Source of the DNA: Hordeum vulgare subsp. vulgare
Taxonomy: Eukaryota > Streptophyta > Magnoliopsida > Poales > Poaceae
Assembly: GCF_904849725.1 (NCBI RefSeq)
Contig: NC_058518.1
Coordinates: forward strand, 508,883,225 to 508,947,224
DNA length: 64,000 bases
Direction of reading: 5' to 3'
Positions 1-64,000 of this stretch are shown here, piece after piece; position 1 is the first letter of the stretch, and every line of letters begins with the position of its first letter. Position numbers and translations under genes: made by a program. Under the pieces are notes generated by a model. That model did not search any database and had not been told where the DNA came from. It was given only the letters and a program-made list of their open reading frames with translations.

Positions 1-1741
1 ACGCGAATCAACGCGGGTCTGAGATGGGAATCCGATGACGTGGCATCATTAACGGTTGATCACTGTAGCTTAATTACGATTACTACTGTAGCAAAAGTCG
101 AGGATGTCACAAGTAACAACTCTCACTTTCACGGTTCAAAGAATCACATCTAGTTTGCTATTCTAGATTCACCTATTCTAGGCAACAGGCTTTAGCATTG
201 CTGAGAAAAAAGATAAACAGACTTGTAACGTCCAAGATGCAGTCATATCCTTATTTTGGCTCGAGGGCCTCGATAGGGATAGAAGCGCATCTCATCGTTT
301 CATAAAAATGGATATTGTTATAAGTACATGTAAAGAGGAGATGAGTACAATTATCTTACACTCGCCACAAGCTACATCAAGTTCATCTCAACACAATCAT
401 CAATATCAATCATCGTACATAAAAGCAGGGTCCAACTACGGACGAAATCAAACAATAAAACCGACATCCATCCTTGCTAATCCCAGGTTGTCGTCCTCGA
501 ACCCATCCTATGATCGATGATGAAGAAGAAGAACTCCAAATCACACAAGCATCGCTCTCACGTCAAAGCATCACATTACTTGTGCCTACAACTGTTGTTG
601 TAGTAATCTGTGACCCACATTGACTCAACAATCTCATTTTCAAGGGTATCAAGACTAGCAAAGCTTAATGAATGAAACATGGTTAAGTGATGAGGCTGCA
701 GCAAGCACTAAGCATTTATTGGAGTGGCTAACTTACAAGTACAAGAATAAAAAGAGTATTCTACGCATAAACGAACATGAACTAATAATCATCAAGAAGT
801 GACCCTGAACCCCGACTTATGAGTCAATCATAACCCCACCGTGTCCCCTTCTTGGTTCAAACCTCAGAAGAAGAGACGGACACGGTTACACGCATGGTTG
901 GTGTATTTTAGTTGATTTACTTCAAGTTCGTGATGACCGGGTGTTAAACATATTTCAATGTTGTCACGTAACCTCGGTCATGGCTCTCGGAAAGATATAA
1001 CCCTGCAGAGATGCTCCAACTCATCCATCACAAACTAGCCACAAGCTGCGCTACAAAACCTCAACCTCAAGATTCCTCGAACACTCAGTGCACAAGACGT
1101 CCGAGAAGAGTAAAACAAATCCAGCAAGACTGCTCGGCAGACCATATTTCAATAGGAGCCACGCGTATCTCTTTCTTAGGACACTACCAGATGAGCACTA
1201 TGTATGGTGTCCTAATAGAAATCCCCCCGAGTTTCCCCGAGATGGCCCTGCAAGTGGCTCTGTTTGGACCATTACTCAGGCTGGCGTGGCCGTTGGCATG
1301 ATCTGTGACCGCGGGCTTTTTCTTTATGAAAAACTTATTGTGTGCGGACGAAAAATAATTTGTCCCATTGGGTGCACAATCATCGATTCATAAAACGGGA
1401 CAGACAAACCGATCCAAACGGACAAAAGATGGATAAATCATGCATACGTTAAGATCGGTCAGTTGAAGTTGCTCTTACTCACAGGGTTGCAGCTGGTTAA
1501 GCCCCGACCTATGGTTTTTTTTATTTCATTTTTACATCTGAATTGAAGCACAATATGTGACCGTCCGATTACAATTGAATCAATTGCAGTCGACATGTCC
1601 GACGCTGGCTTCCTGTCAGACTACCAATAGGAAGTGTTTTCGTACAAGTTAATCACCTGGTCCGCTGATCCCATGAGGCATTGATCTACTGAAATAAATT
1701 GGGGCGTAGATTTCATTCAAGAGAAGAAACTGCTAGCTAGA
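1..1741. other. Spacer without recognisable gene
   Basis: No open reading frame here looks like a known protein and none has coding character. The longest, on the plus strand around 1011-1393, overlap one another in different frames and have no recognisable motif. I see no LTR, inverted terminal repeat or RNA gene. It is treated as decayed intergenic DNA. Confidence 0.5.
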
Positions 1742-1753
1742 TACTCCCTCCAT

Positions 1754-1770
1754 CCCAAAATAACTGTCTT
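1754..1770. repeat. 17-bp target site duplication, left copy
   Basis: CCCAAAATAACTGTCTT here is repeated exactly at 3062-3078. The pair encloses 1771-3061. Length and position fit LINE-machinery target-primed insertion into the MITE. Confidence 0.85.
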
Positions 1771-3061
1771 TTTTTTTAGAAAAGGAGAATGACCCCCAGC
1801 CTCTGCATCTGGGAGATGCATGCGGCCATTTTTTGATTATTCTCGAGGACCTTACAAAGCAGTACAACAATATGCCTGTATCCACCATCTTGGCAACATA
1901 TGCCGCTACTCATATTCATATGATGAAGGGGTGCAAGCTGGACCAAATACCCAGACCTCTCACCTAAGCCTAACATCTAAAGCCGGAGACCCTGACCGAG
2001 CCACATACCGGGTCCGGGGTACAAACCGGTCCGACGCACTCACATGTGTCGTCGCCGCCATCTTCCACTGATCCATCTTCAGATCAGATTGAGGTACCAG
2101 CCTTGGCAGGTGCCTCCGCCATCGACGCCATCATGACGCCAAACGATGACCTCCACCTACGCGAGTCCATCTCCAAGCAGGACGGAGATCCATGCTAGGA
2201 TAGGGACGCACCACCGCCGTCGCCCACCACCCACAAGCGCCACCCAGCCCCAAGGTTCCAAAGCGGCGCCTTCAAGAAGGGAACGGCGCCGTGAGCGCCG
2301 CCGCCACCCAACAAAGTTAAGGCTTTCGCCCGGGAAGACCTAGGGGAAGGGGAAGTGAGGGGATCAGTCCATATCGACGCCTCCACCACTAGCAGCACCT
2401 CCTGTACAAAACCGGCAATCCAAGGAAGCGCGGCCCGACCAGGTTGGCCCGCACGCCGAACAGGGAAGGAGGGGAGGCGCTAGATCGCGCGCACCGGCCA
2501 CTGCAAAAGCCGTCGCCGGACGCCAGCGACCACCGAATCCCGCCGCCCGCGCGGCCGAGACGCCGGATCCACCTCCCGCACGGCTGCTAGCCCGTCATGC
2601 CTCGCCAATGGAGCCGCCGCTCCAGATCCGAGACTCCGCATGCAGAGGCAGGGCAGCCTAGGCCCCGCCGCCACCATCCTTGGCGCCCCGGGCTTGCCCG
2701 GCGGCTGCCTCAGGCGGCGGCGAGGAAGGGAGGGGAAGGGGGAGGGGGAGGCGGCTAGGGTTGGGAGGGAGGGAGGTAGGGAGGAAGGGAGACGTCTTTA
2801 AAATGGGAGAGATTTTCACTTCCCGGCCTCTGCACCATCAAGGGATGCATACGGCCATTTTAGTATGAGTTCCAAGATAAACATGGTCCTCAGAATTTTT
2901 TTAAATGAGTATCAAGATTTTTTTTGATGAGTGGTTTTACCACACGCCAAACTTGATCCTCAATAAATGGGAGAAAAGTCCCTGTGCATCCCCTGTCAAT
3001 TCTAGGAATTGAACTCGGGTCGTTGGGCTGCACAACCGCATGCTCAACCACTGAGCCAAGG
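1771..3061 (-). mobile_element. Non-autonomous retroposon with SINE-like head and LINE-like tail
   Basis: This 1.29 kb insertion is bounded by a perfect 17-bp direct repeat. On the minus strand it starts with a tRNA-like segment (see 2945-3061) and ends in a run of A (T run at 1771-1778 on plus), so its 3' end is at the left. Just inside that end lies a stem-loop, TGCATC/GATGCA at 1804-1820, with flanking GGC and CTGGGG-type sequence matching the 3' ends of the LINEs at 36041 and 40146. A second, imperfect form of the motif lies at about 2826-2860, so the element may be composite or nested. The GC-rich middle (2000-2780) has no convincing reading frame. I infer mobilisation by a LINE enzyme; the family name is unknown to me. 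Confidence 0.7.
2945..3061 (-). ncRNA. tRNA-derived SINE head (Au SINE-like)
   Basis: Read on the minus strand from 3061, the sequence carries an A-box-like TGGCTCAGTGG (3048-3058) and a B-box-like GAGTTCAATTCC (3005-3016) about 30 bp apart, as in internal RNA polymerase III promoters. The text resembles the 5' half of Au SINEs known from Aegilops and wheat (recognition, not search). It cannot be a working tRNA because no cloverleaf with matching acceptor stem follows. It forms the 5' end of the retroposon insertion. Confidence 0.65.
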
Positions 3062-3144
3062 CCCAAAATAACTGTCTTAACTTTGTACTAGCTCTAGTAT
3101 AAAATTATACTAAGCTTAAGACACTTATTTTGAAACGGAGGGAG

Positions 3145-3548
3145 TACTATTTAATTTTGTAAGACAACTGCAAGCTATTGTTGGTCAAAATTATTTGGAG
3201 TAAAACATATGCTTACTACTGCTAACCGGCTATATTCTTATAAAATTCTACAAAGTGCCACAATTCAGATGTTAAGAATAATGCACACACACCCCATTAA
3301 AGGAGAGGTGTTACGATATACAATTATTAAGCATCTTAAATCATCTTTCCTACAATCGAGGCCATGAACATATAGTGTATAATTCAGTTCATTGTTCTTT
3401 TAGTTCATTGTTTCAGTTGATGTTAACTAACCAACACGGGGAGTTCGCACGACGCGATTGGATCTATCCAGTATCCACTATGAGCCTGACACGATTCGTG
3501 CAGTAGGCCATGATCATCATATGGTCCTGCGGGATGACTTCGCGAAAG
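3145..3548. other. AT-rich spacer
   Basis: No reading frame or repeat boundary could be supported in this stretch. Confidence 0.4.
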
Positions 3549-3905
3549 AGGTCCGGCTTGCCTTTCCTGGTGATCCTCTTGGCCTTATCTGCCTTGAGAC
3601 CAACAACACTTGGACATGAGCACCACCGGTATTTCATCATGTCTGCATTGGTTGATCGCCTTAATTTATTTATTTTCTTGCATTGCCTCGTTCAACCTAC
3701 ACACACATCCGTGGATAACGTCAAACTTTGGCCATCCCTTGAATTTCCGCACCAAATCAGATTTCGTTTCAGGCAACCGAGGATTAGCAAAACTGAAGTG
3801 CTTCATAACTCATATGGTCTCTAAGAAATACGTAAATACATCTCTCGTATGTTTTGCTCTTCTGATAGAAAATATCTACCTGCATTCCACATATGTTATT
3901 TTTAC
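3549..3905. repeat. Dispersed repeat, first copy (pair with 7486-7828)
   Basis: About 330 bp starting TCCGGCTTGCCTTTCCTG recur in direct orientation at 7486-7828 with scattered substitutions. On the minus strand both copies keep a short open stretch reading KADKAKRI, then RKGKPDLF, which might be a trace of a captured exon, but I cannot name a gene. The flanking sequences differ, so this is a dispersed duplication. Confidence 0.7.
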
Positions 3906-4029
3906 TTAATAATAAAGAGGTTATCGCTTCTGTCGGATAACCTGCCGCGGCATTTTTACAAAAAGCTCCCTTATTTTCTGGTAATTAAACCCGTGATTCC
4001 TTCTTTAAGTGGGTCAGGAAAAAACGTTT

Positions 4030-4200
4030 CGATCGGGATCGCCTCCTCTCCATCTCGCCCACAAAGTCGCTGCCGCCAACACTCGACCTCCGGCACCACG
4101 CAGCACGCCACCGAGCTCCCCACGGTCCTCGCCTCCCTCCCCTCCGGCCAGCTTCCCGTTCCAGTCCTCTACCGCCCCCTCACAACCCACGCCGTTCCTC
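4030..4200 (+). repeat. Inverted duplication, plus-strand arm
   Basis: The GC-rich segment containing CACGCAGCACGCC and CGAGCTCCCCACGGTC reappears in reverse complement at about 6055-6260 with many substitutions and small gaps. The plus arm lies directly upstream of the gene fragment at 4292, so it is probably the 5' untranslated or N-terminal region of that gene; the minus arm carries only this part. Confidence 0.65.
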
Positions 4201-4291
4201 CTTCCATCTTGGTCACCCCCAGCCTCCTCGCCGCGGCCTGGAAGAGCACCCTGATGCGTTCGTCCCCGCCTATAGCCCTGGTTCCAGCGGG

Positions 4292-4855
4292 ATGAGTTGG
4301 GGGAGGAGAAAGCTGCCAGCAGATTATGGTATCCGTAATGTCCTTTCGAATGGTGCTGCAGATGACAATGATGCAAACACGAATGACGATTCAGATATTC
4401 ATGGTAAGATTTCTGCACTCATCTAGTCCATTAAATGTCATACAAACTTTCTTCTTTTCTCATTACTTCCTATTTTCATCTCAAAAAACTTCTTTGTGTT
4501 GATAAAATCCTTTTGCAGAGCAACATCGGGTATTTGATAATGCAAACACTGATTTAATTATCCCGAAAGTGGATAATGGAACCATTCGACAATCTAGACA
4601 ATTTCACACTGTTAATGAAAATTTTACTGAACATGGAGACGACTCCATGGGAGAACAATTGATGCAGTCACCTGCAGCGGCGTCAACATCTATCTGGTCA
4701 CGACAGTATACCTGAAGAAAGTAATTCTGATTCTGTGCTAGCCGGTCTGCAGAACTCATTTGTCAATAATGAAGGATCTTGTGCTGTAAATCAGCGGAAA
4801 GAAATGGATTATTCCGACCATGCTATTGAGGTCCATTGCGAGGAACAAATACAGT
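4292..4855 (+). pseudogene. Spliced fragment of an unidentified host gene
   Basis: An ATG at 4292 opens 112 coding bases (reading MSWGRRKLPADYG at the start) up to a GT donor at 4404. A typical acceptor, CTTTTGCAG, ends at 4518. Joining 4292-4403 to 4519 onward keeps the frame exactly and continues through EQHRVFDNANTD. Near 4675-4695 the frame breaks: the first frame soon stops, while a neighbouring frame stays open through IPEESNSDSVL to a TGA at about 4853. The encoded protein is acidic, Asn/Asp-rich and has no domain I recognise. The canonical intron that rejoins in frame argues for a real exon-intron gene fragment rather than chance. The frameshift and lack of further exons make it a relic, possibly carried by a transposon. 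Function unknown. Confidence 0.5.
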
Positions 4856-5966
4856 GATCTGAGTTTCTTCTGTATTTTACTGTATTCAGTTTACTGTATC
4901 CAGACTCTGCAGCGGCGAGGTGAGGGGCGGTGCAGCGGCGAGGTGAGGTGCGTGCGTCTGCTAGCTTGCTCGGCTCGATCGCGGGTTGGCAACAGGTTGG
5001 GTCCACGTGGGCAGATCGAGTGGGAGGAAACAGACGACGGGGGCGTGGTCAACGCAGCAAGGTCCTCCTCGATCTCTGACAAATAGGAGCGGCGGCGGCA
5101 ACAAGTTGGTGATGAACGACGATGTCACGCGAAGGGAAAGCCGGGAACGAGTCGGGGAGGGTGGGATCCGGCGGATCCGGTCGGTGGCCAGCTAGATCGG
5201 GGCTTGGCGAGGTCATGAAGGTTACATGGAAGCGGGGCAGGAGCTCGAGGTCCTGCCATGGCGCAATGGCTCCTGGACTTGTGCTTCTTGCTGCTTGTGG
5301 TGGCCGCGAAAACACCCGGAATCGCTAGCTAGCTCCTGGACTTGTGGCTATCGCTTCTTGGTGCTTGCTCCTGTACTTGTGGCTGCTAGCTAGAGCCTGT
5401 GGCAAAATCACTCGGCCCTTGTGTGTAAGTTATACAGCTAAAGGTGCACAATAACTTGTGGAGCAGAAAGATATGTGGAGTTACATGAACACAGAGGAGA
5501 GAGGAGAGCAACGGTGTAACTAGCAGCAGCAGAAAAATATTTTTGTAGTGTGTAAGTTTTTCTAGCCTGATTAGTGCACACGTTTCTCTACGCTTAATAA
5601 CTTGGCAAGCAGAGGCATACGGAAAATACTTGTAGCCTGCAGTCAAAGCTTTTTTAGTTGCATCTCACAATAAAGACCTAGATTCTAATACCTTCTGACT
5701 TATTTATGAATTTATGAAAATACTATATAGGCAAAATCATGCAACTGAACTACAGGAAGTTCATTACCATGGCATATGACCTGCTCGTCGCCGGCGAGGT
5801 CCGGCCGCTGCTGGTGAGCGCAAATGACGGAGAGGCTCGGCGCCACGGAGCTCCTGCAGAAACAGAGAGAGACGAACTGAGAGAGGGAGAGTTGCACTGG
5901 AGCAGGAAGGCAACAGGGGGGCGACGAAGAGGCAAGGCACGGTGGCGGATCCCAGCCAAGAAGGAA

Positions 5967-6034
5967 GGAGGGACTAACCTAAGGCCGCTGGAGATGCGCC
6001 GGAGGGACTAACCTAAGGCCGCTGGAGATGCGCC
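5967..6034. repeat. Perfect 34-bp tandem duplication
   Basis: The unit beginning GGAGGGACTAACCTAAGG occurs twice head to tail (5967-6000 and 6001-6034) without a mismatch, implying a very recent duplication. Confidence 0.95.
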
Positions 6035-6054
6035 GGCGCAGCACTGCCCGAAAC

Positions 6055-6260
6055 ACTAGCCACAGGGTGGTTCCGAGCGGGTGGTAGAGGACGGGAGCGA
6101 AGATTCTGGACCGAGAGGAGGGATACGCGGACCGTGGGGAGCTCGGGGGCGTGCTGCGTGGAGTCGTAGGTCGTCGGAAGCGGCCAGCGTGGGTGGTGGC
6201 GGCAGCGGCGGCGGTGACTTCGTGGGCAAGGAGACAGCCGAGCCAATGCTCCTGGTGTGG
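6055..6260 (-). repeat. Inverted duplication, minus-strand arm
   Basis: In reverse complement this matches the GC-rich arm at 4030-4200 (shared CACGCAGCACGCC and CGAGCTCCCCACGGTC). On the minus strand it is open in more than one frame but lacks the downstream exons found after the plus-strand arm. Confidence 0.65.
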
Positions 6261-6429
6261 TGATGTTTTTTCGCTCGGGCCGTGCGGGTTTGGTGTAGCC
6301 TCGATGCAGAGGAAGCAGGTAGCCAATGCGAAAAATGAAATGGAAACGGGAGAGACGAAAAATGAAATGGGGACAGGAGAGATGATGATGCAATCTCTGT
6401 ACCAAACGATAATGTCTTTTTTTTAATAG

Positions 6430-7023
6430 CGTCAATTGTTATTGTATTGCGGGTCGTTTGGGTCAAGCCCAAAATTCATAAAATGTTAAAAAAAATTATT
6501 TTAAAAAGGTTCCTTTTCAAACAAAAGCAGAAAATTCATAAAAACAATACTTCCTAAAAAGTATTACAATTTTTATGCATACATCAATTTTTAAAATAAT
6601 TTAACATTTAACCTTATCATCAACAATTATTAAAAATCCATATAAAAATGATGCATAATGGCACATGAAGCAAGTTGTGCAAAAAACAAGAAGAAAATAT
6701 GATTCAAAAAATATTTATGGAAATATGTTCTACATAAAAATGTCATTATCCATAAAAAAAAATTATTACCCCACAATAAAAAGATCCTTTTGAAAAAAAT
6801 GTTTAACAATTTATCTTTTACAAGAAATTTAAAAATTTAATAAAAACTATAACTATTATAAGAAATTCATCCATTTTTTATGTAAGCAGTACCTAATATT
6901 TTAAAAGAAAACATTTAACATTATTATACATATTTATTACAATTAATGCCGTATAATGATATAACAAGTAGGTTTTGTATTTTTTCTTGCCCGATACAAC
7001 GCTTGGGCATTTGTATTAATACA
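6430..7023. other. Very AT-rich spacer
   Basis: Long A and T runs, no reading frame, no terminal repeats recognised. Confidence 0.4.
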
Positions 7024-7485
7024 AAATAAAGGAACAACTAAACTGTATTAAAAAAAACAAGTAAACCTAGCACTGATTGAGGACGGTTGGATATTGCGAT
7101 TTCCTTTGCAAAGCCCGACTTTTAAATCCTAAGTCCATGCCTAACTTGGCCTGCTCCGTGGCCCAATTTTCTTTTGCATCCTACCACCCAGGAATAGTTA
7201 TCCCACATGTTTCATATACTATCATATGATAGTGTATATACTAATTTATCATTTTAATTATATTCATATATTATATATAAGATTTTTCAAAATGAGTTAT
7301 ATGAAAAAAATTAAAAGCAAACCCTAGTTTGTATTATATTTTTGAAATACGTATATATTTGTACGTAAAAAAGAACATACATAAAATATGATACATACTA
7401 CCAAAAAACAATATATATACTACATAATATGCGTACATACTATTTGATTTGATAGATACTACATACAACATACAAAACGTAAAAG
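7024..7485. repeat. Direct duplication, copy 1 (pair with 7993-8466)
   Basis: From AAAGGAACAACTAAACTG to ACATACAACATACAAAACGT the sequence repeats at 7993-8466 in the same orientation with moderate divergence. Between the copies lie the dispersed repeat 7486-7828 and a Stowaway MITE, giving the order A-B-MITE-A. Confidence 0.8.
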
Positions 7486-7828
7486 AGATCTGGCTTGCCT
7501 TTCCTGATGATCCTCTTGGCCTTGTCGGCCTTGAGACCAACAACACTTGGCCATGAGCACCACCTGTATTTCATCATGTCTGCATTGATCGATCGCCTTA
7601 TCTTTTTTCTTGCAACGCCCCGTTCAACCTACACACATCAGTGGGTAATGTCATATTTTGGCCATCCCTTGAATTTTGGCACCAAATCAGATTTCTTTTT
7701 CAGGCGACCGAGGATTAGCAAAACTAAAGTGCTTCATAATTGATATGGTCTCTAAGAAATAGGTAAACACATCTCTCATATATTTTTCTCTTCTGATAGA
7801 ACAAATCTACCCGCATCCCACGTATGTT
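7486..7828. repeat. Dispersed repeat, second copy (pair with 3549-3905)
   Basis: It matches 3549-3905 through most of its length, including ACCAACAACACTTGG and TTTCATCATGTCTGCATTG. The match ends just before the MITE at 7832. Confidence 0.7.
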
Positions 7829-7831
7829 ATA

Positions 7832-7991
7832 CTTCCTCCGTTCCTAAATATAAGTCTTTCTAGAGATTCCATAAGTATATTACATACGGCTGTATATAGA
7901 CATATTTTAGACTGTAGATTTACTCATTTTGTTCCGTATGTAGACTTCTAGTGAAATATCTTAAAAAACTTATATTTAAAAACGGAGAAAG
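7832..7991. mobile_element. Stowaway-type MITE, 160 bp
   Basis: It begins CTTCCTCCGTTCCTAAATAT and ends TTATATTTAAAAACGGAGAAAG as an imperfect inverted repeat, with TA on each side (7830-7831 and 7992-7993). It contains the AAGTCTTTCTAGAGATT sequence common in grass Stowaway elements. There is no coding capacity. Confidence 0.9.
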
Positions 7992-7992
7992 T

Positions 7993-8466
7993 ATAAATCA
8001 AAGGAACAACTAAACAGTATTAAAGAAAAAGAACAAGTAAACCTAGCACTGAATGAGGCCGGTTGGATATTACGTTGTCCTTTGCAAAGCCCGACCTTCA
8101 AATCCTAAGTCCATGCCTGACCTGGCCTGATCCATGGCCCAATATTCTTTTGCATCCTACCATTCAGGGGTAGTTACCTCACATGTTCCATATGCTATCA
8201 TATATTAATTTATCATTTTAATTTTATTCATATACTATATATAAGATTTTTTTTAAATGACTTACATGAAAAAATTAAAAGTACACCATAGTTTTTATTA
8301 TATTTATGAAATATGTATATATTTTTATGTAAAAAAAGCATACACAAAATATGGTACATACTATAAAAAAATAGTATATATATAATACCTAAGCATTATT
8401 ATATATTACATACTATGCTTACATACTCTGCGATTTGATGAATACTACATACAACATACAAAACGT
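7993..8466. repeat. Direct duplication, copy 2 (pair with 7024-7485)
   Basis: It repeats the segment at 7024-7485, including ACAAGTAAACCTAGCACTGA and the closing CATACAACATACAAAACGTAA. The sequence diverges abruptly after 8466. Confidence 0.8.
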
Positions 8467-9682
8467 AAGTGATGGTATCTACCACCGGTAGTAGGTAAAA
8501 ATTGTCCTATATATATATATACTTATAAAGGTACAAACGTTACTTCCCGGCCGTCGTGAAATTGCACGTGAAGTTACTACAAATAATATCCAATGCCACT
8601 GGTAAGTGGAATAAACTTTTCGATTTTTTCTTAAATCACCGACCATGGCGTCATTTAGCATTTACAATATTGCAATTTCTACACAGTTACTCTCTCTTTA
8701 ACATTTTGTCTTGCAAATTCAAGTAGTTTTTAAAATATTTATATCTTTCAAACCTTAACTCTAAACGTAACATGTTATATGTGAAAATCACTTAGAAATT
8801 GTGTCTATTTCAAATATGTAATTATCTTGCATGTTAATAATTTCTAAAATTATGTTTAGGATGCATCCTTAATTAATACTTTCTTTATATGGGCTAATTT
8901 TAAAATGCCTGTTGTATAGGTATTCTACACATATAAATTAAGTAGATATGGTATTTTGATGCTCTCACAAAAATTATTATTGGCATCATAAGGGATGTTC
9001 ATTCCTACTAGCTATCTTGAGCTAAAGGTTACAACATGCACATAATCATCCTTCATTTCGCCCAACAAACAATAACCAACCCATGTACGATGACGACGAA
9101 CACTAAACTGCTGGTACAAGCTTTATGTAAACAAATTGCTTAATGTTGGTTTTCATATTGTTTGAAATTGTGGTCATAAAGTTTTTTCCTCAGAATATCA
9201 ATGTCGATATGCAACCTTGAACACTCGTTAAGTCGTTATACATGTCCTTACAGATTGATTATTTTTGGTGTAGATGTCCAATATGTTTCCAAAGAAATTA
9301 AGTCTTGACTTGGATTACAATTGCAAAGACATATATAAACAAGATAAAAAAAATGCTCTTATGCAAATGCTATCATTGAGTGCTAAAATATATTTTGCTA
9401 TTTTCATCCTAATGCACTATTTGTTTGGCATCATTAAGGAGGAACGTCAGCAAAGGCCTGAATTGATACCAGCAACTAAGTAAATACTTTTGTTGTCTAA
9501 TAAATTAGACACACACCTTCAGTACACTTCAAAAGTCATCTCACATTTATGTTTTTGTGCAACACCACTTATCGTGTTGTTTCTCGAATGATGTCGTTCA
9601 AGGGATTTGCTGATGTCGTCAGGTGTGTGTAGAAGGAGTGATTTTTTCCTTGTTGCAACACACTGGCATTTTTACTAGTTAT
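8467..9682. other. AT-rich spacer
   Basis: There is a short TA run near 8508-8520. No reading frame with recognisable content was found; the 69-codon frame at 9274-9483 has no family resemblance that I can see. Confidence 0.4.
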
Positions 9683-10050
9683 TGTTAGATTGATCTCTCT
9701 TGCCGCATGGGCCCAACGGCCCACCGGGCCTTGATCTATGCGTCCTGATCGGGGGCGCCCAACCCATTATGGTTGGTGGGCCCATGTGACCTGCGCTATA
9801 TAAAGGACGGTGGGGTGCCGGGACACGAACTACGAGATTCGCCGTCGTCACACCCCTACCGACATACCTATCCGATCTAGGTTAAGCGTGGTGCTCACGG
9901 GAAGCTCCACCCACGCCTAACCCTTCTTCTCCATCACCGCCGTAGCTACCACACCGATGGAGGACGGTGCGGGCTCATCCGGCTCAGGACAAGGTAAATA
10001 CACGGGTTTGTACCGGATCTATCTATGCCTAGTAGATCCACATTCTATCA
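9683..10050 (+). mobile_element. Copia-type LTR, 5' copy of an incomplete element
   Basis: It runs from TGTTAGATTGATC to CTATCA (368 bp), contains a TATATAAA box at 9797-9804, and is followed by a primer-binding site. The matching right LTR is not in this window: the LTR at 34181 starts TGTTAGCCATG and does not match beyond the first bases. I therefore treat it as the surviving left end of a copia element whose remainder was lost or displaced. Confidence 0.7.
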
Positions 10051-10051
10051 A

Positions 10052-10065
10052 TGGTATCATGAGCC
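10052..10065 (+). other. Primer-binding site, initiator tRNA-Met type
   Basis: TGGTATCATGAGCC one base after the LTR end matches the form (TGGTATC...GAGC) used by plant copia elements to prime on initiator methionine tRNA. Confidence 0.75.
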
Positions 10066-10606
10066 ATTAGGCAAAGATTTATTCGGTTGAATAAAATCAA
10101 AAAGAAAGTTCCTTCTTCCCCACCCCACATGAACCCTAGATGGGCAAGTACCGAAGATGGCCTAGAGCCTCGTCGGAAAAGAAGATCCGCCGCAAGGCCG
10201 CGCCTGTTCGTCTCGATCCCCACACGCATCGGCAAGCCAAGGTGTGGGGAAGAAGAACCTACCTCCTTGGAGGCAAAGAATGGATCAAGATCCAACAAGA
10301 AAACAAAGAGATAAATCGGATCCGATCCGGAAAAGGCAAAAAAGGGGAGGAAGGGAACATGCAAAGAAAAACACAAGTACCCCACGGGGTTTAAGGGCTC
10401 CATCACCAAATCCCTTGACGGCTCCGCGCTCACCGCAAGGCGGACGCGCCGCCGACGAGGGGGATGGCAACAGAGCTATTTTCCGAGTCTCAGACATGTT
10501 TAGCACCCACCTTTCACAAGGGAAGTAGGCACCCCAACACACCACTTGACGGCGGCGCACTCTCCCTTGGGAGAGGGCGCGCACCGACAAAGGGGGTGAA
10601 GGAGGC
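10066..10606 (+). other. Leader of the broken copia element
   Basis: GC-rich sequence downstream of the primer site with overlapping short frames and no gag motif. It stops at the first base of the gypsy LTR at 10607. Confidence 0.45.
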
Positions 10607-12252
10607 TGATACGCCTCAAACGTATCTACAATTTTTGATGGTTTCATGTTGTTATCTTGTCATCTTTGGATGTTTTATGTACCTTTTATATCTTTTTTGG
10701 GACTAACTTATTAATTCAGTGCCAAGTGCCAGTTCCTGTTTTTTTATGTGTTTTGGGCTCTTTTCATATCTGATTTTGGAACGGAGTCCAAACGGAATAA
10801 AATCCCCGAAATAAATTTTCCCGAACGGAAGAAGATCAGGGGACTTTAGGGCCAAGCCAGGAGAGCTAAGGGGGCCCACAAGCCCTGTAGCCGCCACCAG
10901 GGGCGGCGGCTAGCAGGCTTGTGGCCTCCCTCGCGCCCCCCTGACGTAGCTCCTTCGCCTATATATTCCTTAAAATACAGAAAAAATCAGGGAATCCATG
11001 AAAATACTTTTCTGCCGCCGCAAGCTTCCGTTTCCGCGAGATTTCATCTGGAGACCCTTCCCGGTGCCCTGCCGGAGGGGACTTTGGAGTTGGAGGGCTT
11101 CTACATCAACATCATCGCCCCTCCAATGACTCGTGAGTAGTTCACTTCAGACCTACGGGTCCGTAGTTAGTAGCTAGATGGCTTCTTCTCTCTCTTGGAT
11201 CTTCAATACAAAGTTCTCCATGATCTTCATGGAGATCTATCCGATGTAATCCTCTTTGGTGGTGTGTTTGTCGAGATCCGATGAATTGTGGATTTGTGAT
11301 CAGATTATCTATGATATATATTTGAGTCTTTGCTGATTTCTTATATGCATGATTTGATATCCTTGTAAGTCTCTCCGAGTCTTGGGTTTTGTTTAGCCAA
11401 CTAGATCTATAATTCTTGCAATGGGAGAAGTGCTTGGTTTTGGTTTCTTACCGTGTGGTGACCTTTCCCAGTGACACTAGGGGCAGCAGGGCACACATCG
11501 TGTAGTTGCCATCAAGGGTAAGAAGTTGGGCTTTGTCGTAGATATGAGATTGTCCATCTACATCATGTCATCTTGCTTAAGGCGTTACTCTGTTCTTTTG
11601 GACTTAATACACTAGATGCATGCTGGATAGCGGTCGACGTGTGGAGTAATAGTAGTAGATGCAGAAAGTATCGGTCTACTTGTTTTGGACGTGATGCATA
11701 TAGATATAATCATTGCCATAGATGACGTCACGACTTTGCGCGATTCTATCAATTGCTCGACAGTAATTTGTTCACCCACCGTCTACTTGCTTTCATGAGA
11801 GAAGCCACTAGTAAACACTACGGCCCCCGGGTCTATTCACACCTATCGTTTCCACTTTTGCTTTTACTTTACTTTGTTACTTTGTTGCTTTCAGTTCTCA
11901 CTTGGCAAACAATCTATAAGGGATTGACAACCCTTCATAGCATTGGGAGCAAGTTTTTTGTGTTTGTGCAGGTACTTGTGATACTCCTTCACTGGATCGA
12001 TACCTTGGTTCTCAAACTGAGGGAAATACTTACCATCGCAGCGCTACATCACCCTTTCCGCTTCGAGGGAACACCAACACAAGGCTCCAAGGCCACGGGG
12101 GAAATCCTTTGCATATTTTCCTAGGAAGTCCCTTAAGGCGTAGCCGTAGCAGAAGGATTCCTGGTGTCGTTGCTGAGGAGTATCAAGACAAGAACAGTCT
12201 CCCGTCAGCACGTGTTTCTGGCGCCGTTGGAAGGTCTTTTGTTGCAGTAGCA
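10607..12252 (+). mobile_element. 5' LTR of a gypsy-type element (Sabrina/WHAM-like)
   Basis: The LTR starts TGATACGCCTCAAACGTATC and ends GCAGTAGCA, 1646 bp. It has a CTATATATTC TATA box near 10959 and is followed 10 bp later by a tRNA-Asp primer site. The 3' boundary is supported because the copy at 32785-33636 stops matching at the same GTAGCA. The start text is familiar from abundant Triticeae gypsy LTRs; I am not certain which named family. The five bases before it (GAGGC) do not match those after the right LTR (CAGCT), so the target duplication is lost or the two ends come from a rearranged copy. Confidence 0.75.
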
Positions 12253-12262
12253 GAAGTATTTC

Positions 12263-12280
12263 TGGCGCCGTTGCCGGGGA
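12263..12280 (+). other. Primer-binding site, tRNA-Asp type
   Basis: TGGCGCCGTTGCCGGGGA is the exact complement of the 3' end of plant aspartate tRNA (ending CCCCGGCAACGGCGCCA). A partial copy, TGGCGCCGTTGG, lies upstream inside the LTR at about 12219 and another near 33603. Confidence 0.85.
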
Positions 12281-12531
12281 AGGAGAGATCTATCCAAGTA
12301 GGTCTCACAAACTCATCTCTTGCATTTACTTTTTTGTCAGTTGCCTCTCGTTTTCCTCTCCCCCACTTCACATTTGCCATTTTCATTTGCCTTTCTCCTT
12401 CGCCGTTTTCATTTGCTTTTTTTTCGTTTGCCTTTTTCGTTCGCCCTTTTTTCTCTCGCTTGCTTTCTGTTCGCTTGTGTGCCATGTGCCTTCAATATGC
12501 TTGCATCTTCGCTTGCTGAAAATCTAGTGAT

Positions 12532-13242
12532 ATGGATCCTCATCCACTTGCTAATCTCTTTAAGAGATCCAATTATGTTGATCCAATTGCTAGTGAGTTG
12601 AGTGCACTTGAGTATCTTTATGGAGTTTTGCTTGAGATGTGTGAATCTGAAAATTGTGAGGAAGAAATTTATGAAGTGATTCACGAGGTCTCCTTGAATG
12701 AAAAGCATGATTGCAATGGTTTCACTATAAATTCTATTAGTGACAATCATGCTAAAAATATGCAAAACCCTAAGCTTGGGGATGCTAGTTTTGCTATGTC
12801 CACTACTTGTTGCAATGATCATGAGTGGGGCGATGATTTTTCTTATGATCTTGAAAATTTGTTTAAGCCTCATTATGAATATGATATTTGCAATATTATT
12901 GAAAGTGGGTTTGGAGAAGTCATGACTTTAGTTGATGATAATCCCACTATTTTTGAAGAGCGACAACTTTGCATGCATGTGGATCATGAAAAGAATATCC
13001 TATGGGATAGCTATATTGTTGAATTTGAATATGATCCCACATGTAATTGCTATGAGAGAGGAAAATATTTTGGTAGAAACTTCCATGTTACCAAATTACC
13101 TCTCATTATGTTGAGATTGGTATTGTCTCTTTCTTCTTCCTTGCATTTGGTAACTATTGGTTGTCTTGCCAATTTATTTCCCTATAAAATGCCTATGCAT
13201 AGGGAGTATGTTAGACTTAGATTCTATCGCTTTTATGCCTAG
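12532..13242 (+). CDS. Unknown ORF of the gypsy-type element
   Basis: An uninterrupted 236-codon frame lies about 250 bp after the primer-binding site, where gag would be expected. The product is acidic in its first two thirds, rich in Asp, Glu, Asn and Cys, and starts MDPHPLANLFKRSNYVDPI. Its last 50 residues are basic and hydrophobic (TKLPLIMLRLVLSL ... HREYVRLRFYRF). I see no zinc knuckle, capsid motif, protease or polymerase, so it is not a normal gag. Similar frames are, from memory, common in large non-autonomous Triticeae gypsy elements. No pol follows in either part of the interior (to 13353 and 22267-23770). That a frame this long is intact in an otherwise non-coding element suggests past selection. 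Its role is unknown; membrane association of the C-terminal segment is only a guess. Confidence 0.6.
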   Translation: MDPHPLANLFKRSNYVDPIASELSALEYLYGVLLEMCESENCEEEIYEVIHEVSLNEKHDCNGFTINSISDNHAKNMQNPKLGDASFAMSTTCCNDHEWGDDFSYDLENLFKPHYEYDICNIIESGFGEVMTLVDDNPTIFEERQLCMHVDHEKNILWDSYIVEFEYDPTCNCYERGKYFGRNFHVTKLPLIMLRLVLSLSSSLHLVTIGCLANLFPYKMPMHREYVRLRFYRFYA

Positions 13243-13248
13243 CTAAGG

Positions 13249-13285
13249 GCGTTAAACAATAACGCTTGTTGGGAGGCAACCCAAC
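13249..13285 (+). other. Two adjacent perfect hairpins after the unknown ORF
   Basis: Seven bases after the stop codon, GCGTT/AACGC (13249-13253 with 13261-13265) is followed immediately by GTTGGG/CCCAAC (13268-13273 with 13280-13285, loop AGGCAA). Both stems are perfect. From memory the same text follows the ORF in related Triticeae elements, suggesting a conserved RNA structure. Confidence 0.65.
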
Positions 13286-13353
13286 GAATCTATCCTTTTT
13301 CTTTCTGTTTTGTGTTTTCCACACTTTCATAATTCTGTTATGATTGTGTTTTT

Positions 13354-15177
13354 TGTTGGGGAACGTCGCATGGGAAACAAAAAAAATTCCTACGCGCACG
13401 AAGACCTATCATGGTGATGTCCATCTACGAGAGGGGATGAGTGATCTACGTACCCTTGTACATCATACAGCAGAAGCGTTAGTGAACGCGGTTGATGTAG
13501 TGGAACGTCCTCACGTCCCTCGATCCGCCCCGCGAACAATCCCGCGATCAGTCCCACGATCTAGTACTGAACGGACGACACCTCCGCGTTCAGCACACGT
13601 ACAGCTCGACGATGATCTCGGCCTTCTTGATCCAGCAAGAGAGACGGAGAGGTAGAAGAGTTCTCCGGCAGCGTGACGGCGCTCCGGAGGTTGGTGATGA
13701 CCTTGTCTCAGCAGGGCTCCGCCCGAGCTCCGCAGAAACGCGATCTAGAGGAAAAACCGTGGAGGTATGTGGTCGGGCTGCCGTGGAAAAGTCGACTCAA
13801 ATCAGCCCTAAAACCTCCATATATATAGGTGGGAGGGAGGGGGCCTTGCCTTGGGGCTCAAGGAGCCCCAAGGGGGTCGGCCGAGCCAAAGGGGGGAAGG
13901 ACTCCCCCCCCCCCCCAAACCGAGTCCAACTTGGTTTGGTGGGAGGAGTCCTTCTCTCCTTTCCCACCTCCTCTTTTTTTTCTCCTTGATTTTTCTTCCT
14001 AGGCGCATAGGGTCCTTTTGCGCTGCCCCACCAGCCCACTAAGGGCTGGTGCGCCACCCTCAAGGCCTATGGGCTTCCCCGGTGTGGGTTGCCCCCCCCC
14101 CCCGGTGAACTCCCGCAACCCATTCGTCATTCCCGGTACATTCCCGGTAACTCCGAAAACCTTCCGGTAATCAAATGAGGTCATCCTATATATCAATCTT
14201 CGTTTCCGGACCATTCCGGAAACCCTCGTGACGTCCTAATCTCATCCGGGACTCCAAACAACATTCGGTAACCAACCATATAACTCAAATATGCATAAAA
14301 CAACGCCGAACCTTAAGTGTGCAGACCCTGCGGGTTCGAGAACTATGTAGACATGACCCGAGAGACTCCTCGGTCAATATCCAATAGTGGGACCTGGATG
14401 CCCATATTGGATCCTACATATTCTACGAAGATCTTATCGTTTGAACCTCAGTGCCAAGGATTCATATAATCCCGTATGTCATTCCCTTTGTCCTTCGGTA
14501 TGTTACTTGCCTGAGATTCGATCGTCGGTATCCGCATACCTATTTCAATCTCGTTTACCGGCAAGTCTCTTTACTCGTTCCATAATACAAGATCCCGCAA
14601 CTTACACTAAGTCACTCTGCTTGCAAGGCTTGTGTGTGATGTTGTATAACCGAGTGGGCCCCGAGATACCTCTCCGTCACACGGAGTGACAAATCCCAAT
14701 CTTGATCCATACTAACTCAACTAACACCTTCGGAGATACCTGTAGAGCATCTTTATAGTCACCGAGTTACGTTGCGACGTTTGATACACACAAAGTATTC
14801 CTCCGGTGTCAGTGAGTTATATGATCTCATGGTCATAGGAATAAATACTTGACACGCAGAAAACAGTAGCAACAAAATGACACGATCAACATGCTACGTA
14901 TATTAGTTTGGGTCTAGTCCATCACGTGATTCTCCTAATGACGTGATCCAGTTATCAAGCAACAACACCTTGTTCATAATCAGAAGACACTGACTATCTT
15001 TGATCAACTGGCTAGCCAACTAGAGGCTTGCTAGGGACGGTGTTTTGTCTATGTATCCACACATGTAAATGAGTCTTCATTCAATACAATTATAGCATGG
15101 ATAATAAACGATTATCTTGATACAGGAATTATAATAATAACTATATTTATCATTGCCTCTAGGGCATAATTCCAACA
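13354..15177 (-). repeat. 3' LTR of Angela copy 1
   Basis: 1824 bp. Relative to its partner at 20463-22261 it carries longer C runs and an extra short segment near 14028-14050, with otherwise few differences. On the minus strand a CTATATATATGG TATA-box region lies at about 13817-13829. Plus-strand open frames in it recur in all LTR copies and are antisense by-products. Confidence 0.9.
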
Positions 15178-15190
15178 GTCTCCCACTTGC
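15178..15190 (-). other. Polypurine tract of Angela copy 1
   Basis: On the minus strand GCAAGTGGGAGAC abuts the 3' LTR, the usual plus-strand priming site of BARE1/Angela elements. Confidence 0.85.
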
Positions 15191-15229
15191 ACTAGAGTCA
15201 ATAATGTAGCCCTCACATCATCATGTGAA

Positions 15230-18200
15230 TTACATTGTAATAAATCTAACACCCATACAGTTCTGGTGTTGATCATGCTTTGGCCGTGGAAGAGGTTTAG
15301 TCAGCGGGTCTGCTACATTTAGATCCGTGTGCACCTTGCATATATTTACGTCCTCTCCCTCGACGTAGTCGCGGATGAGGTTGAAGCGTCGTTTGATGTG
15401 TCTGGACTTCTTGTGAAACCGTGGTTCCTTTGCTAGGGCAATGTCACCCGTGTTGTCACAGAACAAGGTTATTGGATTCAGTGCGCTTGGCACCACTCCA
15501 AGATCCGTCATGAATTTCTTCATCCAGACACCCTCCTTAGCTGCCTCCGAGGCAGCCATGTACTCCGCTTCACATGTAGAATCTGCTACGATGCTCTGCT
15601 TGGAACTGCATCAGCTTACCGCACCCCCATTAAGAATAAATACGTATCCGGTTTGCGACTTAGAGTCGTCCGGATCTGTGTCAAAGCTTGCATCGACGTA
15701 ACCTTTTACGGCGAGCTCTTCGTCACCTCCATACACGAGAAACATCTCCTTAGTCCTTTTCAGGTACTTCAGGATATTCTTGACCGCCGTCCAGTGATCC
15801 ACTCCTGGATTACTCTGGAACCTACCTGCCATACTTATGGCCAGGCTAACATCCGGTCTAGTGCACAGCATTGCATACATGATAGAACCTATGGCTGAAG
15901 CATAGGGGACGGAGTGCATATGCTCTCTATCTTCATCAATTGCTGGGCACTGAGTCTTACTCAATCTCGTACCTTGTAAAACTGGCAAGAACCCTTTCTT
16001 GGACTGTTCCATTTTGAACCTTTTGAAAACTTTATCAAGGTATGTGCTTTGTGAAAGTCCTATCAGGCGTTTTGATCTATCCCTATAGATCTTAATGCCT
16101 AGAATGTAAGCAGCTTCTCCTAGGTCCTTCATTGAGAAACTTTTATTCAAGTAATCCTTTATGCTCTCCAAAAACTCCACGTCGTTTCCAATCAGCAATA
16201 TGTCATCCACATATAATATTAGAAACGCCACAGAGCTCCCACTCACTTTCTTGTAAATACAAGATTCTCCAACCACTTGTATAAACCCAAATGCTTTGAT
16301 CACCTCATCAAAGCGCTTGTTCCAACTACGAGATGCTTGCACCAGTCCATAAATGGATCGCTGGAGCTTGCACACCTTGTTAGCATTCTTAGGATCGACA
16401 AAACCTTCGGGTTGTATCATATACAGCTCTTCCTTAAGGAAACCGTTAAGGAACGCCGTTTTAACATCCATCTGCCAGATTTCATAATCGAAAAATGCAG
16501 CTATTGCTAACATGATTCTGACGGACTTAAGCATCGCTACGGGTGAGAATGTCTCATCGTAGTCAACTCCTTGAACTTGTGAAAAACCCTTTGCCACAAG
16601 TCGAGCTTTATAAACGGTCACATTGCCGTCAGCGCCCGTCTTCCTCTTAAAGATCCATTTGTTCTGAATAGCCTTGCGGCCCTCAGGTAGTACCTCCAAA
16701 GTCCACACTTTGTTCTCATACATGGATCCTATCTCGGACTTCATGGCTTCTAGCCATTTGTTGGAATCTGGGCCCACCATTGATTCTTCATAATTTGCAG
16801 GTTCATTGTTGTCTAACAACATGATTGATAAGACGGGATTACCGTACCACTCTGGAGCAGTACGTGGTCTCGTCAACCTGCGAGGTTCGACAGAAACTTG
16901 AACTGGAGTTTCATGATCATCATCATTAACTTCCTCCTCAACCGGCGTCGCAATGACAGAGGTTTCCCCTTGCCCTACGCCACCATCCAGAGGGATGAGA
17001 GGTTCGACAACCTCGTCAAGTTCTATCTTCCTCCCACTCAATTCTCTCGAGAGAAACTCCTTCTCGAGAAAAGCTCCGTTTTTAGCAACAAACACTTTGC
17101 CCTCGGATTTGAGATAGAAGGTGTACCCAATTGTCTCTTTTGGGTAACCTATGAAGACGCACTTTTCCGCTTTGGGTTCCAGCTTTTCAGGCTGAAGCTT
17201 TTTGACATAAGCATCACATCCCCAAACTTTAAGAAACGACAACTTTGGCCTTTTGCCATACCACAGTTCGTATGGTGTCATCTCAACGGATTTTGATGGT
17301 GCCCTATTTAAAGTGAATGCAGCTGTTTCTAATGCATAACCCCAAAATGATAACGGCAAATCAGTAAGAGACATCATAGATCGCACCATCTCTAACAAAG
17401 TACGATTACGACGTTCGGACACACCATTACGCTGTGGTGTTCCAGGCGGTGTCAACTGTGAAACAATTCCACATTTTCTTAAGTGATCACCAAACTCGAA
17501 ACTCAGATATTCACCCCCACGATCAGACCGTAGGAACTTGATCTTCTTGTTACGATGATTTTCCACTTCACTCTGAAATTGCTTGAACTTTTCAAATGTT
17601 TCAGACTTGTGCTTCATCAAGTAGACATAACCATATCTACTCAAATCGTCAGTGAAGGTGAGAAAATAACAATATCCGCCGCGTGCCTCCACGCTCATTA
17701 GACCACACACATCGGTATGTATGATTTCCAACAAGTCACTTGCACGCTCCATTGTTCCGGAGAACGGAGTCTTAGTCATCTTGCCCATGAGGCATGGTTC
17801 GCACGTGTCAAGTGAATCAAAGTCAAGTGACTCCAAAAGTCCATCAGCATGGAGTTTCTTCATGCGCTTTACACCAATATGACCTAAGCGGCAGTGCCAC
17901 AAAAATATGGCGCTATCATTGTTAACTCTAACTCTTTTGGTCTCAGTGTCATGTATATGCGTATCGCTATCAAGATTCAATATGAACAATCCTCTCACAT
18001 GGGTGCATGACCATAAAAGATGTTACTCATAGAAATAGAACAACCATTATTCTCTGACTTAAAAGAGTAACCGTCTCGCAATAAACAAGATCCAGATATA
18101 ATGTTCATGCTCAACGCAGGCACTAAATAACAATGATTTAAGTTCATCACTAATCCTGATCGTAACTGAAGTGAAACTGTGCCGACGGCGATTGCATCAA

Positions 18201-19209
18201 CCTTGGAACCATTTCCTACGCGCATCGTCACTTCATCTTTTGCCAGCCTTCGTCTATTCCGCAGTTCCTGTTTCGAGTTGCAAATATGAGCAACAAAACC
18301 GGTATCGAATACCTAGGCACTACTACGAGAGCCGGTTAAGTACACATCAATAACATGTATATCAAATATACCTGATTTTTCTTTGGCCGCCTTCTTATCA
18401 GCCAGATACTTGGGGCAGTTGCGCTTCCAGTGACCCATACCCTTGCAATAGTAGCAGTCTGTTTCAGGCTTAGGTCCAACTTTGGGTTTCTTCGTCGGAT
18501 TAGCAACAGGCTTGCCGCTCTTCTTTGAATTACCCTTCTTGCCTTTGCCGTTTCTCTTGAAACTAGTGGTCTTATTCACCATCAACACTTGATGCTCTTT
18601 ACGGAGTTCAGACTCTGCGACTTTCAGCATCGCAAACAACCCGTCGGGTGACTTGTTCATCCCTTGCATGTTGTAGTTCAACACAAAGCCTTTATAGCTT
18701 GGCGGCAGCGATTGAAGGATTCTGTCAGTGATAGCTTCTTGCGGGAGTTCAATCCCTAGCTCAGCTAGACGGTTCGAGTACCCAGACATTTTGAGCACAT
18801 GTTCACTGACAGACGAGTTTTCCTCCATCTTGCAAGCATAGAATTTATCGGAGGTCTCATACCTCTCGATCCGGGCATTCTTCTGAAAGATGAACTTCAA
18901 CTCCTGGAACATCTCAAATGCTCCATGACGCTCAAAGCGACGTTGAAGTCCCGGTTCTAAGCCATACAAGACTGCACATTGAACTATTGAGTAGTCCTCC
19001 TTACGTGCTAACCAAGCGTTCTTAACATCCTGATCAGCCGTAGCGGGTGGTTCATCTCCTAGCGCAGCATTAAGGACATAATCCTTCTTCCCAGCTTGCA
19101 AGATTAGCTTAAGATTACGAGCCCAGTCTACAAAGTTGCTTCCATCATCTTTCAGCTTAGCTTTCTCTAGGAACGTATTAAAATTCAGGGTGACTGTCGC
19201 GTGAGCCAT
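15230..19209 (-). pseudogene. Gag-pol polyprotein of Angela copy 1, lightly damaged
   Basis: Order is gag, protease, integrase, reverse transcriptase, RNase H, the Ty1-copia order. Gag (start codon at 19209) ends with a CX2CX4HX4C zinc knuckle at residues 252-265. An in-frame TAG at about 18310-18312 stands where a Trp precedes the protease DTG motif. A one-base frame change near 17997 separates protease from the 795-codon frame 17998-15611. That frame has integrase Asp96, Asp159 and Glu195, and RT with YVDD at residues 596-599. A TGA near 15611 again replaces an expected Trp before the final RNase H part (EAEYMAASEA), which stays open in the same frame to 15230. Both nonsense changes fit G-to-A transitions at Trp codons. 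Three lesions in about 4 kb indicate a young, recently inactivated copy. Confidence 0.9.
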
Positions 19210-20448
19210 GATCTACAACACAAATATATTCAAAGTGGACTTAGACTATGTTCAAGATAATTAGAGTTTAACTTAATCAAATTATTTGCTAAACTCCCAC
19301 TCAAAATGTACATCTCTCTAGTCATTTGAGTGGTTCATGATCCACTTACACTAGCTCAAGTCCGATCATCACGTGAGTAGAGTATAGTTTCAGTGGTAAG
19401 CATCCCTATGCTAATCATATCATCTATATGATTCATGATCGACCTTTCGGTCTCATGTGTTCCGAGGCCATGTCTGCACATGCTAGGCTCGTCAAGCTTA
19501 ACCCGAGTGTTCCGCGTGCGCAACTGTTTTGCACCCGTTGTATGTGAACGTTGAGTCTATCACACCCAATCATCACGTGGTGTCTCGAAACGACGAACTG
19601 TAGCAACGGTGCACAGTCGGGGAGAACACAATTTCGTCTTGAAATTTTAGTGAGAGATCACCTCATAATGCTACCGTCGTACTAAGCAAAATAAGGTGCA
19701 TAAAGGATTAACATCACATGCAGTTCATAAGTGACATGATATGGCCATCATCATGTGCTTCTTAATCTCCATCACCAAAGCACCGGCACGATCTTCTTAT
19801 CACCGGCGCCACACCATGATCTCCATCAACGTGTTGCCATCGGGGTTGTCGTGCTACTCATGCTATTACTACTAAAGCTACATCTAGCAAAATAGTAAAC
19901 GCATCTGCAAGCACAATTGTTAGTATAAAGACAACCCTATGGCTCCTGCGGGTTGCCGTACCATCGACGTGCAAGTCGATATTTTCTATTACAACATGAT
20001 CATCTCATACATCCAATATATCACATCATATCATTGGCCATATCACATCACAAGCATACCCTGCAAAAACAAGTTAGACGTCCTCTAATTTTGTTGTTGC
20101 ATGTTTTACGTGGTGACCATGGGTATCTAGTAGGATCGCATCTTACTTACGCAAACACCACAACGGAGATATATGAGTTGCTATTTAACCTCATCCAAGG
20201 ACCTCCTCGGTCAAATCCGATTCAACTAAAGTTGGAGAAACCGACACTTGCCAGTCATCTTTGAGCAACGGGGTTACTCGTAGCGATGAAACCAGTCTCT
20301 CGTAAGCGTACGAGTAATGTCGGTCCAAGCCGCTTCAATCCAACAATACCGCGGAATCAAGAAAAGACTAAGGAGGGCAGCAAAATGCACATCACCGCCC
20401 ACAAAAACTTTTGTGATCTACTCGAGAAGACATCTACGCATGAACCTA
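19210..20448 (-). other. Untranslated leader of Angela copy 1
   Basis: About 1.2 kb between the primer site and the gag start codon, without coding character. It is nearly identical to the leader of copy 2 (about 29610-30755) over long stretches, for instance the text TCGACCTTTCGGTCTCATGT near 19440 and 29739. In this family the leader is expected to hold dimerisation and packaging signals. Confidence 0.75.
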
Positions 20449-20461
20449 GCTCATGATGCCA
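20449..20461 (-). other. Primer-binding site of Angela copy 1
   Basis: On the minus strand TGGCATCATGAGC follows the 5' LTR after one base. It resembles the initiator-tRNA-Met site (TGGTATC...GAGC) of this family. Confidence 0.75.
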
Positions 20462-20462
20462 C

Positions 20463-22261
20463 TGTTGGGGAACGTCGCATGGGAAACAAAAAAAAATTCC
20501 TACGCGCACGAAGACCTATCATGGTGATGTCCATCTACGAGAGGGGATGAGTGATCTATGTACCCTTGTAGATCGTACAGCAGAAGCTTTAGTGAACGCG
20601 GTTGATGTAGTGGAACGTCCTCACGTCCCTCGATCCGCCCCGTGAACAATCCCGCGATCAGTCCCACGATCTAGTACCGAACGGACGGCACCTCCGCGTT
20701 CAGCACACGTACAGCTCGACGATGATCTCGGCCTTCTTGATCCAGCAAGAGAGACGGAGAGGTAGAAGAGTTCTCCGGCAGCGTGTCGGCACTCCGGAGG
20801 TTGGTGATGACCTTGTCTCAGCAGGGCTCCGCCCGAGCTCCGCAGAAACGCGATCTAGAGGAAAAACCGTGGAGGTATGTGGTCGAGCTGCCGTGGAAAA
20901 GTCGTCTCAAATCAGCCCTAAAACCTCCATATATATAGGTGGGAGAGAGGAGGGCTTGCCTTGGGGCTCAAGGAGCCCCAAGGGGGTCGGCCGAGCCAAA
21001 GGGGGGAAGGACTCCCCCCCAAACCGATTCCAGCTTGGTTTGGTGGGAGGAGTCCTTCTCTCCTTTCCCACCTCCTCTTTTTTTTCTCCTTGATTTTTCT
21101 TCCTAGGCGCATAGGGTCCTTTTGGGCTGCCCTGGTGCACCACCCTCAAGGCCTATGGGCTTCCCCGGGGTGGGTTGCCCCCCCCCGGTGAACTCCCGCA
21201 ACCCATTCGTCATTCCCGGTACATTCTCGGTAACTCCGAAAACCTTCCGGTAATCAAATGAGGTCATCCTATATATCAATCTTCGTTTCCGGACCATTCC
21301 GGAAACCCTCATGACGTCCGTGATCTCATCCGGGACTCCAAACAACATTCGGTAACCAACCATATAACTCAAATACGCATAAAACAACGCCGGACCTTAA
21401 GTGTGCAGACCCTACGGGTTCGAGAACTATGTAGACATGACCCGAGAGACTCCTCGGTAAATATCCAATAGCGGGACCTGGATGCCCATATTGGATCCTA
21501 CATATTCTACGAAGATCTTATCGTTTGAACCTCAGTGCCAAGGATTCATATAATCCCGTATGTCATTCCCTTTGTCCTTCAGTATGTTACTTGCCCGAGA
21601 TTCGATCGTCGGTATCCGCATACCTATTTCAATCTCGTTTACCGGCAAGTCTCTTTACTCGTTCCGTAATACAAGATCCCGCAACTTACACTAAGTCACT
21701 CTGCTTGCAAGGCTTGTGTGTGATGTTGTATTACCGAGTGGGCCCCGAGATACCTCTCCGTCACACGGAGTGACAAATCCCAGTCTTGATCCATACTAAC
21801 TCAACTAACACCTTCGGAGATACCTGTAGAGCATCTTTATAGTCACCCAGTTACGTTGCGACGTTTGATACACACAAAGTATTACTCCGGTGTCAGTGAG
21901 TTATATGATCTCATGGTCATAGGAATAAATACTTGACACGCAGAAAACAGTAGTAACAAAATGACACGATCAACATGCTACGTCTATTAGTTTGGGTCTA
22001 ATCCATCACGTGATTCTCCTAATGACGTGATCCAGTTATCAAGCAACAACACCTTGTTCATAATCAGAAGACACTGACTATCTTTTATCAACTGGCTAGC
22101 CAACTAGAGGCTTGCTAGGGACGGTGTTTTGTCTATGTATCCACACATGTAAATGAGTCTTCATTCAATACAATTATAGCATGGATAATAAACGATTATC
22201 TTGATAGAGGAATTATAATAATAACTATATTTATCATTGCCTCTAGGGCATAATTCCAACA
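20463..22261 (-). repeat. 5' LTR of Angela copy 1
   Basis: 1799 bp, TGTTGGAATTATGCCC to CCCCAACA on the minus strand. A CTATATATATGG TATA-box region lies at about 20927-20939. It should carry the element's RNA polymerase II promoter. Confidence 0.9.
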
Positions 22262-22266
22262 TTTTT

Positions 22267-23770
22267 TGTGTTTCTTTTGCGTTTCTGTCAAGCAAAACCG
22301 TTATGATTAGTCTTGGAGATGATCGTTTGGTCATGCTGGAAAAGACAGAAACTTTCTGCTCACGAAAAGAATTTTCATTTTTTTCTGTAAGAGCTTTTGA
22401 GTTGATTCTTTTTGCTGCTGATTGCTACGCACATTCTTCACACCGTCGTAATTGTTCAGAATTTTTGAAGTAACAGAAGTATATGAAGTATACAGATTGC
22501 TACAGACTGGTCTGATGTTAACAGATTCTGTTTTTTTGTTGTGTTGGTTGCTTATTTTGATGAAACTATGGATAGTATCGGGGGGTATTAGCCATGGAAT
22601 ATTGAAGATACAGTAACCCAACATCAACATAAGTAGAATTTAAGTTTTCTACAGTACCTAAGGAAGTGGTGGTTTGCTTTCTTATACTAAATCACGAGTT
22701 TCTGTTTAAGTTTCGTGCTGTGAAGTTTTCAAGTTTTGGGTGAAGTTCTTATGGACAAAGAGATAAAGAGTGGCAAGAGATCAAGCTTGGGGATGCCCAA
22801 GGCACCCCAAGAGATTCAAGGATGCCGTAAAAGCCTAAGCTCGGGGATGCCCCGGGAAGGCATCCCCTCTCTCATCTTCAATCCATCGGTAACGTTACTT
22901 GGGGCTATATTTTTATTCACCACATGTTATGTGTTTTGCTTGGAGCGTCTTGTATCGTAGGAGTCTTTTATTTTTGTTCTGTCACAATAATCCTTGCTGC
23001 ACACCTAGAGAGAGAGACATGCACTCACCGTGATTTTGTCGAGCTTTACTTATATCCTTTGGTAGACAATTCAGCTCACATGTGCTTCACTTATATCTTT
23101 TGAGCTAGTCGATTTTGCTCTGTGTGCTTCACTTATATATTTTAGAGCACAACGGTGTGTGGCTTGGTAGTTGATCTATGCTTTGAAAGTAGTCTCAAAA
23201 GCGGTACTTATCCAAAGGGATATGAAAACTTCCACCTTCATGTGCATTGAATAGTTAGAGAAATTTGATTCATCTCAATTAGTTTTGAGTTGTGGTTGTG
23301 GTAATATTGAAGTTATGCTAGTAAGGTGTTGCGGATCTAGAAATACTTGTGTTGAAGTTAGTGATTCCCGTAGCATGCACGTATGGTGAACCGCTATGTG
23401 ATGAAGTCTGAGCATGATTAGTCTATTGATTGTCATCCTTTGTGTGGTGGTCGGGATCGTGCGATGGTTTATACCTACCAAACCTTCCCCTAGGAGTATG
23501 CGTTGAATGCTTTGTTTCGCTTACTACTAAAACTTCTGTAACAAGTATATGAGTTCTTCATGACTAATGTTGAGTCCATGGTTTAGATGCACTTTCACCT
23601 TCCACCATCACTATCTTCTTAGTGTCGTGTAACTTTTTCCGATGCACAAAACCCACCATTAGCCTCCCTCAAAACAGCCACCATACCTACCTACTATGGC
23701 TTTTTCAAAATCATTCCGAGATATATTGCCATGCAACTACCACCATGACATGTGCCACCACTTCTACATT
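22267..23770 (+). other. Gypsy-type element interior, continued
   Basis: This continues the sequence broken at 13353. It includes the paired phrases GGGGATGCCCAAGGCACCCC (near 22790) and CGGGGATGCCCCGGGAAGGC (near 22843). No gag or pol motif is present in any frame. It is interrupted at 23771 by the CACTA end. Confidence 0.65.
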
Positions 23771-23985
23771 CACTAGTGGAAAAAGGACCTATTGTCCCGG
23801 TTCGTGAGGGCCATTTGTCCCGGTTTTTGAACCGGGACTAAAATGTCGGTACTAATGCCCTAAACCTTTAGTCCCGGTTCTTGCATAAACCGGCACATAT
23901 GGGCCTCCACGTGGCCAGTGCGGCGAGCCCAGGCAGGAGGCCCTTTGGTCCCGGTTGGTGGCACCAACCGGGACCAATAGGCATC
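23771..23985 (+). mobile_element. CACTA transposon, left terminus
   Basis: It begins CACTAGTGGAAAAAGG, the terminal inverted repeat of CACTA (En/Spm) elements, followed by subterminal GTCCCGGTT/AACCGGGAC motifs in both orientations. Angela copy 2 interrupts it at 23986, and it resumes at 32585. The right terminus is missing, so it cannot move on its own. ATT before CACTA would be one copy of a 3-bp target duplication. Confidence 0.8.
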
Positions 23986-25792
23986 TGTTGGGGAACGTCA
24001 CATGGGAAACAAAAAATTTCCTACGCGCACGAAGACCTATCATGGTGATGTCCATCTACGAGAGGGGATGTGTGATCTACGTACCCTTGTAGACCGTACA
24101 GCAGAAGTGTTAGTGAACGCGGTTGATGTAGTGGAACGTGCTCACGTCCCTCGATCCGCCCCGCGAACTATCCCGCGATCAGTCCCACGATCTAGTGCCG
24201 AACGGACGGCACCTCCACGTTCAGCACACGTACAGCTCGACGATGATCTCGGCCTTCTTGATCCAGCAAGAGAGACAGAGAGGTAGAAGAGTTCTCCGGC
24301 AGCGTGACGGTGCTCCGGAGGTTGGTGATGATCTCGTCTCAGCAGAGCTCCGCCCGAGCTCCGCAGAAACGCGATCTAGAGGTAAAACCGTGGAGATATG
24401 TGGTCGGGCTGCCGTGGCAAAGTTGTATCAAATCAGCCCTAAAACCCCACTATATATAGGAGAGAGAGGGGGAGACTTGCCTTGGGGTCTAAGAACCCCC
24501 AAGGGGTCGGCCGAGCCAAGGGGGGAAGGATTCCCCTCCCAAACCGAGTCCCACTTGGTTTGGAAGGTGGAGTCCTTCTTCCCTTTCTCACCTCCTCCTT
24601 TTTTTTCTTTTTCTCTTTGATTTTCTTCCCAATGCGCATAGGCTCCTCTTGGGCTGTCCCACCAGCCCACTAAGGGCTGGTGCGGCACCCCCCAACACCT
24701 ATGGGCTTCCCCGGGGTGGGTGCCCCCCCCCGGTGAACTCCCGGAACCCATTCGTCATTCCCGGTAACTCCGAAAACCTTCCGGTAATCAAATGAGGTCA
24801 TCCTATATATCAATCTTCGTTTCCGGACCATTCCGGAAACCCTCGTGACGTGTGTGATCTCATCCGGGACTCCGAACAACATTCGGTAACCAACCATATA
24901 ACTCAAATACGCATAAAACAACGTCGAACCTTAAGTGTGCAGACCCTGCGGGTTCGAGAACTATGTAGACATGACCCGAGAGACTCCTCGGTCAATATCC
25001 AATAGCGGGACCTGGATGCCCATATTGGATCCTACATATTCTACGAAGATCTTATCGTTTGAACCTCAGTGCCAAGGATTCATATAATCCCGTATGTCAT
25101 TCCCTTTGTCCTTCGGTATGTTACTTGCCCGAGATTCGATCGTCAGTATCCGTATACCTATTTCAATCTCGTTTACTAGCAAGTCTCTTTACTCGTTCCG
25201 TAATACAAGATCCCGCAACTTACACTAAGTCACATTGCTTGCAAGGCTTGTGTGTGATGTTGTATTACCGAGTGGGCCCCGAGATACCTCTCTCTCACAC
25301 GGAGTGACAAATCCCAGTCTTGATCCATACTAACTTAACGAACACCTTCGGAGATACCTGTAGAGCATCCTTATAGTCACCCAGTTACGTTGCGACGCTT
25401 GATACACACAAAGTATTCCTCCGGTGTTAGTAAGTTATATGATCTCATGGTCATAGGAATAAATACTTGACACGCAGAAAACAGTAGCAATAAAATGACA
25501 CGATCAACATGCTACGTCTATTAGTTTGGGTCTAGTCCATCACATGATTCTCCTAATGATGTGATCCCGTTATCAAGTGACAACACTTGCCTATGGCCAG
25601 GAAACCTTGACCATCTTTGATCAACGAGCTAGTCAACTAGAGGCTTACTAGGGACAGTGTTTTGTCTATGTATCCACACAAGTATTGTGTTTCCAATCAA
25701 TACAATTATAGCATGGATAATAAACGATTATCATGAACTAAGAAATATAATAATAACTAATTTATTATTGCCTCTAGGGCATATTTCCAACA
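23986..25792 (-). repeat. 3' LTR of Angela copy 2
   Basis: 1807 bp, TGTTGGAAATATGCCC to CCCCAACA on the minus strand. It shares with 30770-32584 diagnostic text absent from copy 1, such as AACACTTGCCTATGGCCAGG near 25582, and the two differ at few positions. Confidence 0.9.
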
Positions 25793-25805
25793 ATCTCCCA
25801 CTTGC
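25793..25805 (-). other. Polypurine tract of Angela copy 2
   Basis: On the minus strand GCAAGTGGGAGAT abuts the LTR, one base different from copy 1. Confidence 0.8.
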
Positions 25806-25839
25806 ACTAGAGTCAATAATCTAGTTCACATCACCATGT

Positions 25840-28800
25840 GATTTCAACGAATCCAACACCCATATAGTTCTAGGGTCTGGTCACGTCTTGCTCGTGAGAG
25901 AGGTTTTAGTCAACGGTTCTGAAACTTTCAGATCTGTGCGTTCTTTACAAATCTTTATGTCATCTTTATAGATGCTGCTACCATGTGCTATTCGTAAATG
26001 CTCCAAATATCTACTCTACTATACGAATCCGTTTCACTACTCATAGTTATTCGGATTAGTGTCAAAGCTTGCATCGACGTAACCCTTTACGACGAACTCT
26101 TTAACCACCTCCATAATCGAGAAAAATTCCTTAGTCTATTTAGTTACTAAGGATAACTTTGACCGCTGATCAGTGATTCAATCCTGGATCACTCTTTGTA
26201 CAGACTTGCTGCAAGGCACACATCAGGTGCGGTACTCAGCATGGCATACTTTAGAGTCTACGGCTAAGGCATAGAAGACGACCTTCGTCTATTCTCTTTA
26301 TTCTGCCGTGGTCGGGTTTTGAGTCTTACTCAAACTCACACCTTACAACGCAACCAAGAACTCCTTCTTTGTTGATCTATTTTGAACTCCTTCAAAAAAA
26401 CTTGTCAAGGCATGCATCTTGTTGAAACTTCCATCAAGCGCTTTCGATCTATCGCCATAGATCTTTGATGCTCAACATTCAAGTAGCTCAATCCAGGTAT
26501 TCCTTTGAAAACTCCTTTCAAACAACCTTGTATGCTTTACAGAAATTCTACATTACTTCTGATCCACAATATGTCAACCACAGATACTTATCAGAAATTC
26601 TATAGTGCTCCCACTCACTTCTTTGGAAATACAAGTTTCTCATAAACCTTGTACAAACCCAAAATCTTTGATCATCTCATCAAAGTGTATATTCCAACTC
26701 CGAGATGCTTGCACCAGTCCTTTGAAGGATCACTGGAGCTTGCATACTTGCTAGTATCTTTAGGATCGACAAAACCTCCTGGTTGTATCACATACAATGT
26801 TTGCTCAAGGAAACCGTCGAGGAAAGAATGTTTTGACATCCTACGTGCAATATTTCATAAATAATGCAGCAACTACTAACATAATTCTAACAGACTTTTA
26901 GCATCACTACGAGTGAGAAAGTCTCATCATAGTCAACTGTTTGATCTTGTCTGAAACATCTTTGCGACAAGTCGAGCTTTTCTTAATAGTGACTTATCAC
27001 CATCATCGTCTGTCTTCCTTTTAAAGATCCATCTTTACTCAATAGTCCTCTGACCATCAAGTAGTTCTTCCAAAGTCTACACTTTGTTTTTATACATGGA
27101 TCCTCTCTCGGATTTCATGGCTTCCAGCCATTTGTCGGAATCCAGGCCCACCATTGCTTTCTCCATAACTCGTAGGTTCACTGTTGCTCAACAACATGAC
27201 CTCCAAGACAGGGTTACCGTACCACTCTGTAGTAGTATGCGACCTTGTCAACCTACGAGGCTTGTAGTAACTTGATCCGATGCTCGATGATCACCATCAT
27301 CAGCTTTCACTTCAATTGGTGTAGGCGTCACAGGAACAACTTCCTGCGCGCTGCTACACACTGGTCGAAGTGATGGTTCAATAACCTCAACAAGTTTTAC
27401 TACCCTCCCACTCAATTCTTTCGAGAGAAACCTTTCCTCGAGAAAGGATCCGTTTCTAGAAACAAACACTTTGCTTTCGGATCTGAGATAGGAGATGTAC
27501 CCAACTGTTTTGGATATCCTATGAAGATGCATTTATCCGCTTTGGGTTCGAGCTTATCAGACTGAAACTTTTTCACATAAGTGTCGAAGTCCCAAACTTT
27601 CAAGAAACGACAGTTTAGATTTCTCTAATCCTCAGTCTATACTGTGTCATCTCAACGGAAATACGCGGTGCCCTATTTAAAGTGAATGTGGTTGTCTCTA
27701 ATGCATAACCCATAAACGATAGTGGTAATTCGATAAGAGACATCATAGCATGCACCATACCAAATAGTGTGTGGCTATGACGTTCAAACACATCATCACA
27801 CTATGATGTTCTAGGTGGCATGAACTGCTAAACAATTTCCACATTGTCTTAACTGCGTACCAAAACTCGCAACTCAGATATTCATTTCTATGATCATATC
27901 GTAGACCGTTTATCCTCTTGTTACGACGAACTTCACTCCGAAACAGAATTGAACTTTTCAATATTTCAGACTTGTGATTCATTAAGTAAATACTCTTGCA
28001 TCTACTCAAATCATCATTGAAGTAAGAACATAATGATATCCACTGTGTGCCTCAGCACCCATTGGACTGCATACATCAAAATGTATCACTTCCAACAAGT
28101 TACTATCTTGTTTCATCTCAATGAAAATAAGGCCTTGCTCATGTGGTATGATTAGCATGTCACTAGTGATTCAAAATCAAGTGAGTATAAAGATCCATCA
28201 GCATGGAGCCTCTTCATGCAATTTATACTAACATGACTCAAGCGGCAGTGCCACAAGTAAGTGGTACTATCATCATTACCTCGTATCTTTTGGCACCAAT
28301 ATTATGAACATGTGTATCACTACGATCGAGATTCAGTAAACCACTGAAGGTGATTATTCAAGCAAATAGAGTATCCATTATTCTCTTTAAATGAATAATC
28401 GTATTGCAATAAACACGATCCAATCATGTTCATGCTTAACGCAAGCGCCAAATAACAATTATTTAGGTTTAACACCAATCCCGATGGTAGAGGGAGCGTC
28501 CGACGTTTTGATCATATCAATCTTGGAAACACTTCCAACATGTATCGTCACCTCGCCTTTAGCTAGTCTCCGTTTATGCCGTAGCTATCATTTCGTGTCA
28601 CTAATCACTTAGCAACCGAACCGGTATCCAATACCCTCATGCTACTAGGAGTACTAGTAAAGTACACATCATGTATATCAAATATACTTCTTTCGACTTT
28701 TGCCAGCCTACTTATCTACCAAGTATCTAGAGTTGCTCCGCCTCAGTGACTGTTCCCCTCATTACAGAAACACTTAGTCTCAAGTTTGGGTTTAATCTTG

Positions 28801-29500
28801 GGTCTCTTCATTAGTGCAACAACTGTTTTGCTGTTTCACGAAGTATCCCTTCTAGCCCTTGCCTTTCTTGAAACTTAGTGGTTTTACAAACCATCAACTA
28901 TTGATGCTCCTTCTTGATTTCTACTTTCGCAGTGTCAAACATCGCGAATCGCTCAAGGATCATTGTATCTATCCTTGATACGTTATAGTTCATCACGAAG
29001 CTCTCACAGCTTGGTGGCAGTGACTTTGAAGAACCATCACTATCTCATCTGGAAGATTAACTCCCACTTGATTCAAGCGATTGTCGTACTCAGACAATCT
29101 GAGCACACGCTCAACGATTGAGCTTTTCTCCTTTCCTTTGTGGACAAAGAATCTTGTCGGAGGTCTCGTACCTCTTAACAAGGGCACAAGCATGAAATCA
29201 CAATTTCATCTCTTTAGAACATCACTTATGTTCCGTGACGTTTCAAAACGTTTTCGGCGCCTTGCTTCTAAGCCATTAAGTATTTTTGCACTGAACTATT
29301 GTGTAGTCATCAGAAACGTGTATGTCGGATGTTCACAACATCCACAGACGACGCTCGAGGTGCAGCATACCGAGTGGTGCATTAAGGACATAAGCCTTCT
29401 GTGCAGCAACGAGGACAATCCTCGGTTTTACAGACTCAGTCTGCAAAGTTTGCTACTATCAACTTTCAACTAAATTTTCTCTAGGAACATGTAAAAACAG
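25840..29500 (-). pseudogene. Decayed gag-pol of Angela copy 2
   Basis: Fragments align in order with copy 1 but never exceed about 100 codons. Examples are a gag piece near 29193-28993 (LRLSEYDNRLNQVGV, compare copy 1 LKMSGYSNRLAELGI), an integrase piece near 28009-27743 and the integrase C-terminal part at 27603-27412 (KLEPKADKCIFIGYPK). At the position of RT YVDD (near 26570) two extra bases and a substitution destroy the motif. Stops and frameshifts occur throughout. The interior is slightly shorter than copy 1. No enzyme can be made from it, so transposition must have used proteins from another element. Confidence 0.85.
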
Positions 29501-29609
29501 TAGAGCTATAGCGCAAGCTACATCGTAATTCGCAAAGACCATTAGACTATGTTCACGACAATTAGTTCAATTAATCAAATTACTTAAGAACTCCCACTCA
29601 AAAAGTACA

Positions 29610-30755
29610 TCTCTCTAGTCATTTGAGTGGTACATGATCCAAATCCACTATCTCAAGTCCAATCATCACGTGAGTCGAGAATAGTTTCAGTGGTAAGCAT
29701 CTCTATGCTAATCATATCAACTATACGATTCATGCTCGACCTTTCGGTCTCATGTGTTCCGAGGCCATGTCTGCACATGCTAGGCTCGTCAAGCTTAACC
29801 CGAGTGTGCTGCGTGTGCAACTGTTTTGCACCCGTTGTATGTGAACGTTGAGTCTATCACACCCGATCATCACGTGGTGTCTCGAAACGAAGAACTGTCG
29901 CAATGGTTCACAGTCGGGGAGAACACAATTTCGTCTTGAAATTTTAGTGAGATATCACCTCATAATGCTACCGTTGTTCTAAGCAAGATAAGGTGCATAA
30001 AGGATTAACATCACATGCAATTCATAAGTGACATGATATGGCCATCATCACGTGCTCCTTGATCTCCATCACCAAAGCACCGGCACGATCTTCTTGTCAC
30101 CAGCGTCACACCATGATCTCCATCATCATGATCTCCATCAACGTGTCGCCATCGGGGTTGTCGTGCTACTCATGCTATTACTACTAAAGCTACATCCTAG
30201 CAAAATAGTAAACGCATCTGCAAGCACAAACGTTAGTATAAAGACAACCCTATGGCTCCTGCCGGTTGCCGTACCATCGACGTGCAAGTCGATATTTTCT
30301 ATTACAACATGATCATCTCATACATCCAATATATCACATCACATCGTTGGCCATATCACATCACAAGCATACCCTGCAAAAACAAGTTAGACGTCCTCTA
30401 ATTTTGTTGTTGCATGTTTTACGTGGTGACCATGGGTATCTAGTAGGATCGCATCTTACTTACGCAAACACCACAACGGAGATATATGAGTTGCTATTTA
30501 ACCTCATCCAAGGACGTCCTCGGTCAAATCCGATTCAACTAAAGTTGGAGAAACCGACACTTGCCAGTCATCTTTGAGCAACGGGGTTACTCGTAGCGAT
30601 GAAACCAGTCTCTCGTACGAGTAATGTCGGTCCAAGCCGCTTCGATCCAACAATACCGCGGAATCAAGAAAATACTAAGGAGGACAGCAAAACGCACATC
30701 ACCGCCCACAAAAAAATTTGTGATATACTCGAGAAGACATCTACGCATGAACCTA
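29610..30755 (-). other. Untranslated leader of Angela copy 2
   Basis: Over long runs it is nearly identical to the leader of copy 1 (19280-20448), in sharp contrast to the decayed coding part. This is the region expected to carry packaging signals. Confidence 0.75.
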
Positions 30756-30768
30756 GCTCATGATGCCA
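30756..30768 (-). other. Primer-binding site of Angela copy 2
   Basis: TGGCATCATGAGC on the minus strand, identical to copy 1. Confidence 0.75.
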
Positions 30769-30769
30769 C

Positions 30770-32584
30770 TGTTGGGGAACGTCGCATGGGAAACAAAAAT
30801 TTTCCTACGCGCACGAAGACCTATAATGGTGATGTCCTTCTACGAGAGGGGATGTGTGATCTACGTACCCTTGTAGACCGTCCAGCAGAAGCATTAGTGA
30901 ACGCGGTTGATGTAGTGGAACGTCCTCACGTCCCTCGATCCGCCCCGCGAACTATCCCGCGATCAGTCCCACGATCTAGTGTCGAACGGACGGCACCTCC
31001 GCGTTCAGCACACGTACACCTCGACGATGATCTCGGCCTTCTTGATCCAGCAAGAGAGACGGAGAGGTAGAAGAGTTCTCCGGCAGAGTGACGGCGCTCC
31101 GGAGGTTGGTGATGATCTCGTCTCAGCAGGGCTCCGCCCGAGCTCCGCACAAACGCGATCTAGAGGTAAAACCGTGGAGATATGTGGTCGGGCTGCCGTG
31201 GCAAAGTTGTGTCAAATCAGCCCTAAAACCCCACTATATATAGGAGAGAGAGGGGGAGACTTGCCTTGGGGTCCAAGAACCCCCAAGGGATCGGCCGAGC
31301 CAAGGGGGGAAGGATTCCCCTCCCAAACCGAGTCCCACTTGGTTTGGAAGGTGGAGTCCTTCTTCCCTTTCCCACCTCCTCCTTTTTATTCTCTTTGATT
31401 TTCTTCCCAATGCGCATAGGCTCCTCTTGGGCTGTCCCACCAGCCGACTAAGGGCTGGTGCGGCACCCCCAACACTTATGGGCTTCCCCGGGGTGGGTGC
31501 CCCCCCCCCCCCGGTGAACTCCCGGAACCCATTCGTCATTCCCGGTACATTCCCGGTAACTCCGAAAACCTTCCGGTAATCAAATGAGGTCATCCTATAT
31601 ATCAATCTTCGTTTCCGGACCATTCCGGAAACCCTCGTGACGTCCGTGATCTCATCCGGGACTCCGAACAACATTCGGTAACCAACCATATAACTCAAAT
31701 ACGCATAAAACAACGTCGAACCTTAAGTGTGCAGACCGTGCGGGTTCGAGAACTATATAGACATGCCCCGAGAGACTCCTCGGTCAATATCCAATAGCAG
31801 GACCTGGATGCCCATATTGGATCCTACATATTCTACGAAGATCTTATCATTTGAACCTCAGTGCCAAGGATTCATATAATCCCGTATGTCATTCCCTTTG
31901 TCCTTCGGTATGTTACTTGCCCGAGATTCGATCGTCAGTATCCGTATACCTATTTCAATCTCGTTTACTGGCAAGTCTCTTTACTCGTTCCGTAATACAA
32001 GATCCCGCAACTTACACTAAGTCACATTGCTTGCAAGGCTTGTGTGTGATGTTGTATTACCGAGTGGGCCCCGAGATACCTCTCCGTCACGCGGAGTGAC
32101 AAATCCCAGTCTTGATCCATACTAACTTAACGAACACCTTCGGAGATACCTGTAGAGCATCTTTATAGTCACCCAGTTACGTTGCGACGTTTGATACACA
32201 CAAAGTATTCCTCCGGTGTTAGTAAGTTATATGATCTCATGGTCATAGGAATAAATACTTGACACGCAGAAAACAGTAGCAATAAAATGACACGATCAAC
32301 ATGCTACGTCTATTAGTTTGGGTCTAGTCCATCACATGATTCTCCTAATGATGTGATCCCGTTATCAAGTGACAACACTTGCCTATGGCCAGGAAACCTT
32401 GACCATCTTTGATCAACGAGCTAGTCAACTAGAGGCTTACTAGGGACAGTGTTTTGTCTATGTATCCACACAAGTATTGTGTTTCTAATCAATACAATTA
32501 TAGCATGGATAATAAACGATTATCATGAACTAAGAAATATAATAATAACTAATTTATTATTGCCTCTAGGGCATATTTCCAACA
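30770..32584 (-). repeat. 5' LTR of Angela copy 2
   Basis: 1815 bp, the promoter-bearing LTR in this orientation, with a CTATATATAG box near 31236-31246 on the minus strand. Confidence 0.9.
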
Positions 32585-32784
32585 GCATTCACGCGTCAGC
32601 ATCTCATGTGCTGGGGTTTTTGTTTTTTTTGAAAGGGGGGAGGGTTTGGGGGTTTTGGGGGGTTAATTTAGGTGTTTCATATATTGTGTTAGCATGCTAA
32701 TTAATAGAGGGAAGTGTCCTTTCTTATATCCGTGCTTGGTCGACACTACGTACTATACGTATAGAGAGGACTAGACACGCTAGC
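32585..32784 (+). mobile_element. CACTA transposon, continued and truncated
   Basis: The sequence picks up from 23985 after the GCAT(C/T) duplication (TCACGCGTCAGCATCTCATG ...). It runs about 200 bp to CACGCTAGC and then changes directly into gypsy LTR sequence at TAAGTCTCTCC (32785). The rest of the CACTA, including transposase genes and right end, is missing. Confidence 0.7.
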
Positions 32785-33636
32785 TAAGTCTCTCCGAGTC
32801 TTGGGTTTTGTTTGGCAACTAGATCTATGATTCTTGCAATGGGAGAAGTGCTTGGTTTTGGGTTCTTACCGTGTGGTGACCTTTCCCAGTGACAGTAGGG
32901 GCAGCAAGGCACACATTGAGTAGTTGCCATCAAGGGTAACAAGATGGGCTCTCTCGTTGATATGAGATTGTCCATCTACATCATGTCATCTTGCTTAAGG
33001 CGTTACTCTGTTCTTTTGGACTTAATACACTAGATGCATGCTGGATAGCGGTCGACGTGTGGAGTAATAGTAGTAGATGCAGAAAGTATCGGTCGACTTG
33101 TTTTGGACGTGATGCCTATAGATATAATCATTGCCATAGATATCGTCACGACTTTGCGCGGTTCTATCAATTGCTCGACAGTAATTTGTTCACCTGCCGT
33201 CTACTTGCTTTCAAGAGAGAAGCCACTAGTAAACACTACGCCCCCAGGTCTATTCACATCTATCGTTTACACCTCCACTTTTACTTTGCTTTGTTACTTT
33301 GTTGCTTTCAGTTCTCACTTGGCGAACAATCTATAAGGGATTGACAACCCCTTCATAGCGTTGGGAGCGGGTTCTTTGTGTTTGTGCAGGCTCTTGTGAT
33401 ACTCCCTCACTGGATCGATACCTTGCTTCTCAAACTGAGGGAAATACTTACCATCGCTGCGCTACATCACCCTTTCTGCTTCGAGGGAACACCAATGCAA
33501 GGCTCCAAGGCCACGGGGGAAATCCTTTGCATATTTGCCTAGGAAGTCCTTAAGGTGTAGCCATAGCAGAAGGATTCCTGGTGCCGTCGACACACCTATT
33601 TCTGGCGCCATTGGAAGGTCTTTTGTTGCAGTAGCA
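32785..33636 (+). mobile_element. Gypsy-type 3' LTR, 5'-truncated
   Basis: From TAAGTCTCTCCGAGTCTTGG it follows 11366-12252 closely and ends at the same GTAGCA, after which unrelated copia sequence begins. About 760 bp of the LTR start are missing. Because it ends at the LTR boundary without a primer-binding site, it behaves as a right-hand LTR, probably of the element starting at 10607. Confidence 0.75.
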
Positions 33637-33649
33637 CAGCTGACATCAC

Positions 33650-34180
33650 ACCCCTCACTACGGCCTCCAGCTCTTCAAGTCCTCGTCGTTCGATATCCTT
33701 GCATACACTGACGCCGACTGGGATGGTTGCCCCGACACCAGGAAATCAACCTACGGTTTCGGCGTATTCCTTGGTGACAGCTTGATTTCCTCGTCATCCA
33801 AACGTCAACTAACCATTTCAAGATCTAGCGCCGAGGCCGAATATCACGGAGTAGCAAATTGCATCGCCGAATCCTGTTGGCTACGTCAACTACTTTATGA
33901 ACTTCGGCGCCCTCCTTGACGAGCTACTGTCATCTATTGTGACAACATCAGCGCCTCGTACATGTCCTGCAATCCGGTTCAGCATCAACGTACAAAACAT
34001 ATTGAAATCGACCTGCACTTCGTCCGCGACAGGGTTGCTCTTGGCGAAGCACGCGTTCTCCACGTACCATCCAGTTCACAATTCGCTGATGTGTTCACCA
34101 AGGGTCTCCCATCACCGGTCAATTCGTGATTTCCGCTCGAGCTTGAACGTCCTGCCCAACGGCGTTCCAGCTGAGGGGGG
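33650..34180 (+). pseudogene. Copia RNase H and 3' end fragment
   Basis: The frame reads YTDADWDGCPDTRKSTYG, then SAEAEYHGVANCIAESCWLR, the typical end of Ty1-copia RNase H. A frameshift near 33920 moves the remaining CDN, TKHIEIDLHFVRD and ADVFTKGL motifs to other frames. It ends with a GCTGAGGGGGG purine tract immediately before the LTR at 34181. Everything upstream of RNase H is absent, replaced by the gypsy LTR. Confidence 0.8.
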
Positions 34181-34349
34181 TGTTAGCCATGTAATACTAA
34201 GTCATGCCTTGACTCCTAGAGTTTAGGATCTCTAACCGAACTCTGGCATGTGTGCCTACTCCTCAGGGGTTCTTCCTATATATGTACAACATTGTAATGT
34301 ATCAAGTGTAACACGAGTTAGTTCACTCTCCAACTGCGCAGATGATGCA
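34181..34349 (+). mobile_element. Short copia 3' LTR
   Basis: It starts TGTTAGCCATG directly after the purine tract, contains CTATATATG near 34276, and ends at a CA between 34340 and 34349 (about 160-169 bp). The end is set by where F-box coding sequence begins. It is unrelated in body to the LTR at 9683. Confidence 0.6.
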
Positions 34350-35018
34350 AGGAGGAAGGAGAAAGAAGCACTACGGTGTCTACCTACATGAAGCACTTTA
34401 TGTGCATTGCCAGAATCACTACTTTATCGTCAGTACCAAGTAATTAAACCACTGCCTGGTAATGAGACAAGCAATAGCTGTCAAGTTTATTTGGGTAAAT
34501 CAAGGGACGAGGTGCGTTGTGCAACAGCAGACCGTTCGTATGAACTTTGGGTTCAGATCATGGATGAATCTTGCGGACAATATGAGTGGGTGTTGAAGCA
34601 TCATATTGACCTTATGCACATGATGCATACACAAGACTATCAACAAGTCGAACCCCCATGGTCTTTACAAGAACATTATAATTACGATGATGATGTTGGC
34701 AGTGACACCCAGAAAGAACCAGAGGGTTTTTATTATGGATACTTTAGCAAACACAATGAGGAAGGACCTATGCAGGAGAAAACTCGACCACAATCCTGTT
34801 ACACGGCTTTTCTCGGATCCCATCATTTCGAAAAAGATGTTGTCTTCTTGACAGATGGATCAGAACGAGGATTGGCCTATTGCCTTGAGAGCTCTAGTGC
34901 CGAGCACTTAGAGAAACTAAAACCAAGGATTGCATCGAACTTATACAATCCACTAACATTTGTAGAAGCGTCTTTTAATTTCGCGCCTTGTTCCAGAGAA
35001 TTGTCTCAACATATGTAA
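34350..35018 (+). pseudogene. F-box protein gene relic (C-terminal half)
   Basis: The encoded text GVYLHEALYVHCQN, then after a one-base frame change near 34430 YQVIKPLPGN, SCQVYLGKSRDEVRCA and QIMDESCGQYEWVLKHHIDL, has the pattern of the C-terminal associated domain of the large grass F-box family. The final 204-codon frame starts with TTG, not ATG, and runs to a TAA/TAG-class stop ending at 35018. The N-terminal F-box itself (Skp1 binding) is missing; the copia LTR stands where the upstream part should be. Intact relatives would be substrate adaptors of SCF ubiquitin ligases. With the F-box lost and the frame shifted, this copy is a relic created or exposed by the copia insertion. Confidence 0.7.
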
Positions 35019-36021
35019 GTTGTTCTAAATCTCACCATGGACTGTTAAGGATGTACTAATAACTACATTGTCAACGTGAGGCAATATGCACTTTCAATAG
35101 AACCCACTACATTGCACAGTTGCCTGAAACATCAATGGAGAGTTGTTGAACATATTATGGACTTCACCGCATGATACCTAGTTAGCAATAATATTTACTT
35201 GTTTTGGATGATTTTACACATTACACTTGATCGTTTCCCCTACGCTTCAAATCCGACACCTCTCACGGTCTCTAATGTTTCTTTACCGACGTTTTTCACA
35301 CGATTTCATACCATCATAGGATGCATGCAACTTTTGTCCGGTCCTTCCACTCTAACAATGGAACATTAAGAACGGGAAAAATTGCCGTGAAATAAGTTGG
35401 TGGATGGATGAGGATCATCTGGACCACGACATACATAGATAGGTTTGATTTTATGGCATCTTCCATGTTGTGTTTACTAAGATACACAAAAGACAAAGGT
35501 GGACGGATTTCGCCAGACGAGTTGCCTATTTTGGTGAAAAATTAGATTAGTTGGTTATCGCATGGAGACTGGTCAACATAGGGATGAAGCCTTTCAACAG
35601 ATGGTAAAACGAACAACTCCACCAGTTTGAGCCATTTTCCATATGGTGCAATTGAAACTTCAAAGATATTGTTCTCACGTGCTCTTGTTTTCCTTATAAT
35701 GAGTCTTGTTGGTCTACTTGTTCAATGCTACCGTGCATGGAATTTGTCTTCCGTTTCTAAGCCAGCAAATTGAGTGAGCAGTTCCACTATGAATTTGTTA
35801 GGTCTTTCCATACATTGGTAGTACTTTGTAGAAGCTCTTGTTTGATCTTTCAGCTGGAAATATGGTTGCCCCGTATAGGTTAAGGTATATCTTAGATACT
35901 GGCTAGTGTTTGCAAAGGCTGGTGCTAATCTAAGTTTGCAATTTTCACGCACAATAACTTCTCTTACTGTGTTTCTCTGTTTGCTCATCTGAAGGCAGCT
36001 GAATTGTCTCTTGACAAATAC
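35019..36021. other. Spacer downstream of the F-box relic
   Basis: No reading frame or repeat boundary recognised. It may include the old 3' flank of the F-box gene. The LINE target duplication begins at 36022. Confidence 0.4.
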
Positions 36022-36040
36022 AAACTATACTAATTTACAT
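36022..36040. repeat. Target site duplication of LINE 1 (left)
   Basis: AAACTATACTAATTTACAT here pairs with AAACTATACTACTCTACAT at 39942-39960 (17 of 19 identical). Confidence 0.85.
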
Positions 36041-39000
36041 TTTTTTCGAAAAGGAGGCTTAGCCCCGGCCTCTGCATCGAGTGATGCATACAGCCATATA
36101 TAAAAGAAAGCCAAAATCCGGCATAGTACAAGTCAAAGTGCAGCCATAAGGCGATAAAACCAAAAGATACAAGGCGAGAATCACGCCCAAACCGGGGATG
36201 ACGGAAAGATCTAGATGACGAAACACCTATTCTATTAAGATGACGGCATACAAACCGGTTGAAGATACCCTGTGCTACCATCTCCCATCAGACACATCCA
36301 GTATCCAAATGCTCCCTGGCTGCCACAGCAGTGAGTAATGACCACGTGCGGATCAGTGCGGTAGCCCTGAAGATAACCTACAGAAAGTGAATATCGCGTA
36401 ATCTGTTAAAAACTAAATCATTTCTGCTATTCCAAAGATCCAACAAAAGAGCGCAGGTTCCAACCCGAATAAGTTGAGCAACTTGAACATGCACTCCCTT
36501 TAACCACGTCCCAAATAACGAGTTAATACTATTAGGAGGAGTGATGTTAAAAGCAATGTGAAGTGAGCGCCAAACCAGTTTAGCCAAGGGACAATCTAGA
36601 AAGAGGTGTTGTATATTTTCTTCCCTCGGACAAAAGCTGCATCTAAGATTACCCTTCCAATTTCGCTTGGCAAGATTATCCTTCGTAAGAATAATTTATT
36701 TGTGAACAAACCACATAAAGATCTTAATTCTAAGAGGGACTTTGATCTTCCAGATATGCCTTGATTTAGGAATAGGTGACGAATCTATGAGATCTACATA
36801 CATAGATTTGATCGTAAAAACTCCATTGGAGGTTAACTTCCAATGAATACGATCAGGTCTATCCGAGAGGTTAACCTCCATTAACCTTCGGACAAGATGC
36901 AACCAGTTAGTCCATCTATCACCTGCTAAGGACCGATGGAATTGAATATTTAGAGGTATCTCACGCAATATTGCAGCAACGGACGCTTGTCGACGTTGAG
37001 CAATATGGTACAGCCGCGGGTATTGGATAGCTAGAGGGCTATTCCCTAGCCACGAATCTTCCCAAAATCTAATCAATTCACCATTACCCAGAATAAACTT
37101 AGTTCTATTGAAGAAAGAAGTTTTTACCCGCATCAAACCCTTCCACAAGGGTGAATCAGTAGGTTTAGCTGTAACCTACGATAATGTTTTAGAATGTAAG
37201 TACTTATTCGACACAATCTGTACCCACATCCCTTCGGTTTCCCTAGATAATCTAAACAACCACTTGCTGAGTAGACATCTATTTTTGGTTTCTAAATTTT
37301 CAATTCCTAAACCTCCTTGATCTTTAGGCCTACAAATAATATCCCATTTAGTAAGCCTATATTTAGTCCGACTTTCATCACTCTGCCAGAAGAAACGGGA
37401 CCAATAGAAATCCAATCTTTTCCGTACCCCTACAGGTACTTTAAAAAAGGATAGGAGAAACATAGGCATACTTGTTAAAACTGAATTAACAAGAACTAGC
37501 CTCCCTCCATAAGATAATAACTTGCCCTTCCAGCAACTTAATTTCTTTTCGAATCGTTCCTCTATACATCTCCATTCCTTGTTTGATAATTTCCGATGAT
37601 GAATGGGAATACCTAAATACGTAAAAGGAAGATTCCCAGTTGCACATCCAAACAATTGATTGTAAGTGCCTTGTTGGTTTTTAGCTTCACCAAAACAAAA
37701 CAATTCACTCTTATTAAAATTAATTTTCAGCCCAGATAACTGCTCAAATAAGCAAAGGATGAGTTTCAAATTCCTAGCCTTGTTTAAATCATGCTCCATA
37801 AAGAGAATAGTGTCATCGGCATATTGTAGAATGGAGACCCCGCCATCTACGAGATGTGGAATAAGTCCCCCTACAAGATCCTTCTCGTTGGCTTGCTTAA
37901 TCATAAGTGCCAATATATCAGCAACAATATTAAATAAGATGGGTGACAACGGATCCCCTTGCCTGAGACCCTTGAGTGTCTGGAAGAAGTGACCTAAGTC
38001 ATCATCGACCTTAACCCCGACACTTCCTCTTTTAGTAAAGCAGTCGACATGCTTTCGCCAAGGCTCGTCAAAACCCTTCATACGCAGTGTTTGTTGCAAG
38101 AAAGACCATTTAACTTTATCATATGCCTTCTCAAAATCCACTTTGAAAATAACCCCATCCGGTTTCTTCGAGTGGATTTCATGCAAAGTCTCATGCAAGA
38201 CAACTACTCCCTTCATAATATTTCGGCCAGGCATAAAGGCAGTTTGCGACGATTGCACAACAGAATGTGCCATCATAGTTAGCCTGTCAGTTCCCACCTT
38301 TGTGAAAAAATTTAAAGCTAACATTCAGCAAACAAATTGGACGAAACTGCTCAATGCGGGTTGCACCTTCTTTTTTTGGTAGCAACGTTATTGCACCAAA
38401 ATTCAAATGGAAGAGTTGTAAGCGACCCGCAAACAGATCATCAAACATTGCCATAAGATCATCCTTAATAATATGCCAGCATTTTTTGTAGAACTCCGCT
38501 GGGAACCCATCTGGCCCAGGAGCTTTACCGCTCTTCATACCCACAATCGCCTCAAGCACCACTTTCTCAGTGAAAGGGGCGGATAGTAACTCGTTGTCAG
38601 CCTGTCCGACTTGAGGAATATCCGCCACCTGCTGCTCATCCATTGTAACGAAACTATGATCGGGAGCACCAAACAAACGTTTATAGTAGCTAGAGATATA
38701 CAATTTAAGGTTCTCATGCCCTACAATTGTACCCTCATCCTGCTCAAGCTGCAGGATCCTTTTTTTCCTATGTTTTCCATTTGCAATCAAGTGAAAAAAT
38801 TTGGTGTTATTATCCCCGTGAACGATAGCCCGAACTTTTGCTCTAGTTGCCCATTTCAATTCCTCCTCTCTAAGGAGTACTCAAAGTCTCTGTTCAGCCT
38901 CGACTTTAATCCCTCTCTCATTCACATCGAACAAGATGCTCTCAGCTTTTCGATCAAGCTCGTCTATAAGTTTGATGAGCTGGTCCTGCTCATCCTTATA

Positions 39001-39941
39001 GGATACTGCAACATTCTTAGACCAACCACGAAGGTGATGCCGAATCTTATTTTGCCAACGGTCCACACTAGACGACCCTCCCAAGTTCTTTTTCCATTCC
39101 CTCGCAACCATATCCATGAATCCCTCCCTTGAGAACCAACTAGACTCAAAGGAGAACCCATCTTTATTACCTAAATGCTTAGCACTGCCGGAGTCTAGTA
39201 AAAGTGGCGTGTGATCTGAAATCGCTCGTTGAATTGCACACACTGTCACTAAAGAAAACTTTTGTTCCCATTCAGTACTTGTCAGAACCCTATCTAACTT
39301 TTCAAAAGTTTGATTTTGTCGCGAAGGTCAAGACTCTCAATAATAGTATTGAACATAAATGACCATCTACCATCAAAATTGTCATTATTCTTCTCATCAG
39401 CCCTCCTGGTAATATTAAAATCACCTCCTATTAAGAGCGGTAATTTCTCGTCGCAAATCTGAACCAGATCAGTGAGAAATTCAGATTTTAATTCCGGTTG
39501 AGCAGCCCCATATACAGCTACCAGCGCCCATTGGAAACCATCCCCTTTGGATGTAATCCTGAATTTAACCGCATAATCTCCTAACACCATTTCTCTAACA
39601 TGAAGTGTGTCACAACATACTACAAGTAAGATCCCCCCGGATCTTCCTCTTGGAGGGAGACAGTGCCAATCAAAATCGATACCCGCTGATAAAGCACTTA
39701 GGAACTGTGACGTAAAGTTGTCTCTTCCTGTCTCCATAATAGCAATAAAATCAAGCTGATGCTCTATGGTTGCTTCAGCCAGAAATCTAGTTTTAGCCAA
39801 GTCACGTAGACCTCTGCTATTCCAGAAGATGCCCCTCATCGTTCATCATAAAAAAAATTAACAGTTCTAAACCGAGCACTCCTGCGGACCGCCGAAACCG
39901 GATATACTTTCCGTTTCCAGGACCGTTTTGGTTTATGACCA
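36041..39941 (-). mobile_element. LINE 1, 5'-truncated L1-type retrotransposon
   Basis: A 3.9 kb minus-strand non-LTR element with an A tail (T run at 36040-36046) and a 19-bp target duplication. Its 3' end carries a stem-loop TGCATC/GATGCA at 36073-36088. The 5' end stops inside the last part of ORF1, as compared with LINE 2, so it is truncated during reverse transcription as most LINE copies are. ORF2 is described separately. Confidence 0.9.
36378..39839 (-). pseudogene. LINE 1 ORF2: endonuclease and reverse transcriptase, frameshifted
   Basis: The start MRGIFWNSRGLRD at 39839 and the motifs METGRDNF and GGDFNITRR mark the apurinic endonuclease-like domain. RT follows, with GKAPGPDGFPAEFYKKCW near 38520, GLRQGDPLSP near 37960 and the active-site text QYADDTILF near 37830. 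The C-terminal part (36696-37148 and 36378-36587) has the zinc-binding C-terminal region of plant LINEs with WKIKVPLRIKIFMWFVHK. The frame changes after the endonuclease (about 39270) and back near 38320, and there are stops at 38880 and 37150. No RNase H domain follows. It is a dead copy closely related to LINE 2. Confidence 0.85.
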
Positions 39942-39965
39942 AAACTATACTACTCTACATGAAAG

Positions 39966-40145
39966 AGATACGAGTTTTTTTGACATGCTCCCTCTTACCT
40001 CTTTTTTTATATGAAAGGTAAAAGTATATAATAGATCTGAGCTATTAATTGATTTGATTAAGTAGTGGTCTGATTAACTCTTACCTTCGTATCTCCCATG
40101 TGAAAAGAGGGCATAAGAGGGAGCGTGTTCAAATTACTCAAGAGA
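39966..40145. mobile_element. MITE-like element with about 35-bp inverted ends
   Basis: The left end GAGTTTTTTTGACATGCTCC... and the right end read in reverse, GAGTAATTTGAACACGCTCC..., are imperfect inverted repeats that extend through CTCTTA. AAGAGAT occurs on both sides (39963-39969 and 40139-40145), a likely 7-bp target duplication, though exact ends are ambiguous by 1-2 bp. Total about 170 bp, no coding capacity. It is not a Stowaway; a Mutator- or hAT-type MITE would fit the duplication length. Confidence 0.6.
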
Positions 40146-40336
40146 TTTTTTTTTTGATAAGGAGGAAACGAGCCCCGGGCCTCTGCATCAATCGATGCAT
40201 GCAGCCATATTATTAAAGATAAATAAAATAGTATCGTAAGTCCACAGAGCTCGAACAGCCCGAAGTGCAAAATAAAGGAAGAAGGAAATAGTAAACAATT
40301 GCCACATCCGGCGTATCTAAAATTAGACTACGATGC

Positions 40337-43300
40337 CTATACATCTAGTCTATTATTAGCACGCCATCCAAATCGGTTGAAAATAACCCGTGCGGCCATC
40401 TCCCATCGGTTGCACCCAATATCCATAAGATCCCTGTACTCCGCAAGACTGAGTAACGACCACGTACGGATCCAAGACGTTGCTCTGTATATAACCTGCA
40501 AAATATTGTTGAAGTTCTTGCCATTAAAGATCATATCATTCCTGGTATTCCATATAGCCCAAAACAAAGCACATATCCCAATTCCGATAAGTTTTGATAT
40601 CTTAACGTCAACTCCATTAAGCCACGTTGTAAATATTGAACCCATACATGTAGGAGGGCTGATATTAAAAGTTATTTGAATAGTTCTCCATAATAATTTT
40701 GCAAGAGGACATTCTATGAAAAGGTGTATTATTGTTTCATTTTGCTCACAAAAACAACAGTTAGTCCTTCCTCTCCAACTGCGCTTAAGTAAGTTATCTT
40801 TGGTTAGTATGACCCCTTTATGTACAAACCACATAAAATTTTTAATTCTGAGGGGCACCTTAATGTTCCAAATAGGTTATGATCTAGCTATGATTCCGGT
40901 ATTTATCAGATGTGCATACATGGACTTTACTGAGAATACGCCATTCTTAGTTAAAGTCCACTTAATAGTATATGATTGTTCAGATAAGTGCACATGCATG
41001 ATTCTTTCCACCAAATGCAACCATGCATCCCAACGAGCTCCTACTAAAGCACGCCTGAACTGCATATTAAGGGGTATAGATTGTAGTACCGTGGATACAT
41101 AATCCTGTTTATGTTGTACTATATTGTATAGCATAGGGTATTGAATTGCAAGTGGTGTGTCCCCAAGCCAAGTATCTTCCCAGAACCTTATTGAGGCCCC
41201 ATTACCAAGTACTCCCTCCGTCCCAAAATAACTGTCTCAAGCTTAGTACAACTTTGTACTAGAGCTAGTACAAAGTTGAGACACTTATTTTGGGACGGAG
41301 GGAGTATAAATTTGACCCTATTGAAAAAATTCATCTTTATCTTCATTAGCCCTTTCCAAAAGGGGGAATCATTTGGTCTGGCTGTAACCTGAGCTAAAGT
41401 TTTAGAATTCAGGTACTTGTTTTGGAGTATTTGAATCCACATTCCTTCAGATTCTGTGGATAACCTATATAACCATTTGCTAAGCAAGCACTTGTTTTTC
41501 ACTTCTAAATTCTCGATGCCCAACCCACCCTGATCTTTGGGAGTACATATAATATCCCACCGAGTTAATCTGTATTTCTTCCTAGCTTCATCACTTTGCC
41601 AAAAGAAACGAGATCTGTAAAAATCTAGTCTTTTTCGAACCCCTGCAGGTATTTGAAAGAAAGACAGTAAGAACATAGGTAGGCTTGTTAACACGGAGTT
41701 AATTAATACAAGCCTCCCTCCATATGACATAAGTTTGCCCTTCCAGCAACTTAATTTTTTCTCAAATCTTTCTTCGATACATTTCCATTCTTTATTTGTC
41801 AGACGCCTATGATGAATAGGGATCCCGAGATAGCTAAACCGAAGTGATCCCAGTTCACAACCAAATAACTGTCTATAAGCTTGTTGCTCCTCTTTTGCCT
41901 TTCCAAAGCATAAGATTTCGCTTTTGTTAAAATTAATTTTGAGCCCCGATAGTTGTTCAAATAGGCACAATAATAGTTTCATGTTCCTTGCTTTAGCCAT
42001 ATCGTGTTCCATAAATAGAATTGTATCATCCGCATATTGTAATATAGATACACCACCATCTACAAGGTGTGGAATGAGTCCTCCAACTTGACCCTTATCT
42101 TTGGCTCGCGCAATAATTATTGTCAACATATCGGCAACTATGTTGAATAATGCAGGAGACATTGAGTCCCCCTGTCTTAATCCCTTATGAGTTTGATAAT
42201 AATGACCTATGTCATCATTTACTTTAACTCCTACACTCCCTTTCTGTATGAAAGCATCAATCTGATTTCTCCATCTTTCATTCAAACCTTTCATTCATAA
42301 GGCATGTTGAAGAAATGACCATATTACCTTATCGTAAGCCTTTTTGAAATCTACTTTAAAGATAATTCCGTCTAATTTCTTTGTATGGATTTCGTGTAAC
42401 GTTTCATGAAGAACGACAACCCCCTCAAGGATATGTCGCCCAGGCATAAATGCACTCTGAGTCAGTTGGACTACTGAATGTGCTATCTTCGTCAGTCTAT
42501 TTGTGCCAACCTTTGTGAAAATTTTGAAGCTCACATTGAGCAGACAAATTGGTCTAAATTGTTCAATGCGTATGGTTTCCACCCTTTTTGGCAACAACGT
42601 AATTGTTCCAAAATTAAGGTGGAAAAGCTGCAAATGACCCTCGAATAAATCCTCGAACATAGGCATGAGATCACCTTTAATAATATGCCAACACTTTTTA
42701 TAAAATTCTGCTGGAAACCCATATGGTCCCGGAGCCTTATTATGTTTCATCTGTGCTATTGAATCGTAAACCTCCTTCTCTGTAAAGGGAGCAGATAAGA
42801 CCTCATTCTCATCTGCATTAAGTTGAGGTATATCATGATTGGAACTTTCATCCAGTGAGACCAACGTCTCTTGTGAAGGTCCAAATAGCCTCTTGTAATA
42901 TTCAGATATGTATAGTTTTAAGTTTTCATGACCTACTATTGTTCCTTCATCTTGCTCAAGTTGATTTTTTTTCTTTCTATGTTTTCCATTTGGAATCATA
43001 TGAAAGAATTTGGTGTTATCATCTCCATGAACTACCTTGGTCACTTTAGCTCTTTGTGCCCATTTCATTTCCTCTTCTCTTAACAATTTTTGCAATTCTT
43101 TTTCAGCATTCATCTTATTATTCCTATCTGACCTGTTTAACTGCGTGGACTCGGCTTTGACATCTAATTCATCAATCAGACGAGTCAATCTTTCTTTTTC
43201 TATTTTATAAATACCACTCTGATTTTTCGCCCATCCTCTCAGAAATTGGCGTAGATGTCTTATTTTGTTCTGCCATCTTTCAATATTTGTAGATCCGCCC

Positions 43301-44100
43301 AAGTTTCTAACCCATTCCTGAGCTATGACATCCATGAAGGCTTCTCGTTCGAACCAACTTAATTCAAATGAGAAGACACTTTTATTACCTACATGGTTGG
43401 CCTCCCCTGAGTCAACCATGAGAGGTGCGTGATTTGAGATGGCTCTTTGTAATGCTCGTACTGTGACTAAGGATACTTCTGTTCCCAGTCGACAGTAGTT
43501 AGTACGCGGTCCAACTTCTCATACGTTGGTACTGGTAGGGAGTTCGCCCATATGAATTGTCTACCTGAGAGTTCAATCTCCCTCAGATCAAGACTCTCAA
43601 TAACCATGTTGAACATAAGTGACCATCTTTCATCATAATTATCGTTATTTTTTCCTCAGACCTCCTGATTATATTAAAATCTCCCCCCACCATAATTGGG
43701 ATCGTTTCTTCTCCACAAATTCTTACTAGATTAGCAAGGAAATCAGGTTTTAGTTCTGGTTGCGCCGCACCATATACGGCCACCAAAGCCCATTTGAAAC
43801 CATCAAGTTTCGATCTCACACGAAACTTGACGGTAAACTCATCGTAAACCACACTCATCACCTCCAACGTCTCACATTTGACACCAAGTAAGATTCCACC
43901 GGATCTACCCCTTGGTGGCAAACAGTGCCAATCAAACTCAACCCCTCCTGATAAAGCATTTAAAATTGGGGTGTGAAATTATCTCTACCAGTTTCTTGTA
44001 GAGCCATAAAATCTAGTTTATATTTGAGCGATGTGTCTCTAAGGAACCTTATTTTAGCCAAGTCTGCTAGACCTCTGCTATTCCAGAATATTCCTTTCAT
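40337..44100 (-). pseudogene. LINE 2 ORF2: endonuclease and reverse transcriptase, broken
   Basis: It starts MKGIFWNSRGLAD at 44100, with ETGRDNF and a nearby stop, GGDFNIIRR near 43690, GLRQGDSMSP near 42180 and the RT active site QYADDTILF near 42030. A TGA at 42295 stands between HAL and MKGLNERW; LINE 1 has an Arg codon at the equivalent place, so this looks like a CGA-to-TGA change. A Stowaway MITE (41212-41304) cuts the C-terminal part. Beyond it, 41134-40877 and 40858-40337 continue the region, with LRIKNFMWFVHKGVILTKDN and CCFCEQNETIIHLFIECP (a CX2C...HX4C zinc-binding motif). No RNase H follows. Confidence 0.85.
41212..41304. mobile_element. Stowaway MITE inside LINE 2 ORF2, 93 bp
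   Basis: It begins CTCCCTCCGTCCCAAAATAA and ends TTATTTTGGGACGGAGGGAG, a near-perfect inverted repeat, with TA on both sides (41210-41211, 41305-41306). It is the same family as the split MITE at 1744-3144. It postdates the LINE. Confidence 0.95.
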
Positions 44101-44123
44101 AAATCATCATGGAATTTCTTCTT

Positions 44124-46819
44124 TTATTTCACTCTAGCACTTCTCCTAACCGCCGATTCGGGAAAAACCTTCCTTTTCCAAGGTCTCTTTGATTTTTCGT
44201 GAATAATTTGAGTTGTACCTTGTTGGTTAATTGTTGGTGAATGTGTACAAGGAAATAAAGAGGTCGTATACCCCTCCAATTCCGAACCATCCACCTCCTC
44301 TTCCTCTCCTTCTAAGTGTAGTAAACTTTGACATACCTTTTGTAATTCTAATCCTCCTAATTCATTAACTTCTTTATCATCCATAGGCTTTATCGCTGCT
44401 AGATTTTGAATAACTCTATAGTTCTATCTGTTTCTAAATCCAGAATATCATTAATGGTTTTAGCTAATTGTTTGCTAGATGAACCCATAGTAATTCCTAT
44501 GTTACTAGCATTTTGTACAATCTCTGATTCTGTAAAATGAAGTATTGAAGCAGTATGATTAATTTGCATACCTGTAGCTGCCTCGACGTCTCGAAGCTTT
44601 GTTGCCCTCGAGGCACGCGCTAGTAACATGTCATCGGCATCCGGTAGCTCCTGGATACGTTGACTGGACCGTAGTTCTTCGGTATTAGGGTCTAGAATTC
44701 CTCCAAAAGATATCACATCGTCTGGAGATATAGCTGTGTGTTCTCGTCATGTCGCCTTAAAGTCAGCAGCAACATCCTGCTGCGATGAAGGCTGCAGAAC
44801 CTGTCCCGGTATTTGTAGAGTGGTAAGCATGGAAGCATTAGACGTTGGTTTTCCTCCAGCCGATATAACAGAAGAATCAGCACTTGCTTTGCTGATGTTG
44901 CCACTTGACCCAGTTGTGGTAGTAAGCTTCTTCATGGATTTCATGTCACTCTGGTCCCCAACCTGATGACCAACAGAAAAATCGGCACTTACTTTGTTGT
45001 TTGTACTTGTTATGTCTTTAGTCTCAGCCGTCACATCATTATGGCTTGTAACTTGCATGTCCCCCTGGTGCACCATCTGATTATATATCTTAGTCGACGC
45101 TGCCTGCTTGAGCTGATTGTCGTTGTTGTTGCAAAGAGTAGTTGAGCTGATTGTCGTGGCCACCCCCTTCATGTGTGACAAACGCAATAAAGGGGAGGTA
45201 TTTTTTCGTCCCGTGATATTTCTTCGTCTATGCCGGGCAATATATCCTCCTCCACGCACGCTTCTGCCCATAAGCTAGTAGGCGTAGGCATCTCAAAAGA
45301 TCCAAGCCGTAAGGTAGCCATAGGTGAAACTGAAGAAGACGGAGTACCTACGTTGTTAGGTGATTTATCCTTAGCAGAGGACGATGGTGGTTCTGCGTTG
45401 TGATTAGACTTGTCGGACTGATCCTCCTCGGCACCACCCCGGTCCTTATCTCGATCATCAGCATCTGCCATTTTAACATCACCGTCATATAATTGCTGTT
45501 GGGCCTCCTTCTCGACTTCTACATCAAGCTCATAATGAACTCCATCATAAGACCACGGTGCATAGTCCGGTATGTACTCAACATCAAGGACCATCACATG
45601 CACTCTGGCTATACCCCTTTTTCGAGTAAATGGCATATCCACCTTATCTGTCTTACCAATGAAATACCCAAGACTCCATACAATTAGGAAGTCATTAAGA
45701 AGAATCTCTAGAACGCCTGAAAATCTAATCCAAACCTTCTGTAACCGTGTACCCTGTGGTTCCGGCTTTTTACACTCCTCAAACTCAAGTAAGCATTTGC
45801 TATAACTGACCTTGCTGACCCCGAATGCAAGCAACCGTTGAAGATCCTCCCTTCTTGGAAACTCTACTTGAAAACTTTGGTCATCTATCTTATTTGGTGC
45901 CCATTGATATGTCTCAGACACAAGCCTTCTGAGTTGTTGAGAGATTTGTTCTGCAATCAGTGTTCCGTTTGTGACCTTTACTAGTCCCGTTCTTGAACTC
46001 TCAAGGCGAGGCGGAACTAGAGTTGATGAGGATCCTGGTGTCTCAAAGAACATAAGCTTACTTTGACATACACCATAGATATTAATTACTGCTTTGGGAG
46101 CTGAAAGTAGGGGACATGTAGCATCATCATGTCCTGGTTTCTGACAAATATCACATATCTCAGTAGTACAATCTACCACAAAATGTCCAGAAACTCCACA
46201 CATGTAACACGTCAATTTTTCCTTTTTCCAGCTGCTTTATTGACATGTGCGGTATCTCTATCTTCAGCCGAGTTAGGTGTAATAATCTCTGCAGCATTGG
46301 AAGTATTACCTATACCCCCATCATTTGTCGCTTGTGCAACCTCCTTCCACTTCGGGAACAAATTGTTTCTCCCAAAAGTGCGGAGTCCACCACCCCCACG
46401 TTGGCGAAAGTTCGAACCTCTAGCACCTTCGACAAAATTTCCTTCCGGAGGTTGGAAGGGTCGGTGCCACTGATTAGCACCCCCCCCCCCCCCGCGTTCC
46501 ACTGCCCACAGCCACCACCTTGACCGTTGTAGTTCTCGTTCCAATGCTGTCCAGAATTCCTATAACCCTGGTAGCCACCACCACCTCGGTTATACCCTAT
46601 ACCTCGTACAGGTTTAGCTGGTCCAGTGCCACGCCCTTGGCTCTCTTTTCCTGCAGCCGGAAGAGAACGATCCCCATCTGCAGGACGTTGTATTGGTGGA
46701 ACAGGCCCTGCCCCTGAATTCTGCGTCGCTGCAGGCTGCATAGGTTCAGAGGGAGGATTCATGGACATCTGGGCGCCACCACGCGCGGGCCCGATCTCCG
46801 ACGAAGAAATCGCCGGCAC
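44124..46819 (-). pseudogene. LINE 2 ORF1: RNA-binding gag-like protein, frameshifted
   Basis: The N-terminal part (46819-46200) is Gly/Arg-rich (GYNRGGGGYQGYRNSG), typical of nucleic-acid-binding tails. It changes frame in a 14-C run at 46482-46495 and again in an A-rich stretch near 46215. The middle (46215-45169) has two zinc knuckles, CYMCGVSGHFVVDC and CDICQKPGHDDATC. An acidic linker follows and the end, KRPWKRKVFPESAVRRS, is basic. Stops and frame changes near 45270, 44716 and 44390 break the rest. ORF1 proteins coat LINE RNA. The presence of an almost complete ORF1 shows that this copy is not 5'-truncated like LINE 1. Confidence 0.75.
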
Positions 46820-47230
46820 TCAGCGAGCTCGCCCCGATCTGGAAGGGAAACCAGGCGTCGAACGAGAAAGATGATATGTTTCCTGCTGGCGATCCCTGGT
46901 TCCCAGTTTTATTTGCTCAGTTTTTTCCTCGTACGTAACTGAGTCCGATCTGGGAACAACAAGATTTTCTGGGCTATCAACCCAGCACAACTGGGCCTCA
47001 TACCCAGCTGTGTCAGGCCCTTGCAATTCAATTGATGGCCCATCTTGGCCAAACAAAGAATTCAAATGATGCATCCTTTTTTCACGGATCCCGAGATCTG
47101 ACTGGGATGAGGCCGTCGCCGGCGGACGCACCACCGACCCAGCTCGATTATTCTTCCGTTGGACTGGGACGGCCTTCCAAGAATGAATGAAATCAGCTAG
47201 TGTCAATGCCGGTAGTCGTAGCGCCAGCGA

Positions 47231-47731
47231 GGTGACCCGGCGAGCGTGGTCCGAGAAGGACACGACGCTGAGCCGATCGGCGGGGCCAAGGTTGTCCACG
47301 ACGAACCCCATCGCCTCCTTCAGTAGCTCGACCTTCCGTCCCTCCATGCTCCCGCAGACGTCCAGCGCCGTCACGAGGTCGACGAGCGTGTTTTCGGCGG
47401 TGGACGCCACGCCGGGAGCCTTGGCGTGCACCAGCACGGCGAAGCCATCGTGAGCAGTGCCCCTCGGGACGGCCGGAAACTCGCAGTGTGTCTTGAGGAC
47501 GAGCGCTTCTTCAACGACGCTCCGGCCATCGAGTGGAGGATCCTCGATAGGCTCGTCGTCGTCGTACATGCACGTTTTAGACGACGGCGGCTGGAACTAG
47601 AAGCTTGTCTCCGTAGGCTCCGGCTCGGCGGAGGAGACGCCGAACGTGCCGGTGCGCGCGGCGTCGCAGACTGGGCATGTGGCGGCGGCGCCGGAGCGGG
47701 GGTGGAAGCAGGCGGGGCACCGGCTCTCCAT
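47231..47731 (-). pseudogene. RING/VWA (WAV3-like) ubiquitin ligase gene remnant
   Basis: From an ATG at 47731 the frame reads MESRCPACFHPRSG and TCPVCDAARTG (paired CX2C motifs). It stops at a TAG (47597-47599), then continues in the same frame with MYDDDEPIEDPPLDG, DGFAVLVHAKAPG, TALDVCGSM and GPADRLSVVSFSDHARRVT. The latter part is the start of a von Willebrand A domain as found in plant WAV3-type E3 ligases. The metal-site motif DxSxS is DVCGS here, so one Ser is Cys. Similarity ends near 47230, where LINE 2 begins; the rest of the domain is absent. A hAT element sits 13 bp upstream of the ATG, and the old 5' leader with TATA box resumes at 52937. The zinc-binding part is shorter than a standard RING, so the first exon may also be damaged. 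It is a remnant, not a working gene. Confidence 0.65.
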
Positions 47732-47736
47732 ATGTG

Positions 47737-47744
47737 GATGGAGC
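47737..47744. repeat. hAT target site duplication, left copy
   Basis: GATGGAGC pairs with GAAGGAGC at 52937-52944 (7 of 8 identical). Eight base pairs is the hAT length. Confidence 0.8.
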
Positions 47745-47756
47745 TCAGCCTGGACA

Positions 47757-47915
47757 CGGTCCGGTCCGGTCCGGTCCCGGTCCGGTCCGGCGTTTGGACC
47801 GGCCGGCGGCGGTCCGGACCGGACCGGACCGAGTTCTCCAACGGGCTGCTTTCCAAGGACCGGACCGTTTTAGAGCTGGCTCGGTCAAGCTTTTCTGGAC
47901 CGACTGGACCGATTC
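47757..47915. promoter_or_regulatory. hAT subterminal repeat cluster, left
   Basis: GGTCCGG/CCGGACC occurs many times in both orientations within about 160 bp of the terminus, for example the run starting GGTCCGGTCCGGTCCGGTCC. In hAT elements such clusters bind transposase. A matching cluster lies at 52794-52850. Confidence 0.65.
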
Positions 47916-48678
47916 CAGAACCAGGTCGAGCTGCCAGCAGACTTTCAGAGCAACAGCAGCAGAATTACAACAGCAAAAAGAATACTTGATGCATGTCCAG
48001 ATGTCCTGATTACAGAAGCAGCAGTAGAATTACAACAGCAAGAACTACAGCAACATACATAGAATTACAGCAGCAGAATTTCACTAGCAACAGCAGTAGA
48101 ATTACAGCAGCAAGAACTATAGCAGAATTTCAATAGCAACGGCAGTAGAATTACAGCAGTAGAATTACAGCAGCAGTGACACTAGAGACTAGACTGAAAG
48201 AAAATACAGCTCCAGCTGCTGCTTAGTGTTATTTACCTGCAGTTAGCTGTTGCTGCTTCAGTTTAAGGTCTAGTTAGCTGCTGTTTAGGCATGTATTGAT
48301 TGTGGAGAGCAAAAAAAAGTACAAATACTCTGGTCAAGCTTTTTTAGACTGATTTAGATATTGTGGAGAGCAAAACAATTACAAATTCATTTGGACAGCA
48401 AGCAGGACTAAATTTGGACAGCATTTCACTTGTTTTTTGGACATCAAAACAACTGATTTAGATAGGAAACATAGCACAAATCAGATTCATAGCACAAATA
48501 TCACATCCACAAACATAAAGTCTTTTCATCATTCAACGACACGATTACAAACTTGCAATGAAAATTTAGAGTCCAAGTCAATTGACAAGTTGAATATAAC
48601 ACAAATGAGAGGTTCATCTCCAAAGTTGCAATAACAATTCATAGTTCATGACTCGACAAGTTCGAACATACCACAAAT
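47916..48678. other. hAT 3' non-coding region with CAG-rich imperfect repeats
   Basis: Repeated pieces of the form GCAGTAGAATTACAGCAG are scattered over 47955-48190, then AT-rich sequence reaches the transposase stop codon at 48679. No other frame of note. Confidence 0.6.
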
Positions 48679-49430
48679 TCAATCATTGATCTCCTCCACA
48701 ACGGGTAACTTGATGGTCTCAACATCATCTTCTTCATTCTCATCCCTTGGCTACAAGTGTGTAAGTTAGACAATTATCATATCACATACAACAAGACCAA
48801 AATTGGCAAGGAAGATACTCGAAACATACCACCATATTCAAGTCAACGTGTGCACCCTTGATATAACTTGCAGCACAAACTAACGCCTCTACCATAACCG
48901 GCTTTAAAGAACTCTGGTAGGCATCTAGTATGAGAAGTAGTTCGAGGATGAGAAGTTGACAAGTTTATATCTAAAGTTCATTTGTAGGAGTTGACATACC
49001 TAAAATCCGTCCGGTCGTGCTGAAGGTAGATTCCGAAGACACGGAGGTAGCCGGCATAGCAAGGAACCTCTTGGCTATCTTGGCCATAATTGGGTATCTA
49101 AGAGCATTAATCTTCCACCAATCAAGAATATCAAGACATGTATCGGCAGCGGCAACTTCATCCTCTAAGTAGTTCCTCAACTCACTCTTTGATACTCTTG
49201 TTAAACGGGCTGATAAGAAGGACTGGTACCCAGCTTGAACCGGGATACTATGAATGCTTGTAGTTGTAGATGAAGAACTTGCTCCATTTCCAACTCGCTT
49301 ATCTTGGGCAACACATTTGTCATACAAGGCCTCCAACTGTTTCTTCACATCACTCATTTCATTTCTTAACCTCGCAGTTTCTTTTCCATATAGTTCTCCA
49401 AAGGCCCACTCTATGTAATTCATCTTGTAC

Positions 49431-49586
49431 CTAGGAGAAAATTAGCAAGTTTTCTATTAAAAACAGCAAGTATTCTATTAAAAACAGCAAGTATTCTATT
49501 AAAAACAGCAACCAGGAATTACTATTCGTACTTAATAAATCTGATTAAAACAGCAAGTTGATGAACATAAGTTGATTAAAACATAC
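49431..49586 (-). repeat. Transposase intron 4 with 21-bp tandem repeats
   Basis: GT at 49586 and AG at 49431 delimit the 156-bp intron. It contains three to four copies of a 21-bp unit (plus strand AACAGCAAGTATTCTATT flanked by A), the same unit as in intron 2. Confidence 0.85.
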
Positions 49587-50172
49587 CGTGGATCAAAGAT
49601 GGTTGCAATCACCATGTAATCGGTCCTTTCTTCCCAATATTTGTCGAACTTATCCAACATATCTTCACCCATTTGCTTGTAGTGCTCACTATCACTATCA
49701 ATTGCATGTTTGATTGCAATCTTGACACCAACAATGTATGGGTAGAAGATGTTCGAAGTGGGATATAAACTTCCTAAAAATGCTTTTGTCACCTCGGCCA
49801 AGCTCTTAAGTAATGGAGAGATAAGGTCATACATGTCTCACTCCGCGTTTGTCGATGCCCAAGCATAGTTGGCATTGGAGTTAGCATGAGAGGTCAAGGC
49901 TTCCTTGTATTGACGGGCAGTGCTAATCATCTTATAGGTTGAACTCCACCTTGTTTGACAATCTAGGTGTAAATGGTTGCCAACTTTAACACCCATGCTT
50001 TTGCAAGTGTCAACAAAAGCGTGGAGACGAGAAGGTGACCTCTTGAAGTACTTCACCGTCTCTCTCAAACTCTTTATCAAATTATCTAAGACATTTATGC
50101 CATCTTGCACCACCAAGTTGAGGATGTGTGCACAAAAACGGATACGAAAATATTGGTCTTCAAAGTCATTAC

Positions 50173-50290
50173 CTACAAGAGGTAACAAGCGTATGAGCAC
50201 AAGTAGCAAGCATAGGAATAGGACCACAAACAACAAGCATAGGAATAGGACCACAAACAACAAGCATAGGAACAAAATCAGCAAGCATAC
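50173..50290 (-). repeat. Transposase intron 3 with 27-bp tandem repeats
   Basis: The 118-bp intron (donor GTATGC, acceptor TTGTAG) is largely two and a half copies of a 27-bp unit containing CAAGCATAGGAATAGGACC. Joining the exons gives FYRRG-NDFEDQYF in frame. Confidence 0.85.
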
Positions 50291-50821
50291 CTCTCCGGTA
50301 GAATAACTTGGCCTTCAAAGCTTCGATTGCACCATCATTGTTTGAAGCGTTGTCTAGTGTGATGGACATAACTTTTGTCTCAATATTCCAATCTGTCACA
50401 CACGCATAGAGAGCATCCGCAATGACAATTCCAGTGTGAGGAGGATCCAACTCTAGGAAACCAAGTACACGGGTTTGGATCTTCCAATTATCATCTATAT
50501 AGTGTGCAACCACACACATGTAAGATAAGGTTTGGTTGCTTGTCCATAAATCCGTGGTTAGAGATATGGAGCTCACACCCCTTAGGACAGATTTAAGCAC
50601 CTCTTTTTCTTTCTTGTAAACCCTCAAGCACTCGGCTCGTATTGCCTTCCTTCCAATGGATTTATAATTTGGATTCATGCACTTCATTAGAATGTTGAAC
50701 CACTCATGTTCAACCATTCTAAATGAATACTCATGCACACATATCATCTTAGCAATAAGCTCCTTGATGATTCCTTGGTCATAATCAATGGAGGGGCTCA
50801 TCGTTGGAACACTTGATGTAC

Positions 50822-51035
50822 CTTGGTCATAAAAACAGCAATTATTCTATTAAAAACAACAAGTATTCTATTAAAAACAGCAATTATTCTATTAAAAACA
50901 GCAAGTATTCTATTAAAAACAGCAAGTATTCTATTAAAAACAGCAAGTATTCTAAGAAAATGAGCAAGTATTCTATTAAAAACAGCAAGTATTCTATTAA
51001 AACAGCAAGTATTCTATTAAAAACACTTGATGTAC
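50822..51035 (-). repeat. Transposase intron 2 made of 21-bp repeats, bounded by a duplication
   Basis: The 214-bp intron consists of about ten copies of the 21-bp unit also found in intron 4. GTACATCAAGTGTT at its donor end (51035-51022) is repeated at the start of the next exon (50821-50808), and ACCAATG before the donor resembles ACCAAG before the acceptor, a duplication of about 20 bp. Removing one duplicate plus the array leaves an uninterrupted coding sequence. Confidence 0.85.
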
Positions 51036-51951
51036 CATTGGTTTTGCGCAATTCAAGAGTTGTTTGGATGGCAGCCCTAGCCATCTTGGCCTTGTAATTC
51101 AAACATTTCAAATGATGCCTTCCAATAGTTGAGGTGCTGCCACCTTTCTCATACGCATACTTATTTGGACAATAATTGCAACAAGCCTTCAACACAATTT
51201 GTCCGGGGTTCTTCAACGATGGCTCCTTGACCTTGTGAAAATGGGCCCAAACATTTGATATTGTTCTAACATGAGCATTGGCTCTTGGCCTCTTGTTCTT
51301 TTTCTTCTTCCTTTCTCTTACTTCCTCCTAAGAGTCCTCACTAGAGACGACATGCACAAGTGATTCCTCGGACATAGTGTCACCACCTTCTAGTTCATCA
51401 GCTGATTCCTTGTACCCATCTGATGTATCAGCATCCGACATATCACCACCTCCTTGCAATGGCGGGACCACAAACAGATTCTGCTCGTCATATTCCTTGT
51501 CCTCGTCCTCGACGTCCTCGTCCTCGGCGTCCTCCTCCTTCTCCTCGTCGTGTAGCACCTACCACACATGATCACACAAATAAGGAAAAACATCTATATG
51601 GTTATATGGAAATATGGCTACATCAAGCATCAAGGAAAGGAATCATACATGACTAACATGAGGCAGCTTCGAGCCGGAGGCAGCGGCTTCCGCGGCACGC
51701 ACACCGGCACCGGTGCGATCGGGGAGACGCGGAGGAGGAGGAGGGTGTTTCTTTATGCTACAAATAAACTCTCCCATTGGGGCATTGGGAAATTCTTTTG
51801 CCTTCCTAATCCGCGCCTTATGCTTGCCCTTCCTCGGAACCGGTGGAGGCAGCGGCGAATCTTGCCTAATTAGGTAATTAACGCTCTTCGCCTTTGTCTT
51901 CGCCTTCCCATTCTCCTTCTCCTTAACAGCCGCTCCTTTTCCCTTCACCAT

Positions 51952-52793
51952 TCCCTACAAAAAAACCCACATCATAGTAGTTAGTTAGCACATAAATTAC
52001 AGCAGCGGCGGCAGCTAAAATTATAGGTAGCAGCGGCATATTTGGCTACTGAAACAATTAAAGCAGCAACATTTTCTTCAGAAAAAACAGATTTTTTCAG
52101 AAAAAACAGAGCAATGACCAGATTTCTTCAGAAACAATTAAACCAGCAGTCCATCCACGGATCCACCATCACCAGATTCTACACAAACATATTTGGCCAA
52201 TGAATCACCGATCCACCATCACCAGATCCACAATCACCTAATTCTACACCACCAGCACCAGCAGTTCAATAACAGTACACCACCAGTCCACCACCACCGG
52301 ATTGTACCCAAAGAGATTTCTACATGACTACGAATCTACGATGATAGCACCAGCCACCAGACATGACAGTGACCCCACCACCAGCAGCCACGACCACGAG
52401 GATTCAGAATAGAGCACGTGAAACGGGAAAGAAAGAACACAGTCAACCAGGGAGTGAGGGAAGGCGGCGTGGTTACCTCTTCCTCCTCGTGGTGCTCGAC
52501 GAGGAACCAGGGGAGGCGGGATCGACGGCGTGGTCTTGTTGCGACCCCGACGTGAGGACGATCCTCCAGCTTGGACTAAGAGGAGACGTCGTCGTCGACT
52601 CGTCGGTGAAGGAGAGAGGTCGCGGAGGAGCGGACGACGGTGCCATCGCCTTAGGGTTAGGGTTGAGGGGAGCCGTCGTTCTTCTACGAGCGAGGAGGAG
52701 GAGGGAATGAGCGAGGAGGGGGAACGAGCGTCCAGCGAGGAGGAGGCCACTCGTTTTGTTGTTATTGGGCTCGGTCCTTTTGTTCGGCCCGGT
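51952..52793 (-). other. hAT 5' non-coding region
   Basis: Sequence upstream of the transposase ATG. It is CAG/ACCAG-rich near 51990-52300 and GC-rich near 52450-52700. Overlapping frames exist, for example one starting MAPSSAPPRPLS at about 52646, but none shows a domain, and an upstream exon cannot be excluded. Confidence 0.5.
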
Positions 52794-52926
52794 TAAAGAC
52801 CGGACCGGACCGATTTTTTTCCATCTGAATTTATGGGTCCGGACCGGACTGTTTTCTTGTCGGGCCAGGACCGAGCGGGCCAAAATCGAACGGGCCACGA
52901 GCGGGCCTAAAAGCCCGCTCGGTACA
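52794..52926. promoter_or_regulatory. hAT subterminal repeat cluster, right
   Basis: AAGACCGGACCGGACCG, GGTCCGGACCGG and several GAGCGGGCC/CGGGCC motifs lie within 140 bp of the right terminus, mirroring the left cluster. Confidence 0.65.
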
Positions 52927-52936
52927 TCCAGGCTGA

Positions 52937-53047
52937 GAAGGAGCCGATCGATCGGCGAGAACCGGGAGATCGATCGAAAGTGTAAGCGGTGGTCTCTGGA
53001 TGGATGGATTCGAGTCGAAGATGTTTGAATCCGTGCACGTATTTATA
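52937..53047 (-). promoter_or_regulatory. Old core promoter and 5' leader of the WAV3-like gene
   Basis: On the minus strand CCTATAAATACG gives a good TATA box (53041-53047). A leader of about 70-80 bases, CT-rich with GATCGATC motifs, runs to the hAT target duplication at 52937. Without the hAT, the ATG at 47731 would lie about 80 nt from the expected transcription start. Confidence 0.6.
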
Positions 53048-53100
53048 GGAAATGCAACCGATCGAAGGTGTAATTATTAGCGTGAATCCGGCGCCAACTC

Positions 53101-53905
53101 AATTGTGTTCGGTGAACGCTAAGGAAGAAGCATCGACCGATATATGGAAGACATGCCAGTAGAGGCAGACTCGGTTCAGCCTAGTGTTCGGGTATTTTTG
53201 GTTATTCCGGTTCGGATAGTTCGGGTTATGAGTAATTCGGGTATTTAAAAATGGAAATTAAAAAAATTCTGTCAAAAAAATTTTACTGAACCCGAATTAT
53301 CCAAAATTTAGGTTCAGGTAATTCGGATACCCAAAAATCAAAAATATTGGAAACACACATCTACATTTGGTAAGAATAATTTGGATAGTGTTGGTATTTT
53401 GGATAGTACGGGTATTTTAATTAGTTTGGGTAACATGTAAGTGTAATAATAGCATGAGTAATTTGGCTATTATGAATAATTCGGGTAGTATGGGTATTTC
53501 AGGTTTTCCATACTGAAACCCGAACCCTAATCCGAAAATCGAATAGTCAGGAAATGAGAATCGAACCCTAACCCGATACTGTATTACCCAACAATTCGGG
53601 TAATTTAATTTTGTTCGGGTTCGGATAGCGGGTTAGGATACCCAAACGTCTAAGGTGAGACTCGGTACAGAGCTTTAGGCTCGTGCATGGATGGATAATT
53701 AGCCATGTTTACCCGCAATGTTTGTGGACAAAGGCCCAACTAAGTTATTTAGCAATTAGCAAAGCCCAAATACATGACAGTATTAAACATCCTTTTCGTT
53801 CTCTCATGTGTTTATGTTCTTGTTTCTACTTCAACATACAGCCTCATTTTGTTCCTTTTTAACGAGAAAACTTCTGATCTACTCCCTCGTCCCATAATAT
53901 ACTAG
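53101..53905. repeat. 0.8-kb direct duplication, copy A (empty LINE site)
   Basis: From AATTGTGTTCGGTGAACGCT to the middle of a Stowaway MITE the sequence is repeated at 55933-56700 plus 59726-59763 with a few percent difference. It is rich in TTCGGGTA-type short motifs. It contains the uninterrupted AACGAGAAAACTTCTGATCT where the second copy holds LINE 3. Confidence 0.85.
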
Positions 53906-53964
53906 TGTCAAAAATGCTTTTATATATGGGTTAAAAACATTTTTGTATTATGGGACGGAGGGAG
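53882..53964. mobile_element. Stowaway MITE, 83 bp
   Basis: CTCCCTCGTCCCATAATATA ... GTATTATGGGACGGAGGGAG with TA on both sides (53880-53881, 53965-53966). Only its left quarter is present in copy B (to about 59763). Confidence 0.9.
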
Positions 53965-54166
53965 TATTTATCAACTGTCAACGGGTAGTAAAAAAATCAG
54001 AAACCAAAATCACATCTAGCTTCATAGACCACCTAATGACGACTACAAGCATTGGAGCAAGCTGAAGGTGTACCGCTGTCAACATGCCTCCCTTATTGGA
54101 ACCGTACAAACATTATTGTAGTGTATAGTCGGGAAGTCATCGTGCTGAGACTTCATACGACTAATG

Positions 54167-55932
54167 TGTTGGGGAACGTGGTACGGGAAACAAAAACTTT
54201 CCTACGCACACGCAATATCTATCATGGTGATGTCCATCTACGAGAGAGGATTTCCGATCTACGTACCCCTGTAGATCGCACAGCAGGAAGCGTTAAGAAA
54301 CGCGTTTGATGTAGTGGAATGTCCTCACGTCCCTCGATCCGCCCCGCGAACCATCCCACGAACCGTCCCGCGATCCGTCCCACGATCCGCTCCGATCTAG
54401 TGCCGATCGGACGGCACCTCCGCGTTCAGCACACGTACAGCTCGACGATGATCTCGGCCTTCTTGATCCAGCAAGAGAGATGGAGAGGTAGATGAGTTCT
54501 CCGACAGCGTGACGGCTCCCCGGAGGTTGGTGGTGATCTATCTTAGCAGGGCTCTGCCCGAGCTCCGCAGAAATATGATCTAGAGGAAAAACCGTGGAGG
54601 TATGTGGTCGGGCTGCCGTGGCAAAGTTGTCTCAAATCAGCCCTAATACCCCAGTATATATAGGAGGGAGGGGGAGGGACTTGCCTTGAGACTCAAGGGA
54701 GCCCCAAGGGGTCGGCCGAACCAAGGGGAGGAGTCCTCCTCCTCCAATCCTAGTCCAACTAGGATTGGAAGGTGGAGTCATTCCCTTCCTTCCCACTTCC
54801 CCTTTTTCATTTGATTTCTTTATCTCCTGCGTATAGGGCCTCTTGGGCTGTCCCACCAGCCCACTAACGGCTGGTGCGGCATCCCTAAGGCCTATGGGCA
54901 TCCCCCGAGTGGGCTCCCCCCCCCCCCTGTGAACATCCGGAACCCACTCGTCACTCCCGATAATGTCCGAAAACCTTCTGGTAATCAAATGAGGTCATCC
55001 TATATATCAATCTTCGTTTCCGGACCATTCCGAAAACCCTCGTGATGTTCGTGATCCCATGCGGGAGTCCGAACAACATTCGGTAACCAACCATATAACT
55101 CAAATACGCATAAAACATCGCCGAACCTTATGTGTGCAGACCCTGTGGGTTCGAGAACTATGTAGACATAACCCGAGGGACTTCTCGGTCAATATCCAAT
55201 AGCGGGACCTGGATGCCCATATTGGATCCTACATATTCTATGAAGATCTGATCGATTGAACCTCAGTGCCAAGGATTCATATAATCTCGTATGTCATTCC
55301 CTTTGTCCTTCGGTATGTTACTTGCCCGAGATTCGATCGTGAGTATCCGCATACCTATTTCAATCTCGTTTACCGGCAAGTCTCTTTACTCGTTCCGTAA
55401 TACAAGATCCTGTGATTTACATTAAGTCACATTGCTTGCAAGGCTTGTGTGTGATGTTGTATTACCGAGTGGGCCCCGAGATACCTCTCCGTCACACGGA
55501 GTGACAAATCCCAGTCTAGATCCATACTAACTCAACGGACACCTTAGGAGATACCTGTAGAGCATCTTTATAGTCACCCAATTACGTTGTGACGTTTGAT
55601 ACACACAAGGCATTCTTCCGGTGCCAGTGAGTTATATGATCTCATGGTCATAGGAACAAATACTTGACACGCAGAAAAACAGTAGCAAAAAAATGACACG
55701 ATCAACATGCTACGTTCATTAGTTTGGGTCTAGTCCATCACATGATTCACTCAATGATGTGATCCAGTTATCAAGCAACAACATCTTGTACATAGTCAGA
55801 AGACCTTGACTATCCTTGATCAACTGGCTAGGCAACTAGAGGCTTGCTAGGGACAGTGTTTTGCCTATGTATCCACACATGTATCTAAGTCTTCATTTAA
55901 TACAATTATAGCATGGATAATAAACGATTATC
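54167..55932 (-). mobile_element. Angela LTR fragment, truncated
   Basis: It starts TGTTGGGGAACG like the other LTRs and follows them to GGATAATAAACGATTATC, where about 60 bp of the LTR terminus (TGTTGGAATTATG... on the minus strand) are replaced by copy B of the duplication. It is more diverged than the four LTRs of copies 1 and 2. No gag-pol adjoins it, so it is a solo LTR or fragment that lost one end in the duplication event. Confidence 0.9.
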
Positions 55933-56700
55933 AATTGCGTTCGGTGAATGCTAAGGAAGAAGCATCAATCGATATATGGAAGACATGCCAGCGCACGCAA
56001 ACTCGGTTCAGCCTAGTTTTCGGGTATTTTTGGTTATTCCGGTTCAGATAGTTCGGGTTATGAGTAATTCGGATATTTAAAAATGGAAATTAAATTTTTT
56101 TTGTAAAAAAAATTACTGAACCCAAATTACCCAAAATTTGGGTTACAGGTAATTCGGATACCCAAAAATCAAAAATATTCGGAACACACATCTACATTTG
56201 GTAAGAATAATTTGGATAGTGTTGGTATTTTGGATAGTATGGGTATTTTAATTAGTTTGGGTAACATGTAAGTGTAATAATAGCATGAGTAATTTGGCTA
56301 GTATGAATAATTCGGGTAGTATGGGTATTTCAGGTTTTCCACACTAAAACCCGAACCCTAATCCGAAAATCGAATGGTCAGGAAATGAGAACCGAACCCT
56401 AACCCGATACTGTATTACCCAACAATTCGGATAATTCAGTTTTGTTCGGGTTCGGATAGCGGGTTAGGGTACCCAAACGTCTAAGGTGAGACTCGGTACA
56501 GAGATTTAGGCTCATGCATGGATGGATAATTAGCCATGTTTAGCCGCAATGTTTGTGGACAAAGGCCCAACTAAGTTATTTAGCAATTAGCAAAGCCCAA
56601 ATACACGACAGTAGTTAAACACCCCTTTCATTCTCTCATATGTTATGTTCTTGTTTCTACTTCAGCATACAGCCTCATTTTGTTCCTTTTTAACGAGAAA
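55933..56700. repeat. 0.8-kb direct duplication, copy B, left part
   Basis: It matches 53101-53875 and ends TTTTTAACGAGAAA, where LINE 3 starts. It continues after the LINE at 59726-59763. Confidence 0.85.
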
Positions 56701-59699
56701 CGTAATAGAATCAAGAAGCTTATAAAGGATGATGGAGGCGTTGTGGAGGAAGGGGAGGAAATGGAGGCGGTGATAACTGCCTACTTTAAACGTTTGTTCA
56801 CCTCTCATACAGGGACACGCACGGATGAGCTGGTGCAGCATGCTTTCCAGCGAATTACTCCATATATGAATGATTCTCTCACAAAAGATTTCTCAGCTGC
56901 AGAGGTCAAGGCAGCGCTGGACTGCATTGGTGATCTAAAGGCCCCGGGATTAGACGGCATGCCTGCAGTATTCTATAAAACCTATTGGCAGCTGATTGGT
57001 GACCGCGTCACAAAGGAGGTGCTTCATGTCTTAAATGGAAATGCAATCCCAGAGGGGTGGAATGAGACGTGTGTGGTCCTGATCCCAAAGGTAAAGAACC
57101 CGGAGCGAATGAAAGATCTTCGTCTAATCAGTTTATGTAATGTGATTTACAAACTGGTTTCAAAGGTCCTAGCATATAGATTGAAACTTATTTTGCACGA
57201 GATCATAGCTCCAAATCAGAGTGCCTTTGTGTCGGGCCGGCTGATCACGGACAATATCCTGTTGGCCTATGAGGTTACTCACTTTATGCAAAACAAGAGG
57301 AGTGGGGCGACTGGTTATGCGGCACTAAAACTGGACATGAGTAAGGCATACGACCGTGTTGAGTGGCACTTCCTTGAAGCTATGATGAGAAAAATGGGGT
57401 TTGCGGAGAAGTGGGTAGACCTGATTATGAAATGCTGCTCCACCGTAAAGTACAGATTCAGAATTAATGGCTCGCTAACGGAGGAGATTGTGCCCCAAAG
57501 GGGTCTTCGCCAGGGGGACCCCATCTCACCGTATCTGTTTCATCTATGTGCTGAAGCTATTTTGTGTTTGATGAATAGTGCGGAATAGGATGGGAGGCTG
57601 GAGGGGGTCAAAATATGCCAGGCTGCTCCAAGTTTTAATCACCTACTGTTTGCTGATGACTCGTTAATCCTTCTGAAAGTTTCAGAGGACAGTTCTTCTC
57701 ATCTGCAAAATGTGTTATCTCTTTATGAGGATTGCTCGGGGCAGACAGTTAATGTGGACAAGACGTCGATTATGTTTAGTAAAAACACAAACGGACGAGA
57801 GAAGAGGGGCATGATGAATAAGTTAGATCTGAACCGTGAAAGCTGGAATGAAAGATACTTGGGGCTACCAGTTTATGTGGGGCAGTCACGTATAAAAGTG
57901 TTTAGCTATCTAAAGGACAGAATTTGGCACAAAATACAGGGATGGAAGGAGAAGATGCTATTGAAGGCAGGCAAAGAAATCCTCATAAAGGCCTATGCAC
58001 AGGCTATTCCCACGTTTGCGATGTCCGTCTTTGATATTACAAAGGGGCTGTGTGAACAAATCTCGGCGATGGTGGGTAGATACTTCTGGGCACAGCAAGA
58101 CAAAGAGAATAAAATCCACTGGCTGTCTTGGGAAAAGCTGACGATGTCAAAGAAGGAGGGGGACTCGGGTATAAGGATCTACACACCTTTAACCTGGCGA
58201 TGCTCGCAAAACAAGGATGGAGAATGCTGAATCATCCGGACTCGTTGTGTGCCAGGGTTTTGAAGGTGAAATACTTCCCAACTTCGGATATTTTGAATGC
58301 TGAACCAAAAGAAGGTATGTCATACACTTGGCGAAGTATCTTAAAAGGGCTCGAGGTGCTAAAGGCTGGAGTTATCAAGAGGGTCGGGGATGGTTCAACC
58401 ATTAATATCTGGCTAGATCCCTGGCTGCCGAGGAACTGGTCGAGGACGCCAATTACTCCAAGAAGAAACATCATTGTACAGACTGTGGAGGAACTAATGG
58501 ATCCGTTCCAGGGTGGATGGGCTGTTGCACTGGTAAATGATATATTTGGCCACCAAGACTCATAGCTTATCCTTGCACTCCCGATCAGACCAGACATGGA
58601 AGATACTTTGGCCTGGTTCCCAGATCACAGGGGATCTTTCCCCGTCAGATCTGCATACAAACTGAGCAGAAAAGTGGCGAGTGTGGACTCAGGCGAGCAA
58701 GGCACTTGTGATGGGCAGTATTTTAAGTGGCAAGCTATCTGGGATGCTCCGTGTCCTTTGAAAATACAACAGTTTCTCTGGAGAATCGCTCATAATAGCC
58801 TCCCTGTCCGTCGGAACTTGGTCAAAAAAGGGGTGAAAGTGGATACAATATGCCCTGTCTGCCACCGGTTTGACGAGGACGGTGCCCACATGCTCCTGAA
58901 GTGCAAACCAGTGAAGAAGTTGTGGCGGGAACTACAGCTCGAAGAACAGAGATTAGTCTGGGCCCAGTTTGAAGATCCCAGGCACCTAGTGGAGAACATC
59001 CTCCAGCTGCAGGAAACAAAGCTACTGACGGCAATCTCCTTATGCTGGAACTGGTGGTGCACAAGAAATAAAGTTAATGCGGAAAAGAAATCTTTCACAC
59101 ATGACCAGATCATGCTACAGACTAGGCGATTAGCTTTGGAGTTCCAGGACTACTTTAGTAAGCAAGAGAAGAAGAAGGCAGTCGAAGTCGTGGTGTGGAA
59201 GCTACCATGCACGGACATGATCAAAATAAATATTGACGGTAGCTTCTTTAAAGCAGCTGGTCACGGAGGCTGGGGAGTGGTGGCCCGAGATGCTGATGGG
59301 GATGTCTGTTTCTCAGCTGCTGGTAAACTGAACCATGCCCAGAATGCACTTCAAACTGAAGCCGAAGCATGTATCAAAGCATTGGGGTTTGCTCGGGAGT
59401 ACGGTATGCAACGGGTACAGATTGAAATTGATGCTCAGATGCTCGTCAAAGCAATTTCATCGGCGGACCTGGATCTATCCCCAAATGATGTGATGCTTCG
59501 TGAGATTAAAGTGCAAGTTTTCTTACACTTTAACAGCTTTTCCATGTCTTATTGCCCAAGGACATGTAATAAAGTAGCACATGCACTAGCGAGTTTTGGT
59601 GCGAAGGTGGTCGTGGAATCCCAAGTCGTATGGCCGGGCCGCGTACCTACCTCCGCCCGAGACCTTGTGGCCAACGATTTAGTTGCGCACGTTGCTTAA
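56701..59699 (+). pseudogene. LINE 3 ORF2: reverse transcriptase and RNase H, broken
   Basis: The RT part has KAPGLDGMPAVFYKTYW (near 56940), PNQSAFVSGRLITDNILL (near 57215), GLRQGDPISPYLF (near 57505) and, after an in-frame TAG at 57586, the active-site text HLLFADDSLIL (near 57640). A frameshift near 58165 and a TAG at 58563 break the connecting region. The zinc-binding part is WKAIWDAPCPLKIQQFLW-like with CPVCHRFDEDGAHMLLKC near 58850. The C-terminus is an RNase H domain, IKINIDGSFFKAAGHGGWG (near 59225), QTEAEACIKAL and QIEIDAQMLVKAI, keeping the Asp, Glu and Asp catalytic positions. RNase H in plant LINEs is known for a subset of lineages. The endonuclease is missing. Confidence 0.85.
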
Positions 59700-59725
59700 T
59701 GGTATCGAGATGGCTTTAAAAAAAA
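56701..59725 (+). mobile_element. LINE 3, 5'-truncated, RNase H-bearing
   Basis: The boundaries are known exactly from the empty copy A: left at 56700/56701 and right after an 8-A tail at 59718-59725. Only GAAA is shared by both flanks (56697-56700, 59726-59729), so the target duplication is 4 bp or absent. It is 3.0 kb, lacks ORF1 and the endonuclease, and its short 3' end (26 bp after the stop codon) lacks the stem-loop of LINES 1 and 2, so it is another family. Confidence 0.9.
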
Positions 59726-59763
59726 GAAAACTTCTGATCTACTCCCTCGTCCCATAATATAGT
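59726..59763. repeat. 0.8-kb direct duplication, copy B, right part
   Basis: GAAAACTTCTGATCTACTCC and on to CATAATATA match copy A, then identity ends inside the MITE. Confidence 0.85.
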
Positions 59764-59777
59764 TCCTTCGGCTCATC

Positions 59778-59891
59778 CTGCTCCCTCGGTCCCACAGCCC
59801 ATCAGCCTCATCTAGCCACATCCCTCGTACATGGCTGCTCCCTCGGTCCCACAGCCCATCAGCCTCATCTGGCCACATCCCTCGTACATGG
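59778..59891. repeat. 57-bp tandem duplication
   Basis: Units 59778-59834 and 59835-59891, starting CTGCTCCCTCGGTCCCACAG, differ at one base (A/G in TCTAGCC/TCTGGCC). Confidence 0.95.
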
Positions 59892-61317
59892 CAGGACTCG
59901 TGGAGGCATACATTCTGCGAGAGCGTTGGGTGTTGTCCTCCATTGCAAATAGACAGATATAGTTTTAGAACCCTCAATTTTGCATCATTTTGCATTCTCA
60001 CATGCTAAAAATCAGGGAATTTAAATTTTTAATGTGTTACATTGTGCTTTGTACAAAAATAGGAATAGTTTGAAACATTTATCAAACTAAACAAAGTTAT
60101 GCTATTAATTAAGACACCGGTATTAATTTAATACTATTGATTGTGACAACATATATTTTCTTAACATGACGAAATAGAAGTATCAAATTCAACCATAGGA
60201 ATTAAAGTGCAAAGTGGACGCGTATCGGATTCAAACCATAACATATCAAATAAATTAAATTTAGTGAAAAAAACTTGTTTATATTACATTAAAGAGTTCA
60301 ATCCAGCTCGAGACGTGTGTGTACCCAATTTTGCGTACCACTCCGGAGAGGCGACTGGATAGGCGAAATCGTTTCCTCCTTCCTCGATGGACGGCGTCGC
60401 CGGTCGTTGCCTCCTCCGTCGATGGGCCAAATCTCTAGCTGACATACCACAATGACAAAGACCTTGCCGACGGCGGACTTCTTCATCGACTCACAGCTCC
60501 CGTTCGGGCTCTACCATTCTAATGACACTCTACAACTCTTTAGTAGATTCCAAAGCTGCCATCACGGCTTCCTGTGACTAGTGACCACGGTGATTGGAAT
60601 TAATAGTGGAAGAAGAGATGAAGTGGCCACATTATAGTTTGCGCTGATATTGAACAGAAAAACAAAATTCTCATCATTCCTATAGATTTTCATCTGACAT
60701 TTCCAAACTTTTTCGTTGGGCAAAAGTCAATGTCCTCTTGTACTATTTTTTTCGTAGATCAATTTTGTTGTAAGTCAATGTCCTATTGCATCTTTTTTGT
60801 AGATAAATTTTGTTGTAAATAATTCTAGGAAAAAGTATATTTTAAACCCTAAATTTATAGAGGTTCGACAAAACGAACCCTCACGTCAAAATCCCTGTCG
60901 ATTACACTCTGAAACTATGCAATCCCGGTCTAAAAAGGACCCTGGGTTCGTTTATGAAACTGGGATTGTTGATGGGACAGGGATTGGGCTGCGCTGCGAG
61001 GTGGGCGCGAAAAAGACTGGGCCAACCCAGTCAGACCCATTTATACAGTACGGACTGAAGAAAATAGAGACGAAATTACATGAACAAGATCCCTAATTGT
61101 TTTTTAATACATCGTATACATTCTTTTGAAATGTCCCAATCATTTTTTTTTGAATTGTGTGTGCATTTTCCAAATGCAACGTACATTTTAAAATCACACC
61201 ACATCAAGTTTCATGCAGTGCGTCGTGTTCGAATCCTGACTGGATCGTGTGTTCGTAGCTGCTCGCTGATGTAGTTGCTAGCTTTAGCAGTCTACTTGAA
61301 GAAAGGCATGCCGATGG
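59892..61317. other. AT-rich spacer
   Basis: No reading frame with recognisable content. A GC-richer patch at 60300-60540 is open on the minus strand for about 60 codons, without a motif I know. Confidence 0.4.
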
Positions 61318-61789
61318 CCAAACTGAATTTGACTTTAATATTGATTGCCCCTCAAGCTGTCTAAAAGCTACCGACGTATGCAACTTTTTTAGCGAACGGT
61401 TGCAACAAAATATGATGCCGGTTGTAGCAAAAATTAACACGGTTGTAGCAAAAGTAAAAAACATCGATTGTAACAAAAATCCGACGAACTGGAGTTACAA
61501 CCAAACGTATATGCAGCTTTTTACTGGACAAATGTTACAAATTTACACGAGAAAAAAGTTGCATGAAAAACATTTGTATCAAAAAATACACGATTGCAGC
61601 AAATGTGACGAAAAAATGCTGCAAGCATCTGCCAGCGGGGTGAGCGGGTAGAAAAAATGTTGCATGGGCCTACGTGCGCGAGGGACGACCGGCGCGTCCG
61701 TTCGACCGGCCCGCCGCGTAGAAACGATTCCCAAACTGAATTCGACTTTAATATTGATTGCCCCTCAAGCTGTCTAAAAGCTACCGATG
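61318..61789. repeat. 57-bp direct repeat flanking a 358-bp segment
   Basis: CAAACTGAATTTGACTTTAA... (61318-61374) recurs as CAAACTGAATTCGACTTTAA... (61733-61789) with one difference seen. The segment between is rich in GGTTGTAGCAAAA and GTTGCAACA phrases, which I associate with non-coding parts of Triticeae DNA transposons, but I see no clear terminal inverted repeats. Confidence 0.75.
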
Positions 61790-62042
61790 ATTCTTTTTAA
61801 AGAAATTCTGCTTGTATTGACGTCCGTCCCTAAAGTAATTTGGCTTTACATAATTTGGCAATGGGAACATTTTTTTAATATATGTACAAATTATGAAATT
61901 CTGTTTGTATCGATGACCGTTCCTGAAGTAATTTGGCTTTACATGCTTATTGAATCAAATTAAAGGAGAGAGAGATAGAGAGATGAAGGGTGAGACGGCA
62001 TGAGCGGAAGCGTGTGAGTCTCCAATGGATCGTTCATAACTG

Positions 62043-62945
62043 TTTAATATATGTAAAAATTATGAAATTCTGAACAAATTTCAAAACAGCGATTTATTTT
62101 TAAGTTTTGAAACACATTTGAAAAATGGAACATTTACTGATATTCCGAACAAAAAATTATAACTGCAGACATTTTCTCAATTTCTGAACAATTTTCGGCA
62201 ACAGCAACATTTTTTAATATATGTAAAATTATGAAATTCTGAACAAATTTGGAAACCGTGATCATTTTTTGAATTCTTGAAAACACATTTGAAAAATGGA
62301 ACATTTCATGATATTCCAAACAAAAAAAATTAACTGCGGACATTTTCTCAATTTCTGAACAATTTTCGGCAACAGCAACATTTCTCAATATATGTAAAAT
62401 TAAGAAATTCTGAACAAATTTTACAACCCCAAACATTTTTTGAATTCTTGAAAACACATTTGAAAAATAGAACATTTTCTGATATTCCGAACAAAAATTT
62501 ATAACTGCGGACATTTTCTCAATTTCTGAACAATTTTCGGCAACAGAAACATTTTTTAATATATGTAAAATTATGAAATTCTGAACAAATTTTGCAACCA
62601 GAAACATTTTTTGAATTCTTGAATACACATTTAAAAAATGGAACATTTCCTGATATTCTGAACAAAAATTTATATCTGCGGACATTTTCTCAATTTCTGA
62701 ACAATTTTCGGCAACAACAACATTTTTTAATATATGTACAAATTATGAAATTATGAACAAATTTTGCAACCGTAAACATTTTTTGAATTTTTGAAAACAC
62801 ATTTTAAAAATGAAACATTTCCTGATATTCCGAACAAAAATTTATAACTGCAGACATTTTCTCAATTTCTGAACAATTTTTGGCAATGGGAACATTTTTT
62901 TAATATATGTACAAATTATGAAATTCTGAATAAATTTTGAAATGG
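62043..62945. repeat. 171-bp tandem repeat array, about 5 copies
   Basis: The marker CTCAATTTCTGAACAATTTT occurs at 62176, 62347, 62518, 62689 and 62861, a spacing of 171, 171, 171 and 172. Each unit holds ACATTTTTTAATATATGTA, GAAATTCTGAACAAATTT, a TGAATTCTTGAAAACAC block and a GATATTCCGAACAAAAA block. A stray partial unit lies at about 61858-61908. Because 171 is a multiple of three, the minus strand stays open for 183 codons; this is not a gene. Confidence 0.9.
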
Positions 62946-63223
62946 ACCGGCCCATCAGACGAATCCCCGTTGATACGATTTCAGAGCTCGATTTAGACCT
63001 GGATTGCATAGTTCAGATATAATCGACCCGTATTTCGATTTGGGGGTTATTCGGTCCGACCAATACAAATTCTAAGGTTTAAATTAGACTTTTTCCATCA
63101 ATCCATCGTTAACAAGATTGACTCTGTTGGCTCCGATCTTGGATGATAAAGTCCGAAATTCAGTACAATAAAAAGCATTATTATTATGTTTTTCGTCACA
63201 GCAAGAGAGCCACGCTGCAAACA
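62946..63223. other. 3' flank of the carboxypeptidase-like gene
   Basis: It contains the presumed 3' untranslated region on the minus strand (from 63223 leftwards), with AT-rich text near 63170-63190 but no perfect AATAAA noted close to the stop codon. Confidence 0.4.
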
Positions 63224-64000
63224 TCACGTCGCCGCCGCCTCCGTTCGGTGGTCGGCCGGCAGCAGGCCGCGCGACCTCATGCCGCTGCCAAAGAGGCCCG
63301 TCTGCATAACCCAGCCCTCAATCATCTCCTGCGTCGCGCGGCCGTTGTCCGCCGGCACGAGGTGCCCGGCGCCGTACACCACCACGTGCGTCAGCGCCCC
63401 CGACCGCTGCACGTACCCGGCGAGCTCCCTCCCCTCCCCTTCGCCGGTCCGCCACACGGCGCGCTCGGCGTCCTGGAACGCGCGCAGGCCGCCCCAGCGC
63501 AGCTCCTGCATCCACGCCTCCTGCGACACGACGCCGTCCCGGAGGTCGCGGATGCCCTGGTAGAGCAGCACGCGCGTGCGCCGGAGCAGCGCCTCCACCT
63601 CCGGCAGCACGCTCTTCATCACGTCCTCGTGCATCGCCGCCCCCACCGCGTCGCTGCACTCCTCCCACGTCACGTCCGGCCGCGCGCCCAGCGCCGCCTT
63701 GACCTCCGGCCGGTTGACCAACTCGCCGACGCCCGCCGACGCGTACGGCCGCTGCTTGGCCAAGTCGTAGAGCGTGGCGAGGCCCGTGACGTTCTGCAGC
63801 CGGCCGAGCACGCGGCCCCGCGCGTCCGCCGCCTCCCGCCACCGCGCGGCCTTGGTCAGCGCCACCGCCTCCGCCTGCAGCGCCGCCAGCTCCCCGCGCT
63901 GCCGCGCGTTGATGAGCCCCGTGAAGTAGGCCGAGTCCGCGTGCGTGGCGACCTGCGCGACCGGGTGCGTGAGCCCGTTCCCGATGGCCACGCCGCGGAG
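63224..64000 (-). CDS. Serine carboxypeptidase-like protein (S10 family), C-terminal part
   Basis: The reading frame is open from the window edge (64000) to a TGA at 63224-63226, so the N-terminus with the nucleophile Ser lies outside. The visible 258 codons begin [20 protein letters not shown], the segment after the oxyanion region. They contain [15 protein letters not shown] with the expected catalytic Asp (residue 149 counted from the Val before AIGNG) and [18 protein letters not shown] with the catalytic His (residue 210). The text most resembles plant SCPL50/51-type proteins, secreted or vacuolar enzymes of unclear substrate. GC content is very high and the frame unbroken, typical of grass genes, in contrast to all surrounding repeats. 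It shows no damage in the visible part. Confidence 0.9.

Follow-up and report, generated by a model that had tools for sequence, protein, structure and literature searches.

The origin of new spliceosomal introns is an old question, and few recent cases show the state before, the state after and the source of the sequence together. Zhuo is said to have traced introns to tandem arrays in 2007. The barley locus described here poses the question in a concrete form: how did the gene of a transposon come to contain an interval that looks like an intron, consists almost wholly of a minisatellite and is bordered by repeated coding text? The literature offers precedents. Tandem genomic duplication is represented by a potato RdRp gene, with an ATP2A1 case described alongside (PMC4974935), and is covered by a review (PMC3443670); intron gain in the course of double-strand-break repair has been described for Daphnia neointrons (PMC4202315) and for Drosophila (PMC3296678).

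A hAT element with an array-filled intron

The window, i.e. the whole 64-kb stretch of DNA that was analysed (C1:508883225-508947224), contains a hAT transposon of 5192 bp on the minus strand (47745-52936), recognised by reading both termini and by its length, target sites and hAT domains. The 10-bp terminal inverted repeat TCAGCCTGGA is found at both ends, and many copies are flanked by exact 8-bp target-site duplications; in the window copy, the left (47737-47744, GATGGAGC) and right (52937-52944, GAAGGAGC) copies of the duplication agree in seven of eight bases. The transposase has the domains of the hAT superfamily, namely zf-BED, hAT RNase-H-like and hAT C-terminal dimerisation (PF14372 3.2e-22, PF05699 2.9e-16, PF02892 2.8e-5), and one Hordeum vulgare protein record shows 100% identity across 70% of the query region. 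The 91 related proteins gave no intron information and served only for the family assignment and for two barley records. The element resembles the zf-BED RICESLEEPER-like hAT transposons in its BED finger, its RNase-H-like and dimerisation domains and its 8-bp target-site duplication, and differs from them in the array-filled intron 2 of one subfamily here.

All five transposase exons read from the minus strand: exon 1 (51649-51951), exon 2 with the BED zinc finger (51036-51558), exon 3 (50291-50821), exon 4 (49587-50172) and exon 5 with the hAT dimerisation region (49000-49430). The window copy is itself damaged, since exon 2 has an in-frame TAG at codon 178 and exon 4 an in-frame TGA at codon 564. 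Intron 3 (50173-50290, 118 bp) is also found in copies without intron 2 and has a 27-bp repeat of its own, with one unit more in the window copy than in several relatives. An open frame adjoining the element (46820-47596, minus strand), which we take to resemble a von Willebrand A-type domain protein, is possibly the gene in which the hAT landed; the window also holds an open frame at 56584-57588 (plus strand), presumably similar to a reverse transcriptase, and a 171-bp tandem array of 5.2 copies at 62043-62939.

Intron 2 is a GT-AG interval of 214 bp with a GC content of 0.24 (50822-51035, minus strand). A preliminary description of the window had portrayed it as almost entirely a 21-bp array, with the coding text around the splice point present on both sides and with exact restoration of the frame, and all three observations hold. 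The array occupies 50830-51025 with 9.4 copies and 91% matches, its modal unit being ATACTTGCTGTTTTTAATAGA in gene sense. The 15-bp text GGTACATCAAGTGTT stands on the donor side (51036-51022) and again on the acceptor side (50822-50808), where it continues as exon 3; these two occurrences, one on each side of the array, are the only ones in the 64-kb window, and the composition predicts ~6e-7 per 500 bp. Joining 51036 to 50821 yields KTNG/TSSVPTMSPSIDYDQG in frame (a slash marks a joint), which reads KTNG/TSSVPTM in the window copy; the predicted nucleotide joint runs from AATG to GTACATCAAGTGTTCC, and the text there is that of the uninterrupted copies elsewhere in the genome.

The acceptor side has a further feature that is absent from the preliminary description. 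The last bases of the intron, TTATGACCAAG, form TTATGACCAAGG together with one exon base (50832-50821), and the same 12 bp recur 48 bp downstream in exon 3 (50784-50773, minus strand), the apparent source of the acceptor side; ~2e-5 occurrences per 222 bp are expected from composition. Because of this repetition, the two flanks of the array are the two ends of a single 48-bp in-frame exon segment. Compared with a head-to-tail duplication, both ends of the segment are doubled, and in one copy the array takes the place of the middle part. The ancestral exon text AATGGTACATC contains no AGGT that could supply both splice sites, as in a Rogers-type duplication, and CAAG/GTAC arises solely with the new joint. 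Nor does intron 2 carry the splice ends that intron transposition, by reverse splicing of a donor intron, would bring along: intron 4 starts with GTATGTTTTAATC and ends with TTTTCTCCTAG, and intron 2 has neither end.

Empty and filled sites in one genome

The window's own genome (4.21 Gb) was searched with intron 2 as query, which gave at least 59 matches in 29 loci including the window, and the 28 regions besides the window were retrieved. Exon 3 as query matched 28 places and added 11 loci, for a total of 40; L016 and L017 belong to a single element split in two, and L059 and L062 are one locus. An empty-site pattern also matches acceptor sides and was left out. All or part of intron 2 is present in 21 of the 40 loci and the exon is uninterrupted in eight, while 11 have a site that is missing or too diverged to be scored (L017, L018, L022, L024, L025, L030, in which exons 2 and 3 are absent, L041, L060, L061, L063 and L064). 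Thirteen of the 21 carriers have a complete intron, twelve of them in form B, including the window copy, and one, L020, in form A; L021 retains the acceptor side only, and L009, L019, L023, L033, L034, L035 and L036 the donor side only. Complete introns range from 68 bp (L028) to 327 bp (L012).

In eight of the 29 scorable loci, exon 2 abuts exon 3 (L031, L032, L050, L052, L056, L057, L058 and L059). The preliminary description had proposed that an alignment of hAT copies should uncover some that lack the intron and read straight through a single copy of the segment, and these eight are such copies. Empty and filled copies coexist in one genome because the host of the intron is a transposon. 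The exact 8-bp target-site duplications differ among at least 13 insertions with the intron (L013, L019 and L023 among them with a shortened 5′ end, and L016 read with L017 from two pieces), which argues that intron-bearing elements kept moving.

Some copies have multiplied by other means. L012 and L014 (C6:2.60 and 2.70 Mb) lie ~100 kb apart and have a common target-site duplication, GTCATGAT, so they are duplicated DNA and not two insertions. L033, L034 and L035 (C3:589.64, 589.69 and 589.75 Mb) are spaced at ~53.3 kb with the same flank after the element; one target-site duplication is common to L033 and L034, and L035 has the same right flank. These are therefore not separate insertions either, but a repeated larger segment carrying one hAT insertion. 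L016 and L017 (C3:17.26 and 17.28 Mb) are the halves of one hAT, with matching flanks CCCACCAA and ~10 kb of other DNA between them.

The distribution of the copies bears on whether the array is itself mobile. A direct repeat of exon text around an AT-rich insert is what an Introner-like element inserting with a 15-bp target-site duplication would leave. However, Introners place the same sequence as introns in many unrelated genes, and here the at least 59 intron matches are confined to 29 loci, all of which also contain exons of this hAT family; moreover, the array lacks any terminal structure, and its acceptor flank is exon-3 text, which is unexpected for a target-site duplication. We regard a mobile array as very improbable, and its confinement to loci of the hAT family led us to reject it.

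Polarity and age of the gain

The direction of change was read from a tree of 30 rows based on exons 1-5 and rooted on L056-L058. The empty copies L059, L031, L032 and L050 split off ahead of the intron-bearing group. The empty L052 and the intron-bearing L026 come next, side by side and in either order (81/75), and after them L028 (98/94) and the rest. Intron-bearing copies fall within one later group, and four empty copies, the outgroups L056-L059, are the most divergent scorable ones, with 91-95% identity in exon 3. A clade of form B alone is rejected (p-AU 2.8e-8), since form A and unscored copies nest within it; a branch with the empty copies on one side is not rejected (p-AU 0.247). Under outgroup rooting, no scored lineage with a clearly earlier branching carries the intron, and intron 2 is therefore a gain, its site being empty in outgroups and close relatives alike.

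The reverse history would make the intron old, with duplication and array added later and the empty copies arising by loss, e.g. if a deletion from one 15-bp repeat to the other had reconstituted the exon exactly and so produced a perfect empty site. It would need several independent exact losses and no early carrier, yet the outgroups L056-L058 read GGTCCAACAAGTG without an intron, and all scorable early branches are empty. The preliminary description had named an intron of non-repetitive sequence in this position in all related hAT families as the sign of an old intron; the copies examined have none. An old intron with secondary duplication is hardly credible, and the empty outgroups led to its rejection.

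The gain appears to be young. Mean divergence is 2.15% (229 pairs) within the intron-bearing group together with a few unscored copies, and this group differs by 2.87% from the nearest empty copy, L052. With a substitution rate of 1.3e-8 per site and year, the gain would date back roughly 0.8-1.1 million years, if this rate holds.

A sister intron as the probable source of the array

Intron 4 (49431-49586, 156 bp, minus strand) carries the same 21-bp unit at 49444-49511 and is present in copies without intron 2, outgroups included. In L030, L031 and L032 it contains 29 ATGC-type motifs and no ATAC-type motif; ATAC-type text ends intron 4 of the empty copy L050. In the intron-bearing copies, ATACTTGCTGTTTTTAATAGA is the commonest unit of both arrays (32 of 115 in intron 2, 26 of 127 in intron 4). 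L028, with its 68-bp intron 2, has the shortest array, and a 50-nt block across both array joints is an exact match to its own intron 4, ~1.36 kb downstream; the longest exact matches between introns 2 and 4 are 58 nt in L026, 61 nt in L015 and 22 nt in L027. From these comparisons intron 4 is the older of the two, and an intron 4 of this lineage was most likely the template for the array of intron 2.

Intron 4 of L050 measures ~593 bp and is mostly non-repetitive, perhaps owing to an insertion. In L009, L019, L023 and L036 (C3:346, C1:500, C3:85 and C7:565 Mb), recombination between the intron-2 and intron-4 arrays has removed exons 3 and 4, so that exons 2 and 5 are now separated by a single fused array intron. 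Since the two arrays recombine, the sharing of units could in part reflect later homogenisation. An Aegilops tauschii record (P0016) passes from exon-3 text through a hydrophobic repeat-like stretch to exon-5 text and suggests a similar array-mediated exon loss in a relative.

A proposed templated path from exon to intron

We consider it rather likely that a young intron was gained in one hAT subfamily by templated repair that ran from exon to intron 4 and back to exon, that the array grew afterwards, and that the interval is spliced. The starting point would be an uninterrupted exon reading AATGGTACATCAAGTGTTCCAACG. While a broken copy was being repaired or replicated, the growing strand would leave the exon at TGTT, copy 21-bp units of the element's own intron 4 from ~1.3 kb downstream, re-enter exon 3 at TTATGACCAAGG and then slip back by 48 bp to GGTACATC, so that the array would end up with a copy of the exon text on each side. 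The donor would be the first GGTACAT and the acceptor the copy of TTATGACCAAG/G, and their joining would restore the ancestral protein exactly. Later, the array would have grown from ~2 to ~14 units while the intron-bearing element kept transposing; the spread of complete introns from 68 to 327 bp is consistent with growth after insertion.

L028 can be parsed along this path: the exon runs to TGTT, intron-4 units follow, and exon 3 resumes at TTA before the return to GGTACATC. By reading, the junctions overlap by 4 (TGTT), 3 (TTA) and 2 (GG) bases. Such junctions resemble the templated filler of break repair or of template-switching replication. Abortive gap repair of hAT elements is a known idea. 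Of the two routes that the preliminary description had offered, local duplication or insertion with target duplication, the gain itself stands, on the eight empty copies and the rooted tree; the second flank, which carries the exon-3 text TTATGACCAAGG, and the array unit, which is that of intron 4, do not fit an insertion with target duplication. A local duplication combined with an array copied from the sister intron fits better.

The same end product might have been reached in two steps, with a 48-bp in-frame tandem duplication of the exon first (Rogers type, helped by the similarity of ACCAATGG and ACCAAGG) and with intron-4 units then replacing the middle of the first copy and giving a spliceable length. 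The outer ends do fit a simple 48-bp tandem duplication of a length divisible by three, and ACCAATGG and ACCAAGG sit at the two breakpoints. However, a second precise insertion-deletion is required, and the plain duplication junction is found in none of the collected loci; genome-wide it has no exact match and one two-mismatch match, on C7. We keep the two-step sequence as a tentative alternative, on the improbable side, to the single templated event.

Splicing and selection

Removal of intron 2 by splicing is suggested by the sequences in several ways. GT-AG is kept in 12 of the 13 complete introns; the donor GT has been lost in L026, a basal intron-bearing copy. The unspliced reading meets a stop before exon 3 in 12 of the 13 complete copies, L010 being the exception that reads through. 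Exons 1-5 of one intron-bearing copy, L015, are free of stops and frame-breaking indels in the alignment, and the same is true of L020 in its aligned parts. The barley record A0A8I6WYN8 joins KTNG/TSSV exactly at the predicted joint, in a model that may rest on prediction; a second barley record, P0059, reads into the array as protein.

No clear sign of purifying selection after the gain was found among the intron-bearing copies, in which omega is ~0.91 for shared variants and 1.02 for singletons; consensus comparisons give 0.66-0.81. The intron-bearing copies may therefore have been moved in trans. The omega of ~0.9-1.0 among intron-bearing copies, together with the donor G/GTACAT, which is weak at +5 against the donor consensus, and the two stop codons of the window copy, would also suit an unspliced repeat insertion that disrupts the coding sequence, with GT...AG as a by-product of the duplication and with copies moved by the transposase of others. 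Against this stand the many intron-bearing insertions at different target sites, the intact reading of L015, and a joint that restores the ancestral text exactly and is used by the barley gene model. An unspliced insertion thus seems to us possible but unlikely, and splicing of intron 2 remains part of the reading that we favour.

A second form of the intron

L020 departs from this pattern. Its array lies between GGTACA and TCAAGTGTT and lacks the flank duplication; L019 shares its left end. The L020 array, having no flank duplication, is not accounted for by the proposed path. A candidate donor, GTACAATAC, and a candidate acceptor, AATAG, would by reading keep the frame with one residue fewer. 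The right joint of L020 has one exact and four one-mismatch matches in the genome, compared with three for a reversed control pattern, and L020 is placed inside form B on the tree. Either an array was inserted a second time, into an empty copy, or two deletions gave rise to this form. It is conceivable, but rather doubtful, that one repair event copied the older intron and exon text with the protein unchanged and that L020, with its array at nearly the same point, is an independent second gain in the same linker; if true, intron birth from a resident intronic minisatellite would be a recurrent process in this hAT family.

Relation to known routes of intron gain

In the potato RdRp case (PMC4974935), as here, duplicated exonic text provides donor and acceptor and the peptide is unchanged after splicing; in the barley hAT, unlike that case, the ancestral exon has no AGGT at the site, and the intron is mostly an array from another intron and not a duplicated exon copy. 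With the break-repair introns of Daphnia (PMC4202315) and Drosophila (PMC3296678) the barley intron shares internal repeats and an insert that lies between short direct copies of neighbouring exon text (4-12 bp in Daphnia, 15 bp in barley); it differs in that the filler has a recognisable source, namely an older intron of its own gene together with exon text at a distance of 48 bp. The amphioxus 'mirage' minisatellites (PMC3087553) likewise place minisatellite-like repeats with a varying number of units in a proposed new intron, whereas the barley repeat is not a duplicated exon-intron boundary, and both empty and filled states have been found. Introners (PMC9860276) are alike in that a new intron takes splice sites from its insertion site; in contrast, the barley array is not dispersed among genes and makes no target-site duplication, and the Introner survey reports none in land plants (PMC9860276).

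Our literature search returned no title describing such a case, which, as far as sequence comparison can tell, appears to combine features of tandem genomic duplication, break-repair neointrons and minisatellite introns. One genome contains outgroup and close copies with an empty site, one copy whose array has two units and many whose arrays are longer, and the gene still shows the probable source array in another of its introns. As the element is young and present in many copies, this case in barley is directly testable.
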